Made by a program: the position numbers and the translations under genes
Assembly (NCBI GenBank): GCA_011389745.1
Contig: JAABTQ010000016.1
Location: 1 to 63,189, forward strand
DNA length: 63,189 bases
Direction of reading: 5' to 3'
DNA from: Desulfobacteraceae bacterium
GTDB lineage: Bacteria > Desulfobacterota > Desulfobacteria > Desulfobacterales > SKZT01
In this document: one piece after another, positions 1-63,189 of the stretch
Position numbering within the stretch: the stretch's first letter is position 1
Layout: each line of letters begins with the position of its first letter
Notes under the pieces: generated by a model
Seen by the model: only the letters and a program-made list of their open reading frames with translations
Told to the model about the DNA's origin: nothing
Databases searched by the model: none

Positions 1-457
1 TGCTCCCGAACCTTGAAACATGTGTTTGAAAGACCCCTTAGCTTGACGCCAACGGGCCTTCGCCGGAATGACGGAGCCCTGGCTACTAGTAAGCGCTCCA
101 CCCGGCTGCGCCGAACCCAAACCGCCAGGTAACTGCTCCCTTTGAAAAAGGGGGCTTAAATCCCCCTAAATCCCCCTTTTTCAAAGGGGGACTTGTGAGG
201 AGGCATAGAAGAATGCCGGGCTTTGTGATCGCGTGTTGATTACCTAAACTTTACATATTCAATTTATGTGCCAGGATTCCACCACTCTGCGATATGTCAC
301 TTATCGGGCTGATTTTTAATCATAATCAGTTAAAAAGGATTTATTGAAAGGTCATGAATTGCAATCAAAAAAGGTTATATTTAACCTAACGGTCAAATAT
401 AATCCTTCCGGCGTCTTTTTGGTGCTGGATTTTGAAGCAGTTGGGGATTTATCGTGG
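1..457. repeat. Intergenic REP-like repeats, no gene
   Basis: No convincing gene lies here. The stretch carries a fragment of a common REP-type motif around 48-90 (CGCCGGAATGACGG) and a palindromic G/C-tract element at 136-191, in which runs of five C or G flank TTTGAAAAA and TTTTTCAAA. At 98-140 a CCACCCGGCTG...CCCAAACC block joins AACTGCTCCC. The same words recur in reverse orientation in the tandem array near 10335-10556, and the CCACCCGGCTG part again near 37278. An ORF at 344-538 is antisense to the 3' end of the HlyD-like gene and is not supported. Confidence 0.6.
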
Positions 458-1663
458 TTAGTACTGAGACCGGGCAACAACACGGGTACCTTCATTGATG
501 GTCCTGTCGGGATGAATGATCACGACATCACCGTCTGAAAGTCCGCTAATCACCTGCGTGGCAAGGCCGGCACGGTGACCCGCCCGGACTGTTTTTTGGA
601 CGGCACGGTTGTTTTCAACAGCAAATACCGCCCATCCGTTTTCAGTACGAAATAGAGCAGCGGTGGGCACCTGCAACACACTGTCATTTTCCCAGATTAC
701 AAATCCGGCCAGAACACGGTATCCGGAGCCAAGGTCAGACCATTTCTCCGGCGGGGATACAAGTTTTGCAAAGACATTCACGCGCTGCTCCTCCACCCCG
801 AGCGCTGACACGACAGTGATTCCCGCAGGCTCGATACGGTCGACTATAGCTTCCAGCGGGCTGTCACCACCCCATTGGTCAATCAAAACACGGTTACCCG
901 CCCGGATTCGAACCGCATCCTGGGATAGAACATCCACTTTTACCTCGATACGGTCTATATCTCCAATCGCTATCAGCGGTTCCCCCGGATTGACATACCC
1001 CTCACTCTTGCGGTGTATGGTCAGGATTTTTCCGGCTTCAGGGGAATGTAATACTTCCCGGACTGATTGAACAGTGTTGAGGGAGGACTCGTCCTCAAGA
1101 GCTGCCCGGGCCGTGGCAAGATCGGCAAGGGCGGCATTGACGACAGCACGTGCCGAATCCAGATTAGCCACAGCCTGCTCAGCTTCGGACACGACTTGCT
1201 CCAGTCTTTGTAAAGATACGGAGCCGGATTCAAAAAGACGTTCAATACGCCGTCGCTCTTTTTTTGCCAGGTCGGCGGTGACTTCAGCGGCCAGTGCCTG
1301 TTGGCGGACCTGAACAAGCCTGGATTCGGCTGCTTCAACCCGGGTCATGGCTTCGGTACGTGTGCGGATATCAAGAATTGTGGCACGGGGAGCCTCAAGG
1401 TGAGCCAGGGGCTGTCCCTTGTCAACCATATCTCCCACTTCGAAATCAATCCTGCGTAAGAACGCGGTCACAGGTGATGAGATCACATAAAGCTGGTCCA
1501 CCTGTGTTTCTCCCTCCTCTTCAATAATCACCTGCAGGGGAGCGTACAACACAGCGGCAATCTGCACCGGTCTTGGTTTTGGTAAAAAACCGTATATGAC
1601 GCCGGCGATCACAAGTACTCCAAAGGCAATCAGAAAAATCAGTTTTCGTGTTTGTGGAGTCAT
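458..1663 (-). CDS. HlyD/MacA-type periplasmic adaptor of an ABC exporter
   Basis: Predicted membrane-fusion (adaptor) protein that links an inner-membrane ABC pump to the periplasm or outer membrane. The 401-aa product has an N-terminal membrane anchor (about residues 8-26). It continues with a barrel-sandwich/lipoyl half-motif ('FEVGDMVDKGQPLAHLEAP', about 74-92), a long Ala/Glu/Arg-rich alpha-helical hairpin (about 95-195), a second lipoyl half ('HSPEAGKILTIHRKSEGYVNPGEPL') and C-terminal beta-domains. It is the last gene of a three-gene minus-strand operon. Its start codon directly abuts the stop codon of the upstream permease, which implies co-translation. The layout ATPase-permease-adaptor resembles MacAB or DevBCA systems, but here the permease lies between the other two. 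The substrate cannot be told from sequence. Confidence 0.88.
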   Translation of the reverse strand: MTPQTRKLIFLIAFGVLVIAGVIYGFLPKPRPVQIAAVLYAPLQVIIEEEGETQVDQLYVISSPVTAFLRRIDFEVGDMVDKGQPLAHLEAPRATILDIRTRTEAMTRVEAAESRLVQVRQQALAAEVTADLAKKERRRIERLFESGSVSLQRLEQVVSEAEQAVANLDSARAVVNAALADLATARAALEDESSLNTVQSVREVLHSPEAGKILTIHRKSEGYVNPGEPLIAIGDIDRIEVKVDVLSQDAVRIRAGNRVLIDQWGGDSPLEAIVDRIEPAGITVVSALGVEEQRVNVFAKLVSPPEKWSDLGSGYRVLAGFVIWENDSVLQVPTAALFRTENGWAVFAVENNRAVQKTVRAGHRAGLATQVISGLSDGDVVIIHPDRTINEGTRVVARSQY

Positions 1664-4030
1664 TTATTCTCTTGTTTTCAAAACAGCAATAAGGTCTAAT
1701 TTGTTCAGCTTACGGTATATGATCAGGCCGGAAACAACCGATGCCCCAAGCACAATTACCGCGGCCAGAGAAAGTGTCCTTCCGCCAAGAACAAATGGCA
1801 GTTGATACATATCCGTTTGCAATGATCGGACAACGCCTGCGCCGGCTGCTGATCCCAATGCAAAGCCAAGGGGAATTGAGAGAAAAGTCAAAAATGCCAG
1901 CTCCCCCAGCAGAATATAGGCGACTTCACCCTGAGTGAACCCGAGAACACGCAAGCTTGCCAATTCGCGGTCCTGCTCCGACAATGAAATCCGGGCGCTG
2001 TTGTAGACTACCCCGAAAGCAATCACACCGGCAAACAGGCTCAGGATAAAGGTGTATACCAGCATGGTCTTTGCAGTTGACTCATAAAACGCCTCTATTA
2101 CCCTTTCCTGAGATGCGATGCCCGCCACCCGGGGACGTTCGCTAAGAGTATTCATCAACATTTTTTCGTATGGGTTGTCAACCATTACCAATACTCCTGA
2201 AATGGCCCGGCCCACACCAGCGAGCCGATTGGCCGCCTCTATATCCATGTAGGCACCGATTCCGATAAACTGCCGGGTGATTCCCACAACAGGCACACTT
2301 CGGGTATATCGGGTTCCCTCGCGCACTTCAACAGTCATTTCATCGCCGGGTCGAACATCGAGAATCTGTGCCAGCCGCTCGGTAATGACAATGCCATGGG
2401 GCGGCACCGGGACAGGTTCAAGATCGGTATTGATAAGGCGTCGTAAATAGGCATCGGGTGGTATTCCTTCAATACCGGTCTGGTAACTTCGATGGCCATA
2501 CCTGAGCCTAACCGGCACATTCCGGAAAGGTTCAGCGTAAACCACACCCGGCAGGCTGTTGATTTCGTAAAGAGCCGCCGTCGAGGTCGGTTCGGTAAAT
2601 TTGACCGTCAGATTCTCCCGCTGGGTAAGCCCGAACTGCACCTGAACAACATAATCGAAGGAATCCGAGAAAAACAATCCCATGATAAGAATGGCACAGG
2701 AGCTTGACATGCCTAGTATTGTCAGCATTGCTTTGGCTGGACGTCGTTCAAGGTTACGAAGGATCATCCGGGTCGGCTGATCAAAAAATTGCCGGAGCCC
2801 CAGCCTTTCCACCAGGGTGGCGCGATACACAGCAGGAGGCGCTGGGCGCATGGCTTCTGCCGGCGGAAGCCGCACAGCACTGCGAACAGCCTGTATCACT
2901 CCTATGAGTGAAGTCCCGGCGGTCAGGACAATGGCCATGAATACAACGGAAAATCGTAATGTATATTCAAGATATGGGAAACGATAATACTCGAGATAAA
3001 GTTTGCCGAGCGCCTGACCCATCCATACACCCAGCCCGATGCCGACGGCGGTGCCGATCAATGCGATGAATAATACGAGTTTAGCGTAATGGAGACCCAC
3101 ATCCGTATTGCTGTACCCGAAGGCCTTGAGCACCGCAATCTGCTCCCGTTGCAGGCTGATAAGGCGCGATACGACAATATTGAGCAGGAAAGCCGCCACC
3201 GCCAGAAAGACCAAAGGAAGTACGGTTGCCGTGCCCTTTAGTTGACGAAATTCCTCTGTGATAATAAAATGAGAGGGTTGGTCAGCCCTCCAATAAGCTC
3301 CCCGGCCTCCATAGGGTTTTAACAGGTCATCTATCAGTTCAAGAACATCTTCGTTATTATCGGCACCGGGAGAAAGGGTAAAGGCAAGATCATTAAAAGC
3401 GCCCTCCATGTCATATGCCGCTTCGAGTCCGGCACGCCCCATCCACATCACCCCGTAGCGTTTCGGATCAGGAAAGATCGATCCGGGCTCAATTTGTATG
3501 AGAAACTCCGGTGAAAGGGCAATGCCGACAATTCTCAAGACCTTTCGACGACCATTGATAACGGCGGTTAACTGGTCGCCGGGATTTAAATCATGCGCCT
3601 GGGCAAATGGCTCGTTTAAAAGCACCTCCCCTTCCCTTCCGGCCTGTAAAAAACGTCCTTTCCGAATAAACAACCGGTTTAAGCCCGGCTGGTGTCCTTC
3701 CGGCACTGAAACAATCAGCCCGGAAACCGGCTCGTCAAAATCGGCTATTTCCAGGTTGACTCCGGCCATGACCCTTGTTTCAATCCGGGTCACCCCCGGC
3801 ACCATCCGCAGGCGTTCTTTCAACTGTTCGGGTGCCCTGCGAACCGATGCGAATCCATCGGCAAAACGGTATTCAGTGTAGTAAGTATCGAGTGTTCTTT
3901 CAAGGGTATCCATCACACTTGTCATGGACACATAGGCAGAAACACCGCTCAGAATAACAAACACTATGGCCAGGCCCTGCCCCCGCATTGCCCAAAGATC
4001 CCGAAACATTTTACGCTCAAGTGCTCTCAT
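1664..4030 (-). CDS. ABC transporter permease, FtsX/MacB-like duplicated type
   Basis: 788-aa permease with two MacB/FtsX-type halves. Each half has one leading transmembrane segment, a periplasmic domain and three further membrane segments. Membrane stretches are visible near residues 15-38, 270-290, 320-345 and 365-385. After a cytoplasmic link containing 'VRLPPAEAMRP' further segments appear near 440-460, 660-685 and 745-770. The C-terminus 'NKLDLIAVLKTRE' is typical of FtsX-type permeases, whose C-terminal 'A.LK' motif sits near the ATPase. This architecture fits LolCE-like or DUF214 exporters that extract or move lipophilic substrates. It lies 4 bp downstream of the ATPase gene and abuts the adaptor gene. 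Confidence 0.88.
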   Translation of the reverse strand: MRALERKMFRDLWAMRGQGLAIVFVILSGVSAYVSMTSVMDTLERTLDTYYTEYRFADGFASVRRAPEQLKERLRMVPGVTRIETRVMAGVNLEIADFDEPVSGLIVSVPEGHQPGLNRLFIRKGRFLQAGREGEVLLNEPFAQAHDLNPGDQLTAVINGRRKVLRIVGIALSPEFLIQIEPGSIFPDPKRYGVMWMGRAGLEAAYDMEGAFNDLAFTLSPGADNNEDVLELIDDLLKPYGGRGAYWRADQPSHFIITEEFRQLKGTATVLPLVFLAVAAFLLNIVVSRLISLQREQIAVLKAFGYSNTDVGLHYAKLVLFIALIGTAVGIGLGVWMGQALGKLYLEYYRFPYLEYTLRFSVVFMAIVLTAGTSLIGVIQAVRSAVRLPPAEAMRPAPPAVYRATLVERLGLRQFFDQPTRMILRNLERRPAKAMLTILGMSSSCAILIMGLFFSDSFDYVVQVQFGLTQRENLTVKFTEPTSTAALYEINSLPGVVYAEPFRNVPVRLRYGHRSYQTGIEGIPPDAYLRRLINTDLEPVPVPPHGIVITERLAQILDVRPGDEMTVEVREGTRYTRSVPVVGITRQFIGIGAYMDIEAANRLAGVGRAISGVLVMVDNPYEKMLMNTLSERPRVAGIASQERVIEAFYESTAKTMLVYTFILSLFAGVIAFGVVYNSARISLSEQDRELASLRVLGFTQGEVAYILLGELAFLTFLSIPLGFALGSAAGAGVVRSLQTDMYQLPFVLGGRTLSLAAVIVLGASVVSGLIIYRKLNKLDLIAVLKTRE

Positions 4031-4034
4031 CTTA

Positions 4035-4745
4035 CTACCAGTTTAACTCACGGGGACTTGTTTTTTGCTCGTTTTGCCTGATTTCAGTGACCTTCCCATC
4101 GCTCAAATAAATGATACGTTCGGCCATCTTTGCCTGGACGGCATTGTGTGTAATGATAATGGTGGTGGTACCCAGTTCACGGTTAACCCGATCCAAAGCT
4201 TCAAGCACGATAACACCGGTCTTTGAATCCAGGGCACCGGTGGGTTCGTCACACAAAAGCACACCCGGTTGCTTGGCAATAGCCCGTGCAATAGCGACAC
4301 GCTGCTGTTCCCCTCCGGACAGTTGTGCGGGAAAATGATCTTTACGGTTACCCAGCCCAACGATTTCAAGGGCTTGCTCAGGTGTCATGGGATCTTGTGC
4401 AATTTCGGTAACGATAGCTACATTTTCCTGCGCGGTAAGACTTGGAATTAAATTGTAGAACTGAAAAACAAAGCCGACATGGTTGCGCCTGTATGCCGTG
4501 AGTTCACGGTCAGTAGCTTGGGTCAGGTCTTTTTCCCGATAAAACACTTTCCCGTCCGTGGCGGTATCGAGTCCGCCGAGAATGTTTACCAGGGTCGACT
4601 TGCCGCTTCCGGAGGCCCCCAGCAGCACTACTAGTTCGCCTGCATGGAGTTCCAGATCAATACCTCGCAGGGCATGCACCCGGACCTGACCCATATGGTA
4701 AACTTTTGTCAGGCCGATTGTCCTAAAGACGATTTCGGATACCAT
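4035..4745 (-). CDS. ABC transporter ATP-binding protein (LolD/MacB-type)
   Basis: About 236-aa ATPase that would energise the neighbouring FtsX-type permease. Counting from the chosen ATG, the Walker [10 protein letters not shown] is at about 43-51, the Q-loop near '[11 protein letters not shown]', the signature LSGGEQQ at about 142-148, Walker [12 protein letters not shown] at about 163-173 and the switch histidine in 'TIIITHN'. 'GALDS' and the close spacing are typical of the LolD/MacB/FtsE group. The frame is open 21 bp further upstream to a TTG at 4766, but the ATG at 4745 gives the normal N-terminus (M-V-S-E-I-V-F) for this family. First gene of the exporter operon. Confidence 0.9.
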
Positions 4746-4884
4746 CGAGTTTATCAGACCCGGCAAATTAAGTTGAGTAAAAACATGAGTGGTGTACTAA
4801 CATAACCGCTTCCGAATGCCAAGTGGGCATGGAATAAAACTTGACACCCATGTTCGAAATACTCTTGCATAGACCCTATGTACC

Positions 4885-5127
4885 TTATTGATCTCTTCGG
4901 TATTTTTTATAAAAATTCAACCCGACAAACCCGACCAGATTATACAATGCAAGCGCACCGACAGGTACCATTTTTTCAATGAAAGGCGTCAGGTAGCAAA
5001 TTCGGATCAGATCCATGTAAAGTTTATGGAAAATGTCCGCCTCTAATCGAATTTCCGCTCCTTTACAAACATATCCCCATCCTTTTGAAATTTGATCAGC
5101 AACTTTTTTGCCATCACGAAATCTCAC
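4885..5127 (-). CDS. Hypothetical protein, possibly a gene remnant
   Basis: 80 codons with a GTG start that overlaps the TGA of the short upstream ORF (GTGA). In the same frame the reading continues upstream as ...GYDAPFLPKNPFNAIV before a stop, so the visible start may be artificial. A hydrophobic stretch near the C-terminus (M-V-P-V-G-A-L-A-L-Y-N-L-V-G-F-V-G-L) is followed by basic residues (KKYRRD). I do not recognise a family. Together with the RtcA-like fragment just upstream it may be decaying DNA rather than an expressed gene. Confidence 0.35.
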   Translation of the reverse strand: MRFRDGKKVADQISKGWGYVCKGAEIRLEADIFHKLYMDLIRICYLTPFIEKMVPVGALALYNLVGFVGLNFYKKYRRDQ

Positions 5128-5270
5128 GATCGCGTTGAAGGGATTTTTGGGCAGGAAGGGCGCATCATATCCTTTTTACTTAATACACTAAAAAGAACGG
5201 CATCTCTGACAATTGTCCCTGAACCTGATTTTTCACTCCCGTCAATGTGAATGATTCGGCTGTCTTTCAT
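5124..5270 (-). pseudogene. Remnant of an RNA 3'-phosphate cyclase (RtcA)-like N-terminus
   Basis: A 48-codon ORF starting at ATG 5270. Its first ~33 residues (IIHIDGSEKSGSGTIVRDAV, then LFSVLSKKD) match the conserved RtcA N-terminus, which usually reads 'I.IDGS.GEGGGQILRTALALS.LTGKP'. The Gly-rich nucleotide-site region is recognisable but altered. After about residue 34 the similarity stops and the frame soon hits TGA. The RtcA family is about 340 aa, so this is at best a truncated relic, possibly fused to unrelated DNA by a deletion. Inference from motif memory only. Confidence 0.45.
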
Positions 5271-5293
5271 TTTTTTCAGTTTCAACAAATGAA

Positions 5294-5322
5294 TTGACTT
5301 AAAAAAAGTTCCCGTGTATAGT
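5294..5322 (+). promoter_or_regulatory. Sigma70-type promoter for the RNA helicase
   Basis: TTGACT (5294-5299), a 17-bp spacer and TATAGT (5317-5322) closely match the consensus. Transcription would start near 5330, giving a leader of about 215 nt before the ATG at 5544. Confidence 0.7.
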
Positions 5323-5394
5323 CCGATTGAAATTGCAGATTCGTTTCATATTTAAAAAATACTTTAATCAAAAACCCCACCATCTTAGCTGCCA

Positions 5395-5433
5395 AGCCCA
5401 TGGGATTTTTTATTAAATCCGGTGGGCTTTTTT
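5395..5433 (+). terminator. Terminator-like hairpin inside the helicase leader (possible attenuator)
   Basis: AGCCCA (5395-5400) pairs with TGGGCT (5423-5428), and inside it GGATTT pairs with AAATCC. A T-rich tail (5428-5433) follows. No plus-strand gene lies upstream, and a good promoter sits about 75 bp before it, so the hairpin most likely acts within the 5' leader of the helicase gene. Confidence 0.65.
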
Positions 5434-5543
5434 ATCGCCTTCCGACTGTATGACACAAAAATAATTTTTCAAACAAACAAAACGCAATTAATGAAATTAT
5501 ATCATTAATTTTTTAGAAACTACATAAATAAGAGAGAAGATCA

Positions 5544-6791
5544 ATGACGTTTGATGTTTATCATTTTAATTCAAAAATCATGGCCGGTATCGATGCCTCA
5601 GGCTATTCATCACCCACACCCATTCAGACAGAGGCGATGCCGCATATTTTAGCAGGAAAGGATGTCATGGGCCTTGCCCAGACAGGAACGGGAAAAACCG
5701 CAGCATTTGTATTGCCGATGTTGCAACGTCTTTTAAGTAGCCCCCGAAGGAAAGTACGTGCACTGATTATTGCCCCCACACGGGAATTGGCGGAGCAGAC
5801 ACACAATGCCATCGTGGATCTGGCCCGGAAAACCGATTTAACCAGTATGAGCATTTACGGAGGGGTCGGTATCCAACCCCAAATGAAGCGATTGAAAAAA
5901 GGTGTGGATATTGTCACAGCCTGTCCCGGTCGGCTTCTGGACCATATCAATCGTGGAACCATCAGCTTATCCAATATCGAAATGCTGGTCATGGATGAAG
6001 CAGACCAGATGTTTGATATGGGATTTTTTCCTGATATTCGAAAAATCATAAAGCGGTTGCCTGCTGATCGCCAAAATCTGATGTTTTCCGCTACCATGCC
6101 GGAGGATATCAAACACCTTGCATCAGAGGTTCTCAAAAATCCGGTTCGTATCCAGATTGGCCACAAAGTGCCTGTTGCAACAGTTTCACATACATTCTAC
6201 ACCGTTACCACGGGTTCCAAAAACACACTTTTACTTCGGTTATTAAACAAAAACGGAACTGAATCGGTTCTTGTGTTTACCCGAACAAAGCGTCGTTCCC
6301 AAAACCTTGCGGAACATCTTGAAAGAGCTGGACATGAAGCAACAGCGCTTCACGGCAATCTGTCCCAAAGCCGGCGACAGAAAGCGCTGGAAGGGTTTCG
6401 AAACGGAAGATTTAAAATTCTGGTGGCAACCGATGTGGCTGCAAGAGGGATCGATGTTCGCGGGATTTCCCGGGTGATCAATTATGATATGCCGGCAACC
6501 GCTGATGCCTATACTCACCGGATCGGGCGAACCGGGCGTGCCGAAGAAACCGGTGACGCACTCACATTTGTGTGTGGTGAAGACAAAGGTCCATTGCGCG
6601 CCATCCAGCATATGCTGGGTGGTAAATTGAAATATGCTGCATTGGAAGGTTTTGCTGCGCCTGCCAGGGCATTAGAACAAAGACCGAAACAATGGCCGTC
6701 TTCAACACCTAAAAAGAGCTATCGCCCCAGACGATCCAATGAATCAAGAAGGCGAAACTCGGTTTTTTCTAATATGGCCAGAAAAACATAA
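5544..6791 (+). CDS. rhlE: DEAD-box ATP-dependent RNA helicase, RhlE type
   Basis: 415-aa RNA helicase that unwinds RNA or remodels RNPs in ribosome assembly or RNA decay. Motifs in order: Q motif (F8 to PTPIQ), AQTGTGKT (45-52), PTRELA (78-83), CPGR in place of the usual TPGR (127-130), DEAD (151-154), SAT (182-184), then in the second RecA domain VFTRTK, ATDVAARGID and HRIGRTGR. A short basic tail (KSYRPRRSNESRRRNS) probably binds RNA. The ATG has a purine-rich RBS (AGAGAGAAGA). Its 3' end overlaps the convergent SLC13 gene by 23 bp. The long structured leader suggests post-initiation control, as is common for cold-inducible helicases. Confidence 0.9.
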   Translation: MTFDVYHFNSKIMAGIDASGYSSPTPIQTEAMPHILAGKDVMGLAQTGTGKTAAFVLPMLQRLLSSPRRKVRALIIAPTRELAEQTHNAIVDLARKTDLTSMSIYGGVGIQPQMKRLKKGVDIVTACPGRLLDHINRGTISLSNIEMLVMDEADQMFDMGFFPDIRKIIKRLPADRQNLMFSATMPEDIKHLASEVLKNPVRIQIGHKVPVATVSHTFYTVTTGSKNTLLLRLLNKNGTESVLVFTRTKRRSQNLAEHLERAGHEATALHGNLSQSRRQKALEGFRNGRFKILVATDVAARGIDVRGISRVINYDMPATADAYTHRIGRTGRAEETGDALTFVCGEDKGPLRAIQHMLGGKLKYAALEGFAAPARALEQRPKQWPSSTPKKSYRPRRSNESRRRNSVFSNMARKT

Positions 6792-8556
6792 TTAATGGAA
6801 CCGCCATTATGATGGTCAAAACAGACAGGGGAAGGCCCAGGCGCCAATAATCCCCAAACAGGTAGCCACCGGGGGCCATCACCAGCGCATTGGACTGATG
6901 ACCGACAGGTGTTAGAAATGCGCAGGAAGACCCTATGGCCACAGCCATGAGAAGGGGATCCACCGAGACTCCCATTCCCTGAGCCAGGCTGATCGCAATG
7001 GGTGCCATGAGCACTGCTGCAGCAGCGTTGTTGACAACATTTGAAAGAAGCATGGTTCCCACCATCAAAATCGTAATGGTAGCGAATGGAGGAAAACGAT
7101 CCGACACCAAAAGGAGTTGATCGGCAATAAGGTGTGCACCACCGGTATTTTCCAGAGCCTGGCCAAGGGGAAACATTGCTCCCAGCAGCACGATAATAGG
7201 CCAATCAATACTTTCGTATATTTCATTCAGAGAAATAAGCTTGATAAGAACCATGGTAACGGCGGCGGCAATGAATGCGATCTGGACAGGCATCAGGTTG
7301 AGTGCGGCCACCGCCATTGCGGCCACAAAGATGCCGATCGCCAGGAAGACTTTCCGTGGCCTGTCAAGGCGAAGGCCGCGTTCCGCCAGAGGCAAACATC
7401 TCAGGGCCTTGATGGCCTCCTGAAGTGATTCATCACCTCCCTGCAACAAAAGAATATCGCCAATAAAAAACCGGGTCTGACCCAGGCGTGTTTTCAATCG
7501 GTGCCCCTGGCGTGCTATGGCAAGTAAATTCACTCCGTAATTGCGGCGCAAATGCAAGCTGGTCGCCGTTTTTCCCGGCATCAGCGAATCAGGGGTAATG
7601 ATGGCTTCAATAATACGGATATCATCTGATCCCAAAAGGGCTTTGCAATCGCCTTTGCACTCTGCAAGTTCCAATCCCACAAGCTCTATGAGGGAAGTTA
7701 AATCTTCGGGATTGGCTTCCACGATAAGAATATCACCTGCATGGATAATTTCATGCCAGGATGGAGCCGGTATATGCAAATCGCCCCGAACAAGTCCGAC
7801 AACCATGGCCTCGGTCTCTTTTACCATTTCAGAAGTTAGGTGGTATATGGTCTTGCCGACAATTTTGGAATTTTCAGGGACAAGAACTTCACTGATATAG
7901 TCTTCAATCTGAAACAATTCTTCAGATGCTCCTTGGCCTTCCCGCATTGGCGTAAGTCGCCATCCTGCAAGGGAAATAAAGATCAGACCGGCCAGTGCCA
8001 CCCCAATTCCCACAGGGGCAAAATCAAACATTCCGAACGGAGGTAATCCGGTCTCTGCCCGATAAGTAGCGATAATAATATTTGGCGGAGTACCGATCAG
8101 TGTGATCAATCCGCCTATCAGCGAACCGAAAGCCAGAGGCATGAGCAGCAAAGAGGGAGATCGCCCGCTTTGCCGTGACATCCATATGGCCACAGGCATG
8201 AGCAGGGCCAGCGCTCCCACATTATTCATAAAACCTGAACACAGGACCACAATCCCTGTGAGGGTTGCCACCTGAACCGTTAGTCGGGAACCCACTTTGG
8301 TAAGGTAACGGGACAAAGTGTCAACAACACCGGCATTGAGCAATCCCCGGCTGAGCACCAGAACCGCGACTACCGTTATCACTGCAGGGTGACCAAATCC
8401 TAAAAAGACCTGATCGGCAGGCACCAGGCCGGCCAGAAATACCAGCAACAGAGCACCGAGGGATACAATATCGTATCGCCAGCGACCCCATACGAATAAG
8501 ACAAGTGTTACCAGTAAAATAGCAAACACCACAATCTGATCAAAAGTTACTGTCAT
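6769..8556 (-). CDS. SLC13/DASS-family transporter with RCK_C (TrkA-C) domains
   Basis: 595-aa inner-membrane carrier. N-terminal and C-terminal membrane halves flank a cytoplasmic insert of about residues 215-400 with two TrkA-C-type regulatory domains ('ISEVLVPENSKIVGKTI...', 'IIEAIITPDSLMPGKTATSLHLRR'). The helix-hairpin motifs NNVGALALLMPVA and GTPPNIII in the first half, and NNAAAAVLMAPIA with TPVGHQSNALV in the second, are the paired substrate/Na+ motifs of the DASS fold. The substrate (sulfate, dicarboxylate or other anion) is not decidable. In a sulfate reducer, sulfate import is a reasonable guess only. Convergent with, and overlapping, the helicase gene. Confidence 0.87.
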   Translation of the reverse strand: MTVTFDQIVVFAILLVTLVLFVWGRWRYDIVSLGALLLVFLAGLVPADQVFLGFGHPAVITVVAVLVLSRGLLNAGVVDTLSRYLTKVGSRLTVQVATLTGIVVLCSGFMNNVGALALLMPVAIWMSRQSGRSPSLLLMPLAFGSLIGGLITLIGTPPNIIIATYRAETGLPPFGMFDFAPVGIGVALAGLIFISLAGWRLTPMREGQGASEELFQIEDYISEVLVPENSKIVGKTIYHLTSEMVKETEAMVVGLVRGDLHIPAPSWHEIIHAGDILIVEANPEDLTSLIELVGLELAECKGDCKALLGSDDIRIIEAIITPDSLMPGKTATSLHLRRNYGVNLLAIARQGHRLKTRLGQTRFFIGDILLLQGGDESLQEAIKALRCLPLAERGLRLDRPRKVFLAIGIFVAAMAVAALNLMPVQIAFIAAAVTMVLIKLISLNEIYESIDWPIIVLLGAMFPLGQALENTGGAHLIADQLLLVSDRFPPFATITILMVGTMLLSNVVNNAAAAVLMAPIAISLAQGMGVSVDPLLMAVAIGSSCAFLTPVGHQSNALVMAPGGYLFGDYWRLGLPLSVLTIIMAVPLIMFFWPY

Positions 8557-8987
8557 GGCGATATATATACCTCAAGAAATCGTAATTCTTAAGCAGAGCG
8601 ATTTTTTTCCGTAAAAGTTCTCCCGTAACACGGGCAAAAGCCGGTATCCATAAAATTTTCCGAATTCGTGCCGGATTGATTAATGGATATTATAACGACA
8701 AGTAAATTCAATTACCATATTATTTTTTTGCACCAAAACCGGCTGTAATTCAAGCCTGTTTTTACCTATGGACTCGTCAACAGAATTAACCGTGATATAA
8801 TCCATTTCCGAAGTGCCTATAATGCTTGCAAATCCGAGTGATTTAGTGTAAATACCTTTTGTATAAAGTTCTGATATGAGCTCAGAGCATTTGCAACCAT
8901 AAAATTAATCATGGCTTTTTACGGTTTTTCGCAAGTGGTATTTTAACGTTTAAGAAGAAGAAAAAAATGAGAAAAGGAGATTATTGA
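8557..8987. other. AT-rich divergent intergenic region
   Basis: No gene seen between the divergent SLC13 and Tim44 genes. It presumably holds both promoters. An 8-bp inverted repeat TTGCAAAT (around 8825) / ATTTGCAA (around 8890) is the only structure noted. An AAAAGGAGA ribosome-binding site precedes the ATG at 8988. Confidence 0.4.
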
Positions 8988-9941
8988 ATGCGGATAGTTA
9001 CAAAAAAGAAAATTTCCCTGGTAGCCGTGGCTACTCTGTTATTATTTGTTGGGGCTGGTTTTTTGGAGCTTGCTGATGCCAGATCGAGGGGAGGCGGACG
9101 TTCTTTTCAAAGAAGCCCGGCGGCTTCAAAGCCGACTCAACAGTCCCAACCCCGTCAAACCGCAACAAATCCGGCTGCAAGCCCGACAAGCCCCATGGGA
9201 GGTTCTTTTGCCCGTGGTTTGGCCGGGGGGGTCATGGGAGGATTTCTGGGTAGCATGCTTTTTGGGGGAATGGCCCATGGAATGGGTGCCGGTGGTGGGA
9301 TAGGCGGAAGCGGCTTTGGCTTGTTTGAAATCCTGCTTCTGGCGGGACTCGCATATCTGGCTTACCGATGGTTTTCCCGTCGTAAAGCCCTTGCCGGCAA
9401 CACAGGCGCTCAATATTCCCAGAATCAAAACACACCTGGCAGCCTGTTTTCAGGATCAGGCGCCCAACAGGCAACACAGGAAAACCTTGTGGAAGACCCT
9501 TTGGTCACAGGTGTAAAAGAGATCTGGACGGTGGATCAGGATTTTGATCCCGAGGCATTTAAAGAAACCGCCCAGGACTTGTTTTTCAAAATTCAGGCCG
9601 GGTGGACCCGACGGGACACATCAGTTCTGAAACCATTTGTGGGGAATCAATTGCTGGATGAATATGCGCAGCATTTTGAAGAACTTAAAAAAGACGGGCA
9701 TATCAATCGGATAGAAAACATTGCCGTCCGTAAAATTGACCTGATCAACGCCGGTGTTCAGCAAGGAGAAATTTTTGTCACTGTCCGGTTTACGGCTAAC
9801 CTGTTGGATTACTCGGTCGATGAAAAATCCGGGGATGTGGTGAAGGGTGATCCGGAAAACCCGGTAAAATTTGAAGAAGACTGGACATTTGCATGCCCGG
9901 TGGGAACCCGGAACTGGAAAGTTGAAGGAATAGATGTTTAG
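8988..9941 (+). CDS. Tim44-like domain membrane protein
   Basis: 317 aa. An N-terminal signal/anchor (about 10-31, ending L-A-D-A) is followed by a Ser/Gln/Pro-rich linker and a Gly/Met-rich segment (about 68-108). Next come a membrane helix 'FGLFEILLLAGLAYLAYRWF' (about 110-130), another linker and a C-terminal Tim44-like domain (about 180-317) with 'FKETAQDLFFKIQAGWTRRD' and 'ITVRFTANLLDY'-type strands. Tim44 domains in mitochondria recruit Hsp70 to the translocon. The bacterial proteins are poorly characterised and membrane-bound. The Gly-rich stretch upstream of the membrane helix is typical of the bacterial family. Monocistronic as far as visible. Confidence 0.85.
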   Translation: MRIVTKKKISLVAVATLLLFVGAGFLELADARSRGGGRSFQRSPAASKPTQQSQPRQTATNPAASPTSPMGGSFARGLAGGVMGGFLGSMLFGGMAHGMGAGGGIGGSGFGLFEILLLAGLAYLAYRWFSRRKALAGNTGAQYSQNQNTPGSLFSGSGAQQATQENLVEDPLVTGVKEIWTVDQDFDPEAFKETAQDLFFKIQAGWTRRDTSVLKPFVGNQLLDEYAQHFEELKKDGHINRIENIAVRKIDLINAGVQQGEIFVTVRFTANLLDYSVDEKSGDVVKGDPENPVKFEEDWTFACPVGTRNWKVEGIDV

Positions 9942-10001
9942 TTTCGCACCCCTCCCTTAAAAGGCATAAGCGCTAAACTTAATTTATGGAAACTGGTGTT
10001 A

Positions 10002-10320
10002 TCAACTGTCATTCTGAGGAGGCCGACAACTAAGGTTGTCAGTTGCCACAGGACAATCGGCCGACGAAGAATCTATTGTTTTCACAGCCACGGTTGACCT
10101 TTTTTGCCTTTCCAGGTCAAATCTGATGATCGGTGCAAACCTGAGGCGAGAGATTCTTCGGTCGCTTCGCTCCCTCAGAATGACAAATTCCTCTGCTGCT
10201 CCCTCAAAATGACAGGCAAAGAATGAATTTAATCCCGTTCCCATCATAGTCCCCCTTTGAAAGGGGGATTTAGGGGGATTTTAAACAGCATCAGCTTGTC
10301 AAATCCCCCCCGGCCCCCCT
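10002..10320. repeat. Dispersed intergenic repeats (CTCAGAATGACA and CCCCCTTTGAAA families)
   Basis: 10007-10215 contains inverted copies of 'GTCATTCTGAGG' and 'CTCAGAATGACA' framing 'CGACGAAGAATCT' / 'AGATTCTTCGGTCG'. Variants of the same words occur at 18180-18325 and 38935-39235. At 10250-10320 there is a palindromic CCCCCTTTGAAAGGGGG element followed by TTTAGGGGGATTTT, as at 136-191. No coding gene is supported here; the minus-strand ORF at 10002-10247 is translated repeat. Confidence 0.75.
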
Positions 10321-10540
10321 TTTTCAAAGGGGGGAGCAGTTACTTGTCGGTTTTTCAAAGGGGGGAGCAGTTACTTGCCGGTTTTTCAAAGGGGGAGCAG
10401 TTACTTGCCGGTTTTTCAAAGGGGGGAGCAGTTACTTGTCGGTTTTTCAAAGGGGGGAGCAGTTACTTGCCGGTTTTTCAAAGGGGGGAGCAGTTACTTG
10501 CCGGTTTTTCAAAGGGGGAGCAGTTACTTGCCGGTTTGGG
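10318..10540. repeat. Tandem array of a 30/31-bp unit, seven copies
   Basis: The word AGCAGTTACTTG begins at 10335, 10366, 10396, 10427, 10458, 10489 and 10519. This gives periods of 31, 30, 31, 31, 31 and 30 bp. Each unit continues as C/T-CGGTTTTTCAAA and then five or six G. Copy-to-copy differences are only the G-tract length and a C/T at one position, so the amplification is recent. There are no unique spacers, so it is not CRISPR. The repeating ORFs at 10257-10553 and 10375-10626 are artefacts of this array. Confidence 0.92.
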
Positions 10541-10562
10541 CTCAGCATGCTGAGTGGAACGA

Positions 10563-12719
10563 TTACAAACTACCGGATTGTGTGATCGATTCGATTTTTG
10601 ATGATGTCCCGATCAAAACCAAATGATCGCCTGATTGTAACTTGTCCTTAGGTCCCGGCGCACCGATCTTCTCGTCATTTCTCCGAATTCCGACTACAGT
10701 GACACCGTATTTCTGTCGAAACCGAAGTTCCGCCAAATTTCGGCCCACCATTTCGGAGCCTTCGGCAATAAGCACTTCGGCAATGGCAAATCGCTCCAGG
10801 TTCTCATGGGGTTGTTGATCCTGAAGGCGGTTGAGCAAACTCTCCGCCTTTTTAAGCTCGCCCGGCGGTCCCATGATCACCAGTCGATCACCCGGATAAA
10901 TTTTGAAATCAGGTCCGGGTTCATAATGAATCCGGCCTGCCCGACTGACAGCCAGGATCGTTACATACGTTTCCGAACGAATCGGTATGTTTTTTACAGC
11001 CCGGCCCGCAAAAACCGATCCTGAAGATATTCTGATTTCACGAAAAGCAATGGGCCAGTCGATATTTTCGGGAAGCATGTCCATGGCCTGGGTCAGGGAG
11101 TCGGCAGCCTGTTCGGCGGCATCCTTGAAGGGACGAAATACCACATGCGCACCAGCTTTTTCATATCCCTTGGCTTCTTCCTCGCTTGTCGCAGTAAAAG
11201 CGATTTTGCCTTTAAAACCATTTGCATGGAGTTCTTTCAGAAATGCCAGGTTCAATTCTCTGGTCCTAACGGTGCTGACCACCCATTGGGCTTTTTTCAG
11301 GGGCAGTTGCTCCAGAAGGTCGGGATCATCTATATCACCATACCATACGGATACATTTCGGGATCGCCATTTTTCAAGAACACCAGGGTCGAAATCCACC
11401 CCGACAACGATTTTTCTTCGCCCCAACAACTGTTCGGCAAGACCACTTCCATAGTTGCCAAGTCCCACCAGGATGACATCCACCGATGATAAATCCTGAT
11501 CGATACCCGCGGCATCCTCCCGATATGGCTTTTTACGCTCGAATATTTTAAGTGGAGATGCCATTAGACGATACAATTTATGTGAATATAAGATCATATA
11601 GGTTGAAAAAAATATGGTTACTACTCCCACCAGCGTTATCAGCCCCATGGTTTCTTTGCTGATGTGTCCAAGGCTCATGCCCAGAGCCGCAACAATAAGG
11701 GAAAACTCACTGATCTGGGCCACTGTCAGCCCTGCCATAAAACCGGTTCGGGCCCGATACCCCATAAACCCCATGATAACCAGAACGATAATGGGGTTGC
11801 CGATCAATACAAATACGGAAAACACCATGGAAGCGTTTAAGTGAATACCCACACTGGCCCAATCCAGCCGTGCTCCCAGATCGATGAAGAAAAAAAGCAA
11901 TAGAAAATCTCTCAGGCTGGTCAAACGGGAACCGATTGAATCCCGGTATTCACTCGATGCCAGACTGATGCCCGCCAGAAAAGCTCCCACCTCCTTGCTG
12001 AATCCCAGCAGTTCACCAAAAGCCCCCAGAAATACCGCCCAGGTAATGGCAAAAAGAATCAGCATCTCCTGTGAATAGGCCAGCCGCTTCAATAAATGCG
12101 GCAAAACAAATCTCATCAACAGGCCGATGGCGCCCAGAAATCCGATCCCTTTGGCAGCAATTAGCAAAGATGCCACCAACAGGGATCCTTCCTGAGCTGA
12201 TTGCAGATCAAAAGTGGTCAGGGCCACAAGGGCAACAATGGCAGCAATGTCCTGGACGATCAAAAAGCCGATGGCAATTTGCCCGTGAAGAGAATCCACT
12301 TCTTTTTTGTCTGAAAGGAGTTTAACTATGATGATGGTGCTGGAAAATGTCAGGGCAACTGCTACATAGGCCGAACTGATAAAATCAAAGCCGAAAGCCA
12401 TGGCAATGCCGAATCCGGCAACGGATGTAAAAACGATTTGGCCAAGCCCGGTGGCAAGGGCAACAGGCCCTGTGGTTCTTACCAGGTTCAAATCAAGCTT
12501 GAGCCCGACAATAAACAACAGCAGAGCAATGCCGATATGAGCCAACAACTCGATTTCTTCATAACTTTCAATAATGCCGAAACATGCGGGGCCTGCCAAA
12601 ATCCCTGTGACAAGAAACATGATAATCAACGGCTGGCGAAGCTTTTGCCCTAAAACCCCAAGCAATGCCGCAAGCCCCAAAATCTGGGCAATTTCAAAAA
12701 ATGCATTTCCGGTCATCAT
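10563..12719 (-). CDS. KefB/KefC-like monovalent cation:proton antiporter with RCK domains
   Basis: 718-aa CPA2-family antiporter. A ~380-residue membrane domain of about 12 helices ('FIVGLKLDLNLVR', 'GFLIVQDIAAIVAL', 'LGFSKEVGAFLAGISLASSEY') carries typical CPA2 motifs. It is followed by a TrkA-N/RCK Rossmann domain (about 405-530, 'VILVGLGNYGSGLAEQLLGRRKIVVGVDFDP', with GxGxxG-like Gly pattern and an acidic ribose-binding residue). Two TrkA-C domains close the protein (about 565-635 and 640-718). The product likely exports K+ or Na+ in exchange for protons, gated by nucleotide or ligand binding. Ten bp separate it from the KhtU-like gene upstream, forming an operon khtT-khtU-this gene. Confidence 0.87.
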   Translation of the reverse strand: MMTGNAFFEIAQILGLAALLGVLGQKLRQPLIIMFLVTGILAGPACFGIIESYEEIELLAHIGIALLLFIVGLKLDLNLVRTTGPVALATGLGQIVFTSVAGFGIAMAFGFDFISSAYVAVALTFSSTIIIVKLLSDKKEVDSLHGQIAIGFLIVQDIAAIVALVALTTFDLQSAQEGSLLVASLLIAAKGIGFLGAIGLLMRFVLPHLLKRLAYSQEMLILFAITWAVFLGAFGELLGFSKEVGAFLAGISLASSEYRDSIGSRLTSLRDFLLLFFFIDLGARLDWASVGIHLNASMVFSVFVLIGNPIIVLVIMGFMGYRARTGFMAGLTVAQISEFSLIVAALGMSLGHISKETMGLITLVGVVTIFFSTYMILYSHKLYRLMASPLKIFERKKPYREDAAGIDQDLSSVDVILVGLGNYGSGLAEQLLGRRKIVVGVDFDPGVLEKWRSRNVSVWYGDIDDPDLLEQLPLKKAQWVVSTVRTRELNLAFLKELHANGFKGKIAFTATSEEEAKGYEKAGAHVVFRPFKDAAEQAADSLTQAMDMLPENIDWPIAFREIRISSGSVFAGRAVKNIPIRSETYVTILAVSRAGRIHYEPGPDFKIYPGDRLVIMGPPGELKKAESLLNRLQDQQPHENLERFAIAEVLIAEGSEMVGRNLAELRFRQKYGVTVVGIRRNDEKIGAPGPKDKLQSGDHLVLIGTSSKIESITQSGSL

Positions 12720-12728
12720 CTAATTCTT

Positions 12729-13916
12729 TTATCCCTCCAGACTTTCCACAGGTTTTTTCTTAATTTTTTTGATCCATTTATCATAATACCAGTTGGCTGC
12801 ATCAGGGGCTTTCTGGAATAGAAACACACCGATAAAAGCGGTGACGACAATATAGATACCGCTGAAAATCCGCAGTTGCGGGACAGCCAGACTGGCGATG
12901 ATGGCTGAAAATTCTCCCCGGTGAACAAGAGAAAAACCTGCCCTGAACGATACTTTTTTACTCAACCCGAAAAAACGTCCCCCCACAAATCCGGTGAGAA
13001 TTTTACCGGCAATGGCCCAAAGGACCAGAACAATCATCATGGGAATGTATGATACTCCCTCACCAAAAGAAATGGTGGTCCCAAACCAGAAAAAGAAAAA
13101 AGGAAGCGTAATATCCCGAATGGGCAGGATGATATGTTCCACTTCCGAAGATTTCCCGGTTTCCGAAAGCATGACTCCCGCAAGAAATGCCCCAAGGATC
13201 TCAGACAGGCCCATAAAAATGGCGACTCCGGCGTAAGCCAAAGCAATACCGGTGGCCAGCAGCGGCATGAAATCCTTTTGAATATGACGGCTGATAAATG
13301 CACTGAGCCGTTTAAAACCGTAAAGGCCAAGAAATACGGCACCCAGCATAAGTATGATGATTTTAAACAATAACATCAGCACAAACCCGATACTCATTTC
13401 TTCGCCAAGTTGTGCTCCGGCAATAAACGAAACCAGAATCGGTGCCACAAGATCTTCGAAAATCAAAAGTGCCAGAATAAATTCCGTTTCCGGGTTGGCC
13501 AGCCGTTTTTGTTCTTCCAGCATCTTTGCCGAGATCGATGAACTGGTGGCATAAGCTACGGAACCGACAACCAGGGCCGACATGGGGTCCAGTCCAAAGA
13601 ACAGTGCAATGCCCATGGCAACTCCCAGGTTCAGCAAAACATCGAGCATACCTGCAGGCCATATTTTTTTGGAGATACCAACCATCCGGGACAGGGGAAA
13701 TTCCATCCCGAGAATGAAAAACAAAAGAACAATACCGATTTCTCCGACAATATGAACCATTTCACTTTTTGCAAAAAACAAAGCGGCCACGGCACCCAAC
13801 AGGATATAGATCAGCACCGAAGGAAGCCGCAGTTTCTGGGAGGTAAAGCTGACGAGAAAAAACGTACAAAGAATCAGACCGGCCAGCAGCAAAAAAGGAA
13901 TTTCAGCCATGGACAC
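12729..13916 (-). CDS. khtU: CPA2 cation:proton antiporter, KhtU-like
   Basis: 395-aa membrane protein of the CPA2 family without its own RCK domain. It has about 12 helices, with 'FILGMEFPLSRMVGISKK', 'EFILALLIFEDLVAPILVSF' (the conserved acidic pair region) and 'EILGAFLAGVMLSETGKSSEVEH'. A KhtT-like cytosolic regulatory protein is encoded 42 bp upstream, the same arrangement as Bacillus khtTU, where KhtT gates K+ efflux by KhtU. The symbol rests on that gene pairing; ion specificity is inferred. Confidence 0.78.
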   Translation of the reverse strand: MSMAEIPFLLLAGLILCTFFLVSFTSQKLRLPSVLIYILLGAVAALFFAKSEMVHIVGEIGIVLLFFILGMEFPLSRMVGISKKIWPAGMLDVLLNLGVAMGIALFFGLDPMSALVVGSVAYATSSSISAKMLEEQKRLANPETEFILALLIFEDLVAPILVSFIAGAQLGEEMSIGFVLMLLFKIIILMLGAVFLGLYGFKRLSAFISRHIQKDFMPLLATGIALAYAGVAIFMGLSEILGAFLAGVMLSETGKSSEVEHIILPIRDITLPFFFFWFGTTISFGEGVSYIPMMIVLVLWAIAGKILTGFVGGRFFGLSKKVSFRAGFSLVHRGEFSAIIASLAVPQLRIFSGIYIVVTAFIGVFLFQKAPDAANWYYDKWIKKIKKKPVESLEG

Positions 13917-13958
13917 TTTCCCTGGAGGAATTATAGAGATAGTTTATCAAACAACCCT

Positions 13959-14444
13959 TTATTTTTTCCGGCATAGCTCCTCCAGTTTCTGGGTCTGTTC
14001 CCGTTTGCCGATACACATGAGGGTGTCTCCGGGAAGTATTTTTTCGTGAACATCAGGGCTGCCGATCATCTCGACACCTCTTTGGATTGCGATGATGGTG
14101 GTTCCTGTCCTGGATCGTATCTGGGATTCAAGGATCGTCTTTTGCGCCAAAAAACTTCCGGGTTCAACCTTTATCCAGTCAATACGGATACTTTTTAAAA
14201 GCAATTCCATACGGTCATCGGTTACCGGCTGATAATCGACGCCCAAAAGAATCGTGCTGATTTGACGGGCTTCCTCATCGCTGAGAGGAAGAGTAATATC
14301 AGGCTCATCCTGGTCAGGGTCTTTAAAATAATAAATTTCACGATGTCCTGTATGGTGGATGATAATAACGATCCTGGCACCTTGGGCGGTTTCAATGGCA
14401 TAACTTCTGCCGATTCCGGGCAAGTCGCTGGTTTTTACTTTCAT
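13959..14444 (-). CDS. khtT: KhtT-like K+/H+ antiporter regulatory subunit
   Basis: 161 aa. The N-terminal half (about 1-75, 'MKVKTSDLPGIGRSYAIETAQGARIVIIIHHTG') resembles the KhtT N-domain that contacts the antiporter. The C-terminal half (about 90-161, 'WIKVEPGSFLAQKTILESQIRSRTGTTIIAIQRG...LPGDTLMCIGKREQ') is a TrkA-C/RCK_C domain. In Bacillus, KhtT binds nucleotides and responds to pH. Here it precedes the KhtU-like gene in a minus-strand operon and probably gates it. Confidence 0.82.
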   Translation of the reverse strand: MKVKTSDLPGIGRSYAIETAQGARIVIIIHHTGHREIYYFKDPDQDEPDITLPLSDEEARQISTILLGVDYQPVTDDRMELLLKSIRIDWIKVEPGSFLAQKTILESQIRSRTGTTIIAIQRGVEMIGSPDVHEKILPGDTLMCIGKREQTQKLEELCRKK

Positions 14445-14692
14445 GAGCCTTTTCTCCTTCGAAATATTGAATACAATATGACCAAAACTAATTTTTCACG
14501 AACTATAAGCCAATTCGGTCTTATTTGGCAATGAAAAATGGTTCAATAATATCTTGAAATATACTGCAAAAATATGTATGGTTATCAAAATTTTGTTTTC
14601 ATGCTTTGATAGTATTATCGGTCTTATCTGAGTATTAAGCGATAATTATTATGATGTTCGGAAACCCTTAAACGATGAATGGAGAAAACGAC

Positions 14693-14806
14693 ATGGATGA
14701 AGATGGTGGTAGTCCTCACTTATTGATATCCAAAGCGTTAATCAACAATCGATTTGAAAAAAGACCGCTTAAAACAGCAAGCGAAAAAAAGTTGCGGTTT
14801 TTATAG
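14693..14806 (+). CDS. Candidate leader peptide of mgtE (37 aa, acidic N-terminus)
   Basis: Short ORF with a good RBS (GGAGA, 7 nt before the ATG), 150 bp upstream of mgtE and too short for routine ORF lists. It starts Met-Asp-Glu-Asp-Gly-Gly-Ser-Pro and ends in a basic tail (KKLRFL). Its stop codon lies 1 nt before the 5' arm of a nested stem-loop. The enterobacterial mgtL leader also starts with acidic and proline residues, which destabilise ribosomes at low Mg2+. The comparison here is by analogy, not homology. It could instead be a chance ORF. Confidence 0.45.
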   Translation: MDEDGGSPHLLISKALINNRFEKRPLKTASEKKLRFL

Positions 14807-14807
14807 A

Positions 14808-14951
14808 CTTCAGGAATAAGATATTGGCTCTTCGTGTAATGGTCTTGCCAAATTTTTTTCCTGAAGACTATAAATACTCGACATAACTTTTGACGGATGG
14901 TCAAATCTCCTCCGGCCGCCTGCGATCCAAAGCGGTGCGTGTCAAGGAGGT
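14808..14951 (+). promoter_or_regulatory. Structured 5' leader of mgtE, possible Mg2+-responsive element
   Basis: CTTCAGGAA (14808-14816) pairs with TTCCTGAAG (14858-14866), and inside it TTGGC (14824-14828) pairs with GCCAA (14847-14851). Downstream, TTTGAC (14889-14894) and GTCAAA (14900-14905) form a 6-bp hairpin. ATCTCCT (14905-14911) can pair with AGGAGGT (14945-14951), which contains the mgtE Shine-Dalgarno. TTGAC can alternatively pair with GTCAA at 14941-14945. These overlapping options look like a translational switch. I do not see the M-box consensus. Confidence 0.45.
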
Positions 14952-14956
14952 AACCC

Positions 14957-16321
14957 ATGAAAATGCCGCTCATTTCTGAATCCTTGCAGGAACATCTCAC
15001 CCTGCAAAATGATCAGGAAATCCAAAATATCTGCCATGCGATGCATCCTGCTGATTTGGCAGCTCAATTCGACGAATTGCCTTTTGAACAAAGCGTTGAA
15101 ATAATATCCAAGCTCAACCCCGAATGTAGCGCTCAGGTTTTGGGGCACATGGATTATGATGACCAGCGGGACATTGCCCTGCGTTTACCGGATCAAAAGC
15201 TGGCTGCGGCTATCGCCCTTATGTCTTCTGACGACCGGGTGGACCTGATTCAATCCCTGCCTGAAGATCGTGGTGAAACTATTTTACATCTATTGGCAAA
15301 AACCGAGCGCGAGGATATCCGCAGGCTTTGTTCTTACCATGATGATACCGCCGGCGCCATCATGACTTCCGAATACGCCACTCTCACTCCGGAGCTGACC
15401 GCTCGTCAGGCCATCAATAAATTGCGCCTGGAAGCACCTGATAAGGAAACCATCTATTATGCCTATGTGATTGATTCCCAACGCCGTCTTTTGGGGTTGA
15501 TATCCTTGAGACAGCTGATTCTGGCCAAGCCGGATACCATAGTGGAATCTTTCATGCGTCGTGAACCGGTTGTGGTGAGTGTTAATGAAGACCAGGAGGA
15601 AGTTGTGCGCAAGATGGCCAAATACGACCTTCTGGCCATTCCGGTCATCAATGGAAACGACTCCCTGGTTGGTATCGTTACCTTTGATGACGCTCATGAT
15701 GTCACCGAAGCTGAAGCTACTGAGGATTTCCATCGCATGGGTTCCATTGCCAATGATATCGGCGCGGATTCCTTGATGAATATCAGTTTAAAAGATGCCA
15801 GTATCTGGCTGATGATTCAAAAGCGACTTCCCTGGCTTTTGGCTCTGGTCTTCATGAACATTTTTTCCGGGGCAAGCATCGCCTTTTTTGAAGATACTAT
15901 CCAGGCTGCAGTGGCTCTGGTCATTTTTCTTCCTTTGTTAATCGGCAGCGGAGGTAATGCCGGCGCGCAATCAGGAACCCTTATGGTGAGAGCCCTGGCG
16001 TTGGGAGATGTTCGTATAAAGGATTGGGTACATCTTTTGGGCAAAGAGATTTTAATCGCCCTGGCGATTGGTATTGTCATGGGTCTGGCTGTTTCAATGA
16101 TCGGTATTTTCCGTGTCGGAGCAAGTATAACCGTCGTGGTGGCTTTGACCATGGTGTTGAATGTAATTTTCGGCAGCTTGCTGGGAATGTCGCTTCCTTT
16201 CTTATTAACCCGTTTCAAAATGGATCCGGCAACTGCCAGTGCTCCCCTGATTACTTCTTTGTGCGACATCGGAGGAGTACTGATTTATTTCAGCCTTGCC
16301 ACCTGGTACCTGGGTTTCTAA
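14957..16321 (+). CDS. mgtE: Magnesium transporter MgtE
   Basis: 454-aa Mg2+ channel. Cytoplasmic MgtE_N superhelical domain (about 1-130, 'MHPADLAAQFDELPFEQ'), two CBS domains (about 137-256, with 'MTSEYATLTPELTARQAI' and 'MRREPVVVSVNEDQEEVVRKMAKYDLLAIPV'), a plug helix and five membrane helices (about 285-454). The pore signature 'PLLIGSGGNAGAQSGTLMVRALALGD' is intact. Strong RBS AAGGAGG 6 nt before the ATG. The family senses cytosolic Mg2+ through the N and CBS domains. The long upstream leader suggests an added RNA-level control. Confidence 0.95.
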   Translation: MKMPLISESLQEHLTLQNDQEIQNICHAMHPADLAAQFDELPFEQSVEIISKLNPECSAQVLGHMDYDDQRDIALRLPDQKLAAAIALMSSDDRVDLIQSLPEDRGETILHLLAKTEREDIRRLCSYHDDTAGAIMTSEYATLTPELTARQAINKLRLEAPDKETIYYAYVIDSQRRLLGLISLRQLILAKPDTIVESFMRREPVVVSVNEDQEEVVRKMAKYDLLAIPVINGNDSLVGIVTFDDAHDVTEAEATEDFHRMGSIANDIGADSLMNISLKDASIWLMIQKRLPWLLALVFMNIFSGASIAFFEDTIQAAVALVIFLPLLIGSGGNAGAQSGTLMVRALALGDVRIKDWVHLLGKEILIALAIGIVMGLAVSMIGIFRVGASITVVVALTMVLNVIFGSLLGMSLPFLLTRFKMDPATASAPLITSLCDIGGVLIYFSLATWYLGF

Positions 16322-16437
16322 AATTTATAGTCACTATTGCTTGAACGAAAAGTCCAAATATTTTTTTAATCAGTTTTTTTGGGTGACAATTGACAGAAAC
16401 TATGTTAAAGGTTACCCAAATTGATATGGAGAAACCA

Positions 16438-16545
16438 ATGATTTACCCTATTGAGATCACACATTTTGCTTATGCAGCGCAAAGCGCCGCCGCGGCCGCA
16501 GCAGCCGGGCGGCTCGTTGTCCTGGTAGGAGGGCATGCTTCTTAA
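16438..16545 (+). CDS. Candidate Ala-rich leader peptide (35 aa) of an attenuator
   Basis: Short ORF with GGAGA 5 nt before its ATG. Ala occurs at positions 11, 13 and 14 and then as seven consecutive codons (17-23: GCC GCC GCG GCC GCA GCA GCC). The peptide continues G-R-L-V-V-L-V-G-G-H-A-S before TAA. In total 11 of 35 residues are Ala, concentrated as in His, Leu or Phe leader peptides. The ORF is followed after 21 nt by hairpins that can form either an antiterminator or a terminator, and then by an AlaA-like aminotransferase. A TTGACA box lies at 16390, though its -10 partner is poor. Confidence 0.65.
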   Translation: MIYPIEITHFAYAAQSAAAAAAAGRLVVLVGGHAS

Positions 16546-16566
16546 AGCAAAAAAACCCATAAAAAA

Positions 16567-16639
16567 ACCAGGGCTGCGGGCGAAACCCCGCAGCCCTTAC
16601 TTTTCAAAGGGCTGTGAAAAATCGCAGCCCTTTTTGTTT
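16567..16639 (+). terminator. Attenuator: mutually exclusive hairpins ending in an intrinsic terminator
   Basis: Segment C (16570-16580, AGGGCTGCGGG) pairs with D (16587-16597, CCCGCAGCCCT): 11 bp, 6-nt loop. E (16606-16616, AAAGGGCTGTG) pairs with F (16623-16633, CGCAGCCCTTT): 11 bp with one G.U, loop AAAAAT, then TTGTTT, a standard terminator. D can instead pair with E (CGCAGCCCTT 16589-16598 with AAGGGCTGTG 16607-16616, 10 bp), which precludes E:F. In addition GTCCTGGT inside the leader ORF (16519-16526) can pair with ACCAGGGC (16567-16574), which would weaken C:D. Confidence 0.75.
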
Positions 16640-16685
16640 GAAAATGGATTTTTCAAAAAAAATGATAAGGAAAGGTTGATTTATC

Positions 16686-18065
16686 ATGCGAACCAATATC
16701 GTTCATATCGGCGCCGGAGAACTGACATATGAGATTCGAAACATTGTCCGGATCGCTGAAAAGATCCGCGATCTGGGAATCCCCGTTAAAATGGAAAATA
16801 TCGGTGACCCCGTAGCCAAAGGAGAAAAAATTCCCGACTGGATGAAAAATATCGTATCGGAACTTGCGCTGGATAACAATTCCTACAGCTATTGTCCTAC
16901 CCAGGGAGTTCTGGAAACCCGAAAGTATCTGGCCGACTTCAATAACAAAAAAGGCGGGGCTCAGATTTGTTATGATGACATTATTTTTTTTAACGGACTT
17001 GGCGATGCCATCACCAAAGTCTATACTTTTTTAAACAGAACCGCACGGGTCATAACACCATCACCCACTTACACCACACATTCATCATCAGAAGCCGCAC
17101 ATGCAGGTCTTCCCCCGGTATGTTACCCGCTTGATCCCGACAACGGATGGCACCCTGATATCAGCGAACTTCGAAAAAGGGTCAAATACAACCCAGCCGT
17201 AGCCGGAATATTACTGATCAATCCTGATAATCCGACAGGCGCCGTATTCTCGGAACAGATCCTGGCCGATATCGTATCAATTGCCAAAGATTTTGACCTA
17301 TTTATTATCGCAGATGAAATTTATCAAAATCTCACCTTTAACGGGGCTAAAACAGTTCCACTTTCACAGGTGATCGGGAATGTCCCGGCCATATGCATGA
17401 AAGGTATTTCCAAAGAACTTCCCTGGCCGGGGGCACGATGCGGCTGGATCGAAGTCTACAACGCCGATAAAGACCCGACTTTCGGTAAATATATCGGAAG
17501 CATTCTAAATGCCAAAATGGTGGAAGTCTGCTCCACGACACTTCCCCAGATCGCCATACCCAAAATTTTCGAACATCCGCAGTACCCGTCATTTCTGAAA
17601 ATGAGACAGAAAAGGTATGAAAAATTTTCTAAAATCGCTTTCGATCGATTAAAGAAGGTTCCCGGCGTTATTGTTAACCGACCTGAGGGGGCTTTTTATA
17701 TGGGGGTTGTTTTTGAAGACGGAGCCATAAACCATCAACAGCATCTTCCGATAAAAAGCAGGGAAATCCGGGAACTGGTTGAAAGCCTGATAAATGTTCC
17801 AGGTGTTGCCCCGGATAAACGCTTTGTATATTATCTTCTCGCTTCTACGGGAATTTGTGTTGTGCCATTGACATCATTCAGCACCGAGATAAACGGCTTT
17901 CGTATGACTCTGCTTGAACCTGATGAAGACATTTTTACGGAAAACATCAATATACTGGCAAATGCCATAGAAGAGTATATTCATTCATCTAAAGGGCTTA
18001 TTGTATCCGGGGCGGACAGCCTTTTCAGTAACCAGTCCATAGAGTGGGCAAAAAATTATAATTAA
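16686..18065 (+). CDS. PLP-dependent class I/II aminotransferase, AlaA-like
   Basis: 459-aa fold-type I aminotransferase. NPDNPTG at 179-185, DEIY at 210-213 (Asp contacts the PLP ring nitrogen), Schiff-base lysine K243 in 'GISKELPWPGARCGW' and R251 in the phosphate-binding part. The N-terminal 'YEIRNIVRIAEKIRDLG....MENIGDP' aligns by eye with E. coli AlaA ('YDIRGPVLKEAKRLEEEG....LNIGNP'), so a pyruvate/alanine role is plausible but not proven. About 50 residues longer than AlaA, with an extended C-terminal part. The upstream Ala-rich leader ORF and attenuator support a link to alanine supply. RBS AAGGAAAGG precedes the ATG. Confidence 0.85.
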   Translation: MRTNIVHIGAGELTYEIRNIVRIAEKIRDLGIPVKMENIGDPVAKGEKIPDWMKNIVSELALDNNSYSYCPTQGVLETRKYLADFNNKKGGAQICYDDIIFFNGLGDAITKVYTFLNRTARVITPSPTYTTHSSSEAAHAGLPPVCYPLDPDNGWHPDISELRKRVKYNPAVAGILLINPDNPTGAVFSEQILADIVSIAKDFDLFIIADEIYQNLTFNGAKTVPLSQVIGNVPAICMKGISKELPWPGARCGWIEVYNADKDPTFGKYIGSILNAKMVEVCSTTLPQIAIPKIFEHPQYPSFLKMRQKRYEKFSKIAFDRLKKVPGVIVNRPEGAFYMGVVFEDGAINHQQHLPIKSREIRELVESLINVPGVAPDKRFVYYLLASTGICVVPLTSFSTEINGFRMTLLEPDEDIFTENINILANAIEEYIHSSKGLIVSGADSLFSNQSIEWAKNYN

Positions 18066-18084
18066 AACCTTGTATAAGCGATTT

Positions 18085-18345
18085 TGTCAGCAGCTATCCG
18101 TCATTCCAGCGGAGGCTGGAATCCAGGAGGTGAACCCAACAACCTGGATACCGGCCTTCCGTCAAGTTAAGGTAATGGTAAGGTACAAAGAAACCGTCAT
18201 TTTGGGAGGCCGACACCGTACTCTGTTGTTTGGCAGACAATCATTTGTCGACGAAAAATCTCGGCTCCTGTTGACTCAGAGGCTTTATCTTAATGCGAGT
18301 CGCTCCCTTAGAATGACAAGCAAAGGGTTGCTTGCTTGTTCCTTG
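18085..18345. repeat. Dispersed REP-type repeats downstream of the aminotransferase
   Basis: Begins with a 'CGTCATTCCAGCGGAGGCTG' / 'GGAATCCAGG' REP word (18098-18130). From about 18195 it carries a copy of the 'GTCATTTTGGGAGGCCGAC' ... 'GACGAAAAATCTC' ... 'CTTAGAATGACA' family also found at 10007-10215 and 38935-39235. The plus-strand ORF 18070-18354 is translated repeat, not a gene. Confidence 0.7.
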
Positions 18346-18354
18346 TATCATTAA

Positions 18355-18792
18355 TCAAACAGGAATAGTGACAACGGGCACTATAGTGCATTTAATCACT
18401 TTTTCCGCAACACTTCCGAAATCAAAGTGACTCTCGCTTCCTTTACTGGTCATGATCACCAGGTCAATTTTTTCCTTCTGAACCAGATTTAAAATTTCCT
18501 TGGCAGGATCACCCACGGCAATGTGTTTGATGTAAAGCGGGCAAGCATTGAGAAAATTTTCGCAGAGTTCATCAAGACGCTTTTCAGCCATTTCAGTTTC
18601 CCACTTTTTCATCTTTTCGAAGTCAGATGGATCATACTCACCATATGACGCTCCGAATGCCGGATAATCTCTCATGACATAAAGGATATGAATTGCAGCT
18701 CCATATTTTCCGGCAAGGGATGTTACATAGGGAAGCGCTTTGGCAGCATTTTCAGAAAAATCCGTGGGCCATAAAATTTGCTCGAATGTCAT
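18355..18792 (-). CDS. Universal stress protein, UspA family
   Basis: 145-aa single-domain USP. 'ILWPTDFSENAAKALPYVTSLAGKYGAAIHILYVM' is the conserved first strand-helix unit, and 'GDPAKEILNLVQKEKIDLVIMTSKGSES....FGSVAEKVIKCTIVPVVTI' contains a modified G-xx-G-(n)-GS nucleotide-binding motif. The start at 18792 (MTFEQ) is preferred because AGGAGGG lies 5 nt upstream. The frame stays open to 18831, but that would place the RBS inside the gene. Stress-survival role is a family inference. Convergent with the aminotransferase across a repeat block. Confidence 0.88.
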   Translation of the reverse strand: MTFEQILWPTDFSENAAKALPYVTSLAGKYGAAIHILYVMRDYPAFGASYGEYDPSDFEKMKKWETEMAEKRLDELCENFLNACPLYIKHIAVGDPAKEILNLVQKEKIDLVIMTSKGSESHFDFGSVAEKVIKCTIVPVVTIPV

Positions 18793-18909
18793 CATTACCC
18801 TCCTTTTTTTCATTATCATTTTTGTCGCCAATATAAATTTTTACGAAGATAGCAGCTCAGCTTCAATCAGTCTTTATCTCCTTAAAGGAAATGTTTCAAG
18901 ATTAAATAT

Positions 18910-19131
18910 GAGTGTAACCTGTTTGTGTGAAATCCGATTTTTCTGTAGGTGCGAATTCATTCCCACTTAAAAATCCGGCACGGATTTACAGAAATTCCTT
19001 AGAGGCCCCCAGCAACTTTTTTCCTGGGGGAACGGGCATAGACTCTATAATGGACAACGGGGTTCACATTGTGCGAATGAATTCGCACCTACAATTGAGC
19101 ACAAGTCTTTTCACACAAACAGGTTACACTC
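18910..19131. mobile_element. MITE-like element with 23-bp perfect terminal inverted repeats
   Basis: The left end (from 18910) reads GAGTGTAACCTGTTTGTG then TGAAA, and the right end (19109-19131) is its exact reverse complement. A second inner block GTAGGTGCGAATTCATTC (18945-18962) is matched inversely by GAATGAATTCGCACCTAC (19075-19092). The ~110-bp core has no ORF but includes a CCCCCAG/CTGGGGG stem. The size of 222 bp and the absence of a transposase fit a non-autonomous element. The 'TTTGTGTGAAA' inner end of the TIR recalls IS256-family termini, which is a weak inference. Confidence 0.7.
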
Positions 19132-19179
19132 CTATATTTTTTACATAAAACTAGTTAAAATAAGTCAAAGGCTATTTTC

Positions 19180-19207
19180 TTGACACAATATAACACCTTA
19201 TGATAAT
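19180..19207 (+). promoter_or_regulatory. Promoter upstream of the acidic protein gene
   Basis: TTGACA (19180-19185), 16-bp spacer, GATAAT (19202-19207) preceded by TAT. It lies 67 bp upstream of the acidic-protein start and just right of the MITE-like element. Confidence 0.6.
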
Positions 19208-19276
19208 TATTTACAGTTGATGAAATAAGGGACATTCAGCATTAATTCTATGTCTAGATAATTTTCCGGAGGGATG

Positions 19277-19651
19277 ATGAAACAAAAGACGGATCTTAAA
19301 AACAATATGGACAATTCGGAACCACCGGACAATAATGATATTATCGACCCGATGGAAGGAGTTGAAAAACCTCATGATGAGGAAGAAATTATTGTACTCA
19401 AAGAAGAAATTGAAGTCTCCCCGGAGGAAAATGAGGATATCATCGACCTGACCGATGAAGTCTCAATGATTTCTCAGGAGGAATCGACCAAAATCACAGA
19501 AACTATGGATGCTGCCATAGAACGTGTCATTCGTAAAATATTTGCCGAAAAAATCGATTTTATGGTCAGAGAGGCCATTAAAAAAGTGTTGGCGGAAGAT
19601 ATCGAGAAACTTCATCAACAAATTTTACATCAACATGAAGAAAAGGCTTGA
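19277..19651 (+). CDS. Acidic hypothetical protein with PopZ-like C-terminal helices
   Basis: 124 aa from ATG 19277. The adjacent ATG 19274 directly abuts the GGAGGG and is less likely. Residues 1-70 are strongly acidic, Pro/Asn-containing and probably disordered. Residues 75-120 form an amphipathic helical region ('MDAAIERVIRKIFAEKIDFMVREAIKKVLAEDIEKLHQQIL'). This pattern, an acidic linker followed by short oligomerising helices, resembles the C-terminus of PopZ/DUF2497-like proteins, but I cannot confirm homology. It has its own promoter and terminator-like hairpin, so it is likely a separate unit from valS. Confidence 0.7.
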   Translation: MKQKTDLKNNMDNSEPPDNNDIIDPMEGVEKPHDEEEIIVLKEEIEVSPEENEDIIDLTDEVSMISQEESTKITETMDAAIERVIRKIFAEKIDFMVREAIKKVLAEDIEKLHQQILHQHEEKA

Positions 19652-19712
19652 GCCAACAATTTGCTTGGCAGTCCAGGCTATGTTAAAACTTTTATTGACT
19701 ACATAAAAACGC

Positions 19713-19734
19713 CGGGGATTAAATTCAATCCCCG
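19713..19734 (+). terminator. Hairpin terminator after the acidic protein gene
   Basis: CGGGGATT (19713-19720) and AATCCCCG (19727-19734) form an 8-bp stem with a 6-nt loop, followed by TTACTTATTTT. The T-tract is interrupted, so termination strength is uncertain. Confidence 0.55.
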
Positions 19735-19814
19735 TTACTTATTTTGGTGGTTGGGAAATAATTTAAGATTCTGATAAATCAAACTGTTATCCATTTATTT
19801 AGGAGTATGACCCC

Positions 19815-22472
19815 ATGAGTTCCAACCTGCTTGCCAAGGGATATGAACCGTCGGATGTTGAAAAACGGTGGTCCCGTTATTGGGAAGAGAAAAAAATGTT
19901 TTCAGCCAGGGAGCAAAGCGATCAAAAAAGCTATTCCATAGTGATTCCCCCCCCTAATGTCACAGGGGTTCTGCATATGGGACATGCGTTGAACATTACC
20001 CTCCAGGACATTCTCTGTCGTTACCGAAGGTTATTGGGAGATAATGTTTTATGGATGCCGGGGACAGACCATGCGGGAATTGCCACGCAAAATGTTGTGG
20101 AAAGACAACTTGCCGGGGAAAATACGAGCCGGCATGACCTGGGAAGGGAAAATTTCATAGAAAGAGTATGGCAATGGCGTGAGCAATATGGAAGCAAAAT
20201 CATCAACCAGCTCAAACGTCTGGGAGCTTCGTGTGACTGGGACCGCGAACGTTTTACCATGGATAAAGGACTTTCCAGAGCGGTTCGGACTGTTTTTGTA
20301 AAATTATATGAAGACGGACTGATTTACAGGGGAAGCTACATCATCAACTGGTGTCACCGTTGCCACACTGCATTGGCAGACCTGGAAGTCGAGCATGAAG
20401 ACCATCAAGGACATCTGTATCATATCCGTTATCCTTTTATTAATGGTAACGGGGGTATTGTGGTGGCTACTACCCGTCCTGAAACCATGCTGGGAGATAC
20501 AGCAGTGGCGGTGCATCCGGAAGACAGCCGTTATCTGGGGTTACCCTCTGAAAAAGTCATTTTGCCGCTCATAAACAAAGCAATTCCAATTATCCGGGAT
20601 CAATACGTGGCCATGGATTTCGGCACCGGCGCATTAAAAATTACTCCCGCCCATGATCCCAACGATTTTGAAGTCGGTATTCGCCATAATCTTCCAAAAA
20701 TTAAAGTTATCGGAGATGATGGCCTGATGACTGACGAAGCCGGAGATTTTAAAGGCCTCGAACGTTTCGAGTGTCGCAAAGCGGTTGTTGCAGCCCTGGA
20801 ACAAGAGGGATTTCTGGTAAAAATCGAACCCCACCAACACAGTGTTGGCCATTGTTATCGATGTAAAACCGTTGTGGAACCTAATTTGTCCATGCAATGG
20901 TTTATCAAGGCAAAACCCCTGGCAAAAAAGGCCCTTGATGCCGTAAAAAATAAAGACACAAAAATCATTCCGGAAATGTGGATTAAAACCTACAATGACT
21001 GGCTGGAAAATATACGGGACTGGTGTATTTCTCGTCAGATATGGTGGGGCCATCAGATTCCGGCATGGACCTGCCAGAATTGCGGAGACCTGATAGTGGC
21101 CATGGAAGCTCCTGAATCCTGCAAAGGCTGCGGAAAAAATAATTTGGCACGTGAAACGGACGTTTTGGACACCTGGTTTTCCAGCGCACTCTGGCCCTTT
21201 TCTACCATGGGGTGGCCGGATCAAACACCTCTTTTGAAAACATTTTATCCCACCAGTGTTCTTGTAACCGGTTTTGATATTCTTTTTTTCTGGGTGGCCC
21301 GAATGATGATGATGGGTATTCAGTTTATGGGAGACGTGCCTTTTAAAGACGTGTACGTTCATGCCCTGGTCCGCGATGAAGACGGCAAAAAAATGAGTAA
21401 ATCAAAAGGAAACGTCATCGATCCTCTGGTGGTCATAGACCAATACGGCACGGATGCTTTCCGGTTCACCCTTGCTGCTTTTGCCGCACAGGGCCGGGAT
21501 GTTAAAATGTCGGAAAAACGAGTCGAGGGGTACCGCCACTTTGTCAACAAACTCTGGAACGCTGCCCGTTTCGCTTTAATGCACGTGGACCAGGCGCCGG
21601 AAAGCATTGCTCCCGAAAGTCTTCAGGACCGATGGATATTATCGCGTCTGAATCGTGTGTCTATTAGTGTTTCCGATGCACTGGACAACTATAAGTTCAA
21701 TGAAGCTGCGAGTGAACTTTACCAGTTTATATGGCATGAATTCTGTGACTGGTATATAGAAGCCATTAAACCTGTCCTTTATGGAAAAATGGGAGATAAC
21801 GCCAGGGAATCCACCAAAGGAGTACTGTGGCTGGCGTTGCAAAATACCCTTACGATACTTCATCCTTTCATGCCCTTTGTTACGGAAGAAATCTGGCATA
21901 AGCTTCCCGGCACCAAAGGCTCCATCGTGACCGCAACCTATCCTTCAAAAAAACAGGATCACACTGTTATGGTTGAGGATACAAGTGCGGAGACCGAAAT
22001 GGCTCTTATTGTGGACATTATTACCGGTATCCGAAATATTCGGGGTGAAATGAACATTTCACCATCGCAACCTCTGGATGTCAAGATTCAGGCTCAGGAC
22101 ACTAAAATTAAAGAAATCATATTGACGCACCAGGACATCATCAACGATCTTGCAAGACTTGACTCGCTGTCGGTCCACGAATCGGAAAAACGTCCAAAAA
22201 CATCTGCAGCCTCAATAGTCAATGGTGCTGTCATTTATGTCTCTCTTGAAGGAATTATTGACTTTGAGAAAGAAACCCAGAGGCTGGAAAAGGAAATTAA
22301 CAAACTTTCCAAAGAGCTGATTTCAACTTCCAAAAAACTTCACAATGAGGATTTTCTGAAAAAAGCCCCTCAAGAGGTAGTGGAAAAGGTGACAGAAAAG
22401 CATGATACTCTCTGTGAAAGACAAAATAAATTAAAAGTAAACCTGGAAAAAATCAACGCCCTTCGGGAATAA
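19815..22472 (+). CDS. valS: Valine--tRNA ligase
   Basis: 885-aa class I aminoacyl-tRNA synthetase charging tRNA-Val. The HIGH motif reads HMGH (54-57, after PPNVTGVL) and KMSKS is at 526-530. The editing (CP1) domain lies between them with 'TTRPETMLGDTAVAVHPED'. A Cys-rich zinc knuckle (CQNCGDL....CKGCGK) lies near 420-440. The anticodon-binding domain is followed by a C-terminal coiled-coil tRNA arm ('LEKEINKLSKELISTSKKL', about 815-880), typical of ValRS. No T-box is apparent upstream. First gene of a long co-directional run; nadC follows after 19 bp. Confidence 0.98.
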   Translation: MSSNLLAKGYEPSDVEKRWSRYWEEKKMFSAREQSDQKSYSIVIPPPNVTGVLHMGHALNITLQDILCRYRRLLGDNVLWMPGTDHAGIATQNVVERQLAGENTSRHDLGRENFIERVWQWREQYGSKIINQLKRLGASCDWDRERFTMDKGLSRAVRTVFVKLYEDGLIYRGSYIINWCHRCHTALADLEVEHEDHQGHLYHIRYPFINGNGGIVVATTRPETMLGDTAVAVHPEDSRYLGLPSEKVILPLINKAIPIIRDQYVAMDFGTGALKITPAHDPNDFEVGIRHNLPKIKVIGDDGLMTDEAGDFKGLERFECRKAVVAALEQEGFLVKIEPHQHSVGHCYRCKTVVEPNLSMQWFIKAKPLAKKALDAVKNKDTKIIPEMWIKTYNDWLENIRDWCISRQIWWGHQIPAWTCQNCGDLIVAMEAPESCKGCGKNNLARETDVLDTWFSSALWPFSTMGWPDQTPLLKTFYPTSVLVTGFDILFFWVARMMMMGIQFMGDVPFKDVYVHALVRDEDGKKMSKSKGNVIDPLVVIDQYGTDAFRFTLAAFAAQGRDVKMSEKRVEGYRHFVNKLWNAARFALMHVDQAPESIAPESLQDRWILSRLNRVSISVSDALDNYKFNEAASELYQFIWHEFCDWYIEAIKPVLYGKMGDNARESTKGVLWLALQNTLTILHPFMPFVTEEIWHKLPGTKGSIVTATYPSKKQDHTVMVEDTSAETEMALIVDIITGIRNIRGEMNISPSQPLDVKIQAQDTKIKEIILTHQDIINDLARLDSLSVHESEKRPKTSAASIVNGAVIYVSLEGIIDFEKETQRLEKEINKLSKELISTSKKLHNEDFLKKAPQEVVEKVTEKHDTLCERQNKLKVNLEKINALRE

Positions 22473-22491
22473 TAACACGTCACAGGATAGT

Positions 22492-23322
22492 ATGCACACC
22501 TTGAATGAGCTTATAGAACTTGCTCTTAAAGAAGATATCGGATCCGGGGATATCACAACCGATGCGACCGTATCACCTGATACTGATGGCACGGGAGATG
22601 TTATTGCCAAGGATGATTTCATTCTGGCGGGGCTGGATGTAGCCCGAAATGTGTTTACCTGTCTGGACCCTCAAGTCTTTTTTTCCACGACTTTTAAAGA
22701 TGGGGCCATCGTGAAAACCGGCCAGATTGTTTTTTCAGTGCAGGGAAAACTATGTGCCATTTTAAAAGCAGAACGAACGTCTTTGAATTTTATCCAGCGA
22801 TTGTCAGGTATTGCTACGTTAACCCGCACTTATGTCGACCGGCTCAAAGAAAGCAATGTTCGTATTGTTGACACCCGAAAGACAACTCCCGGATGGAGGG
22901 TACTTGAAAAATACGCTGTAAAAATCGGGGGCGGGTCGAACCACCGCACGGGGTTATTTGACGGTGTTTTAATAAAAGACAACCATATTTCTGCGTGTGG
23001 AGGAATCAGGACGGCCGTGGATAGGGCAAGAAAGAGGATACATCATCTGGTTAAAATCGAGGTGGAAGTTACCGATATGGCCGAATTGGCAGAAGCACTT
23101 TCTGCCGGTGCGGATGTTATCATGCTCGACAACATGACACGGGATCAAATCCGAAAAGCAGTTAAGAAAATCAACTCCAGGGCGCTGGTAGAAGTTTCCG
23201 GAGGTGTAAATTTGGACAATCTCGCTCAATTGGCGGAAACGGGTGTTGATTTCATTTCGGTTGGGGCTTTGACTCATTCAGCAAAAAGTGTCGACATGAG
23301 TATGAAAATCCGAAATCATTAA
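22492..23322 (+). CDS. nadC: Nicotinate-nucleotide pyrophosphorylase (carboxylating)
   Basis: 276-aa quinolinate phosphoribosyltransferase, which converts quinolinate and PRPP to nicotinate mononucleotide, CO2 and PPi in de novo NAD synthesis. Conserved blocks: 'LKEDIGSGDITTDA' at the N-terminus, 'ERTSLNFIQRLSGIAT', 'DTRKTTPGWRVLEKYAVKIGGGSNHRTGLFDGVLIKDNH' (substrate and PRPP site) and 'VEVTDMAELAEALSAGADVIMLDNM', ending 'EVSGGVNLDNLAQLAETGVDFISVGALTHS'. Standard length. Sits 19 bp after valS. Confidence 0.97.
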   Translation: MHTLNELIELALKEDIGSGDITTDATVSPDTDGTGDVIAKDDFILAGLDVARNVFTCLDPQVFFSTTFKDGAIVKTGQIVFSVQGKLCAILKAERTSLNFIQRLSGIATLTRTYVDRLKESNVRIVDTRKTTPGWRVLEKYAVKIGGGSNHRTGLFDGVLIKDNHISACGGIRTAVDRARKRIHHLVKIEVEVTDMAELAEALSAGADVIMLDNMTRDQIRKAVKKINSRALVEVSGGVNLDNLAQLAETGVDFISVGALTHSAKSVDMSMKIRNH

Positions 23323-23348
23323 AAAAGCGACGGCCCGGCATATAATCA

Positions 23349-24323
23349 ATGTTTCCCATTCGAGATACCATACCATCTAAAAACTATCCGATTGTTACGC
23401 ACTCGCTTATTGCCGTCAACGTTTTATGTTTTTTAATCCAGCTTTCTCAGGGGGCGGACTTTGAACGCTTTGCTTATGTATATGGCCTTGTCCCGGCAAG
23501 ATACACGGTTCCGCATATTGCATCGTACTTTACTTTCGGCCAGCAGGCCTTTGCATTTATTTCCTTTATGTTTCTTCATGGCGGTTTTATGCATATTCTC
23601 GGCAATATGTGGTTTCTGTATATTTTCGGCGACAATGTCGAGGACCGTCTTGGCCCTTTCCGATACCTGATTTTTTATGTCTTATGCGGAATCCTTTCCG
23701 GACTTTCTCATTTTTTTCTCAACCTCCATTCCAATCTTCCCACCATAGGAGCCAGCGGTGCAATCGCAGGAGTTATGGGAGCCTATTTTATCCTTCACCC
23801 GACCTCCAAAATACTCACTTTGGTCCCGATTCTGATTATTCCTTTCTTTTTTGAAATACCGGCTTTTTTTTTCATAGGCATCTGGTTTATTTTTCAGTTT
23901 ATCAGTGCAACCTCAAGCCATGGTGATGTCAGCGCAATTGCCTGGTGGGCGCATATCGGCGGATTCGTTTTCGGGATCATTTTGCTGAAAGCCTTCCGAG
24001 CATTTCCTTCCACAGGACTGTCGGACCATTTCAAACATGCCACTGAAAAGAAAAAATCATTCAGCCTGCAAGTCATTCACCCGACAGGGCCTTTGGATGA
24101 TCCCAACCTGTATGGCACTATTTTTATTTCACCCTATGAAATCCAACATGGAACAAAAAAACTTGTCAATATCCCATGGGGTTTCCAGAAACGTCTCTAT
24201 CGTGTTGTTGTTCCCCCCGGAATCGAACCCGGCAGTAATCTTCGGCTGAAAAACCTTGGAAAAATTAAGCCGGACGGACAACGAGGAGATCTTCTTCTTA
24301 AGGTGGTTGTCGGGGACAGATAA
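23349..24323 (+). CDS. Rhomboid intramembrane serine protease with DnaJ-like C-terminal domain
   Basis: 324 aa. Residues 1-215 are a six-to-seven-helix rhomboid: 'HGGFMHILGNMWFLYIFGDNVED' (oxyanion Asn region, 77-99), nucleophile S137 in GASGAIAG and catalytic H202 in 'WWAHIGGFVFG'. After a linker, residues 254-322 resemble the C-terminal substrate-binding barrel of DnaJ/CbpA: 'GTIFISPYEIQHGTKKLVNIP', 'YRVVVPPGIEPGSNLRLKNLGK' and 'GQRGDLLLKVVV' parallel 'V.IPAG...G..LRL.G.G.....GDL...V.V'. This suggests a protease with an attached chaperone-type domain facing the cytoplasm. The domain assignment is by eye. 26 bp after nadC. Confidence 0.88.
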   Translation: MFPIRDTIPSKNYPIVTHSLIAVNVLCFLIQLSQGADFERFAYVYGLVPARYTVPHIASYFTFGQQAFAFISFMFLHGGFMHILGNMWFLYIFGDNVEDRLGPFRYLIFYVLCGILSGLSHFFLNLHSNLPTIGASGAIAGVMGAYFILHPTSKILTLVPILIIPFFFEIPAFFFIGIWFIFQFISATSSHGDVSAIAWWAHIGGFVFGIILLKAFRAFPSTGLSDHFKHATEKKKSFSLQVIHPTGPLDDPNLYGTIFISPYEIQHGTKKLVNIPWGFQKRLYRVVVPPGIEPGSNLRLKNLGKIKPDGQRGDLLLKVVVGDR

Positions 24324-24379
24324 ATCAACCAGGGAAATTTTCATTCAGACATTAAACATAAATATATAAGGAGCCCCTC

Positions 24380-24925
24380 ATGAATCAGAGCAACCTGGAT
24401 GAATCCGGGAAACAGTTTTTATTGAAGTTGTTCGAAGCATCAAATGGAGATGCTTCCGCCAAGGTGTCCATGTATGAAATAGGCGAGACCTTGGGTATGG
24501 ACCGCAGTCAGGCCAATTTTATCACTACTGAGCTGGTTGGTTTTGATTATGTTGAAATCCGGACATTGAGTGGTGCAATAGGAATAACCGAGCAGGGTCT
24601 GGATGCTGCCGGAAATCTGGGAGCAGAAGGCGGCAAACAAAAAGAAAAAACTTTGTGTCTGGGAACCGAGCCCATATTGGACGGGGTTGGCAAAAATGCC
24701 TGTGATACAATGGTAGCCAAAATAAAATCCAGGGCAACAAAATTAAGTCTTGATTTTGACGTCATGGCTGAAATGATGGCTGATTTGAAAACCATCGATG
24801 CACAACTCAGTTCCCCGAAACCTAAAACAATTATCATAAGGGAAAGCTTTCGATCTGTTCAATCAATATTAAAAACAGCAGGCGACAAGGAAATTGCAGG
24901 GAGTATACAAGAACTAATCGAATAA
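24380..24925 (+). CDS. Conserved hypothetical, winged-helix-like N-terminus
   Basis: 181 aa, soluble. Residues 1-75 ('KQFLLKLFEASNGD...VSMYEIGETLGMDRSQANFITTELVGFDYVEIRTLSGAIGITEQGLDAA') read like a winged helix-turn-helix with a wing ending in 'ITEQG'. The C-terminal half (90-181) is mostly helical. No family recognised beyond the fold impression. RBS AAGGAG precedes the ATG. Lies between the rhomboid gene and the DUF3786 gene, all co-directional. Confidence 0.72.
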   Translation: MNQSNLDESGKQFLLKLFEASNGDASAKVSMYEIGETLGMDRSQANFITTELVGFDYVEIRTLSGAIGITEQGLDAAGNLGAEGGKQKEKTLCLGTEPILDGVGKNACDTMVAKIKSRATKLSLDFDVMAEMMADLKTIDAQLSSPKPKTIIIRESFRSVQSILKTAGDKEIAGSIQELIE

Positions 24926-24990
24926 AGAGGTGTGTGGTTTGCAATCGTTGGTCAAAGAGTCCTGATTCACGTGCATAAGGAGGTTTTTGA

Positions 24991-25605
24991 TTGGTTTCGG
25001 ACAATTACACAAAACTTGTTTCGAAAAACCTCGAAGCGTTATATAATAAGACTTCTGATGGTTTGGAGGATGCATTAAACGCAAAAAAAGCCGGAAATGA
25101 ATTTTTTTTCCGGGCTTTTGGAAAAGATTGCCGTATCAGTCCCCATGGCATCTTTCTTGATAAAGATAAACAAACAGGGGTGTTGGGTATTCTGATTTCA
25201 CTCTATGGGCTTTACACAACCCATAGGCCTTGCGTGCTGGAGCCCTTTAAAGCATTTAAAGAATTTGCCGATACCATGCCGTATGTGCCTGCATTTGCTA
25301 ACCATACGGAGCAAATTCTGGTACCTGAAGTCCACAAAATCAGAATACTGCGCAAAAAAATTATTAATCAATTAAACGGACAGGACGCACCGGTTGAAAT
25401 TCCCGGGGACTTTTCCATGGTGCTTTACCCCCTTCCTAAAATTGCATTATGTTATATTTTTTACGAGGCGGATGAGGATTTTGAAGCAGGAGTCACGTGT
25501 CTTTTTTCCAGCAATGCATCCTGTTTCATGCCTGTTGATGGCCTTGCCGATGTCGGTGAGTACAGCTCCAGAAGAATTCTTGAAATTGCAGCACAGGATC
25601 GATGA
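24991..25605 (+). CDS. DUF3786 domain protein (TTG start)
   Basis: 204-aa soluble protein of the DUF3786 type, commonly seen in anaerobes including sulfate reducers; function unknown. Recognisable pieces are 'FRAFGKDCRISPHGIFLDKDK....GVLGILISLYGLYTTH', 'LEPFKAFKEFADTMPY' and 'MVLYPLPKIALCYIFYEADEDFEAGVTCLFSSNASCFMPVDGLADVGEYSSRRIL'. The TTG start at 24991 is supported by AAGGAGG 7 nt upstream. Its stop overlaps the tamB start (ATGA type), so the two are probably translationally coupled. Confidence 0.8.
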   Translation: MVSDNYTKLVSKNLEALYNKTSDGLEDALNAKKAGNEFFFRAFGKDCRISPHGIFLDKDKQTGVLGILISLYGLYTTHRPCVLEPFKAFKEFADTMPYVPAFANHTEQILVPEVHKIRILRKKIINQLNGQDAPVEIPGDFSMVLYPLPKIALCYIFYEADEDFEAGVTCLFSSNASCFMPVDGLADVGEYSSRRILEIAAQDR

Positions 25606-28600
25606 TGTCAAAGCGTATTAAAATATTTCTAATTGCCATTTGCCTATCAGGTTGTTTTCTTATTTTTGCTGTGCTGGGTGTTCTTGTTTATCTTCATTCC
25701 GATCATGCAGGAAATCAAATTCAGGCAAGGATCAATGACCGGATACCCGGTAAAATCATGTTTAAAGAGTATACGCTTTCTTTGGCCAAAGGACGGATAG
25801 AACTTGGAAACATTCTCCTGGAAGATCCCCAGGGCCGGATAGTAGCAGGCATAGACCAGCTTGTGTTTCAGGTTATATGGAGAGAACTTTTTAATCGTGA
25901 TATCGCCATCGGGCAAATTCTAATTACAAATCCACAGGTCAAGCTTATTGTCGATCCCGATGGCAGCCTCAGCCTTTTGCGAGTATTTGCTCCCGAAAAG
26001 ACCGAAGAATATCCGGCAATCCCTGAAAAGCCGGATCAACCCGGCTCCGACCTCCCTTTTAACCTGGTAATCCAAGACTTTCTCCTGGAAAACGGAGCTT
26101 TCATATATGAAAACGAATCACATGGCTCAAAGGCAAACCTTGACAATATCCGCCTGAGTATTTCCGGAGACCTCGGTGAGGAAAACTGGTTAATTGATTT
26201 ATCGACCGGCAAAGGGGCTATTGAGGGTCCCGGGGTTCTTTCCAAGATTGAAATGCTTAAGTTTTCAGCCTCTGTAGCGGGAGAAGAAATCAGCAACCTT
26301 AAACTTGAAGTCAAAACCCCATCATCGAATATTTCTCTTGCAGGAGCCGTCCGGCATTTTTTGTCCGAACCTGAACTCGAACTTATTATGAACCTGGGCA
26401 TTGATTTGCCTGAACTTCGTGAAATGTTTTTTCTGGAACGTGAATATACAGGAAATATCGCGGTACATATCCTGGCAAAAGGTCCAGTAAAAAACCCTGA
26501 AATATCCCTTAATCTGATACATTCCGGCGGAAAACTGGGTGATCTGAACATCAAAGAATCGAACATTCAGGCCATGCTTGAAGACAGGATTGTCCGTTTG
26601 GCTCCGATGGAGGTAAATTTTGCTACCGGAAATATCCACGTTGACGCAAAATCAGACCTTCGGGAGGTTTTTCCGGAAGGGTTCCTGGTTGAACCAAAAA
26701 GTTTTGAGGCTCTTTCCTTTGATGTGAACATGACGGTCAACGATGTGAATCTTAAAGATGCACTCGGGGAAAAGTTTGAAGGCAAAGGACGAATAGATGG
26801 TTCCATAATTGCCGGAGGAAAAGGAATATCAGCGGAAAATGCCATTGGCGATCTGCAGGTGAACCTTGCGGGAATTGAAGTAACCACAGGTCCTATCTCA
26901 CCTATTGATATCCATATTAATTCCAGGGCAAGTTTAAATCAGGGCGAGGCTGTTCTGGATGGTCTTGAAGTTCATGCCGGTCCCACCAAACTATCGGCCA
27001 CCGGACGTTTTGATATAAAATCAAAAAATATAGAATCCCATCTTAAACTTAATTCAAAAAACCTTGCCGACACTCTTGCCCCTCTGGGGGTCAAAGGAGC
27101 ACAGGGTGCGGTAAACCTTGAAGCAAAAGCTTCGGGGACTTTGAAAAAACTAATAGCGGATCTTCAATTGACTGGAACAAATCTTGCCACCCATGAGTTT
27201 CGTATTGGAAACATTAATATTTCGGCAAAACTTTCCGAAGGCAACCTTTTGATTCAAAAATCGGCGTTACAAAATCAAATGTCACGCCTTGAGGTTTCAG
27301 GATCCATTGGTATTTTTGATCAGCATGGCCTAAAACCTCCTGATGATCAGACTATTGACCTAACCATCAATGCTGATCCGGTTTTTCTGGAGAATTTTAT
27401 CGACCAGGCAGAGGCAAAGATTTTTTTGAATGCTCAAGTTAAAGGGACAATAAAAAAACCCAGTGGAAATTATGAGCTAAAGGCCGAAAACATCAATTTC
27501 AGTGGCCAAAACATAGAAGCGGTTCTGATGAAAGGAAATTTAACGGACGAAAAAATCAACTTTTCTCCTTTTCAGATTCTTTTGTCATCAGATCAGTCCA
27601 TTGATGGTTCCGGATGGATTTCCACAGACAAGAAATTTCAGTTTCAACTTTTTTCAGAAGGTATTTTTTTAAATCAAATCAACAAGATTCGGGAACAAAA
27701 CGTTGCGGAGGGCATGATCGTTCTTGATATCACGGGAGAAGGCAATCTTGATGATCCCCGAATTAATGGGGTACTGGCCATTAAAAATCTGGCTGTAAAC
27801 AAAAAAGTATTAGGGGATGTTCAGGTGGATTTGCAGATAGAAAATTATTTAGCGAATGCCGCCGGCCGCCTTAATTTTGATTTTTCTGCAACCTATCATC
27901 TGAACAAAAAAGATTTTACTTTAGACATTCATTTTGATGAAACAGATCTTTCGCCTTATTTCAACCTGGCGGATTTAAAAGATTTTTCAGGTAAAATTAC
28001 CGGAAACATGCAGGCTTCCGGAAATACATCGGACATCAAACAAACCAGCGGTGCGGGAGAAATTTCACTCCTGAATCTAATGATGAAAGAACAGGAATTG
28101 ATCCATGCTGAAAACTTCGAAATTGTTTTCAAAAACAATCAGATTTTGATACCCGGCTTAAAAGTTCGTCTGCTGGAAGCCGGAAATTTAAACCTCGAAG
28201 TCAATGCCGATCTTGACGGGCCACTGCAAGTAAAAACCGACGGTATAATTCCTCTTCAGGGCCTGCAAATGGTGACAAGTAATCTTCCGGATATTACAGG
28301 CGAAGTCAACATATCTTTCAATGTTGGGGGAACAACAGCAAAGCCCGATATTCACGGTGAAATCCTTCTGAACCGGATCGGGTTCACGATACCGGAACTT
28401 TTCCAAAAAATTCATGATGTCAGTGGACGGATTATCATCACCCCTGAAGCCTTGAATTTTGACAAAATTCAGGGAAACCTGGACACTGGCCGGCTCCAAT
28501 TGTCCGGGCAGGTGAATCTCAAGCACCTGACCCCTGAAAGGATACAACTGGATATTGCCGCCAGGGAACTTCCAATAAAAGTACCCGACACCCTGAATGT

Positions 28601-29516
28601 TGTGCTTCAATCAAACTTAAGGCTTTCAGGAACACCTGAAAAGGTTTTTCTTGAAGGCGAACTGCTTGTCCTCGAAGGGGTCTATTATAAAGATATCAAT
28701 GTCAGTCTTGTGGAAGGTATTACCCAAAGAAGAAGGCAAATATCCCCTCAAAAGTCTGCTTCAACACATCCGATGCTGAAAAACCTGAACCTGGACGTGT
28801 CAGTTCGCCGAAGAAATCCCTTTTGGGTGGATAATAATCTGGCTTACCTTGATGTCAATCCGGATATGCGTATCACCGGGACTGCAGATCAACCCTTAAT
28901 CCAGGGCCGAACCACCATAGAATCAGGCACGATCCAATATCAAAGAAAGACATTTACCGTTCAAAAAGGGGTCATTGATTTTATAAATCCTTATGAGCTT
29001 GAGCCGACAATGGATATAGAAAGTACCGTAAAAGTCAGAAAGTGGCTCATTACCATGACTCTTTATGGTACGCCGGATAACATGGTACTTACATTCGCCT
29101 CTGATCCGCCCGAAGAAGATGGAGATATTATTTCCCTTCTGGTACTTGGAAAAACAACCAGGGAGCTGATAAGCAGCGAGGGGGGAACAAGCCAATCTGC
29201 AGAACAGATGGCTGCTGAATTAATAGCAGGCACATTTGGTGAAGACATTAAGAAAATTGCCGGTCTGGATATTTTAGAAGTGGATACGGAAAGAGATGAT
29301 GATTTAAACGAGGAATCAGAAGGTGTAATGGTAACCGTGGGCAAAAAGCTTTCAGACCGGCTTACAGTCAAATATGCGTTGGATTCCAGAACAGGTGAAA
29401 TGATTCAGCGGGCCATTTCAGAGTATCAATTATTGGAAAATATAATACTCAGTGCTTTTCAGGATTCCGCCGGTATCTTTGGAGGAGAAATCCAATACAG
29501 ACTGGAATTCAGATAG
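25602..29516 (+). CDS. tamB: TamB-like translocation/lipid-transport protein
   Basis: 1304-aa inner-membrane-anchored periplasmic protein. An N-terminal membrane helix (about 8-30) is followed by an AsmA-like segment ('ARINDRIPGKIMFKEYTLSLAKGRIELGNILLEDP') and a very long series of beta-strand repeats forming the hydrophobic-groove bridge. The DUF490/TamB C-terminal domain follows (about 960-1304, 'ITGTADQPLIQGRTTIESGTIQYQRKTFTVQKGVIDF', 'GEDIKKIAGLDILEV', ending in aromatic 'YRLEFR'). The family partners with an Omp85 protein in beta-barrel assembly or phospholipid transport. An Omp85 gene follows directly, supporting that pairing. Confidence 0.9.
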   Translation: MMSKRIKIFLIAICLSGCFLIFAVLGVLVYLHSDHAGNQIQARINDRIPGKIMFKEYTLSLAKGRIELGNILLEDPQGRIVAGIDQLVFQVIWRELFNRDIAIGQILITNPQVKLIVDPDGSLSLLRVFAPEKTEEYPAIPEKPDQPGSDLPFNLVIQDFLLENGAFIYENESHGSKANLDNIRLSISGDLGEENWLIDLSTGKGAIEGPGVLSKIEMLKFSASVAGEEISNLKLEVKTPSSNISLAGAVRHFLSEPELELIMNLGIDLPELREMFFLEREYTGNIAVHILAKGPVKNPEISLNLIHSGGKLGDLNIKESNIQAMLEDRIVRLAPMEVNFATGNIHVDAKSDLREVFPEGFLVEPKSFEALSFDVNMTVNDVNLKDALGEKFEGKGRIDGSIIAGGKGISAENAIGDLQVNLAGIEVTTGPISPIDIHINSRASLNQGEAVLDGLEVHAGPTKLSATGRFDIKSKNIESHLKLNSKNLADTLAPLGVKGAQGAVNLEAKASGTLKKLIADLQLTGTNLATHEFRIGNINISAKLSEGNLLIQKSALQNQMSRLEVSGSIGIFDQHGLKPPDDQTIDLTINADPVFLENFIDQAEAKIFLNAQVKGTIKKPSGNYELKAENINFSGQNIEAVLMKGNLTDEKINFSPFQILLSSDQSIDGSGWISTDKKFQFQLFSEGIFLNQINKIREQNVAEGMIVLDITGEGNLDDPRINGVLAIKNLAVNKKVLGDVQVDLQIENYLANAAGRLNFDFSATYHLNKKDFTLDIHFDETDLSPYFNLADLKDFSGKITGNMQASGNTSDIKQTSGAGEISLLNLMMKEQELIHAENFEIVFKNNQILIPGLKVRLLEAGNLNLEVNADLDGPLQVKTDGIIPLQGLQMVTSNLPDITGEVNISFNVGGTTAKPDIHGEILLNRIGFTIPELFQKIHDVSGRIIITPEALNFDKIQGNLDTGRLQLSGQVNLKHLTPERIQLDIAARELPIKVPDTLNVVLQSNLRLSGTPEKVFLEGELLVLEGVYYKDINVSLVEGITQRRRQISPQKSASTHPMLKNLNLDVSVRRRNPFWVDNNLAYLDVNPDMRITGTADQPLIQGRTTIESGTIQYQRKTFTVQKGVIDFINPYELEPTMDIESTVKVRKWLITMTLYGTPDNMVLTFASDPPEEDGDIISLLVLGKTTRELISSEGGTSQSAEQMAAELIAGTFGEDIKKIAGLDILEVDTERDDDLNEESEGVMVTVGKKLSDRLTVKYALDSRTGEMIQRAISEYQLLENIILSAFQDSAGIFGGEIQYRLEFR

Positions 29517-29541
29517 AATAACAACTGATTTACGAGGAAAC

Positions 29542-32349
29542 ATGCATAGGTTCATAGGACTGGCCATTTCACTCTTTGGATTAATAATATTTCTATCATC
29601 TCAGGTCAGATCGGAAGAAATACCTCAATCACAAATCGACGCACCTATAGTCTCAGATATTCTTATTCAAGTGACGGATATCAAAAAAGATGAGCACACC
29701 CTTCTGGAAATTGCCGAGAATCTGATTCATCTAAAAAAATCAGAACCCTTTTCCCCGAAACTTTTAGAAAATTCCATCCAGGCCCTGAAGTTGTCAAAAA
29801 AGTTTTCTCATATCCATGTTGATTCCGAAGATAGCCATGAGGGTATATCGATTATTTTTTCCCTGACCCCGTTTCGTTATATCAAAGATATTAAATTTTC
29901 AGGTGCTTACCCTGTATTTGAACAAAGAATTCTAAATGCAATCAATCTCTATACCGGCGATGCCTTTATGCCTGATGAACTTGATCATCAAAGACAGTTG
30001 ATTAAAAATCTTTTTATAGATGAAGGCTTTTTCGAACCCGAAGTAAATACAGGCATTCAGACAGACCCGGTCGACGGCAACGTTGCTTTGACATTTGATA
30101 TTCAAAAAGGCAGATACCTTCGGTTAAACCAGATCAGGTTTATCGGCAATCACAGCATTTCATCCGGCAGGCTTGGACTTAAAATGAAAACCCGGCAAAA
30201 TGCTTTTCTTCCGGGAAACCGCGGCCGCTTTGTTGAAAAAGAGTTGATCGCTGACATTAATCGACTGGTTCAGTTTTACCGAAAAAAACACTTCGCTGAT
30301 GTCAAAATCAACTATGAAATTGAAAAAGATTTTGAAAACCAGGATGTGGTAGTTCTGATCACCATTGAGGAAGGACCGTATTACGAGGTTAAATTCGAAG
30401 GCAATAAAACGTTCTGGGACCTTACACTTAAAAGTGACGTGGTTATTTTTGATGAGAAAAACCTTCACGACATGGGACTTCGAAAAAGCATCCGCAATAT
30501 GAAGGCCCGATATCTGAAATCAGGATTCTGGGAAACACAGATCAATATTGAAGAAACGCAGGAGTTAAAAAATAACCGGCCTGTACGAAAAGTTACGTTT
30601 AAGATTGCCGAGGGTACACGCTATGAAGTGGAAAATGTAAAAATCTCCGGAAATACCCACTTTGACGATAAAAACATTCTAAAACAGATGCTTACCCGTC
30701 GACCCGGAATTTTTGATCCCGGATACTATATCCCCGAAACGCTGGAATTGGACGTCATTGCGATTAAAACCCTGTATGCGCAGGAAGGTTACATGGAACC
30801 GTTGATCCGGTCGGATGCCGTTTTATCCGAGGACAAACAAAATGCCACGGTTTTAATCGACATTGAAGAAGGACATAGAACCCTGGTTGGGACAACGTCA
30901 ATCCGGGGGTTGACCGTTTTAAGCGAAAAGGAGGCTTATGATGCCATTTCACTTAAGCCTGGTCTGCCCTTTAGAAATTACATGGTTAGAAGTGATGAAA
31001 ATACCCTTTCAGGCCTGATTTCTTCCCACGGCTATCCTCATGTGAAAGTCACCGGAAAGGTTGATTTCAGCCAAAACCGAACAAAAGCCGATGTTATGTT
31101 TGCGGTGGATGAGGGCCCTTTTGTCAGGATGGGCCAAATTTATTACTCCGGTAACTTTCGTACAAAAGAATATATTGTATCAAGAGAAATCGAAATGAAT
31201 CCCGGGGCCCCTTTCTCTTTAGGACGGATGCTTGAAGGACAGCGAACCATTCGTGATATGGAAATTTTCAATGAAGTTCAATTCAGGACCATCGGATTGA
31301 GAGAAAAAGCAGAGGATATCCATCTTTTTGTCGAGATGGAAGAGAAAAAACCCTACTACATTCAGACAGGGTTGGGATATCAGACAGATCTCGGCACATA
31401 TATCAATCTCAAAGCCGGCGACCGCAATTTGCTGGGAAGAAACAAGGATCTTTGGTTTGGCGGATCATTAAGCGAAATTGGTTACCGGGGGGAAGCATGG
31501 TATTCGGATCCGAGGTTATTCAGAGCCGACATTTCAACTAGTTTGGGTCTTTTTACTGAAAAAAAGGAGGAGTTTAACAAAAATTTTGGTGTCAAAATTT
31601 ACGGAGCATCCTTGGGTTTTTCCCGAAAGTGGACCTCACAGTTGAGCACCGGACTTTCTGTTCGATATGAAAACCGAAAAAAATATGACATTAATAGAAC
31701 TGATGTCGATATTGACGAAGATGATGAGGCTTTATTCCGCTCCAGAAATCTGATTGTCGTGACGCCGTCTGTCGCCTACGACACACGGGATTCCGTCATA
31801 AGGCCCAGAAGTGGCTTATTCACAACGATTTCAGCAGATATTTCACAGGGAATTAATGATGATCTGGACAGTTTCATCAAGTATAATATGGATGGCCGCT
31901 ATTTCAGGACATCGAAATCCATCCCATGGCTGACATTGGCATGTCTGGGCCGTGTCGGATACATTGATCCCCAGGGTAACGTGCAGGATGTACCCGATGA
32001 TCAGCTTTTTTTCCTGGGGGGTACCTCGGATGTAAGAGGATTCAAGGAAAACATGCTGCTTTTCGATGCCAACAAAGATCCTGTAGGCGGTCGTTTCTCC
32101 ATGGCCGGCAGTCTTGAGGCCAGAATCGACTTAGGGGGAAACTTCGAGTTGACCACATTTGTTGACGCCGGCCGTATCGAAAACACGGAGATTTCCTTTG
32201 ATGATACGGATATACGAACATCCGCGGGCATTGGCCTTCGTTACATCACTCCCATCGGCCCCATTGGGTTGCTTTATGGCCATAAGCTGGACAGAAAAAA
32301 TGGTGAAAGCCCAGGCAGACTTCATTTCTCACTGGGCTATACCTTCTGA
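29542..32349 (+). CDS. Omp85-family outer-membrane protein (TamA/BamA-like) with many POTRA domains
   Basis: 935 aa from ATG 29542, which has a GAGGA RBS and starts a signal peptide ('LAISLFGLIIFLSSQVRSEE'). The frame is open back to 29452 inside tamB, but that start would bury the signal peptide. I count about seven POTRA-like units before residue ~600, with markers such as FSGAYPVFEQ, FIGNHSISSG, FEGNKTFWDL, ISGNTHFDDK, IRGLTVLSEK and YSGNFRTKEY. A 16-strand-type barrel follows, with 'PRSGLFTTISADIS' and 'FFLGGTSDVRGFKENML' (the conserved VRGF loop-6 motif), ending in Phe (LGYTF). TamA has three POTRAs and BamA five, so seven is unusual. Operon with tamB. Confidence 0.88.
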   Translation: MHRFIGLAISLFGLIIFLSSQVRSEEIPQSQIDAPIVSDILIQVTDIKKDEHTLLEIAENLIHLKKSEPFSPKLLENSIQALKLSKKFSHIHVDSEDSHEGISIIFSLTPFRYIKDIKFSGAYPVFEQRILNAINLYTGDAFMPDELDHQRQLIKNLFIDEGFFEPEVNTGIQTDPVDGNVALTFDIQKGRYLRLNQIRFIGNHSISSGRLGLKMKTRQNAFLPGNRGRFVEKELIADINRLVQFYRKKHFADVKINYEIEKDFENQDVVVLITIEEGPYYEVKFEGNKTFWDLTLKSDVVIFDEKNLHDMGLRKSIRNMKARYLKSGFWETQINIEETQELKNNRPVRKVTFKIAEGTRYEVENVKISGNTHFDDKNILKQMLTRRPGIFDPGYYIPETLELDVIAIKTLYAQEGYMEPLIRSDAVLSEDKQNATVLIDIEEGHRTLVGTTSIRGLTVLSEKEAYDAISLKPGLPFRNYMVRSDENTLSGLISSHGYPHVKVTGKVDFSQNRTKADVMFAVDEGPFVRMGQIYYSGNFRTKEYIVSREIEMNPGAPFSLGRMLEGQRTIRDMEIFNEVQFRTIGLREKAEDIHLFVEMEEKKPYYIQTGLGYQTDLGTYINLKAGDRNLLGRNKDLWFGGSLSEIGYRGEAWYSDPRLFRADISTSLGLFTEKKEEFNKNFGVKIYGASLGFSRKWTSQLSTGLSVRYENRKKYDINRTDVDIDEDDEALFRSRNLIVVTPSVAYDTRDSVIRPRSGLFTTISADISQGINDDLDSFIKYNMDGRYFRTSKSIPWLTLACLGRVGYIDPQGNVQDVPDDQLFFLGGTSDVRGFKENMLLFDANKDPVGGRFSMAGSLEARIDLGGNFELTTFVDAGRIENTEISFDDTDIRTSAGIGLRYITPIGPIGLLYGHKLDRKNGESPGRLHFSLGYTF

Positions 32350-32350
32350 T

Positions 32351-33169
32351 CTAAGATATTGCCGTATGAGTCATTTTCTTAACCGCAGCCATATATTCAT
32401 TAAAACCATGAATTAAAATGTCGTTATGATTGGCTCTTTGAATTTTCAAAAAAGTTTTCTTTTGGGCCGGGGATGCATCAAATAGTGCCTGTCCATCACT
32501 AAAGGGAATAATCTGGTCCATTTCCGCATGGATAATCAGTGTTGGGCCATGGTATGTTGTTATCTTATCGAGATTTCTAAATCCTTTTTTTTCGTCAAAG
32601 TTCAAAGCCGCTAGATTTACTCCCAACAAAGACAAAAGGGGTCCGGTAAACGCGAATCCGCTTTCAACAATAAGCCCTTTAATTTTGTCCGGATAGATAG
32701 CCGCCAATTCAAGAACGGATGCACTTCCTAAAGACCTTCCCATCAAAATGAGGTTCCCGGTAAAACCCCTTTCGGACAACCATTTGCAGGCAAATTCCAG
32801 GATAACATGACAATCTTTCATCATGGCCGAAACGCCCGGCGTGCCGGTAGACCGTCCATATCCTCTGTAATCCACAGGTAAAAAATTAATGCCCATTTGA
32901 TTATACAATGGGCCCAAATCATCATAATCGGATGCCAACTCTCCATTGCCGTGAAAAAAGAGAATGTTGGGAAAGTCCATTTTATCCATGTGGAACCGCC
33001 CGCCTATGGAAACACCTTCCCCAACAGGAATCATAACACTCAAAACTGCTGAGGAAACATTTGAAACACCTCTCTCAGGACGAGGATGAAAAATGTATGC
33101 CAGAACTTCCGGCCGATCCAGTAATGAATAATCTGTTTTTGAAAAATCTTCCATATCTAACAACTCCAA
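32351..33169 (-). CDS. Alpha/beta hydrolase (BEM46/FrsA-like serine hydrolase)
   Basis: 272 aa, no signal peptide. The fold is shown by the oxyanion motif 'LFFHGNGE' (70-77), 'VDYRGYGRSTGTPG', the nucleophile elbow GRSLG with S146, a likely acid in 'HAEMDQIIPFSDG' and a catalytic His in 'RANHNDILIHG'. It resembles BEM46-type peptidases/esterases; the substrate is unknown. Its stop lies 1 bp from the end of the Omp85 gene, tail to tail, with no terminator between them. Confidence 0.88.
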   Translation of the reverse strand: MELLDMEDFSKTDYSLLDRPEVLAYIFHPRPERGVSNVSSAVLSVMIPVGEGVSIGGRFHMDKMDFPNILFFHGNGELASDYDDLGPLYNQMGINFLPVDYRGYGRSTGTPGVSAMMKDCHVILEFACKWLSERGFTGNLILMGRSLGSASVLELAAIYPDKIKGLIVESGFAFTGPLLSLLGVNLAALNFDEKKGFRNLDKITTYHGPTLIIHAEMDQIIPFSDGQALFDASPAQKKTFLKIQRANHNDILIHGFNEYMAAVKKMTHTAIS

Positions 33170-33615
33170 TCTTTAATTTGTTTTTTTCCATGAAAATTGT
33201 TTTTTTCTTCCAATACTTTTTATTGACAAGTTAGTTATAATAGAAAGTACACAAAAACAATAATTGCTTTAAAATATTTTCTTCAAACTGGAAATATCGA
33301 ATTTTTAATGGATTTTTATACCATTGCCTGTTCAAATTTTTCACTTTTTTAATTTATTTATAATTTTTTACTTTATCAGATCATTATTAACTTGAAATTA
33401 ATTACTCATGTACTATAATTACCAAATCATCCTATTTAAAAATAAAGTTATCAATTAATTCATGTGAATTATTATTATGAGATGTTTTGAGCTTGCCTTA
33501 ATAATTGTCCATATTTCTATTCAGAACAGAAGAGGATTAAAAAAACATATTAAGATTTGAGCTTGCCATATATAGTAAGGTATAGATATTAACCCGTAAA
33601 ACCAGGAGGTATTGT
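33170..33615. promoter_or_regulatory. AT-rich divergent region with a 12-bp direct repeat
   Basis: No gene seen. TTTGAGCTTGCC occurs exactly at 33486-33497 and 33556-33567, 70 bp apart (about seven helical turns). Both copies lie in the same orientation upstream of the VWA-OmpA gene, so they could be operator half-sites. A CCAGGAGGT ribosome-binding site precedes the ATG at 33616. Confidence 0.45.
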
Positions 33616-34770
33616 ATGCAAAAAAATCTGTTGAAAAGCTTGATCTTTATCTTATCCGTAACATTTCTTTTCAGTTGTGCCGGCCCACAAACACCATTAA
33701 CATTTCAGGCAAGCCAGCTTCCCGCCGACAGTTATCAACCCGGTGTGGATAATTTTATGGTAGTGCTTGACTCTTCTTCATCCATGGGAGACAGATATAA
33801 CGGTCAGGAAAAGCTTGCTATCGCAAAAGCCGTAACCAGCAGCATGAACCTGACATTACCCGAATTGAATTTTACATCCGGAATGAGGACATTCGGGCAT
33901 TGTGACTCTGTTTCGCGAGAACCCTCTCTTCTGGTTTACGGATTAACCCAGTATACCACATCCGGCCTTGGTTCCGCCATAGACGATGTGAACTGCGCCG
34001 GTGGTACCACCCCACTCGGTTCCGGCATTACCGGAGCGAATGAAGATCTTAAAGGAAGTTCCGGAAAAACCGCTTTGATTATTGTCAGCGACGGAAAAGA
34101 TTTGCTTCATAGCCCACAAGCAGCAATGGACGCCATGGCGGCTGATTCTGGCGACAGGCTCTGCGTTTATACCATTCTTGTCGGAGATGATCCCAAAGGT
34201 GCGGCATCACTGGAACAACTCACCTCTGCTACCGATTGTGGTTTTGCCTCAACTGCCGATAACCTTATTTCCGCAGATGACATGGCTAATTTTGTAGAGA
34301 AGGTTTTCCTGGCTCCCGCACCTGTTGTTGCAGCGCCTGAACCTGTTATGGACAGTGATGGCGACGGCGTTCCCGATAATCTGGACAAGTGCCCAGGAAC
34401 ACCTGAAGGTGCCATTGTTGACGCTCAAGGTTGCTGGATCATTGGAAAAATACACTTTGATTTCGACAAATCCGATATCAAATCTGATGCCATTCCAGTA
34501 CTCAGCGAAATTGGCGATGTCATGATGAAAAATACCGGCTTAAAAATGAATATAAACGGATTTACCGACAGCATTGGCAGTATGGAATATAACCAGGCAT
34601 TATCCGAAAGACGCGCTCTGGCAGCCAAAAATTATCTGGTAGAGCAGGGAATTGACGGCGATCGTTTCTCCATAAACGGTTTTTCATATCTAATGCCCGT
34701 AGCCCCTAATGATACTGAAGAAGGCCGCAGAATGAACCGTCGGGTAGAATTTGCCCCATTCGAAGAATAA
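33616..34770 (+). CDS. Lipoprotein with VWA domain, thrombospondin type-3 repeat and OmpA domain
   Basis: 384 aa. Signal peptide with lipobox L-F-S-C (Cys21), so probably an outer-membrane lipoprotein. A von Willebrand A domain (about 46-230) has the MIDAS motif DxSxS (D52, S54, S56). A calcium-binding 'DSDGDGVPDNLDKCPGTPEGAIVDAQGC' TSP3-like repeat follows (about 248-275), then an OmpA peptidoglycan-binding domain (about 277-384, 'FDFDKSDIKSDA', 'NGFTDSIGSMEYNQALSERRA'). It likely tethers the outer membrane to peptidoglycan while presenting a metal-dependent adhesion fold. Own promoter region and a strong terminator. Confidence 0.9.
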   Translation: MQKNLLKSLIFILSVTFLFSCAGPQTPLTFQASQLPADSYQPGVDNFMVVLDSSSSMGDRYNGQEKLAIAKAVTSSMNLTLPELNFTSGMRTFGHCDSVSREPSLLVYGLTQYTTSGLGSAIDDVNCAGGTTPLGSGITGANEDLKGSSGKTALIIVSDGKDLLHSPQAAMDAMAADSGDRLCVYTILVGDDPKGAASLEQLTSATDCGFASTADNLISADDMANFVEKVFLAPAPVVAAPEPVMDSDGDGVPDNLDKCPGTPEGAIVDAQGCWIIGKIHFDFDKSDIKSDAIPVLSEIGDVMMKNTGLKMNINGFTDSIGSMEYNQALSERRALAAKNYLVEQGIDGDRFSINGFSYLMPVAPNDTEEGRRMNRRVEFAPFEE

Positions 34771-34796
34771 CCAAATCGCAGTATAGAATATCGTTT

Positions 34797-34824
34797 GAGA
34801 GGGGAACCGGATGGTTCCCCTCTT
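34797..34824 (+). terminator. Rho-independent terminator after the VWA-OmpA gene
   Basis: GAGAGGGGAACC (34797-34808), loop GGAT, GGTTCCCCTCTT (34813-34824): a 12-bp stem with one terminal G.T pair. The following sequence is T-rich but mixed. It could serve the convergent minus-strand gene as well. Confidence 0.75.
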
Positions 34825-34868
34825 ATCTATTGCTTACCACTTGACAGTCTTAAGTTTTTTTTGATGGC

Positions 34869-35135
34869 CTAAACACCAATGCCATCGAGTAAAGACTTTG
34901 CTACTTCCATATCATAAGCCCTGCGGGGATCGAAAACTCCCGGGCCATTTTTATCATACATGCCTGACGCTTTTACAATGGCATCATAAGGGATCCAGCC
35001 ATGTTCGTCCCAAAGTTCCGGAACATCTTTGTTCCACAAACGAAACCAAATGACCCCCTCTGATTTTTTAATATACATTCGAGTTTTTTTATTGTCCGGA
35101 TAAGGATAATAGTAAACACCCTTGTCGTCTTGCAT
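34869..35135 (-). CDS. Small hypothetical protein
   Basis: 88 aa from ATG 35135 (GAAAGG RBS about 10 nt upstream). The frame opens to a TTG at 35171, which is less likely. The sequence is rich in aromatic and charged residues ('GVYYYPYPDNKKTRMYIKKSEGVIWFRLWNKDVPELWDEHGWIPYDAI'), no signal peptide or membrane segment. A compact cytosolic beta-rich fold is likely. No family recognised. Isolated between a terminator and an intergenic inverted repeat. Confidence 0.65.
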   Translation of the reverse strand: MQDDKGVYYYPYPDNKKTRMYIKKSEGVIWFRLWNKDVPELWDEHGWIPYDAIVKASGMYDKNGPGVFDPRRAYDMEVAKSLLDGIGV

Positions 35136-35257
35136 TATTTTTTTGCCTTTCAATAAAGAAATTTCTTTCAAAAATCACTTTGAAATCGACCATGCCCGTT
35201 AATAGCCTTTTAAATAAGGTTTGACAATAATTTTTTGATGAACCCATAAGAGCTAAA

Positions 35258-35318
35258 TTAACCCCGATGTTGCAAAACAATAAGCATTTAAGTATTTCCA
35301 ATGCAACACCGGGGTTAA
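35258..35318. promoter_or_regulatory. 17-bp inverted repeat between divergent genes
   Basis: TTAACCCCGATGTTGCA (35258-35274) and TGCAACACCGGGGTTAA (35302-35318) are inverted copies with one mismatch, separated by 27 bp. No T-tract follows, so it is probably a protein-binding or cruciform site rather than a terminator. It lies in the ~400-bp gap between divergently transcribed genes. Confidence 0.55.
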
Positions 35319-35379
35319 ATGTACAAAAATACAACCTGGTCTTCAACAGTATTTTATGTACGATTTTTTTTGAATATTC

Positions 35380-35409
35380 TTGACATTACATTATGCAGTG
35401 TTGTAACTT
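35380..35409 (+). promoter_or_regulatory. Putative promoter of the recombinase-like-tail protein
   Basis: TTGACA (35380-35385) and TAACTT (35404-35409) with 18-bp spacing, 134 bp upstream of the ATG at 35543. Confidence 0.45.
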
Positions 35410-35542
35410 GAAACTTTCTTAATCACCTTTGTGTCGCAGGCTTTTATTCCTGCATTGTTAATCGAATCCTACGTCGTAAATGAATCTTTTCATTCGGACA
35501 ATATAAAAAGGTATTTCCATATTCAAACCAAGGAGTATTTCG

Positions 35543-36163
35543 ATGAGCGAATTTCTGCAAAATTTACGCGCTAAGCAAAATAAGCGCTATGACGGTAACC
35601 GAAGGCAATATCCTAACCCTCAATATCAGGACAGGCGTAACGAAAAAGATAATCGCAAGCAGCATCAAGTGGTGGCTACAGCGGTCGAAACTCTATCCGC
35701 TTCACTGGTTGAAAATTTGCCTGTGATAAAGACAATTCTTGAAGGAATTTCTGAAAACCAGAAAAAACTGGCCGAGGCGGAAGATCGTCGCGCCCGAGCT
35801 GAAGAACGCAAAGCAGTTGTTTTGGAAAGTATATTCGAATACGCCAAACAATATATCGGCGGCGGTATAAATTTTTCCGGTATTGATACAATTAAGATGC
35901 CCACGGAAAAACCCAAAGATACGGACATGTTTGCAAAAGAAACTGTTGCGGAACCTGAGCCGGCAGTTGAATTTGAAACCACAGAACCTTCTATTCCCGG
36001 TCGGGAAGAAGTCCTTGCTATGATCGGCGATATGCGCGAAAAAGGATCGACCTATGATCAAATCGCAAAGCATCTGGAGACGGAGGGAATCCCCACCTTT
36101 TCCCGTAAAGGTCTGTGGAGGGGACAAACCGTTCATCGTCTTTACCAGAAAATGACTTCATAG
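35543..36163 (+). CDS. Hypothetical protein with coiled coil and recombinase-type helical tail
   Basis: 206 aa. Basic, Gln/Asn/Arg-rich N-terminus (1-45), a helical/coiled-coil region (about 50-110, 'ILEGISENQKKLAEAEDRRARAEERKAVV'), an acidic linker (120-150) and a C-terminal segment 'VLAMIGDMREKGSTYDQIAKHLETEGIPTFSRKGLWRGQTVHRLYQK' (158-204). This tail strongly resembles the helix-turn-helix part of large serine recombinases ('TYREIAEYLNEEGIPT..GG.W....V.RIL'). There is no catalytic resolvase domain, so it is probably a DNA-binding or structural protein, not a recombinase. AAGGAG RBS. Confidence 0.75.
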   Translation: MSEFLQNLRAKQNKRYDGNRRQYPNPQYQDRRNEKDNRKQHQVVATAVETLSASLVENLPVIKTILEGISENQKKLAEAEDRRARAEERKAVVLESIFEYAKQYIGGGINFSGIDTIKMPTEKPKDTDMFAKETVAEPEPAVEFETTEPSIPGREEVLAMIGDMREKGSTYDQIAKHLETEGIPTFSRKGLWRGQTVHRLYQKMTS

Positions 36164-36260
36164 AGTCTTTTCTAACAATCATCTCTTAAAGAGCAAAAAG
36201 CCTGACGGAAACGCAACATTGTCTCGCACGATGTATTTTTATTTAAAGTGTTGGAAAAAA

Positions 36261-36298
36261 CCCCGCACACAAAAATATCGATGTGCGGGGATATTTTT
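36261..36298 (+). terminator. Bidirectional-looking terminator
   Basis: CCCCGCACA (36261-36269) pairs with TGTGCGGGG (36282-36290), followed by ATATTTTT. On the minus strand the stem is followed by a T-run (complement of GGAAAAAA), so it can serve both the plus-strand gene and the convergent minus-strand gene. Confidence 0.8.
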
Positions 36299-36326
36299 CC
36301 GGGATAATTCAGAATGGAGAACTCGT

Positions 36327-36830
36327 TCAGGAATCTTCCTCGAAATCAGCCGATTCATCATCCGCAATTTTAAGCGGTGACTCAAGCTTCAGACCGTCAT
36401 CATTCCCAAAATCATCCTCATAATTATCTTCCAGAAGTTCGTCAATATTATCATCGGCATCATCATCTATATCATCGTCATTGTCCTCGTCATCAACATC
36501 TTCTTCTATGATGTAACCTTCCTGGTCCTTGGTCAGCCAATCCAGGTCATCAAAGATGATTTCGGTACTTTGAGTATCATTTTCAGTGTCATAAACCGCA
36601 ACTACCGAATCCGCGATTTTGTCGGCATATAGGTTCGGGGGATACATGTTTTCCGTACGAAGTACTGTTACTAGAGCATCTTTTCCTTTTGTAATGGCCG
36701 TTTGAACAGCTTCATCATTATAAGATGCTTCACAAAGAAACGACATCATTTCTTTGTCCAACTCACCATATTCCCTGAGAATCAGGCATCCTTTCTCAGG
36801 ATCCCTGGAAATTGTATATTTGTGTTTCAT
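36327..36830 (-). CDS. Hypothetical protein with very acidic C-terminus
   Basis: 167 aa from ATG 36830 with GGAGAAAC 5-6 nt upstream. The frame continues upstream to 37166 only because it reads antisense through two tRNA genes, so that longer version is wrong. Residues 1-85 appear folded ('HKYTISRDPEKGCLILREYGELDKEMMSFLCEASYNDEAVQTAITKGKDALVTVLRTENMYP'). Residues 105-167 are an Asp/Glu-rich low-complexity tail. No family recognised; the tail could bind cations or basic partners. Confidence 0.7.
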   Translation of the reverse strand: MKHKYTISRDPEKGCLILREYGELDKEMMSFLCEASYNDEAVQTAITKGKDALVTVLRTENMYPPNLYADKIADSVVAVYDTENDTQSTEIIFDDLDWLTKDQEGYIIEEDVDDEDNDDDIDDDADDNIDELLEDNYEDDFGNDDGLKLESPLKIADDESADFEEDS

Positions 36831-36968
36831 CAGTTTCTCCTTCTGCAGTATTATAAATTTTAAGATTTTATCATTCGTCAGGTTGTCTATAATAACTGCT
36901 TTTTCAGACAATACAATAAAAATTATTGACCCTATAAAGAAAAAATGATAAGTATTTCGATCTTGTAA

Positions 36969-37054
36969 GGAGGGATGGCCGAGTGGTTTAAGGCGGCGGT
37001 CTTGAAAACCGTTGAGCGAAAGCTCCGTGGGTTCGAATCCTACTCCCTCCGCCA
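36969..37054 (+). tRNA. tRNA-Ser (anticodon UGA)
   Basis: Acceptor arms GGAGGGA (36969-36975) and TCCCTCC, long variable arm as in class II tRNAs, T-arm GGTTCGAATCC, anticodon TGA in CTTGAAAACC. Discriminator G and encoded CCA (37052-37054). TGGCCGAGTGG D-arm is typical of tRNA-Ser. Confidence 0.96.
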
Positions 37055-37072
37055 AATGTTGGATCATTTTAC

Positions 37073-37165
37073 GGAGAGATGGCCGAGTCGGCTGAAGGCG
37101 CTCGCCTGCTAAGCGAGTGTGGGGGGAAACCTCCACCGAGGGTTCGAATCCCTCTCTCTCCGCCA
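37073..37165 (+). tRNA. tRNA-Ser (anticodon GCU)
   Basis: Acceptor arms GGAGAGA (37073-37079) and TCTCTCC, D-arm TGGCCGAGTCGG, anticodon GCT in CCTGCTAAGC, long variable arm with a GTGGGGGG...CCTCCAC stem, T-arm GGTTCGAATCC, encoded CCA (37163-37165). Lies 18 bp after the first tRNA-Ser, probably one transcript. Confidence 0.96.
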
Positions 37166-37231
37166 TGTAAATAAGCTTTTCACCGACATTATTATCATCG
37201 CGATACTTTTAAAAAGATCATCAATATTCCC

Positions 37232-37264
37232 AAAGGGGACGTTTAAAACGACGTCCCCTTTTTT
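37232..37264 (+). terminator. Rho-independent terminator of the tRNA-Ser transcript
   Basis: AAAGGGGACGT (37232-37242), 8-nt loop, ACGTCCCCTTT (37251-37261) then TTT: an 11-bp perfect stem with a T-tail. Confidence 0.88.
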
Positions 37265-37302
37265 GTTTAGCCACAATCCACCCGGCTGGGGCGGGCCCAA
37301 AC

Positions 37303-37635
37303 CTAAAAATTCAGGATCATACTGTCATTGGGCACAAAAGATTTGTAGGGTAAACCCGTATCAGATGCAACATAACCCGGAACTGCAATTCCGGATTCAA
37401 ACTGGGCATAATTGATAAAAGTCCTTCCGTCGATTCGTACTTTCATGCCATCAACCGGTTTTTTCAGGGGCACAATCACATTCACATCATGGAAATTTTC
37501 TTTTAAGTTTGAATATCCCATCATTTCAGCCTGTTTTCCAATATCTATCTCAAGATAATTTCTGGCATCAGCGCAAATTTGATCGCCAAATTTTTCAGCA
37601 ATTTTCTGTAAAATTTTATCAAGCTCTTTATTCAT
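37303..37635 (-). CDS. Conserved hypothetical linked to a MoaD-like gene
   Basis: 110-aa soluble protein. N-terminal helix (1-25), then a beta-rich part with 'ENFHDVNVIVPLKKPVDGMKVRIDGRTFINYAQFESGIAVPGYVASDTGLPYKSFVPNDSMILNF'. I do not recognise the family. It follows the MoaD-like gene after 18 bp with a good RBS (GGAGG), so it is probably co-expressed and may act in the same sulfur-carrier or cofactor step. Confidence 0.7.
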   Translation of the reverse strand: MNKELDKILQKIAEKFGDQICADARNYLEIDIGKQAEMMGYSNLKENFHDVNVIVPLKKPVDGMKVRIDGRTFINYAQFESGIAVPGYVASDTGLPYKSFVPNDSMILNF

Positions 37636-37653
37636 GGTAATACCTCCATTTTT

Positions 37654-37890
37654 TTACATTCCACCAACCGCCGGAAAAAATCCAACACGATCACCGTCAG
37701 ACAAGGTTTGGTTGGGATCGACTTTTTTTCCATTCACAAATATTATTTCCACTTTATTCGGCGGGAGTCCCAAATGTGTAATTAATTTTTTTACATCAGC
37801 ATTTTCGTCCAACTCTGTTACCCGGCTGTCCTTATAATCACAGTGGCCTGCTTCTGATAAAGTCGCATAGCATTTAATATTAATTTTCAT
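37654..37890 (-). CDS. MoaD/ThiS-family sulfur-carrier protein
   Basis: 78-aa beta-grasp protein. 'INIKCYATLSEAG', 'VKKLITHLGLPPNKVEIIFVNGKKVDPNQTLSDGDRVGFFPAVGG' is the MoaD/ThiS pattern: small-subunit strands, 'VNG' turn, 'L.DGD.V.FFP.V.GG' end. The terminal Gly-Gly, which is normally the adenylation and thiocarboxylation site, is here followed by one extra Met (G-G-M). The Met would need removal, as in some ubiquitin-like precursors, or the protein is used differently. A moaA gene lies elsewhere in the window at 52829, so molybdopterin (Mo/W cofactor) synthesis exists in this organism. Confidence 0.82.
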   Translation of the reverse strand: MKINIKCYATLSEAGHCDYKDSRVTELDENADVKKLITHLGLPPNKVEIIFVNGKKVDPNQTLSDGDRVGFFPAVGGM

Positions 37891-38111
37891 GTTATTTCTC
37901 CTTAAAAGTAATAATTTTCATCGCTCAGGAAGAAACCAGACCTGGGTTGTCTGAAAAAATACCAGATTCCGCCTTCATGTCTAACCACGACTGTAAGTTT
38001 AACATCGTCATGCACGATTCGATTTGCAACAGGAACTAATTGGCAGGATAATTACAGGTAAAAGCACTCATTCATGGTCAGGACTCTCATTTTCCGGAAC
38101 GAACCGATATC
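37891..38111. other. Intergenic region upstream of the MoaD-like gene
   Basis: No gene seen. Presumably contains the promoter of the MoaD-like operon, but I could not identify a convincing -35/-10 pair. It ends at the MITE-like element. Confidence 0.3.
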
Positions 38112-38224
38112 TATATAGTGCTTGAACGAAAACCCCACTCCCATCGGGAGGAGCCGTGGGAGGGAAAACTTACCCTCCCACGCTGGGAGAGGAAATTATT
38201 GACTTTTCGTTCAAGCACTATATA
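38112..38224. mobile_element. 113-bp MITE-like element with 21-bp perfect inverted ends
   Basis: The end 38112-38132 reads ATAGTGCTTGAACGAAAA at its core and is exactly repeated, inverted, at 38204-38224. Between them CGTGGGAGGG and CCCTCCCACG form a 10-bp stem, framed by ACTCCCA/TGGGAG, so the whole element can fold into one long cruciform. A related fragment (TTGCTTGAACGAAAAGTC) occurs at 16337-16354. The right end overlaps the stop codon of the yceH gene. Confidence 0.75.
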
Positions 38225-38883
38225 AACTCTTTTTTAAATTCCAGGAATTGTTCACGAAGTTCATTCAACTCGGCATACAGATTTTCAACTTTCTGTTCCA
38301 GCATTTGAATCCGGTTGTTTTTATCATCAGTTCTTTCAGTTTCATGGGCTAATTCATCATCATTATCGGTATTGCCGGATTCATTTATCGGATAAAATAA
38401 TTGTGCGTAACGGCATTCTTTATGGCCGGCCTGGCGGGGCATTTTTAAAACAAATGGACCGTTTTCATGAGCCATCAACTTTTGAAGGCAATGTTCAACG
38501 GCGGATAATCCATGAAACTCAATCAACCGGGTTGTTCGTGTTTTCAACTCTCCAACGGTTTGGGCTCCTCTCAACATGAGAACACATAACAGCGCAAGCT
38601 CACTTTTGGAAAACTCAGCAATATTTTTCATATTCTGCTCATATTTGACCACCCGGCTCCCCTGTTCCTTGACCTGCCATACCAGACGCTTATTACGCAA
38701 TGAAATCAGCGCATTTTCCACTTCGGTTTCATCGAGGTTCATAACAGGATCGCGGCTGGTTTTCTGATTGCATGCATTGATCAACGCATTTAATGTCAAT
38801 GGATAATAATCAGGCGTTGCCATCTGTTTTTCGATCAATACACCCAATACCCGGACTTCAATTTGATTGAGTTGAATTTCCAT
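38218..38883 (-). CDS. yceH: YceH-family (DUF480) protein
   Basis: 221-aa protein of the UPF0502/DUF480 family, which has a tandem winged-helix fold; function unknown. Conserved text: 'LNQIEVRVLGVLIEKQMATPDYYPLTLNALINACNQKTSRDPVMNLDETEVENALISLR' and 'LSKSELALLCVLMLRGAQTVGELKTRT'. The C-terminus adds a short coiled coil ('NRIQMLEQKVENLYAELNELREQFLEFKKEFI'), a common YceH feature. The last codons and the TAG stop are supplied by the inverted end of the adjacent MITE-like element, so the native C-terminus may have been altered. Confidence 0.9.
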   Translation of the reverse strand: MEIQLNQIEVRVLGVLIEKQMATPDYYPLTLNALINACNQKTSRDPVMNLDETEVENALISLRNKRLVWQVKEQGSRVVKYEQNMKNIAEFSKSELALLCVLMLRGAQTVGELKTRTTRLIEFHGLSAVEHCLQKLMAHENGPFVLKMPRQAGHKECRYAQLFYPINESGNTDNDDELAHETERTDDKNNRIQMLEQKVENLYAELNELREQFLEFKKEFI

Positions 38884-38934
38884 GAGCCTGTTTTTTGGAC
38901 TCTTCAGTTATGTAACCATCTTCATTTTTTGTCT

Positions 38935-39240
38935 GTCATTCTGAGGGAGCAACTCGCAGTGGAACTGTGACTGAACGGAAAATATTTTCCGAAATGTTGA
39001 TTGAAACCCTGGCGACCGAAGAATCTTTGGCCCCAAAGCGGCACTGAGATTCTTCGTCGGCCAGGGTTTCCGTGCCAACTGATAAAAGGCGATGTCGGCC
39101 TCCTCAGAATGACAGCAACGGGGAAAAGACAAACCGTGCCTGGGTAAACGAAAGATTCTTCGTCGGCCGGGGTTTCCGTGCCAAATGAAAAAAGACGATG
39201 TCGGTCTCCTCAGAATGACAGCAACGGGAAAAAAGACGTT
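38935..39240. repeat. Dispersed repeat block with an internal ~100-bp duplication
   Basis: 'TGTCATTCTGAGGGAGCAAC' opens the block. 'GATTCTTCGTCGGCC', 'GGGTTTCCGTGCCAA' and 'CTCAGAATGACAGCAACGGG' then occur in the same order at 39050-39126 and 39152-39235, two near-identical copies. The same repeat family is at 10007-10215 and 18195-18325. Overlapping short ORFs are repeat translations. Confidence 0.75.
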
Positions 39241-39248
39241 CCCATAAG

Positions 39249-40931
39249 TTACCGTGTCAGGCGGCGGTATTTTATTTTTGAAGGTACGGCAGCATCAGCC
39301 CCAAGGCGTTTTTTGCGGTCAGCGTCGTATTCGGACCAGTTTCCGTTAAAAAACAGGACATGGCTGTCGCCTTCAAAGGCCAGGATATGGGTGGCGATCC
39401 GGTCAAGGAACCATCGGTCATGACTGATCACCATGGCGCATCCGCCGAAGTTATCCAGGGCTTCTTCAAGGGCTCTCAAGGTATTGACATCCAGATCATT
39501 GGATGGTTCATCCAGAAGGATAACATTTGCACCCTGTCTGAGCATTTTGGCCAAGTGCACACGATTGCGCTGACCTCCTGAAAGGGTTCGGACAGGCCGC
39601 TGCTGATCGGATCCTGAAAAATTAAACCGGGCCACGTAAGCACGGGAATTCACCATACGCTTTCCCAGTTCAATCTGTTCATCACCCCCGGTGATTTCTT
39701 CCCAAATACTTTTATCAGGGTCCAACTCGCGGTTTTGATCGACATATGCCAGCTTTACGGTTTCTCCGATGCGGACAGTACCGCTGTCCGGAGTATCATT
39801 TCCGACAATCATATTAAACAGGGTGGTCTTCCCGGCTCCGTTAGGACCGATAACACCGACAATACCACCCGGAGGAAGCCTGAAACTCATGTTTTCCACC
39901 AGCAAACGTTCACCGAACGCCTTGAAAACATTTTGGGCATCGATAACCACATCGCCAAGACGTGGTCCCGGTGGAATAAAAAGTTCAAGTTCTTTTTCTT
40001 TGTTACGGGTTTCCTCGTCCAGAAGTTTTTCATAGGCGCTGATCCTGGCCTGGCTTTTGGCATGACGTCCTTTTGGCGACATGCGAATCCACTCCAGTTC
40101 CCTTTCAAGGGTTTTTTGTCTGGCACTGTCAGACTTTTCCTCTTTTCGCAGGCGCTCTTTTTTCTGTTCCAGCCAACTGGTGTAGTTACCTTTCCAGGGA
40201 ATACCAACACCCCGGTCAAGTTCAAGAATCCATCCTGCGACATTGTCCAGAAAATACCGGTCATGGGTCACCGCAATGACGGTGCCCGGATATTGCTGCA
40301 GATGATGTTCAAGCCATGCGACAGTTTCGGCATCCAGATGGTTGGTGGGTTCATCCAGAAGTAAAATATCAGGGTTTTTCAACAACAAACGACACAGAGC
40401 CACACGACGTTTCTCACCGCCTGAAAGCAACTTGACCGCCGTGTCTTCGGGAGGGCACCTTAAGGCGTTCATGGCCATTTCAAGTCTGGAATCCAGATCC
40501 CATGCGTTGAGTATATCCAGCTTTTCCTGAACATCTCCCTGGCGCTCGATGAGCTGGTTCATGGCATCGTCATCCATGGGCTCGGCAAATTTCAGGTTGA
40601 TTTCTTCAAACTCATCCAGAAGGTCAATGGTTTCGGCAACCCCTTCCCGGACAACTTCCTTGACAGTCTTTTCCGAATCCACCAGGGGTTCCTGTTCCAG
40701 ATACCCCACGGTATATCCCGGAGACAAAATGGTTTCACCGACATAATCACGATCGACTCCCGCAAGGATTTGCAAAAGCGACGACTTCCCCGAACCGTTC
40801 AGTCCGATAACACCAATTTTGGCGCCATAAAAGTAAGACAGGGAAATATCTTTCAAGACCGGTTTTTTATCATAAAACTTGCCGACTTTGATCATAGAGT
40901 ATATAATTTTATTAAGTTCGTTTTGGCTCAT
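39249..40931 (-). CDS. ettA: Energy-dependent translational throttle protein EttA (ABC-F)
   Basis: 560-aa soluble ABC-F ATPase that binds the ribosomal E site and gates entry into elongation according to ATP/ADP ratio. Two ABC domains: Walker A 'GLNGSGKSS' and 'GPNGAGKTT', signatures 'LSGGEKRRVALCRLLL' and 'LSGGQRNRVHLAKML', Walker B 'LLLDEPTNHLD' and 'ILLDEPSNDLD'. The N-terminus 'IIYSMIKVGKFYDKKPVLKDISLSYFYGAKIGVIG', the linker with 'ELEWIRMSPKGRHAKSQARISAYEKLL' and the length (E. coli 555 aa) identify EttA rather than Uup or YheS. Single gene. Confidence 0.96.
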   Translation of the reverse strand: MSQNELNKIIYSMIKVGKFYDKKPVLKDISLSYFYGAKIGVIGLNGSGKSSLLQILAGVDRDYVGETILSPGYTVGYLEQEPLVDSEKTVKEVVREGVAETIDLLDEFEEINLKFAEPMDDDAMNQLIERQGDVQEKLDILNAWDLDSRLEMAMNALRCPPEDTAVKLLSGGEKRRVALCRLLLKNPDILLLDEPTNHLDAETVAWLEHHLQQYPGTVIAVTHDRYFLDNVAGWILELDRGVGIPWKGNYTSWLEQKKERLRKEEKSDSARQKTLERELEWIRMSPKGRHAKSQARISAYEKLLDEETRNKEKELELFIPPGPRLGDVVIDAQNVFKAFGERLLVENMSFRLPPGGIVGVIGPNGAGKTTLFNMIVGNDTPDSGTVRIGETVKLAYVDQNRELDPDKSIWEEITGGDEQIELGKRMVNSRAYVARFNFSGSDQQRPVRTLSGGQRNRVHLAKMLRQGANVILLDEPSNDLDVNTLRALEEALDNFGGCAMVISHDRWFLDRIATHILAFEGDSHVLFFNGNWSEYDADRKKRLGADAAVPSKIKYRRLTR

Positions 40932-41176
40932 GCCTGAATGGCTCCTTTTGCGAGTGTTTTATATTTGCGATTAACCCTAATATAGGCTGTGATACTTTGT
41001 GGAAAGTATTCCTTGACAAACCTATTGATAAAAATGCATATGGTCAAGAATATTATGAATTCGCAAATGTTTATTTTAGCGAACAGGCCGAAGATGATTC
41101 ATGAGGCCCGCATATAAATTCAATATCAGGTATAGTGCAAAAAAAATTAATCATTTTTTAATTCAAGGAGAAAAGA

Positions 41177-41584
41177 ATGAAACTTTACGTCGGCAATTTA
41201 GCATACCAGGTCACTGAAGACCAACTGCGGGAAGCCTTTGAATCGTTTGGGCAAGTGGAATCGGTTGCTATTATCAAAGATAAATACAGTGGTCAATCCA
41301 AAGGGTTCGGATTTGTGGAAATGCCCGCTGATGCCGAAGGACAGGCTGCAATAGATGGTTTAAACAGCAAGGATTTTAATGGAAGAGCCATCAAGGTCAA
41401 TGAAGCAAAACCACGTACCGAAGGGTCCCAGGGAAGAGGTGGCGGACGAAGGGGTCCCGGGGGTGGCGGAGGCGGACCTAGAGGAGGACGAGGCGGCCGG
41501 GGCGGTGGTAGCGGCAGCGGCGGTGGTGGCGGTGGCGGCAGATCACAAGGCCGGGGCGGACGAAGCGGCGGTCAGGGTTATTGA
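41177..41584 (+). CDS. RNA-binding protein with RRM and Gly/Arg-rich tail
   Basis: 135 aa. One RRM (1-80) with RNP2 'LYVGNL' and RNP1 'KGFGFVEM', followed by an RGG-like Gly/Arg/Ser tail (85-135). This glycine-rich RNA-binding type is widespread in cyanobacteria and Deltaproteobacteria and is often cold-inducible. AAGGAGAAAAG RBS before the ATG. A TTGACA at 41013-41018 without a clear -10 may mark its promoter, giving a ~130-nt leader. TTTTTTT at 41597-41603 after the gene may be the end of a weak terminator. Confidence 0.92.
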   Translation: MKLYVGNLAYQVTEDQLREAFESFGQVESVAIIKDKYSGQSKGFGFVEMPADAEGQAAIDGLNSKDFNGRAIKVNEAKPRTEGSQGRGGGRRGPGGGGGGPRGGRGGRGGGSGSGGGGGGGRSQGRGGRSGGQGY

Positions 41585-41629
41585 TAGCACCCGCTCTTTT
41601 TTTATCCATCGTGATACTCTTCCAGTATG

Positions 41630-41664
41630 GTAATCGGTAATCGGTTATGTCGATTATCGATTAC
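41630..41664 (+). other. Inverted repeat upstream of hrpA
   Basis: GTAATCGGTAATCG (41630-41643) and CGATTATCGATTAC (41651-41664) form a 14-bp hairpin with one G.T pair and a 7-nt loop. No T-tract follows. It lies between the RRM gene and hrpA and could be a small REP-type repeat or a leader structure. Confidence 0.45.
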
Positions 41665-41764
41665 CCACATCGGAGCCATTTTTATAATCCTGATTTTTAC
41701 CATTCATTGATATCCTGACCCTAACCGATACTTGTATTAATCCCATTTGACCAGGCTTTAAACA

Positions 41765-44700
41765 TTGCAACTGCTTTTTGATAAAATCAAACAACTTGAA
41801 ACACTCTTACCCCAAAGCCTTGGGTCCGCACAATTTCAAATCAGGAAAGAATTATACAGGATAAAGAGGCTGAGTCAGAACCCGGCACAAACCAACAGCC
41901 TGAAAAAAAAACTGGCCGGCGTTGAACGCAGACTATTTGCTTCTGTTGCCAAAAGGAGACAACGAAAGGAAAATATTCCCAATGTCTTCATCAACAAAGA
42001 CCTTCCCATTGCCGCAAAACAAAACGAAATCATTGAAAGCATAAGGCATCATCAGATATTGATTATTTCCGGTGATACGGGTTCCGGAAAGACCACGCAA
42101 ATCCCAAAACTTTGCCTTGAAGCCGGAAGAGGCATCGACGGAAAAATCGGCCTCACACAACCCCGCCGTATCGCGGCCACAACTGTAGCCCGAAGAATCG
42201 CCGAGGAGCTCAATGAGGATTTAGGACAGTCAGTTGGGTATAAAATCAGGTTTGATGAAAAAATCAGCGATAACAGTTTCATCAAAATCATGACCGATGG
42301 AATTCTTCTGGCTGAAACTCAAACAGACCCCTTTTTGAACGAATATGACACCATAATTATAGATGAGGCTCATGAGAGAAGTTTGAACATCGACTTTGTT
42401 CTCGGCCTGCTCAAAACACTCATCGCAAAAAGAAACGACCTGAAGCTGATTATCACTTCCGCAACTATCGACACGGATAAATTTTCCAAAGCTTTTGATA
42501 ATGCTCCAATCATCGAAGTTTCCGGTCGTATGTATCCGATGGAGGTCAAATATTGGCCACCGGAAAAGTTTTCCGATGATGAAGATATTACTCATGTGGA
42601 AATGGCTGTTGCCGCATTGGATCGTCTGCAACAACTCGGTCCGTTCGGCGATATTCTGGTGTTCATGCCGACCGAACAGGATATCCGGGAGACGTGCGAT
42701 CTGATAGAAGGCCGAAAATATAAAGGTGTATCGGTATTTCCTCTTTTTGCCAGACTTTCTTCAGATGAACAAAAACGTGTTTTTTCTCCTGGTTTCGGCC
42801 GTAAAATTATTGTCGCCACCAATGTTGCGGAAACCTCGATCACCATACCAGGCATAAAATATGTCGTGGATACGGGCCTTGCACGCATGCTGAGGTATCT
42901 TCCAAGAACACGCACTACGGCACTTCCCATAGAATCAATATCCCGAAGCAGCGCAGACCAGAGAATGGGGCGCTGCGGGCGTATGGAAAACGGTATCTGT
43001 ATTCGCCTTTATTCCGAAGACAACTATCAGGCTCGCCCACTGTATACAACGCCGGAGATTCTCAGGTCCAACCTTGCGGAGGTTATCCTGAGAATGATCG
43101 CCCTGAATCTCGGAGATATCGCAGCCTTTCCATTTATTGACCAACCGGCTTCAAAAAGCATTGCAGACGGGTTCGAGGTTTTAAAAGAACTTGGTGCTAT
43201 TCGTGAAGTAAAAAAAAGAAAAAAAAATATACGATCCAACCACGGATTGACCCCATTGGGACGCTTTATGGCTAAAATTCCTTTAGATCCCCGAATTTCA
43301 AGGATGCTTATCGAGGCACAAAAAGAGCGATGTATTTCAGATATTCTGGTGATCGCGTCAGCGTTAAGCATTCAGGATCCAAGGGAACGCCCATTGGAGA
43401 AAGCCAAGGAAGCTGATCAAATGCAAGCACGATTTGTTAATCCTGTCTCCGATTTTGTGACACTTCTGACCATCTGGAACTGTTACCGGCAAGAATGGCA
43501 AAATCATAAAAGTGCCGGAAAATTGAAACGTTTTTGCAAGGACCATTTTTTGTCTTTCAAACGAATTAGGGAATGGCGGGATATCCATGAACAACTCAGC
43601 TCGATTCTTGAAGAATCCGGAATCGATATGGGTTCAGATATCAAAAGAACTGAAAACGATTTGGGAGAAAACGCATTCGGCCCTGTATATGAAGCGATAC
43701 ACCGATGTATTCTTTCAGGATTTCTCTCCAATATCGCTCAACAAAAAGAAAAAAATATTTACAAGGCAGCCAAGGACCGGGAAGTGATGATTTTTCCCGG
43801 CTCCGGCCTTTTCAACCATGGAAATAAGTGGATTGTAGCTGCTGAAATGATAGAAACTTCGAGACTTTTTGCCCGCACCTGTGCCGGTATCAGCAGCCAA
43901 TGGCTCGAAAGTCTTGGAAAAGAACTTTGCCGCTATACCTATCTGGCGCCCCACTGGGACAAAAAACGCGGAGAAGTTATTGCTTCAGAGCAAGTTTCTC
44001 TTTTTGGGATGATCATTGTGGAAAACAGAACGGTTTCTTTTGGAAAAATAAAGCCGGCGGAAGCCACTGAAATTTTTATACGCAATGCTCTGGTTGAGGA
44101 TGAAATCCGGGATAATTTCGCCTTTATGGAATATAATCGAAACCTGAGCAAAAGGGTAATCGATCTGGAAAATCGTTTAAGGCGAAGAGACCTTCTGGTC
44201 AGCCAAGAAGAAATGTTCAGATTCTACAGCCTCCGTCTGGGTAGTTCTCATGTTTACAGTATTTCCACTTTAAAAAAGGCCCTAAATGAATCAGGCGGTG
44301 ATGATTTTTTAAAAATGACCCTCCAGGATTTGACCAATTATTTGCCTGATTCTGGATTGGTAGAACTCTTTCCCGACCAGATCCGGTTGGGAAAAAACAA
44401 GTTTCTTTGTCAGTATGATTTCGCCCCCGGCAACAAACAGGATGGGCTGACAATCAACATACCGGCTTCCCTGGTATCATCGGTTGACACAGCATCCATG
44501 GACTGGCACGCACCCGGTTTTATGGAAGAAAAAATCTTCCACCTGATAAAAGGGCTTCCCAAAAAGTACCGAAAAAAGTTGGTTCCGGTGGCAGATACGG
44601 TAAAAGTGATCATTGAAGAAATGCCTAAAGCGGACATATCCTTGCTGAGCGCCCTGAGTCGTTTTATTTTCAGACGTTTCGGTGTGGATATTCCCGCCTC

Positions 44701-45754
44701 CCAGTGGTCTTATACTAATCTTCCGGACTACCTGAAAATGAGATTTTCAATAAAGGATGAAAAGGGAAAGTCCATACTATCAGGAAGGGACAGGGAGATA
44801 CTGACCGGAAATTTTTCAGGACAAATAGATTCCGAAGAAATTATGGAAGCAAGAAAAGCATGGGAGCGAAACGGTATTTGTAAGTGGGACTTTGACGATA
44901 TCCCAGAAAACATCACGGTTAAAGGTAAAGCCGGAGGATCATGGATTTTGTATCCAGGGCTTAAATCCAATGAAACCGATACGGTAAGCCTTCGACTTTT
45001 CAGCAACCGTGATATGGCTGTTAATTGCCACAAGGAAGGAATCCTGACCCTTTTTAAGCTTCATCTTTCCAATGAACTGAAATTCTTAAAAAAAAATTTG
45101 ACGTTGGTGCATATCAACCCTGAATACACTGCTTTAACAGGTGGTCGCAAACCTTTTGAAAAGAAACTGTTTTATAGCGTACTAAAAGATTTGTTTTTTA
45201 CAAACATTCGGAGCCGGGAAGCTTTTTACAAATATGCAGAGGCTGTTAAGGGAAAAATACTAAAGGCGGGTGTGGATAAAACAACTCTTGCTTCAGAAAT
45301 ACTTAAAGCTGTTTCTGAGACAAGGCAGGTCATTTTCAGTCTTGAATGTTCCAACCAGCAGAATCAGCGCTTCATGGATTTTTGCGGTCTAATGCGAATT
45401 TCTCTGGAAAATCTTGTTCCTGAAAATTTTTTGGAATTATATGCCAATGAACAGCTGGTGCATATGGTTCGTTATATCCGGGCCGTCGGTATACGAACAC
45501 AAAAATGGCTGATCAATCCGGAAAAGGATCTGACGAAGGAAAAAATTATTAAACACTTTACCGATATGTTGGAAAAAATGCTTGAGGGGCTGACACCGGA
45601 GGCGTCCAGTGAAAAAAAATCAGCCATTGAAGAATTTTTCTGGCTTGTCGAGGAGTTTAAAGTATCCTTGTTTGCACAGGAATTAAAAACAGTCATCCCG
45701 GTATCAGAAAAACGGCTTTCCCACAAAATTTTAGAAATAGAAAGACTGGTCTGA
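41765..45754 (+). CDS. hrpA: ATP-dependent RNA helicase HrpA (DEAH box)
   Basis: 1329 aa, the usual HrpA length (~1300). Motifs: GDTGSGKTT (103-111), 'TQPRRIAATTVARRIAEEL', DEAH (200-203), 'SATI', 'ATNVAETSITI', 'QRMGRCGR'. HA2 and OB-fold regions follow, then the long HrpA-specific C-terminal domain (DUF3418) with 'NEQLVHMVRYIRAVGIRTQKWLINPEKDL'. In E. coli HrpA resolves stalled, collided ribosomes and processes mRNA. The TTG at 41765 is the first possible start after an in-frame TAA, with no strong RBS; a start at a nearby codon is possible. Confidence 0.93.
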   Translation: MQLLFDKIKQLETLLPQSLGSAQFQIRKELYRIKRLSQNPAQTNSLKKKLAGVERRLFASVAKRRQRKENIPNVFINKDLPIAAKQNEIIESIRHHQILIISGDTGSGKTTQIPKLCLEAGRGIDGKIGLTQPRRIAATTVARRIAEELNEDLGQSVGYKIRFDEKISDNSFIKIMTDGILLAETQTDPFLNEYDTIIIDEAHERSLNIDFVLGLLKTLIAKRNDLKLIITSATIDTDKFSKAFDNAPIIEVSGRMYPMEVKYWPPEKFSDDEDITHVEMAVAALDRLQQLGPFGDILVFMPTEQDIRETCDLIEGRKYKGVSVFPLFARLSSDEQKRVFSPGFGRKIIVATNVAETSITIPGIKYVVDTGLARMLRYLPRTRTTALPIESISRSSADQRMGRCGRMENGICIRLYSEDNYQARPLYTTPEILRSNLAEVILRMIALNLGDIAAFPFIDQPASKSIADGFEVLKELGAIREVKKRKKNIRSNHGLTPLGRFMAKIPLDPRISRMLIEAQKERCISDILVIASALSIQDPRERPLEKAKEADQMQARFVNPVSDFVTLLTIWNCYRQEWQNHKSAGKLKRFCKDHFLSFKRIREWRDIHEQLSSILEESGIDMGSDIKRTENDLGENAFGPVYEAIHRCILSGFLSNIAQQKEKNIYKAAKDREVMIFPGSGLFNHGNKWIVAAEMIETSRLFARTCAGISSQWLESLGKELCRYTYLAPHWDKKRGEVIASEQVSLFGMIIVENRTVSFGKIKPAEATEIFIRNALVEDEIRDNFAFMEYNRNLSKRVIDLENRLRRRDLLVSQEEMFRFYSLRLGSSHVYSISTLKKALNESGGDDFLKMTLQDLTNYLPDSGLVELFPDQIRLGKNKFLCQYDFAPGNKQDGLTINIPASLVSSVDTASMDWHAPGFMEEKIFHLIKGLPKKYRKKLVPVADTVKVIIEEMPKADISLLSALSRFIFRRFGVDIPASQWSYTNLPDYLKMRFSIKDEKGKSILSGRDREILTGNFSGQIDSEEIMEARKAWERNGICKWDFDDIPENITVKGKAGGSWILYPGLKSNETDTVSLRLFSNRDMAVNCHKEGILTLFKLHLSNELKFLKKNLTLVHINPEYTALTGGRKPFEKKLFYSVLKDLFFTNIRSREAFYKYAEAVKGKILKAGVDKTTLASEILKAVSETRQVIFSLECSNQQNQRFMDFCGLMRISLENLVPENFLELYANEQLVHMVRYIRAVGIRTQKWLINPEKDLTKEKIIKHFTDMLEKMLEGLTPEASSEKKSAIEEFFWLVEEFKVSLFAQELKTVIPVSEKRLSHKILEIERLV

Positions 45755-45786
45755 AGCATTCTCCAAAACCTGGTTTCTCTTTTTTC

Positions 45787-45815
45787 TTGACCTTTAACAT
45801 CCTATATCCTATGAA
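45787..45815 (+). promoter_or_regulatory. Promoter of the cold-shock gene
   Basis: TTGACC (45787-45792), 17-bp spacer, TATGAA (45810-45815). It would produce a leader of about 110 nt before the TTG at 45935. Confidence 0.5.
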
Positions 45816-45870
45816 AATTCTTCCGGGTATTGCAGATTTATATCATTTGCCGGAAACCTTTCCATTATAG

Positions 45871-45908
45871 AGTTGTCGACATGACAGCGCTAAGGGTCGG
45901 CAACTTTT
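45871..45908 (+). promoter_or_regulatory. Terminator-like hairpin in the cold-shock gene leader
   Basis: AGTTGTCGAC (45871-45880) pairs with GTCGGCAACT (45896-45905) with one G.T pair, followed by TTT. It lies between the promoter and the RBS (AGGAGG at 45921), so it is either an attenuator or a cold-responsive leader structure. Confidence 0.5.
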
Positions 45909-45934
45909 GGTTCGTTTGAAAGGAGGAAAACGCT

Positions 45935-46131
45935 TTGGCTGAAGGTATTGTTAAATGGTTCAGTGATAAAAAAAAGTACGGATTTATTGAAAGGGAAAGT
46001 GGAAAAGACCCGTTTGTACATTCACAGCCGTTACCATGCAAGGATTTAAAACGCTTGCTCAGAGACATCGTGTGAGTTTTGATATTGAGGAAAGTGACCG
46101 AGGTCCTGAGGCAAAAATGTTATTAAATTGA
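45935..46131 (+). pseudogene. Cold-shock protein (CspA family) gene with a single-base frameshift
   Basis: From TTG 45935 (AGGAGG 8 nt upstream) the frame reads M-A-E-G-I-V-K-W-F then 'KKKYGFIERESGKDPFVH', a clear cold-shock domain with RNP1 (YGFI) and RNP2 (FVH). Immediately after FVH (46021) one base appears to be missing. Shifting by one frame gives 'FTAVTMQGFKTLAQRHRVSF', then 'DIEESDRGPEAKM' and a stop at 46129-46131, exactly the expected rest of a ~66-aa Csp. As written, translation stops at about 46073. Either a real inactivating indel or a sequencing error. Confidence 0.85.
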
Positions 46132-46262
46132 CATGATTGTCGAATATAACTTATATTTAATGTAAGTTTTTAGCCATGTTGACCAATAGCAATTTCATCA
46201 AAATTCATTTTTCAATTGGGCAGTCAAAATATTCAGGATAGAATGCGAAAATAAAAGGAGTT

Positions 46263-46988
46263 ATGGGGCTGATGAATGATACCAGGGTAGAAGAATTCAA
46301 CATGGATATTTCTGCAGAAAAGGAAACAGAATCCCCGGAACTCCATGATAATTTTGTCGAAGATCAAAAAAGCACGGAACCGTCACAGGATATATCCACA
46401 GAAAATGATACCGATGATTCTAATAATTCATCAAGATTTAAGGATGATCATGAAGTCTCAACAAAACTTGACAGTATATCCTCTCAAATAGATGGGCTAC
46501 AAAACGAGTTTTTAAGTAAACTCAAAAATGATGCGTTTAAAGATAAGCTAATCGATTCACTTCACCAGGAGCTTCAATCTTATAAAACCGACCTGATCAA
46601 AAAGCATGTTCAATCCATGGTCGTTGATGTGATCAAAATCATCGATGATATTCGCAAACTTTCAGAGCACTATCAGTCAATAAAACCAGAGGATTTGGAA
46701 CCTGCTAAACTGCTTCAAATTCTCGAACGAATACCTGGTGATTTGGAAGATATTTTCTTCTACCAGGGAGTCAAACCGTTTACTTGCAGCGGGAATGATT
46801 TTGATGCCACTCGCCAGAGGGTTCTGAAGCGTGTTATAACCTCTGATGCTTCTTTGGAAAATAAAGTCGCAGAAAGTTTGAAACCTGGTTATGAATGGGG
46901 CGATAAAGTGATTCGGCCTGAAATTGTAGCTGTCTACCTTTATCAGAAACTATCTGAAGAGCATGAAACGGGGATTTATAATGAATGA
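46263..46988 (+). CDS. GrpE-like nucleotide exchange factor of a dedicated Hsp70
   Basis: 241 aa. Acidic disordered N-terminus (1-70), a long coiled coil ('LDSISSQIDGLQNEFLSKLKNDAFKDKLIDSLHQELQSYKTDLIKKHVQSMVVDVIKIIDDIRKL', about 75-145) and a C-terminal beta-wing region ('RQRVLKRVITSDASLENKVAESLKPGYEWGDKVIRPEIVAVYLYQ') matching the end of GrpE ('V..V..GY......RPA.V.V'). It is divergent and longer than ordinary GrpE, implying specialisation. Its stop overlaps the start of the adjacent Hsp70 gene by 8 bp. AAAAGGAG RBS. Confidence 0.85.
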   Translation: MGLMNDTRVEEFNMDISAEKETESPELHDNFVEDQKSTEPSQDISTENDTDDSNNSSRFKDDHEVSTKLDSISSQIDGLQNEFLSKLKNDAFKDKLIDSLHQELQSYKTDLIKKHVQSMVVDVIKIIDDIRKLSEHYQSIKPEDLEPAKLLQILERIPGDLEDIFFYQGVKPFTCSGNDFDATRQRVLKRVITSDASLENKVAESLKPGYEWGDKVIRPEIVAVYLYQKLSEEHETGIYNE

Positions 46989-48642
46989 TCAGTTAAAAAG
47001 GATTTTCGGCATTGATTTGGGCACGACTTATTCATCCATAGCGTATGTGGATGAATATGGGAAGGCTGTGGTTTTGCCAAATGCGGAAAACCAGCGCGTA
47101 ACACCTTCGGTGGTTTTTTTTGATGGTGATAGCATTGTGGTCGGCGAAATCGCAAAAGAATGTTCCAAACTTTACCCCAATGAAGTGGTAAGTTTTATTA
47201 AAAGAAGCATGGGAGAATCTGACTTTATTTATGAATACAAAAAAAGAGCTTACCGGCCCGAGGAGTTATCGAGCTATGTTCTAAGAAAATTAGCTCAGGA
47301 TGCGGAAACATCTCTTGGTGAAAAAGTCACTGACGTGGTGATTACCTGCCCGGCATACTTTGGCATAAATGAAAGGGAAGCCACCCGGGTGGCGGGAGAA
47401 ATTGCAGGTTTTAATGTTCGCCAGATTATCAATGAACCTACGGCTGCAGCCATCGCCTACGGTGCTGCCGAACCTTCCGAGAAAAAGGTGGTTTTGGTTT
47501 ATGACCTGGGGGGGGGAACCTTTGATATTACCATGATTGAAATTCGTATTGATTCAATCGAAGTAATTTGCACGGGAGGTGATCACAATTTGGGAGGTAA
47601 AGATTGGGACGACCGGATTGTCGCTTACCTGGTTCAGGAATTTCAGAAAACATTGGACACTGATGAAGATATTCTGGAAGACCCTGACACGTGGCAAGAT
47701 TTGCAGCTCTCGGCTGAAAGATCAAAAAAAATTCTTTCCCAAAGGGATATAACCCCCATATCGATTACCCACGGCGGTGAAAGAATCAAGGTTGTATTAG
47801 AACGTAAAAAGTTTGAAGAAATTACTCAGGATTTATTGGAACGTACGGTTGTTTTTACTCAGGAGATGCTCCAAGAGGCCAAAGCAAAAGGCTACAGCGA
47901 TTTTGATGAAATTATTCTGGTGGGAGGGGCTACAAGAATGCCGCAGATTCCTCACCGCCTCAAAGAAGAGTTCGGCTCGGAACCAAAGATGTTTGACCCG
48001 GATGAAGCCGTGGCTAAAGGTGCTGCTATTTACGGATGGAAATTGTCTTTAAATGACGGACTGGCCATAAGAATTGCAGACAAAAGCATCAAAGGAATGG
48101 ATCATGATAGTATCATCGACCTGACACCGGACCTTATTGTTAAGCAAATGCCTCAGGAAGTCGCCGATGCTGTTGGATACACCATAGGAGCTATAAAAAA
48201 ATCACGGGTCAGTATCAAAGATGTGACCAGTAAAAGCTTCGGTGTTGTGGTTAGAAACCCTGAAGACAGAGAGCTGGTTTACAATCTGATTGTGAAAAAC
48301 ACCCCCGTACCGGTAGATGTAACCAAAGCTTTCTTTACAGCAGTGGTAAATCAGGAAACCGTTTTTATAAGAATTATGGAAAATGAATCAAAAGAAGAAA
48401 CCGTCTTCCTGAGCGAATCTATGGAAATCGGTACTGCGATTCTTAAACTTCCTAATGGGCTTCCTGCTGAACAACCGATTGAAATTTCCTTTAAACTAAA
48501 TGAGGAGGGACGACTTCAAATCGCTGCAGTGGAGACCAAAGAATCCAGCTCCGTCAATGTTGCCGTTGAAACCAAGTCGGTTATTCATGGAAAAGAACTT
48601 GATGAAGCTATATCTCGTAACCAAAGTATCATTATATATTAA
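46981..48642 (+). CDS. Truncated Hsp70 (DnaK-like) lacking the helical lid
   Basis: 553 aa from ATG 46981 (GGGGAT upstream); an ATG at 46963 is also in frame. The ATPase domain is complete: 'FGIDLGTTYSSIAYVDEYGKAVVLPNAENQRVTPSVV', 'VVITCPAYFGINEREATRVAGEIAGFNVRQIINEPTAAAIAYG', 'VYDLGGGTFDITM', 'ILVGGATRMPQIPHRLKEEFG'. The beta-sandwich substrate domain is present but starts late, after an ~80-residue insert ('IIDLTPDLIVKQMPQEVADAVGYTIG'). The protein ends right after it, without the alpha-helical lid of DnaK (~640 aa). It may bind folded or specific clients. Middle gene of the GrpE-Hsp70-J-like operon. Confidence 0.9.
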   Translation: MNDQLKRIFGIDLGTTYSSIAYVDEYGKAVVLPNAENQRVTPSVVFFDGDSIVVGEIAKECSKLYPNEVVSFIKRSMGESDFIYEYKKRAYRPEELSSYVLRKLAQDAETSLGEKVTDVVITCPAYFGINEREATRVAGEIAGFNVRQIINEPTAAAIAYGAAEPSEKKVVLVYDLGGGTFDITMIEIRIDSIEVICTGGDHNLGGKDWDDRIVAYLVQEFQKTLDTDEDILEDPDTWQDLQLSAERSKKILSQRDITPISITHGGERIKVVLERKKFEEITQDLLERTVVFTQEMLQEAKAKGYSDFDEIILVGGATRMPQIPHRLKEEFGSEPKMFDPDEAVAKGAAIYGWKLSLNDGLAIRIADKSIKGMDHDSIIDLTPDLIVKQMPQEVADAVGYTIGAIKKSRVSIKDVTSKSFGVVVRNPEDRELVYNLIVKNTPVPVDVTKAFFTAVVNQETVFIRIMENESKEETVFLSESMEIGTAILKLPNGLPAEQPIEISFKLNEEGRLQIAAVETKESSSVNVAVETKSVIHGKELDEAISRNQSIIIY

Positions 48643-48716
48643 ACACTTCGATAATCGGCACAGTAACCAATTCCTTAAACCGAAACATCCATTTATGGTT
48701 CTGATAAAAAGGTAAT

Positions 48717-51053
48717 ATGGAAAGGGATAATTTTTATATAATTTTGGACCTTTCCGTCGATCCCCCCCAAACGGATTTCACAAAGATCGAAGAGGCTATC
48801 AAAAAAAAGCAGACCGAATGGAGCAGGCTGAGGAACCATCCGATCAAGGGTATTAAAGCCCAACAATATATCGGGATGATTCCTGAAATCCGCAATGTCA
48901 TGATGAACCCAAAGCTTCGGGAAATAGAGGCCAGGGCTGCTTTGGAAATTATCAGGAAAAATGAGGAGTCAAGATTTTCAAACATTGATCGTCATTTAGA
49001 ATTACTGATGAGCAAAGGGTTCATCAAGGAAGAAGAAATATTCAAACTTGCAAAGCACCATAAAGTCAATGTTATCGAGATCCGTAATCGTATAAAACTG
49101 AAGGAGCAGAAAAAGTTTTCAGGATTAGACAAACAAATTTTAAACCGCATGAAGAAGGGCTATATTACTGAAGCGGAAATCACAATCCTCTCCAGAATCC
49201 ACGATATGGATGAAAAGATAATCCGCAAAAGAATTACCTGCCCCATCAAAAATGAAAAAACACCCCTGTTAAAAAAAGCAAAACCGCTGGATCCTTCTAT
49301 TTATAGCGTTATTGAAGATAACCTTAAAATTATCGGCCAATCATCTTTGTATGATTTTCTCGAAATTTCACCGGACTCTGAGCTTGAAGATCTACTAAAA
49401 AGGGCTAAGGATAAAGAAATCGAAGTACTCAAAATCCGTAAAAAGGATGCAATTGCTACAGCCAGCGGCGTTCTGGTGGGGCATTGCGTTTCTCTTTTTA
49501 AAAATGAGAAAAACAAAGCGTCATATGATGCAACCAGAGCTCAGGCACATCTTTCCGAACTCAATGCGGATATCAGCATAGCCGCCATTGAAGGCATTGT
49601 CCGTGCCGATAATTACGAATTTCTCGTAGACCGGGCCGTAGAATTCGGCATGAACCCTGAAGAAGCATCTGATTATATAAAAAAGTACTGCAAAAATAGA
49701 AATTGGAAAATCGAAACTGTCACAAAAAACCATAAAAATACCAGACGTTTTTTTGTGTTGGTTACTGCAATACTTATTTTTCTGTCCGCAGGAGCATATT
49801 ATGGCTTTTACTCTTATAAAAACTATAAATATAAAAATGAATACAATAATATTATCGCTGACGCTGAAAGTCAGGAAAAATTAGAAGATAAAATTGACAT
49901 TTTGAGAAATTATCTGTCCTCCCATACAAAAAATCCATTTACTCAACAGATTCAGGACAGGTATGAAGAATATGAAAAGCAAAAATTGCTAAGTGAATAC
50001 GATGAAATACTTAAAGTCGCCGATAACTTGATCCACCAGAATAATTTAGATAAAGCACTGGATGTTTACCGGCAATATCATTACAAAATTCCCAATAGTC
50101 CGCAAAAGACTGAATTAACTAGTAAAATATCCCGGCTTAACGAGATTATCGAAGATAGAGACTTTAAAGCATTAGAAACAAATATGAACCTTGAAACCAT
50201 TGAGAGAATCGCCGCATACCGTAAATACCTTGAAAAGTATCCTGAAGGAAAGCAATATCAAAATGTATTGATGCTCCTTTCAGAGCTTGGTGATGCATAC
50301 TACATAACCTTGAAGGATGAATTAGCCCAGTGTGAAAAGGAAAAAGCTTTCGAAAAATGTATCCGGCTGGCTGGCACATTCATAACATTCTACCCCGAGG
50401 ATAACAGATCCGATGAGTTAAAGAAACTTCAGAAACAGTATCGGCAAAGACTCCGGGAAGAAATGGTTCTTGCGGAACTTCGAAAAAAATCTCAGGAAAA
50501 AGGTTCTGATTATGAAGCAGCAAAACAGATTTTTATCAATTACCTGAATCTTAACCCTAACTCTCCACTTAAAAGCAGGATCCAGGATGAACTAAGACAA
50601 TTGGAAAAAAAGTTTCAAAATGCCAAAATGAGTGCTCTTCTTGAACGAAACATTGGATTGCTCAAAGCAACAGGAGGACGATTTGTAGTCAGAAAGGAAA
50701 ATATCGTTACCGACACTCACACAAATCTGATGTGGACTTTGTGGGATTCTACTTATTCCGACACCAGTTGCATGGATTATGAAACAGCTCATCAATATGT
50801 ATCCGGATTACGAACAGGCGGATACAGCGACTGGCGAATACCCGCCCCTAAAGAACTTGTCAGGCTTTATAAAACCGAACCTTTCTTTCCATTAACTGAT
50901 GCCGAGTGGTATTGGACTTCGTTAAACTTTAAAAGCTACCGGGATGGCTGGATTCAAATGGTGGATGTCATATTTTCCGATAAAAATAAGGACTATCAGA
51001 GAAAACAAATTGATTCCAGACGTTGTGGCGCCGTTCGTGCTGTAAGACCCTGA
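48717..51053 (+). CDS. Membrane protein with degenerate J-like regions and C-terminal DUF1566 domain
   Basis: 778 aa. Residues 1-75 resemble a J domain fold ('NFYIILDLSVDPPQTDFTKIEEAIKKKQTEWSRLRNHP...IPEIRNVMMNPKLREIEA'), but the HPD motif is H-P-I. Residues ~205-270 look like a second J-like unit ('SLYDFLEISPDSELEDLLKRAKDKE...SLFKNEKNKASYD') with no HPD. A membrane helix is at about 344-365. A long TPR-like helical region follows (370-640), then a DUF1566/Lcl domain (about 657-778, 'NLMWTLWDS....YETAHQYVSGLRTGGYSDWRIPAPKELVRLY...SRRCGAVRAVRP'). As the third gene of the chaperone operon it is a candidate membrane co-chaperone exposing DUF1566 outside the cytoplasm. Confidence 0.82.
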   Translation: MERDNFYIILDLSVDPPQTDFTKIEEAIKKKQTEWSRLRNHPIKGIKAQQYIGMIPEIRNVMMNPKLREIEARAALEIIRKNEESRFSNIDRHLELLMSKGFIKEEEIFKLAKHHKVNVIEIRNRIKLKEQKKFSGLDKQILNRMKKGYITEAEITILSRIHDMDEKIIRKRITCPIKNEKTPLLKKAKPLDPSIYSVIEDNLKIIGQSSLYDFLEISPDSELEDLLKRAKDKEIEVLKIRKKDAIATASGVLVGHCVSLFKNEKNKASYDATRAQAHLSELNADISIAAIEGIVRADNYEFLVDRAVEFGMNPEEASDYIKKYCKNRNWKIETVTKNHKNTRRFFVLVTAILIFLSAGAYYGFYSYKNYKYKNEYNNIIADAESQEKLEDKIDILRNYLSSHTKNPFTQQIQDRYEEYEKQKLLSEYDEILKVADNLIHQNNLDKALDVYRQYHYKIPNSPQKTELTSKISRLNEIIEDRDFKALETNMNLETIERIAAYRKYLEKYPEGKQYQNVLMLLSELGDAYYITLKDELAQCEKEKAFEKCIRLAGTFITFYPEDNRSDELKKLQKQYRQRLREEMVLAELRKKSQEKGSDYEAAKQIFINYLNLNPNSPLKSRIQDELRQLEKKFQNAKMSALLERNIGLLKATGGRFVVRKENIVTDTHTNLMWTLWDSTYSDTSCMDYETAHQYVSGLRTGGYSDWRIPAPKELVRLYKTEPFFPLTDAEWYWTSLNFKSYRDGWIQMVDVIFSDKNKDYQRKQIDSRRCGAVRAVRP

Positions 51054-51084
51054 ATTAGCAATACATGATAACAAGGGAAAATTA

Positions 51085-51651
51085 ATGAAAATCTACACAG
51101 GCACTGGTGACCATGGAAAAACAAGTCTTTTTAGTGGTGAACGTTTGTCCAAGGCAAACCAGCGTATTGAAGCCTATGGGGATGTAGACGAGCTTACTTC
51201 GATAATTGGAGCACTGGCCGCATCGATTGGGACCGAACAAAAGGAACTGATCATACAGCTGAATAAGGTCCAATCCGAACTTTTTAATTTAGGTTCCTGG
51301 TTGGCCACAACCCCTGATTCACCTTCAGTTGCTTTATTAAAGAAATTTTCCGATGAATCCGCAAAAAAACTGGAGCTGGCCATAGACCGTATTGAAGAAA
51401 ATCTTCCGACTCTCAAAGGATTTATTCTTCCCGGCGGCACGACATCTTCGGCATGGGCTCATCTTGCCAGGACTGTTTGCCGGCGAGCAGAGCGACACGT
51501 AATACGAAGCATGGAGATGGAAAACAAGTTTCTTGATAATGAAAACAGAAAGGCCATAATTACATATTTAAACCGTCTTTCAGATTATTTTTTTGTGCTT
51601 GCACGGTATTTGAACCACCTATCAGGCATACAAGATCAACTTTGGAAATAA
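51085..51651 (+). CDS. ATP:cob(I)alamin adenosyltransferase, PduO type
   Basis: 188-aa corrinoid adenosyltransferase transferring 5'-deoxyadenosyl from ATP to cob(I)alamin. Diagnostic N-terminus 'MKIYTGTGDHGKTSLFSGERLSKANQRIEAYGDVDELTS' (ATP-binding TGxGDxGxT) and 'FILPGGTTSSAWAHLARTVCRRAERHV' near the C-terminus, which carries the conserved R..C/R.AER motif. Usual length. It lies 31 bp after the chaperone operon in the same direction; no cobalamin riboswitch is seen. Confidence 0.95.
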   Translation: MKIYTGTGDHGKTSLFSGERLSKANQRIEAYGDVDELTSIIGALAASIGTEQKELIIQLNKVQSELFNLGSWLATTPDSPSVALLKKFSDESAKKLELAIDRIEENLPTLKGFILPGGTTSSAWAHLARTVCRRAERHVIRSMEMENKFLDNENRKAIITYLNRLSDYFFVLARYLNHLSGIQDQLWK

Positions 51652-51665
51652 TGAATAGTCAATCA

Positions 51666-52160
51666 TCAGTCTTCTTCCGCGCCGAACAACAATCCCCTTT
51701 TTCTATGCATGGGAAACAGAGAAGGGGTATGAATGACAACATGACGATCATCCTCCATTCTTACAGTGGTTTGATTCCATGGAGAATACCATATACCGAT
51801 ATCTTTTCCCTCCGGGGAAATAACACGAGATCCATAAATCCTGATGTCTGTGCCCCGGTGATCGGTCATCATATTGACCCATAATTTAAGCTGATCTGGT
51901 GTCAACTCCACAGATTTCCAAAGTTTAGACCTGAGCGTGTAATTTTTATGAACCCCGAGAATCGCATCAGGTCGGTTATCAGATCCGCTATAGTAATAGT
52001 TGTAATTTTCCAGAACCTGGTAGGATTCAAAAATTTTGTTTACTTCATTACTAAGGCGAAGACCACCATAACTTGCTCCCACGCATGACATAATCAGTGT
52101 GAAAACAAATATCACCGCAAAAAAAGAAACAGAAAATTTTGATAATCTCGGCTTTTTCAT
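51666..52160 (-). CDS. Hypothetical lipoprotein
   Basis: 164 aa from ATG 52160 (GGAGT 8 nt upstream); the frame opens 63 bp further but without a signal peptide at its start. Basic N-terminus KKPRLSKF, hydrophobic core and a lipobox-like L-I-M-S-C followed by V-G-A. Mature part: 'YQVLENYNYYYSGSDNRPDAILGVHKNYTLRSKLWKSVELTPDQLKLWVNMMTDHRG' and 'IRIYGSRVISPEGKDIGIWYSPWNQTTVRMEDDRHVVIHTPS', compact and beta-rich. No named family recognised. Convergent with the adenosyltransferase gene, 14 bp away. Confidence 0.75.
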   Translation of the reverse strand: MKKPRLSKFSVSFFAVIFVFTLIMSCVGASYGGLRLSNEVNKIFESYQVLENYNYYYSGSDNRPDAILGVHKNYTLRSKLWKSVELTPDQLKLWVNMMTDHRGTDIRIYGSRVISPEGKDIGIWYSPWNQTTVRMEDDRHVVIHTPSLFPMHRKRGLLFGAEED

Positions 52161-52299
52161 AACCCACTCCTCATTTATGCTAATGTAAGTTCTTCTTAAA
52201 TCTTCTATTGTCAAGGATAACATAAAAAGTTAAAAGAACACTTTGTAAATTCAAACTCACTCAACAAAAACAACCGAATGTAATATATCAGATTGTTTT

Positions 52300-52770
52300 A
52301 TGATTGAAATACCTATTCCGGGGCAGCGCAAGCTGCATCTAAAATATTTGGTTTTGGACTATAACGGAACAATCGCCCATAACGGTGAAATCATTGCCGG
52401 GGTAAAAAAATGCCTTATTGAACTTGGAGCAAAACTGGAACTTCATATAGTTACAGCGGATACCTTTGGGAATGCCCGCACATGTCTGGCAAAAGTGCCT
52501 TGCAACCTTCATCTGTTAAATAAACTGAATCAGGATCGGCAGAAACTTGAATATGTAAAAAGTCTTGGAAGCGATTATACCGTTTGCATCGGCAACGGGA
52601 GAAATGACTGCCTGATGATCAAAGAAGCCTGTCTCGGTATTGCGGTTATTTTAGGTGAAGGTGCTTTCTCAGGAGTCCTTTTTGAGGCGGATGTAATCTG
52701 CACCAACATTATTACGGCATTGGAGCTTCTTCTCTTTCCAACAAGACTCCAGGCCACATTGAGAAATTGA
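52300..52770 (+). CDS. Small HAD-like hydrolase ('soluble P-type ATPase' type)
   Basis: 156 aa without cap domain. The first motif is D20-Y-N22-G-T; the usual DxD/DxDGT has Asn instead of the second Asp, so it more resembles P-type-ATPase-like HADs (COG4087 style). Lys is plausible near 'QDRQKLEYVKSLG', and motif IV appears as 'GNGRNDCLMIKEACLGIAVILGEGAF', close to the P-type ATPase 'GDGINDAPAL' region. Function unknown; could be a phosphatase or phosphate sensor. Isolated gene. Confidence 0.8.
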   Translation: MIEIPIPGQRKLHLKYLVLDYNGTIAHNGEIIAGVKKCLIELGAKLELHIVTADTFGNARTCLAKVPCNLHLLNKLNQDRQKLEYVKSLGSDYTVCIGNGRNDCLMIKEACLGIAVILGEGAFSGVLFEADVICTNIITALELLLFPTRLQATLRN

Positions 52771-52828
52771 TCAGGTTTTAACTTCCTTTGAAGTGAATTT
52801 ACAGATTCTTTTTATAACCGATGCCTCT

Positions 52829-53836
52829 CTACCCGCCAATGGATGACATCTGCTCATGGACCCTCGCTTTTGAATCGGTTGTCAGGCGATGAGCAAAAGG
52901 TTTATAGAGAATGGCATTCACAATAATATCCGCCAGTTGCTTATCTGAACACCCGCTTCGCAAAGGCCCCTTTAAATCCTCAAACCGATCGGAAAGCAAG
53001 CATGTTCTCAGCCGGCCTTCGGCTGTGAGTCTAAGACGATTGCATTGCCGGCAAAAATGGTGGCTCATGGCTGAAATCAATCCTATTTCACCTTTGGCTC
53101 CTTCTATTTTGAATCTTCGGGCCGGTCCATCCCAAATTTCATTTTTAACAGGAATAAGCCTTCCAAGACTTTTGAGTCGATCTATCATATCAGGGGCTGA
53201 AATCTGCGGTCTCCTGATAAATGTACTGGTTCCGATAGGCATGTATTCGATAAAACGGATATGAAATGGATATGCAAAAGACAATTTGGCCAAATCCATC
53301 ATTTCATCGTCGTTGACACCCGGTAAAACGACCGTATTAAGCTTAATAGGATTGAATCCCCTGGCATGGGCTTTTAAAACAGCACTCCAGACCCTCTCAA
53401 AAGAATCATGGCCGGTAATTTGTTTGAACTTATCACGATCTAAGGTATCCAGACTGATATTGATTCTTGTGATACCTGCTTTTTCAAGCCTTTCCAGGTT
53501 TTCTTCAAGCAAAACAGCGTTGGTGGTCAGTGAAATATCTTCGAGCCCCTTCAGTGCCCTCAAACAAGTTAAAAATTCATATATCCCTTTACGCACCAGT
53601 GGTTCGCCACCGGTAACACGGATTTTGGTGATGCCAAGGCTAATTCCGATTCGAACCAGACGTAAAATTTCCTCATAACTTAAAATCTCATTGTGGGATA
53701 ATTTCATGATCCGTTTTCGAGGTTCACAGTAGCAACAATTAAGATTACACCGGTCGGTGATGGAAATACGAAGGTAGTTCAGATGACGGTTATACGAATC
53801 GATAAGTTTTATGCCGGACAAATTTTGCTCCTTCAT
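52829..53836 (-). CDS. moaA: GTP 3',8-cyclase MoaA
   Basis: 335-aa radical SAM enzyme for the first step of molybdopterin synthesis (GTP to 3',8-cyclo-7,8-dihydro-GTP). N-terminal cluster CNLNCCYC (CxxxCxxC), 'TGGEPLVRKGI' SAM site, C-terminal cluster 'CRQCNRLRLTAEGRLRTC' (CxxC-x13-C) and the functional C-terminal Gly-Gly (SSIGG). The start at 53836 (MKEQN) is preferred. An upstream in-frame TTG at 53863 would overlap the pilD end. Follows pilD in the same direction with 8 bp spacing. Confidence 0.96.
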   Translation of the reverse strand: MKEQNLSGIKLIDSYNRHLNYLRISITDRCNLNCCYCEPRKRIMKLSHNEILSYEEILRLVRIGISLGITKIRVTGGEPLVRKGIYEFLTCLRALKGLEDISLTTNAVLLEENLERLEKAGITRINISLDTLDRDKFKQITGHDSFERVWSAVLKAHARGFNPIKLNTVVLPGVNDDEMMDLAKLSFAYPFHIRFIEYMPIGTSTFIRRPQISAPDMIDRLKSLGRLIPVKNEIWDGPARRFKIEGAKGEIGLISAMSHHFCRQCNRLRLTAEGRLRTCLLSDRFEDLKGPLRSGCSDKQLADIIVNAILYKPFAHRLTTDSKARVHEQMSSIGG

Positions 53837-53844
53837 TTTAAAAC

Positions 53845-54618
53845 CTAGAATGAAAAATACCAATTAATAAACTCATTTCCGAAAAACACATAAATCACCG
53901 CACCAATGGATAAAAAGGGGCCGAAAGGTATGGCAAGTTTTAAAGTTTTTCTCTGAATCACCATTAACATAATACCGATAATTGTTCCGATCAATGAAGA
54001 GGCAAAAATGGTAAAAAGAACGCCCTGCCATCCGATAAGAGCACCGATCATGGCTAAGAGCTTTACGTCTCCTCCACCCATTCCTTCCTTACCCGTAATG
54101 CGAAGATAAAGTTCGGCTATTATAAAAAGAATTCCGCCCCCGATCAAAATACCGATCACGGAATCTTTAATGGATATGGTGGGAATAGTAAGAGATGCAA
54201 TAAAAAAAAAGACAATTCCAGGTAATGAGATCAAATCCGGGATAATCCGATGATCAATATCAATAAAGGTGATGACCATTAAGGTTGCAATAAAAACAAA
54301 ATATATAGGCGTTTCTAAACTTGAGCCAAATTTTAAAAATAGACTTAATGCAAAAAAACCGGTCAAAAGTTCCACCACTGGATAGCGCCAAGAAATGAGC
54401 GCATTGCACTTGCGGCATTTACCCCGCAGAATAATAAAACTTAACAACGGGATATTGTCATAAAATTTAACCGGATTGCCGCAACCCGGGCACATGGATC
54501 CCGGGGAAACAATAGATTTGGATTCAGGTATACGATAAATGCAGACGTTTAAAAAACTTCCAATACATAAACCGAATAAAAAAATAAGTACAAGCAGAAA
54601 CGAATAAGAAATCAGCAT
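53845..54618 (-). CDS. pilD: Prepilin peptidase / N-methyltransferase (A24 family)
   Basis: 257-aa polytopic enzyme that cleaves and N-methylates type IV prepilins or pseudopilins. The N-terminal methylase part has the four-Cys zinc site (CPGCG...CRKC) and 'GSFLNVCIYRIP'. The two catalytic aspartates lie in 'FIDIDHRIIPD' and 'GMGGGDVKLLAMIGA' (GxGD). About eight membrane helices. Implies type IV pili or a type II secretion system elsewhere in the genome. Confidence 0.95.
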   Translation of the reverse strand: MLISYSFLLVLIFLFGLCIGSFLNVCIYRIPESKSIVSPGSMCPGCGNPVKFYDNIPLLSFIILRGKCRKCNALISWRYPVVELLTGFFALSLFLKFGSSLETPIYFVFIATLMVITFIDIDHRIIPDLISLPGIVFFFIASLTIPTISIKDSVIGILIGGGILFIIAELYLRITGKEGMGGGDVKLLAMIGALIGWQGVLFTIFASSLIGTIIGIMLMVIQRKTLKLAIPFGPFLSIGAVIYVFFGNEFINWYFSF

Positions 54619-54730
54619 GAAATTATTCCCATGTACCGTGAGTCGTTAAATTGTTTATTTGTCCTTTCCTTTAATACCTTATTCTCAGACAGTAAACAAT
54701 ACACACAGGTACAAAAATACAACATTGATA

Positions 54731-54758
54731 TTGTCAAAGGATAATTTGGTGTTATACT
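54731..54758 (+). promoter_or_regulatory. Promoter of lon
   Basis: TTGTCA (54731-54736), 16-bp spacer, TATACT (54753-54758), about 115 bp upstream of the lon ATG. A sigma70-type match; a clear heat-shock (sigma32) consensus was not seen. Confidence 0.55.
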
Positions 54759-54873
54759 AAACTTCCCTTTAAGGGTTTTTCCTGCGGGGTTTTGGTTTTA
54801 TTTTCAGGGGAAACTTTGGCCTTGTTGCACTGAAATACCCTGTGAAGGCGTATTATATTAAACAGGAGAGAAA

Positions 54874-57267
54874 ATGGCAGAGACAGACAGAGACGATTTG
54901 ATCACTATTCTCGAAGAAGAATATCCTGGGGATACCATTCCGACCATTCTTCCCATGATGCCTCTTCGTGATGTTGTAATTTTTAACGATATGTTGCTTC
55001 CACTTTTTGTGGGGCGTGAAAAATCCGTGAAAGCTGTGGAGGAAGCAGTTTCCAAAGACAGATTCCTTCTTGTTGTGACTCAGAAAGAGTCTGGGATTGA
55101 AAATCCAAAACCGGAAGAAATTTTTGAAGTCGGTACAGTCAGTCGCATTTTGCGAATGTTGAAACTACCGGATGGCAGACTCAAGGCGCTGGTTCAGGGA
55201 ATTTCCAAAGCCCGCATCACCAAATATGTTCGGAAAAAAACCAGTTACCGGGTTAAAATTGAACTCATCAATGACCCGCCGATTCCCGAAATGACAATTA
55301 AAACCGAGGCCCTGATGCGCAATGTACGTGAAAATTCAGAAAAAATCCTTGCATTGCGCGGTGAACTTACAGGTGATGTTGTTCCTATTCTGGAAAGTAT
55401 CGATGATCCCGGCAAACTGGCTGATCTTGTAGCGTCGAATTTAAGATTAAAAATCGATGAATCTCAGCTTCTGCTTGAAATCGTCGACCCGGTTGCCCGG
55501 CTGACAAAGGTCAACGATATACTTTCGAAAGAAGTGGAGCTTTCTTCCATGCAGGCTAAAATTCAATCTGATGTCAAGGATGAAATTTCCAAAAGCCAAC
55601 GGGATTATTTTTTAAGAGAGCAAATGAGAGCGATTCATAAGGAGTTGGGAGAACAGGACGAAAAACTCCAGGAGATAGAAGAGTATCGCAAGAAAATCAA
55701 AAAAGCCAAAATGCCTCCGGATGCCCAAAAAGAATCGGAAAAGCAACTTAGACGGCTTGAACAGATGCATCCTGATTCAGCGGAATCATCAATGGTGCGC
55801 ACTTATCTGGATTGGCTTGTGGAAATGCCCTGGAGCAAAGGTACTCAGGATTTTATTGATATCAAAAAGGCCAAAGAGATGCTCGACAAAGATCACTATG
55901 GGCTGGAAAAAGTCAAAGAGCGGGTTTTGGAATTTTTAAGTGTTCGAAAACTCAACCCACAGACAAAGGGCCCCATTCTGTGTTTTGTCGGCCCGCCCGG
56001 TGTCGGTAAGACTTCACTGGGGCAAGCTATCGCCAAGGCCATGAAGCGAAAATTTGTACGAATCTCTTTAGGTGGTATCCGTGATGAAGCAGAGATTCGA
56101 GGTCACCGTCGAACCTATATCGGAGCGCTTCCCGGAAGAATCTTACAGGGTCTGAAACAATGCGGTAATAACAACCCGGTTTTTATGATGGATGAAATCG
56201 ACAAACTGGGATCTGATTTTCGTGGAGACCCGTCCTCGGCCTTACTCGAAGCCCTGGACCCGGAACAAAACTTTGCTTTCAGTGATCATTATTTGAATAT
56301 TCCCTTTGATTTATCCAAGGTGATGTTTATTCTCACCGCTAATATGACCGATACCATTCCATCCGCCCTTTTGGACAGAATGGAGGTCATAAACCTTTCC
56401 GGGTATACAGAAGAGGAAAAAATGGCAATTGCCCAAAATTTTCTTCTGCCCAGACAAATTAAGGAAAACGGACTAAAGCCTAAAAATATCGTTATCAGCT
56501 CTGGTGCCTTGCTCCAGATCATACAGGAATATACTTATGAGTCAGGGCTAAGAAACCTGGAACGAGAGCTTGGTTCCATTTGCCGAAAAGTGGCCAGAAA
56601 AATTGCCGAGGGCGAAAAAGGGTTTTATAAAATCACCCAGAATGTGCTTGCAAAATATCTGGGAATACCCAAGTATTTGCCCGAAATGGACCAGGATGAA
56701 AGCCAGGTAGGTTTATGTACCGGTCTTGCGTGGACTTATACCGGAGGAGAGGTGCTTTACGTTGAGGCCGCTTTGATTGGAGGAAAAGGTGAATTGATAA
56801 TGACCGGTCAGATTGGTGAAGTTATGCAGGAATCCGCCAGAGCAGCCTTAAGTTACGCCCGTGCAAATCTTCCTGCTTTGGGCATTGACGAAAACATTTT
56901 CGACAATCTGGACCTTCATATCCATGTCCCGGCGGGTGCGATACCCAAAGATGGTCCCTCTGCCGGTATTGCCATGGCAACGGCATTAATCTCCGCACTG
57001 TCAAACAAACCCGTAAGCAGCGATGTGGCAATGACCGGAGAAATCACTTTAAGAGGACGGATTCTTCCCGTGGGAGGTCTGAAAGAAAAAGCTCTCGGTG
57101 CTTTGCGCGGAGGTATTAAAACGGTAATAATTCCGGAAAAAAACAGAAAAGAGCTTTCAGAAATTCCTAAAAATATTCGACGAAAACTAAAATTTATTCC
57201 CGTGAGTCATATGGATGAGGTCCTTCCCATTGCTTTCGTAGAAGACCCCACCAAGCCGGAATCCTGA
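54874..57267 (+). CDS. lon: ATP-dependent protease Lon
   Basis: 797-aa LonA protease degrading misfolded and regulatory proteins. N-terminal substrate-binding domain (about 30-220, '[26 protein letters not shown]'), central helical domain, AAA+ module with Walker A GPPGVGKT (373-380) and 'MMDEIDKLG', then the serine protease domain with the Ser-Lys dyad: S696 in KDGPSAG and K739 in GGLKEKALG, spaced 43 residues as in E. coli. AGGAGA RBS. Followed 7 bp later by tsaB. Confidence 0.98.
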
Positions 57268-57274
57268 AAAGCAT

Positions 57275-57991
57275 ATGAAAATTCTCGCAGTCGACACGGC
57301 TACCCAACATTGCAGCGTATCAGTTTGCCTTGACCTTGCCTTGCTTGCTGAAGCAACTCTCTTCAGACGTCAGACACATTCAAAGCACCTGTTAGAGATG
57401 ATCCACCAAACTGTTTCAATGTCTGGCGTTAAACTCAGTGAAATAGATGTTTTTGCTATCACACGAGGGCCGGGAAGTTTTACCGGCCTTCGCATCGGGT
57501 TAAGCTGTGTCAAAGGACTGGCTTATGCACTGAACAAGCCGGTGGTATCCGTATCGACCCTTGAAATTCTTGCCACACAGGCCGTGGTTACCGGAAGTAA
57601 TAATCATCTTCTTATCTGTCCACTGCTGGATGCCAGAAAAAAAGAAGTCTATTTTGCCGGGTTCGAATACCGAAACAATAAACTTGTCAAGGCAACTTCT
57701 GAAATGGTATTACCCCCGGAAAAACTGGCAATTCATATGGATGGCCCCTGTTTTTTTATTGGAGATGGTGCGATTCTTTACAAAGATATCTTATCGAACA
57801 CATTTAAAAACGCCGCTTTTTTCGCCCCTCAACAACAAAATTACATACGGGCGCATACCGTCGCCCTAATAGCCTTTGAACGCTTTACAATCGGCGACAC
57901 AGACGATTTATCAAGCCTTGTCCCTCAATATCTCCGCAAATCAGATGCTGAGCGGAAATTTTCTCATATTTCTACCTTTTGTCAATGGTAA
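57275..57991 (+). CDS. tsaB: tRNA threonylcarbamoyladenosine biosynthesis protein TsaB
   Basis: 238-aa partner of TsaD in t6A37 tRNA modification. 'MKILAVDTATQHCSVSVCLD' is the ASKHA N-terminal strand, and 'HSKHLLEMIHQTVSMSGVKLSEIDVFAITRGPGSFTGLRIGLSCVKGLAYAL' is the diagnostic TsaB block. Usual length. Seven bp after lon, so likely co-transcribed. Its 3' end overlaps the convergent citrate synthase gene by 20 bp. Confidence 0.95.
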   Translation: MKILAVDTATQHCSVSVCLDLALLAEATLFRRQTHSKHLLEMIHQTVSMSGVKLSEIDVFAITRGPGSFTGLRIGLSCVKGLAYALNKPVVSVSTLEILATQAVVTGSNNHLLICPLLDARKKEVYFAGFEYRNNKLVKATSEMVLPPEKLAIHMDGPCFFIGDGAILYKDILSNTFKNAAFFAPQQQNYIRAHTVALIAFERFTIGDTDDLSSLVPQYLRKSDAERKFSHISTFCQW

Positions 57992-59153
57992 CAAATTCAC
58001 ATTGATCCGGCCCGCAATATTCCCCAACATATTTTGACTCAGGCCTGTATAGCGCTGGTTTTGCGGCGGCATCTGCAAATTGTTCTTCCAGAACATGAGT
58101 TGTCCAACCGGCCACCCTGGATATGGCAAAAACCGGACTAAAAAAGTCCACTGGAATTCCAATGGAATAGTAAAGGCTCGCACTGTAAAAATCCACATTT
58201 ACCGGAAGGTCAAGACCTTTTTCTTTCTTGAATGCCGCTTTGGCCACTTTTTCAAGAGTTTTAGACAGGTCATACCATTTGGTTTCTCCAACACGCTCCC
58301 CCATGCGCTTGCTCATGGGGGCAAGAATAAAGGTCCGGGGATCATCGGTCTGATAAACAGCATGACCTAGCCCCATAATTTTTTTACCTTCACTGATGGT
58401 TTTTTTAACAAAAGATTCGACGTTTTCAATAGAACCAATCGTTTTTAACATCTCCATTACCCGCACATTGGCTCCACCGTGAAGATCACCGGACAAAGAT
58501 CCTACACCCGCTGCTATGGCAGCATACATGTGAGCTTTTGTCGATGCCACCTCCCGGGCGGCAAAGGTTGAGGCATTGAAACTATGCTCGGCATGAAGAA
58601 CCAAGCATGTATCCAAAAACCTGGCCACTTCATGATCAGGCACTTTTCCATGCAGCATGTACAAAAAATTGGCCGCATGATCCAAATCCGAGGAAGGAGA
58701 AACCACATCTTCACCTTGACGAATACGCCCCCAGGCAGCCAAAAGGGTAGGCATCCGGGCAATAAGCCGGATAGCCATTCTTAGCGCTGCATCCCTGGAC
58801 TGATCTCTGACATCGGAATCATGATGGGCCAATAAGCCTATCCCTGCCTGAAGAATATCCATGGGTAATGCACCATGAGGCCGTGTTTTCAAGGCATCAA
58901 TAACCTCTTGAGGAATATGACGTTCAGTTTTGAGTTTTTCTTTGAAAGCCACTAATTCATCAGTGTCAGGAAGTTTTTCATATAACAAAAGATAGGCAGT
59001 TTCCTCAAAGCAAACTTTATCGGCCAGGTCTTGAATCAAATATCCCCTGTAAATTAATTTTCCCTCACTGCCTCTCACATCACTTATTTTGGAACTGGCA
59101 ATAATCAATCCCCGAAGCCCTGTGTTCAGAACCGGTTTACATTCTTCCACCAT
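57972..59153 (-). CDS. Citrate synthase (type I fold; 2-methylcitrate synthase possible)
   Basis: 393 aa from ATG 59153, which has AGGAG 7 nt upstream. The frame extends to 59213 but overlaps the small zinc-ribbon gene and has no RBS there. 'GLRGLIIASSKISDVRGSEGKLIYRGYLIQDLAD' is the citrate-synthase N-terminal signature. Catalytic residues lie in 'HAEHSFNASTFAAR' (His), 'GLGHAVYQTDDPR' (His) and 'NVDFYSASLYYSIGIP' (Asp). Condenses oxaloacetate with acetyl-CoA, or propionyl-CoA if a methylcitrate synthase; the short form (~390 aa) fits either. Overlaps tsaB at the 3' end. Confidence 0.92.
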   Translation of the reverse strand: MVEECKPVLNTGLRGLIIASSKISDVRGSEGKLIYRGYLIQDLADKVCFEETAYLLLYEKLPDTDELVAFKEKLKTERHIPQEVIDALKTRPHGALPMDILQAGIGLLAHHDSDVRDQSRDAALRMAIRLIARMPTLLAAWGRIRQGEDVVSPSSDLDHAANFLYMLHGKVPDHEVARFLDTCLVLHAEHSFNASTFAAREVASTKAHMYAAIAAGVGSLSGDLHGGANVRVMEMLKTIGSIENVESFVKKTISEGKKIMGLGHAVYQTDDPRTFILAPMSKRMGERVGETKWYDLSKTLEKVAKAAFKKEKGLDLPVNVDFYSASLYYSIGIPVDFFSPVFAISRVAGWTTHVLEEQFADAAAKPALYRPESKYVGEYCGPDQCEFVTIDKR

Positions 59154-59197
59154 ATCGACTCCTTTTCCCCCATAGCCCAATAAACAAACCCGACAAT

Positions 59198-59404
59198 TTA
59201 ATAATCGATCCACATATCAGCTTCATTGCCACAGTGCTCACATACGGCAGTACCTTTCACCTTTTTTTCCTCGGAAATCGTCTCTTTTTCAACTGATGCT
59301 TCTGCATCATCAACCATTTCTTCAGGCAGTGAACAGGTGATAGTCATTTCAGATTCATTTCCGCAATTATTGCATTGACATTCTTTCTTCACGATCTTTT
59401 CCAT
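59198..59404 (-). CDS. Small two-CxxC zinc-ribbon-like protein
   Basis: 68 aa. Two Cys pairs in similar contexts, 'CNNCGNESEMTI' (about 11-22) and 'CEHCGNEADMWI' (about 55-66), separated by an acidic linker. The repeated C-x-x-C-G-N-E pattern suggests one zinc site made of two half knuckles, or a rubredoxin-like metal site. RBS AAAGGG upstream. It lies just upstream of citrate synthase on the same strand and may share its transcript. Function unknown. Confidence 0.75.
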   Translation of the reverse strand: MEKIVKKECQCNNCGNESEMTITCSLPEEMVDDAEASVEKETISEEKKVKGTAVCEHCGNEADMWIDY

Positions 59405-59658
59405 TTTTTTTACCCTTTCTTTTGGTTTTTGATCTTAACCATATACAAAGATTTAATCTACTACAATCAGCATATATCATCATTTAAAATGGAATCTGAT
59501 AAAACAAATGTCAAGAGATAAATAATTGAGACATTACATACAATCTGCAATTTTTTACTATGAAAATCCAAAATGCTGCTTACTATTTACAAAAAGATTT
59601 TCAGAACAGATGATTTACACACTTTAAAACATTTAACCTTAGATAAAAGGAGAATAGA

Positions 59659-60042
59659 ATGAATCTTTCAGAATATTTCGATAATACCAAAGGTGTGGGA
59701 GTACTGGCAACAGCTGATTCGGACGGCAAGGTGGATGCTGCCATATATGCCAGACCCCATTTCATGGAAAATGGAACCATCGCTTTTATTATGCGGGAAC
59801 GTTTGAGCCACGCCAATTTACAATCCAATCCTCACGCGGCTTTTCTTTTCATGGAGGATGGGAGTGGTTACAAGGGAAAAAGGCTTTTTTTGATCAAAAT
59901 TCGAGAGGAAGAAAACAGTGAACTTGTCAAAGAGATTAGCCGGCGCTCCTATAACTCCGACAAAAGGGGTTTGGAAGAATCGAAGTTCGTGGTTTTTTTT
60001 AAATTGGAAAAGGAACTTCCTCTGATCGGTTCGGGGAAGTAA
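59659..60042 (+). CDS. Pyridoxamine 5'-phosphate oxidase-like FMN-binding protein
   Basis: 127 aa, single split-barrel domain. 'GVGVLATADSDGKVDAAIYARPHFMENGTIAFIMRERLSHANLQSNPHAAFLFMEDG' is the common PNPOx-like start: strand, 'D..V' turn and the 'A.L..NP.AAF' block that binds FMN or another flavin/heme. Lacks the C-terminal substrate part of true PNPOx, so probably a flavin reductase or general-stress type protein. AAAAGGAGA RBS. Convergent with the M24 peptidase gene. Confidence 0.85.
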   Translation: MNLSEYFDNTKGVGVLATADSDGKVDAAIYARPHFMENGTIAFIMRERLSHANLQSNPHAAFLFMEDGSGYKGKRLFLIKIREEENSELVKEISRRSYNSDKRGLEESKFVVFFKLEKELPLIGSGK

Positions 60043-60073
60043 TGGAGTTTGGCAAAAGAAAGCCTTCTTTAGA

Positions 60074-61300
60074 TTAGTCATGACCCAATAGTATAATATC
60101 TTCTTTAAATTTTCCAAACTGTTCCAGACCATTTTGGGTCACCAAATGGGTGTTTTCGATACCCACGACACCTTTGCCGGGATAAATCAGCTTGGGCTCA
60201 AGTGCCAAAGTCATTCCTTCCGCCAACATCATTTGCTGTCCTTTGGCGAGAAAAGGATATTCATCTAATTCCAGACCAACACCATGACCAATAAATCTGA
60301 TTCGTCGGTTTCCTGAACCCATAAAATATTTTTCAACCTTATGTTCTCTCACAAAATCAACAGCCAGGTCATATATCTCTGCTCCGGTAACACCCGGCAA
60401 AGCAATCTTTTTGATATATTCCTGAAGCTCCAGCATAATATGATGGGCATGATGCAACTGAGACGGAATCGATCCCATACAAAATATTCTGGTTTGGTCG
60501 GAAATATAACCATCATGGACAAACGCGTAGTCAACAAGAACAGGTTCATTAGGTACAATGGTTTTAAAGCCCGCACTCTGAGCAATGGCGGGACTTACTC
60601 CGGTACCACCGGTGGGTGAAGCCAAAAAACTGGGGACCGCCGCCGATGGACCTGCCATAATATGCCCATAAAAAAGCTCTCCACCCCACATACGCATCCG
60701 CACAATTCCCTGATGACCGCGTTTTCGGGCTTCCGCCTCAATTTTTCCCGCAAACTCCACCTCAGTTATACCTGTCTTCAGATAACCATTTACCAATTCG
60801 AATACTTCATCGGCAAGGTGTGCGGCTCTTTTTATTTTATCGATTTCATATAAAGATTTCACTGCTCTGATACTGCGAACCCATGGGGAAACATCCAAAA
60901 ACTGAGTATCCTTGAAAAGCTTTTGGTACCCAAAAAAAAGATTTACCGGAATAACATCCAACTCCATTCCCAGTTTTTTCGGAAAATCGTACCCGTTTTC
61001 TTTTAACAAAGAAGGAATATCTTTGGAGCTTTTTAGAAAAATCACACGATCTAAAGGGCTTTCGGACTTGGCTCGATCAAGATCTTTTGTGGCCATTAAT
61101 ATCGGTTCACCCTCTGACGGAACAAATAAATGTGCCTGCTGAATCGTTCCGGTAAAATAAAAAAGATCAACATTCTGAATAATCAGCGAAGCCTCAATAC
61201 CATTTTCCCTCATTTTATTTTGAAAATTTTTTATTCGGTTATCGATTTCAGATTTTGGGGTTGTTTCGCTACTAAAAGTTTCCATTTGGGTGTTATCCAT
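60074..61300 (-). CDS. M24-family metallopeptidase (Xaa-Pro aminopeptidase-like)
   Basis: About 408 aa. Creatinase-like N-terminal domain ('RIKNFQNKMRENGIEASLIIQNVDLFYFTGTIQQAHLFVP') and a pita-bread catalytic domain with the five metal ligands: two Asp in 'VLVDYAFVHDGYISDQTRIF', His in 'GHGVGLELDEYPF', and Glu in 'ALEPKLIYPGKGVVGIENTH' (two). Likely an aminopeptidase P or proline dipeptidase. The frame opens to an ATG at 61336, but that codon lies inside the terminator hairpin of the upstream gene, so the Met at 61300 (or 61285) is preferred; the RBS is weak for either. Confidence 0.88.
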   Translation of the reverse strand: MDNTQMETFSSETTPKSEIDNRIKNFQNKMRENGIEASLIIQNVDLFYFTGTIQQAHLFVPSEGEPILMATKDLDRAKSESPLDRVIFLKSSKDIPSLLKENGYDFPKKLGMELDVIPVNLFFGYQKLFKDTQFLDVSPWVRSIRAVKSLYEIDKIKRAAHLADEVFELVNGYLKTGITEVEFAGKIEAEARKRGHQGIVRMRMWGGELFYGHIMAGPSAAVPSFLASPTGGTGVSPAIAQSAGFKTIVPNEPVLVDYAFVHDGYISDQTRIFCMGSIPSQLHHAHHIMLELQEYIKKIALPGVTGAEIYDLAVDFVREHKVEKYFMGSGNRRIRFIGHGVGLELDEYPFLAKGQQMMLAEGMTLALEPKLIYPGKGVVGIENTHLVTQNGLEQFGKFKEDIILLGHD

Positions 61301-61303
61301 TTT

Positions 61304-61348
61304 AAAATAAAAAAAGGCAGAGAAATATCCAAGCATTCCCCTGCCTTT
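61304..61348 (-). terminator. Rho-independent terminator of the repeat-rich membrane protein gene
   Basis: On the minus strand AAAGGCAG (61348-61341) pairs with CTGCCTTT (61320-61313), loop about 20 nt, followed by TTTTATTTT. It separates the upstream gene from the M24 peptidase gene and argues against the long peptidase start. Confidence 0.75.
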
Positions 61349-61364
61349 AAGAGATTAAAGTAAA

Positions 61365-63189
61365 TTAATTCTGGGTGTTTTGATTTTTATCGGCTTCTTC
61401 ATCACCCACAGCTTCTTCTTCAAGGATCTCTTGTTCTGTGGCATTCTCCTGCTGGGCAGCGTCAGTTTCCTCATCCTGAACTTCAGGTGCATGAACTTCA
61501 GGTGCATGAAGTTCAGATGCCTGAGCTTCGGTAGCCAGCAACTGGTCCCTGTATTCCTTGAGATATTCGATCCTGCTTTGAATCATGCTTTTCTGCTGAT
61601 CATCCATATCTATCTTTAAAACATCCGAAAGAATACCGATAGCTATGGCTACATCCTTTGGGGTCCCTTTGCTTGCAGCAATATTGGCTCTATACTGCGA
61701 TAAATGTTTTTCCATGGAATTTAACCGGTATTTAACTAATTCACGGTCATTCTTTGTTAATGCAAATGAGAGTGCTTTGTCCAGGGTCTCCTTGATTGCT
61801 TTTAAATCGGGAATACCCTTAACGTATAAGAGGCCTTCCGCCTGGTCTACGAAATAGGTAAAAGCCAGTGGCATAACTTCCTCGGCTTTGTAAACGTCTT
61901 TGATATATTCAGGAGGAGTAACGCCGATAAGCCTGGCCAATACCTCCTCTCCCATTGGTGCAAATCTTCCCTGCCAGATTTCAATTCCATCTTCAACAGG
62001 CTTGATATAATATTTATTCATATTATTGAAACTATACCCAATAATAAGCAAAAGAATCAGAATAACTCCGGCCGCAACAAATTTTATCATTTTATCCATT
62101 GGATCGGAAACCTCCGTGTCGGTTGGTGGGGGTTCATCATATGAGACTGTAACCTTGGGGCTTTTATCTTCATCTTCGATTTTATCCGGCTCGCTCTTTT
62201 CCGAGTCGGAAGTAATCTGTTCCGTTTTTGTTTCTGCAGTCAATTCCTCTTTTTCCGATATCATTTCCGGTACGATTGTCTCAGACTCTTTTTCTTCTAT
62301 TGTCGAAGTTATCGGTTGAGCAGGCGCAGGCGGAATTTCAAATTGACGGAAAAGAAGCGCTTTGATACGGGCGGCCTCTTCCGGATCATCCGTTGAAATC
62401 AAAGGAGGTGCGGTAAAGTTTTCTACTTTTCTTTCCATTTTTTCAATCAATACGGTCGCCGGCTGAAGTTCATGGAATTTCCTGGCCATGATTTCCTTAT
62501 AGTCCGCCTTTTTCACTACCTTTTCCTCAACAGGCGCTTCCACTTTCTTATCCTGTATTGGCTTGTGCTCTTCAGGCTTTTTAATTTCTTCAGGTTCTGG
62601 TTTCTTTTCAACCGGGGAGGTCAAATCAATCTTTTTAAAAAGAATTTTCTTCAGTCGTTCGGCTTCTTTCGTATCCGCGGTTGCTATCAATGGAGGAGCC
62701 GTATAGGCGTCTTTTTTCATAACAACCGATCTGTGGGGACTTTCGGCCAAAATTTCAGGCGATGGCGGCTGATAAAACTTCCTTGCCATAATCTCTTTGT
62801 AATCTGCCTTTTTGACCTTTTTTTCTTCCATGGGCTTTTCTGTCTTCTTATCATCCACCGGCTTTTCAGGTTCTACAACTTCCCGTCGCTTTTCAGGCGG
62901 GGAAGTCAGATCAATCTTTTTAAACAGCAGCTCCTTCAGCCGCATTGCTTCCTGATCATCAGTGGTGGTAATGATCGGCGGGGATGTGTAATTTCCTGGT
63001 GCGGCCTCTACCTTAAAAAGCTTTTCAGGTACTTCTCTGTCAAATTTTTTAAAAATAAGATCCTTTAAGGTGAGATTTTTATCGGAAGCTGTTTTCTTTA
63101 CAGGTGCCTTTTCCATTGCTTCGACTTTTTGGTTTGCTTCATCTTTTGAGACATCCGTCTTCTTAGCAACCTTCGATTTTTTATCCTCA
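61365..63189 (-). CDS. Repeat-containing single-pass membrane protein, 5' end beyond the window
   Basis: The frame is open from the stop at 61365 to the window edge. An ATG at 63116 would give 583 aa, but 24 further upstream codons are also open, so the gene is probably partial. The N-terminal ~255 residues hold three imperfect ~100-aa repeats with 'YTAPPLIATADTKEAERLKK' then 'ILFKKIDLTSP', and 'KKADYKEIMARKF' twice, separated by Lys/Glu/Pro linkers. An acidic linker, one membrane helix ('FVAAGVILILLLIIGYSF', about 350-367) and a ~190-aa extracytoplasmic helical domain follow, ending in a Glu-rich tail with 'LHAPEVHAPEV'. No family recognised. The arrangement suggests a scaffold binding the same partner several times in the cytoplasm. 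Confidence 0.75.
   Translation of the reverse strand, partial: EDKKSKVAKKTDVSKDEANQKVEAMEKAPVKKTASDKNLTLKDLIFKKFDREVPEKLFKVEAAPGNYTSPPIITTTDDQEAMRLKELLFKKIDLTSPPEKRREVVEPEKPVDDKKTEKPMEEKKVKKADYKEIMARKFYQPPSPEILAESPHRSVVMKKDAYTAPPLIATADTKEAERLKKILFKKIDLTSPVEKKPEPEEIKKPEEHKPIQDKKVEAPVEEKVVKKADYKEIMARKFHELQPATVLIEKMERKVENFTAPPLISTDDPEEAARIKALLFRQFEIPPAPAQPITSTIEEKESETIVPEMISEKEELTAETKTEQITSDSEKSEPDKIEDEDKSPKVTVSYDEPPPTDTEVSDPMDKMIKFVAAGVILILLLIIGYSFNNMNKYYIKPVEDGIEIWQGRFAPMGEEVLARLIGVTPPEYIKDVYKAEEVMPLAFTYFVDQAEGLLYVKGIPDLKAIKETLDKALSFALTKNDRELVKYRLNSMEKHLSQYRANIAASKGTPKDVAIAIGILSDVLKIDMDDQQKSMIQSRIEYLKEYRDQLLATEAQASELHAPEVHAPEVQDEETDAAQQENATEQEILEEEAVGDEEADKNQNTQN

Follow-up and report, generated by a model that had tools for sequence, protein, structure and literature searches.

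An operon of three genes in a bacterial contig encodes a GrpE, an Hsp70 that stops before the lid, and a membrane protein with two J-like regions, and in this family the aspartate of the HPD triad of J domains and both of the Hsp70 residues that receive it have been replaced together. These paired changes are new here; an earlier reading of the same DNA (referred to below as the initial annotation) had missed them. The simplest reading of the compared sequences is that the contact between the first J-like region and its Hsp70 has been rewired as a pair.

Gene organization and genome context

The window, i.e., the whole stretch of 63,189 nucleotides that was analyzed, is one whole contig of a 3.6-Mb genome whose relatives are Desulfobacterales. 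The initial annotation had placed three linked genes on the plus strand at positions 46263 to 51053, and the same genes were found there: a GrpE-like gene, followed by the Hsp70 gene and then by one that encodes a membrane protein of 778 residues (Table 1). This protein was designated Jm (membrane J-like protein), and its first and second J-like regions were designated J1 and J2. The GrpE and Hsp70 genes overlap, and a 74-base gap separates the Hsp70 gene from the Jm gene. Judging from the starts of homologues, the true start is probably 46272 for the GrpE and 46981 for the Hsp70. Promoter-like matches, one of which is listed in Table 1, were no more frequent in the upstream region than in shuffled sequences.

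The neighbors of the operon in the window, hrpA and a cobalamin adenosyltransferase gene, are probably unrelated to the module, and no signaling gene adjoins the module in the window itself. A cold-shock-domain-like frame, apparently broken by a frame change, lies upstream of the operon at 45936 to 46130, and positions 51666 to 52223 encode a protein of 185 residues, membrane bound or exported, that matched no family convincingly. The ordinary grpE-dnaK and dnaJ genes are separate from the operon and have the lid and the HPD, as had been noted, but they are located on other contigs of the same genome rather than in the window.

Table 1. Positions of the operon and of its features in the window
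Feature	Position	Strand	Basis or remark
Sigma-70-like promoter match TTGACA-18-TATATT	46128..46157	+	11/12 positions; upstream of operon; consensus match only
Divergent GrpE-like nucleotide exchange factor	46263..46988	+	PF01025, E 1.5e-15; family alignment
Lidless Hsp70	46963..48642	+	PF00012, E 1.5e-109; family alignment; AlphaFold
Hsp70 ATPase domain, residues 12-362	46996..48048	+	Catalytic residues kept
Gln154, DnaK Arg167 position, first contact of HPD aspartate	47422..47424	+	Alignment
Tyr357, DnaK Gln378 position, second contact of HPD aspartate	48031..48033	+	Alignment
Helical insert, ~50 residues, between ATPase domain and linker	48049..48195	+	Kept across family
Membrane J-like protein Jm	48717..51053	+	Pfam matches, AlphaFold
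First J-like domain J1, residues 1-78	48717..48950	+	AlphaFold, fold comparison
HPI triad, residues 41-43, at HPD place	48837..48845	+	Family consensus HPT
Helical linker, residues 80-185, two copies of ~46-residue repeat	48954..49271	+	AlphaFold
Second J-like region J2, residues 194-275, no HP at all	49296..49541	+	AlphaFold, fold comparison
Single membrane helix, residues 345-363	49749..49805	+	N-in/C-out by positive charge on N-terminal side
TPR-like stretch, predicted periplasmic	49812..50636	+	TPR match E 0.0075, below Pfam cutoff
Lcl_C (DUF1566) domain, residues 663-765, predicted extracytoplasmic	50703..51011	+	E 7.8e-13; conserved cysteine pair 685/770

A divergent GrpE and a lidless Hsp70

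With 57.7 bits against a Pfam cutoff of 25.8, the GrpE of the window has a GrpE domain. It was called divergent, as in the initial annotation, because its score is far under every NCBIfam GrpE cutoff. The family alignment has a conserved end, GY-W-x-(K/V)-V-I-RPE-M-V. A PAS domain is fused N-terminally to 8 of 49 GrpEs, all in one subclade (L064, L071, L081, L084, L085, L091, L093, and L096), and it is possible that this fusion acts as a signal-gated nucleotide exchange factor.

The Hsp70 belongs to the Hsp70 superfamily by its ATPase domain, and those nucleotide-binding residues that were checked are kept in the module Hsp70s. Within this domain, the segment NBD 76-101 is deleted and the exposed loop is 6 residues shorter than that of DnaK. 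The linker reads V-x-[IV]-[KR]-[DN] instead of VLLLD. The beta part of the substrate-binding domain extends from about residue 416 to residue 550 and is followed by ∼15 residues of helix A and then the end of the protein, which bears out the initial description of an Hsp70 ending after the beta-sandwich. The AlphaFold model (mean pLDDT, 86) agrees with a lidless form, and its best matches in the PDB were mostly ATP-state, domain-docked DnaK structures (TM, ∼0.8). The protein falls outside the DnaK (PRK00290) class, as it lacks the lid, the VLLLD linker, and the residues R167 and Q378 (DnaK numbering) and scores 370, under the curated cutoff of 648.

The initial annotation had drawn a parallel with Myxococcus, in which SglK is reportedly an accessory Hsp70 paired with the GrpE GrpS. 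This parallel does not hold. SglK belongs to the PRK00290 type of Hsp70 and complements an E. coli dnaK mutant (PMC8265645), and the SglK/GrpS pair was rejected as a homologue on the basis of the score of the window Hsp70 and its missing lid.

E. coli HscC with DjlB and DjlC resembles the module in that a specialized Hsp70 is found near genes of membrane-anchored J proteins, and HscC has the same NBD 76-101 deletion and a shortened exposed loop. The exposed loop of Hsp70s helps to bind GrpE, and HscC is thought to need no GrpE. However, HscC retains R167, Q378, and the lid, and it falls outside the module family in the Hsp70 tree. DjlB and DjlC differ from Jm in being tail anchored and in having a triad in which the acid is kept; djlB and djlC of E. 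coli both read HPE, not HPD. The module thus does not belong with the HscC-DjlB/C systems.

J-like regions and topology of Jm

No Pfam J-domain model matched Jm, an HMM of J1 matched no ordinary J protein, and a PDB sequence search with Jm gave chance-level matches only. In hhalign, J1 reached a probability of 16% against a small J-domain set, two rows of which had been translated from the wrong strand, and J2 was weak against the same small, flawed set. The AlphaFold model of Jm, built on 51 relatives, had a mean pLDDT of 88.7. Its top Foldseek matches were J domains (CbpA, a pseudo-DnaJ, and DNAJB12), with probabilities of 0.98 to 1.0 and E values of 0.6 to 1.3. VIA-align rows with Z scores of 5 to 8 were nearly all J domains as well, mostly on residues 1 to 84 or ∼193 to 276; Z scores up to 8 are not decisive for small helical domains, and the weight of this comparison lies in nearly all of the top rows being J domains.

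A J fold in both J1 and J2 is well supported by the model, and J-like helices are predicted in the two regions that the initial annotation had called J-like. Both regions are J-like by predicted fold and fold comparison and not by the HPD motif. The triad is altered in J1 and absent in J2, as first described, but the HPI reported for J1 is a variant of the window's own, an exception in a family in which the triad is HPT. Within Jm, conservation is highest in J1 (0.72, compared to 0.30 to 0.64 for the other parts). The ∼46-residue helical repeat that follows it seemingly occurs in more tandem copies in longer homologues.

In 42 of 48 relatives, basic residues predominated N-terminal of the membrane helix; the remaining relatives were tied, and none had the excess on the far side. 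The cysteine pair of the Lcl_C domain was kept in 43 to 44 of the 48. From these two features Jm, with its single membrane helix, is predicted to have an N-in/C-out orientation, with residues 1 to 344 in the cytoplasm and the remainder outside. The DUF1566 domain was correctly placed beyond the membrane helix by the initial annotation. The TPR-like stretch that it had also noted has a match that falls below the Pfam cutoff.

Loss of the HPD aspartate and of both of its Hsp70 contacts

In DnaK, D35 of the HPD bonds to R167 and Q378, H33 bonds to the linker backbone, and P34 bonds to P419, and the HPD is held to be essential for every J-Hsp70 pair tested (PMC8215388). J1 keeps the H, the P, and a basic helix II (KKKQxEWSRxRNHP), and the module Hsp70s keep P419 in 55 of 55 cases and N170 in all but one. 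The R167 position, however, was replaced in all 55 (46 Q, 4 H, 2 G, 2 A, and 1 S), and the Q378 position was Y or F in all 55. One of the two patterns in the genome scan, RNHP[TI]K, biased its count of HPT, and the triad was recounted on a sample of HMM hits that was not chosen by motif. All 19 readable hits of this sample had HPT; among their partners, R167 was missing from all 18 that were readable at this position, and Q378 from all 15. Both residues were kept in all 28 Hsp70s that were compared from outside the module in related genomes, three of which have divergent linkers, and in E. coli DnaK and HscA, as well as HscC.

Because the loss of the aspartate is matched by the loss of its contact residues while H, P, and helix II are kept, the sequences favor a J domain whose contact has been rewired over one that is simply dead. 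DnaK R167H suppresses the defect of DnaJ D35N (PMC7289447, PMC5519331), and four module Hsp70s have H at the 167 position alongside HPT. A tentative interpretation, which we hold with somewhat less than even confidence, is that J1 and its Hsp70 form an orthogonal interface, in which another contact would still link docking to ATP hydrolysis, as part of a private membrane signaling chaperone derived from a GTPase/GAP1 system.

Pam16/Tim16-like proteins also have a J fold without a full HPD. Their partners are a true J protein and an Hsp70 in which R167 is probably kept, whereas in the window module the Hsp70 partner has changed too.

The paired loss could instead mean that J stimulation has been given up, since R167 substitutions in DnaK weaken stimulation by J proteins (PMC7289447). 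The J-like regions would then dock but no longer stimulate, and Jm would be a membrane client receptor for a self-cycling Hsp70. The missing aspartate in J1 and the missing triad in J2 are consistent with such a role, as are the raised basal activity and poor J stimulation of DnaK R167 variants (PMC7289447) and the ability of Hsp70s with few clients to run without J/GrpE tuning (PMC8215388). However, a relic dock would not require invariant H, P, basic helix II, and P419 or a uniformly aromatic Q378 position, and both the high conservation of J1 within Jm and the retention of a dedicated GrpE in nearly all loci also speak against it. The initial annotation had proposed a client receptor rather than an ATPase stimulator, and this is doubtful given that the aspartate was lost together with its contacts and that H, P, and helix II were kept. 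A non-stimulatory receptor is possible but second best, and a mere client receptor seems rather unlikely compared with the rewired interface.

The at least seven further J-domain genes of the window genome raise the question of whether the Hsp70 is an accessory partner of ordinary HPD J proteins, with Jm being incidental. With both receivers of the HPD aspartate gone from the module Hsp70 and the operon near invariant, this is extremely improbable.

Distribution and neighbors of the module

A genome scan with the J1 alignment found 62 loci, among which those of the kind found in the window were designated type A. The genes for GrpE, Hsp70, and Jm were in this order on one strand in 44 of the 47 untruncated type-A loci; of the remaining type-A loci, 4 were cut by contig ends, 2 had no nearby GrpE, and 1 had neither partner. 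This neighborhood survey, in which the three families co-occur in the same order, substantiates the initial proposal of a dedicated chaperone module. J1 was present in 74 of 291 genomes of the class and in 50 of 200 when good genomes were considered, and the J1 carriers listed in the class survey all share the gene order of the window. Among 20 relatives, exactly six genomes carried the lidless Hsp70, and J1 was present in precisely those six. Desulfatibacillum alkenivorans and Desulfonema magnum are among the carriers of the operon. No relative of Jm was found in the viral contigs of a viral collection, and a viral origin was rejected on this basis.

The neighborhoods of type-A loci, read by eye, were common within clades and different between clades, and many of the neighboring genes were housekeeping genes. 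The shared neighborhoods within clades and their many housekeeping genes argue for vertical inheritance of the type-A module.

A DUF4388 gene was located within ∼2 kb of the module on the same strand in 12 type-A loci, four of which also had a gene for a cNMP-PilZ-like protein, and genes for a histidine kinase paired with a sigma-54 regulator were among the recurrent neighbors. These neighbors, together with the PAS-GrpE fusions, suggest a link to membrane signaling. In Jm relatives without J1, a DUF4388 (PATAN) domain is found instead before the same TM-TPR-Lcl_C arrangement (two were checked with Pfam). PATAN regulators act on the pilus motors of cyanobacteria (PMC7690835), and this, the DUF4388 genes adjoining the module, the substitution of DUF4388 for the J part, and the Lcl_C domain itself would all be in line with the proposal of the initial annotation that the module serves in the assembly or regulation of a surface structure, for which type IV pili are an example. 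However, no pilus or secretion gene was identified adjoining the module in the loci examined, and DUF4388 is widespread in signaling, with six matches in the window genome and none of them at the module. A surface-structure role appears distinctly unlikely.

Several other arrangements were observed in the loci. Stand-alone membrane proteins with a TM-TPR-Lcl_C end were present in L037, L045-L047, and L049-L053, and those that were checked have DUF4388 (PATAN) where Jm has its J part. In one subclade (L063, L072, and relatives), a HypA/HypB-like hydrogenase nickel factor pair, identified by eye, is located just upstream of GrpE. One relative's genome has several Hsp70-like genes in a row (G008:C25:472-10505).

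Common descent with GAP1-N2 systems

All 47 type-A sequences formed one Desulfobacterales clade in the Hsp70 tree, with a support of 100/100. This clade was nested among type-B sequences from Desulfobacterales, Thiomargarita, Clostridium, Tannerellaceae, Ruminococcus, and Oxalobacter, in a tree whose rooting is limited by the long branches of HscC and HscA. The type-B loci L101, L109, L110, and L112 hold GAP1-N2 genes, and some GAP1-N2-bearing loci also have DO-GTPase-like genes, along with a second Hsp70 that carries a fused vWA domain. Hsp70s in which vWA replaces the lid were seen beside the lidless Hsp70 in type-B loci (L101:1431-3482, L105:7891-9984, L106, and L110:6939-9020) and form a separate clade. 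In Oxalobacter (L113-L116), several J1-like proteins have NPR, NPY, or DPL in place of HPD, together with Sel1 repeats, and in L113 the J1-like cluster is beside a lidless Hsp70 and a GrpE.

GAP1-N2 GTPase-centric systems carry Hsp70, GrpE, and DnaJ-FNIII (Kaur et al. 2020, PMC7159879). The module resembles them in having a lidless Hsp70 with the same insert, a GrpE, and a protein beginning with the same HPD-degenerate J-like domain, and the Hsp70-GrpE-J core of the module and that of the GAP1-N2 systems are of common descent. In contrast to these systems, the window type is without GAP1, GTPase, or vWA-Hsp70, and its J protein continues with TM-TPR-Lcl_C, where GAP1-N2 systems have zinc ribbons (FNIII was weakly seen in one). 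By sequence comparison, the window module shares descent with the GAP1-N2 group yet is not a member of it, because the window genome has no GAP1-N2 match. No GAP1-N2 or GTPase genes were seen beside the type-A loci examined, and the type-A module is read as having lost GAP1 and the GTPases and gained TM-TPR-Lcl_C.

Hsp70-GrpE-DnaJ systems of the GAP1-N2 kind have been called conflict systems (PMC7159879), and the nearest Hsp70 relatives of the module, in L101 and L109, are beside GAP1-N2 and, in L101, also beside DO-GTPase-like genes. It might be supposed from this that the module is itself a conflict (anti-invader) system like the ancestral GAP1-N2/GTPase systems. However, GAP1-N2 is missing from the window genome, the PADLOC defense library gave no match, and the housekeeping neighborhoods that type-A loci have in common within clades look vertically inherited. 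A conflict function is considered very unlikely.

Proposed mechanism

The model that we favor, with slightly better than even confidence, is a self-contained Hsp70 machine tethered at the inner face of the membrane, with a private Jm-Hsp70 pair and a role as an envelope-linked switch or in assembly. Jm would span the membrane once and recruit its Hsp70 at the inner face through J1, which would dock on the dedicated Hsp70 via basic helix II, H, and P. In place of the lever of the HPD aspartate on R167/Q378, both partners would contribute to a Thr(Ile)/Gln/Tyr arrangement, and the pair would be insulated from the ordinary DnaK and DnaJ of the cell. The operon GrpE, which is PAS fused in some species, would reset the Hsp70. 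The extracytoplasmic TPR-Lcl_C part may detect or bind an envelope ligand, and such a signal would lead to the engagement or release of the Hsp70 close to the membrane. Client binding by a lidless Hsp70 is expected to be fast and weak, which would suit a switch or assembly role better than refolding. Counting against this model are the weak sequence similarity of J1 to J domains, with Foldseek E values of 0.6 or worse, the exposed loop being shortened as in HscC, the two loci without a nearby GrpE, the one locus with neither partner, and the lack of a signaling neighbor in the window.

Implications

In this conserved family the aspartate has changed along with both of its receptors, which makes it a natural experiment that asks which component of the J signal is truly required. 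It parallels, in nature, the R167H/D35N suppressor pair and is possibly a ready-made orthogonal chaperone pair. The family further connects the GAP1-N2 Hsp70 systems with an envelope module that is vertically inherited in the Desulfobacterales. These results suggest that a naturally separated chaperone circuit is present in a quarter of the sampled genomes of one marine and sediment bacterial class.
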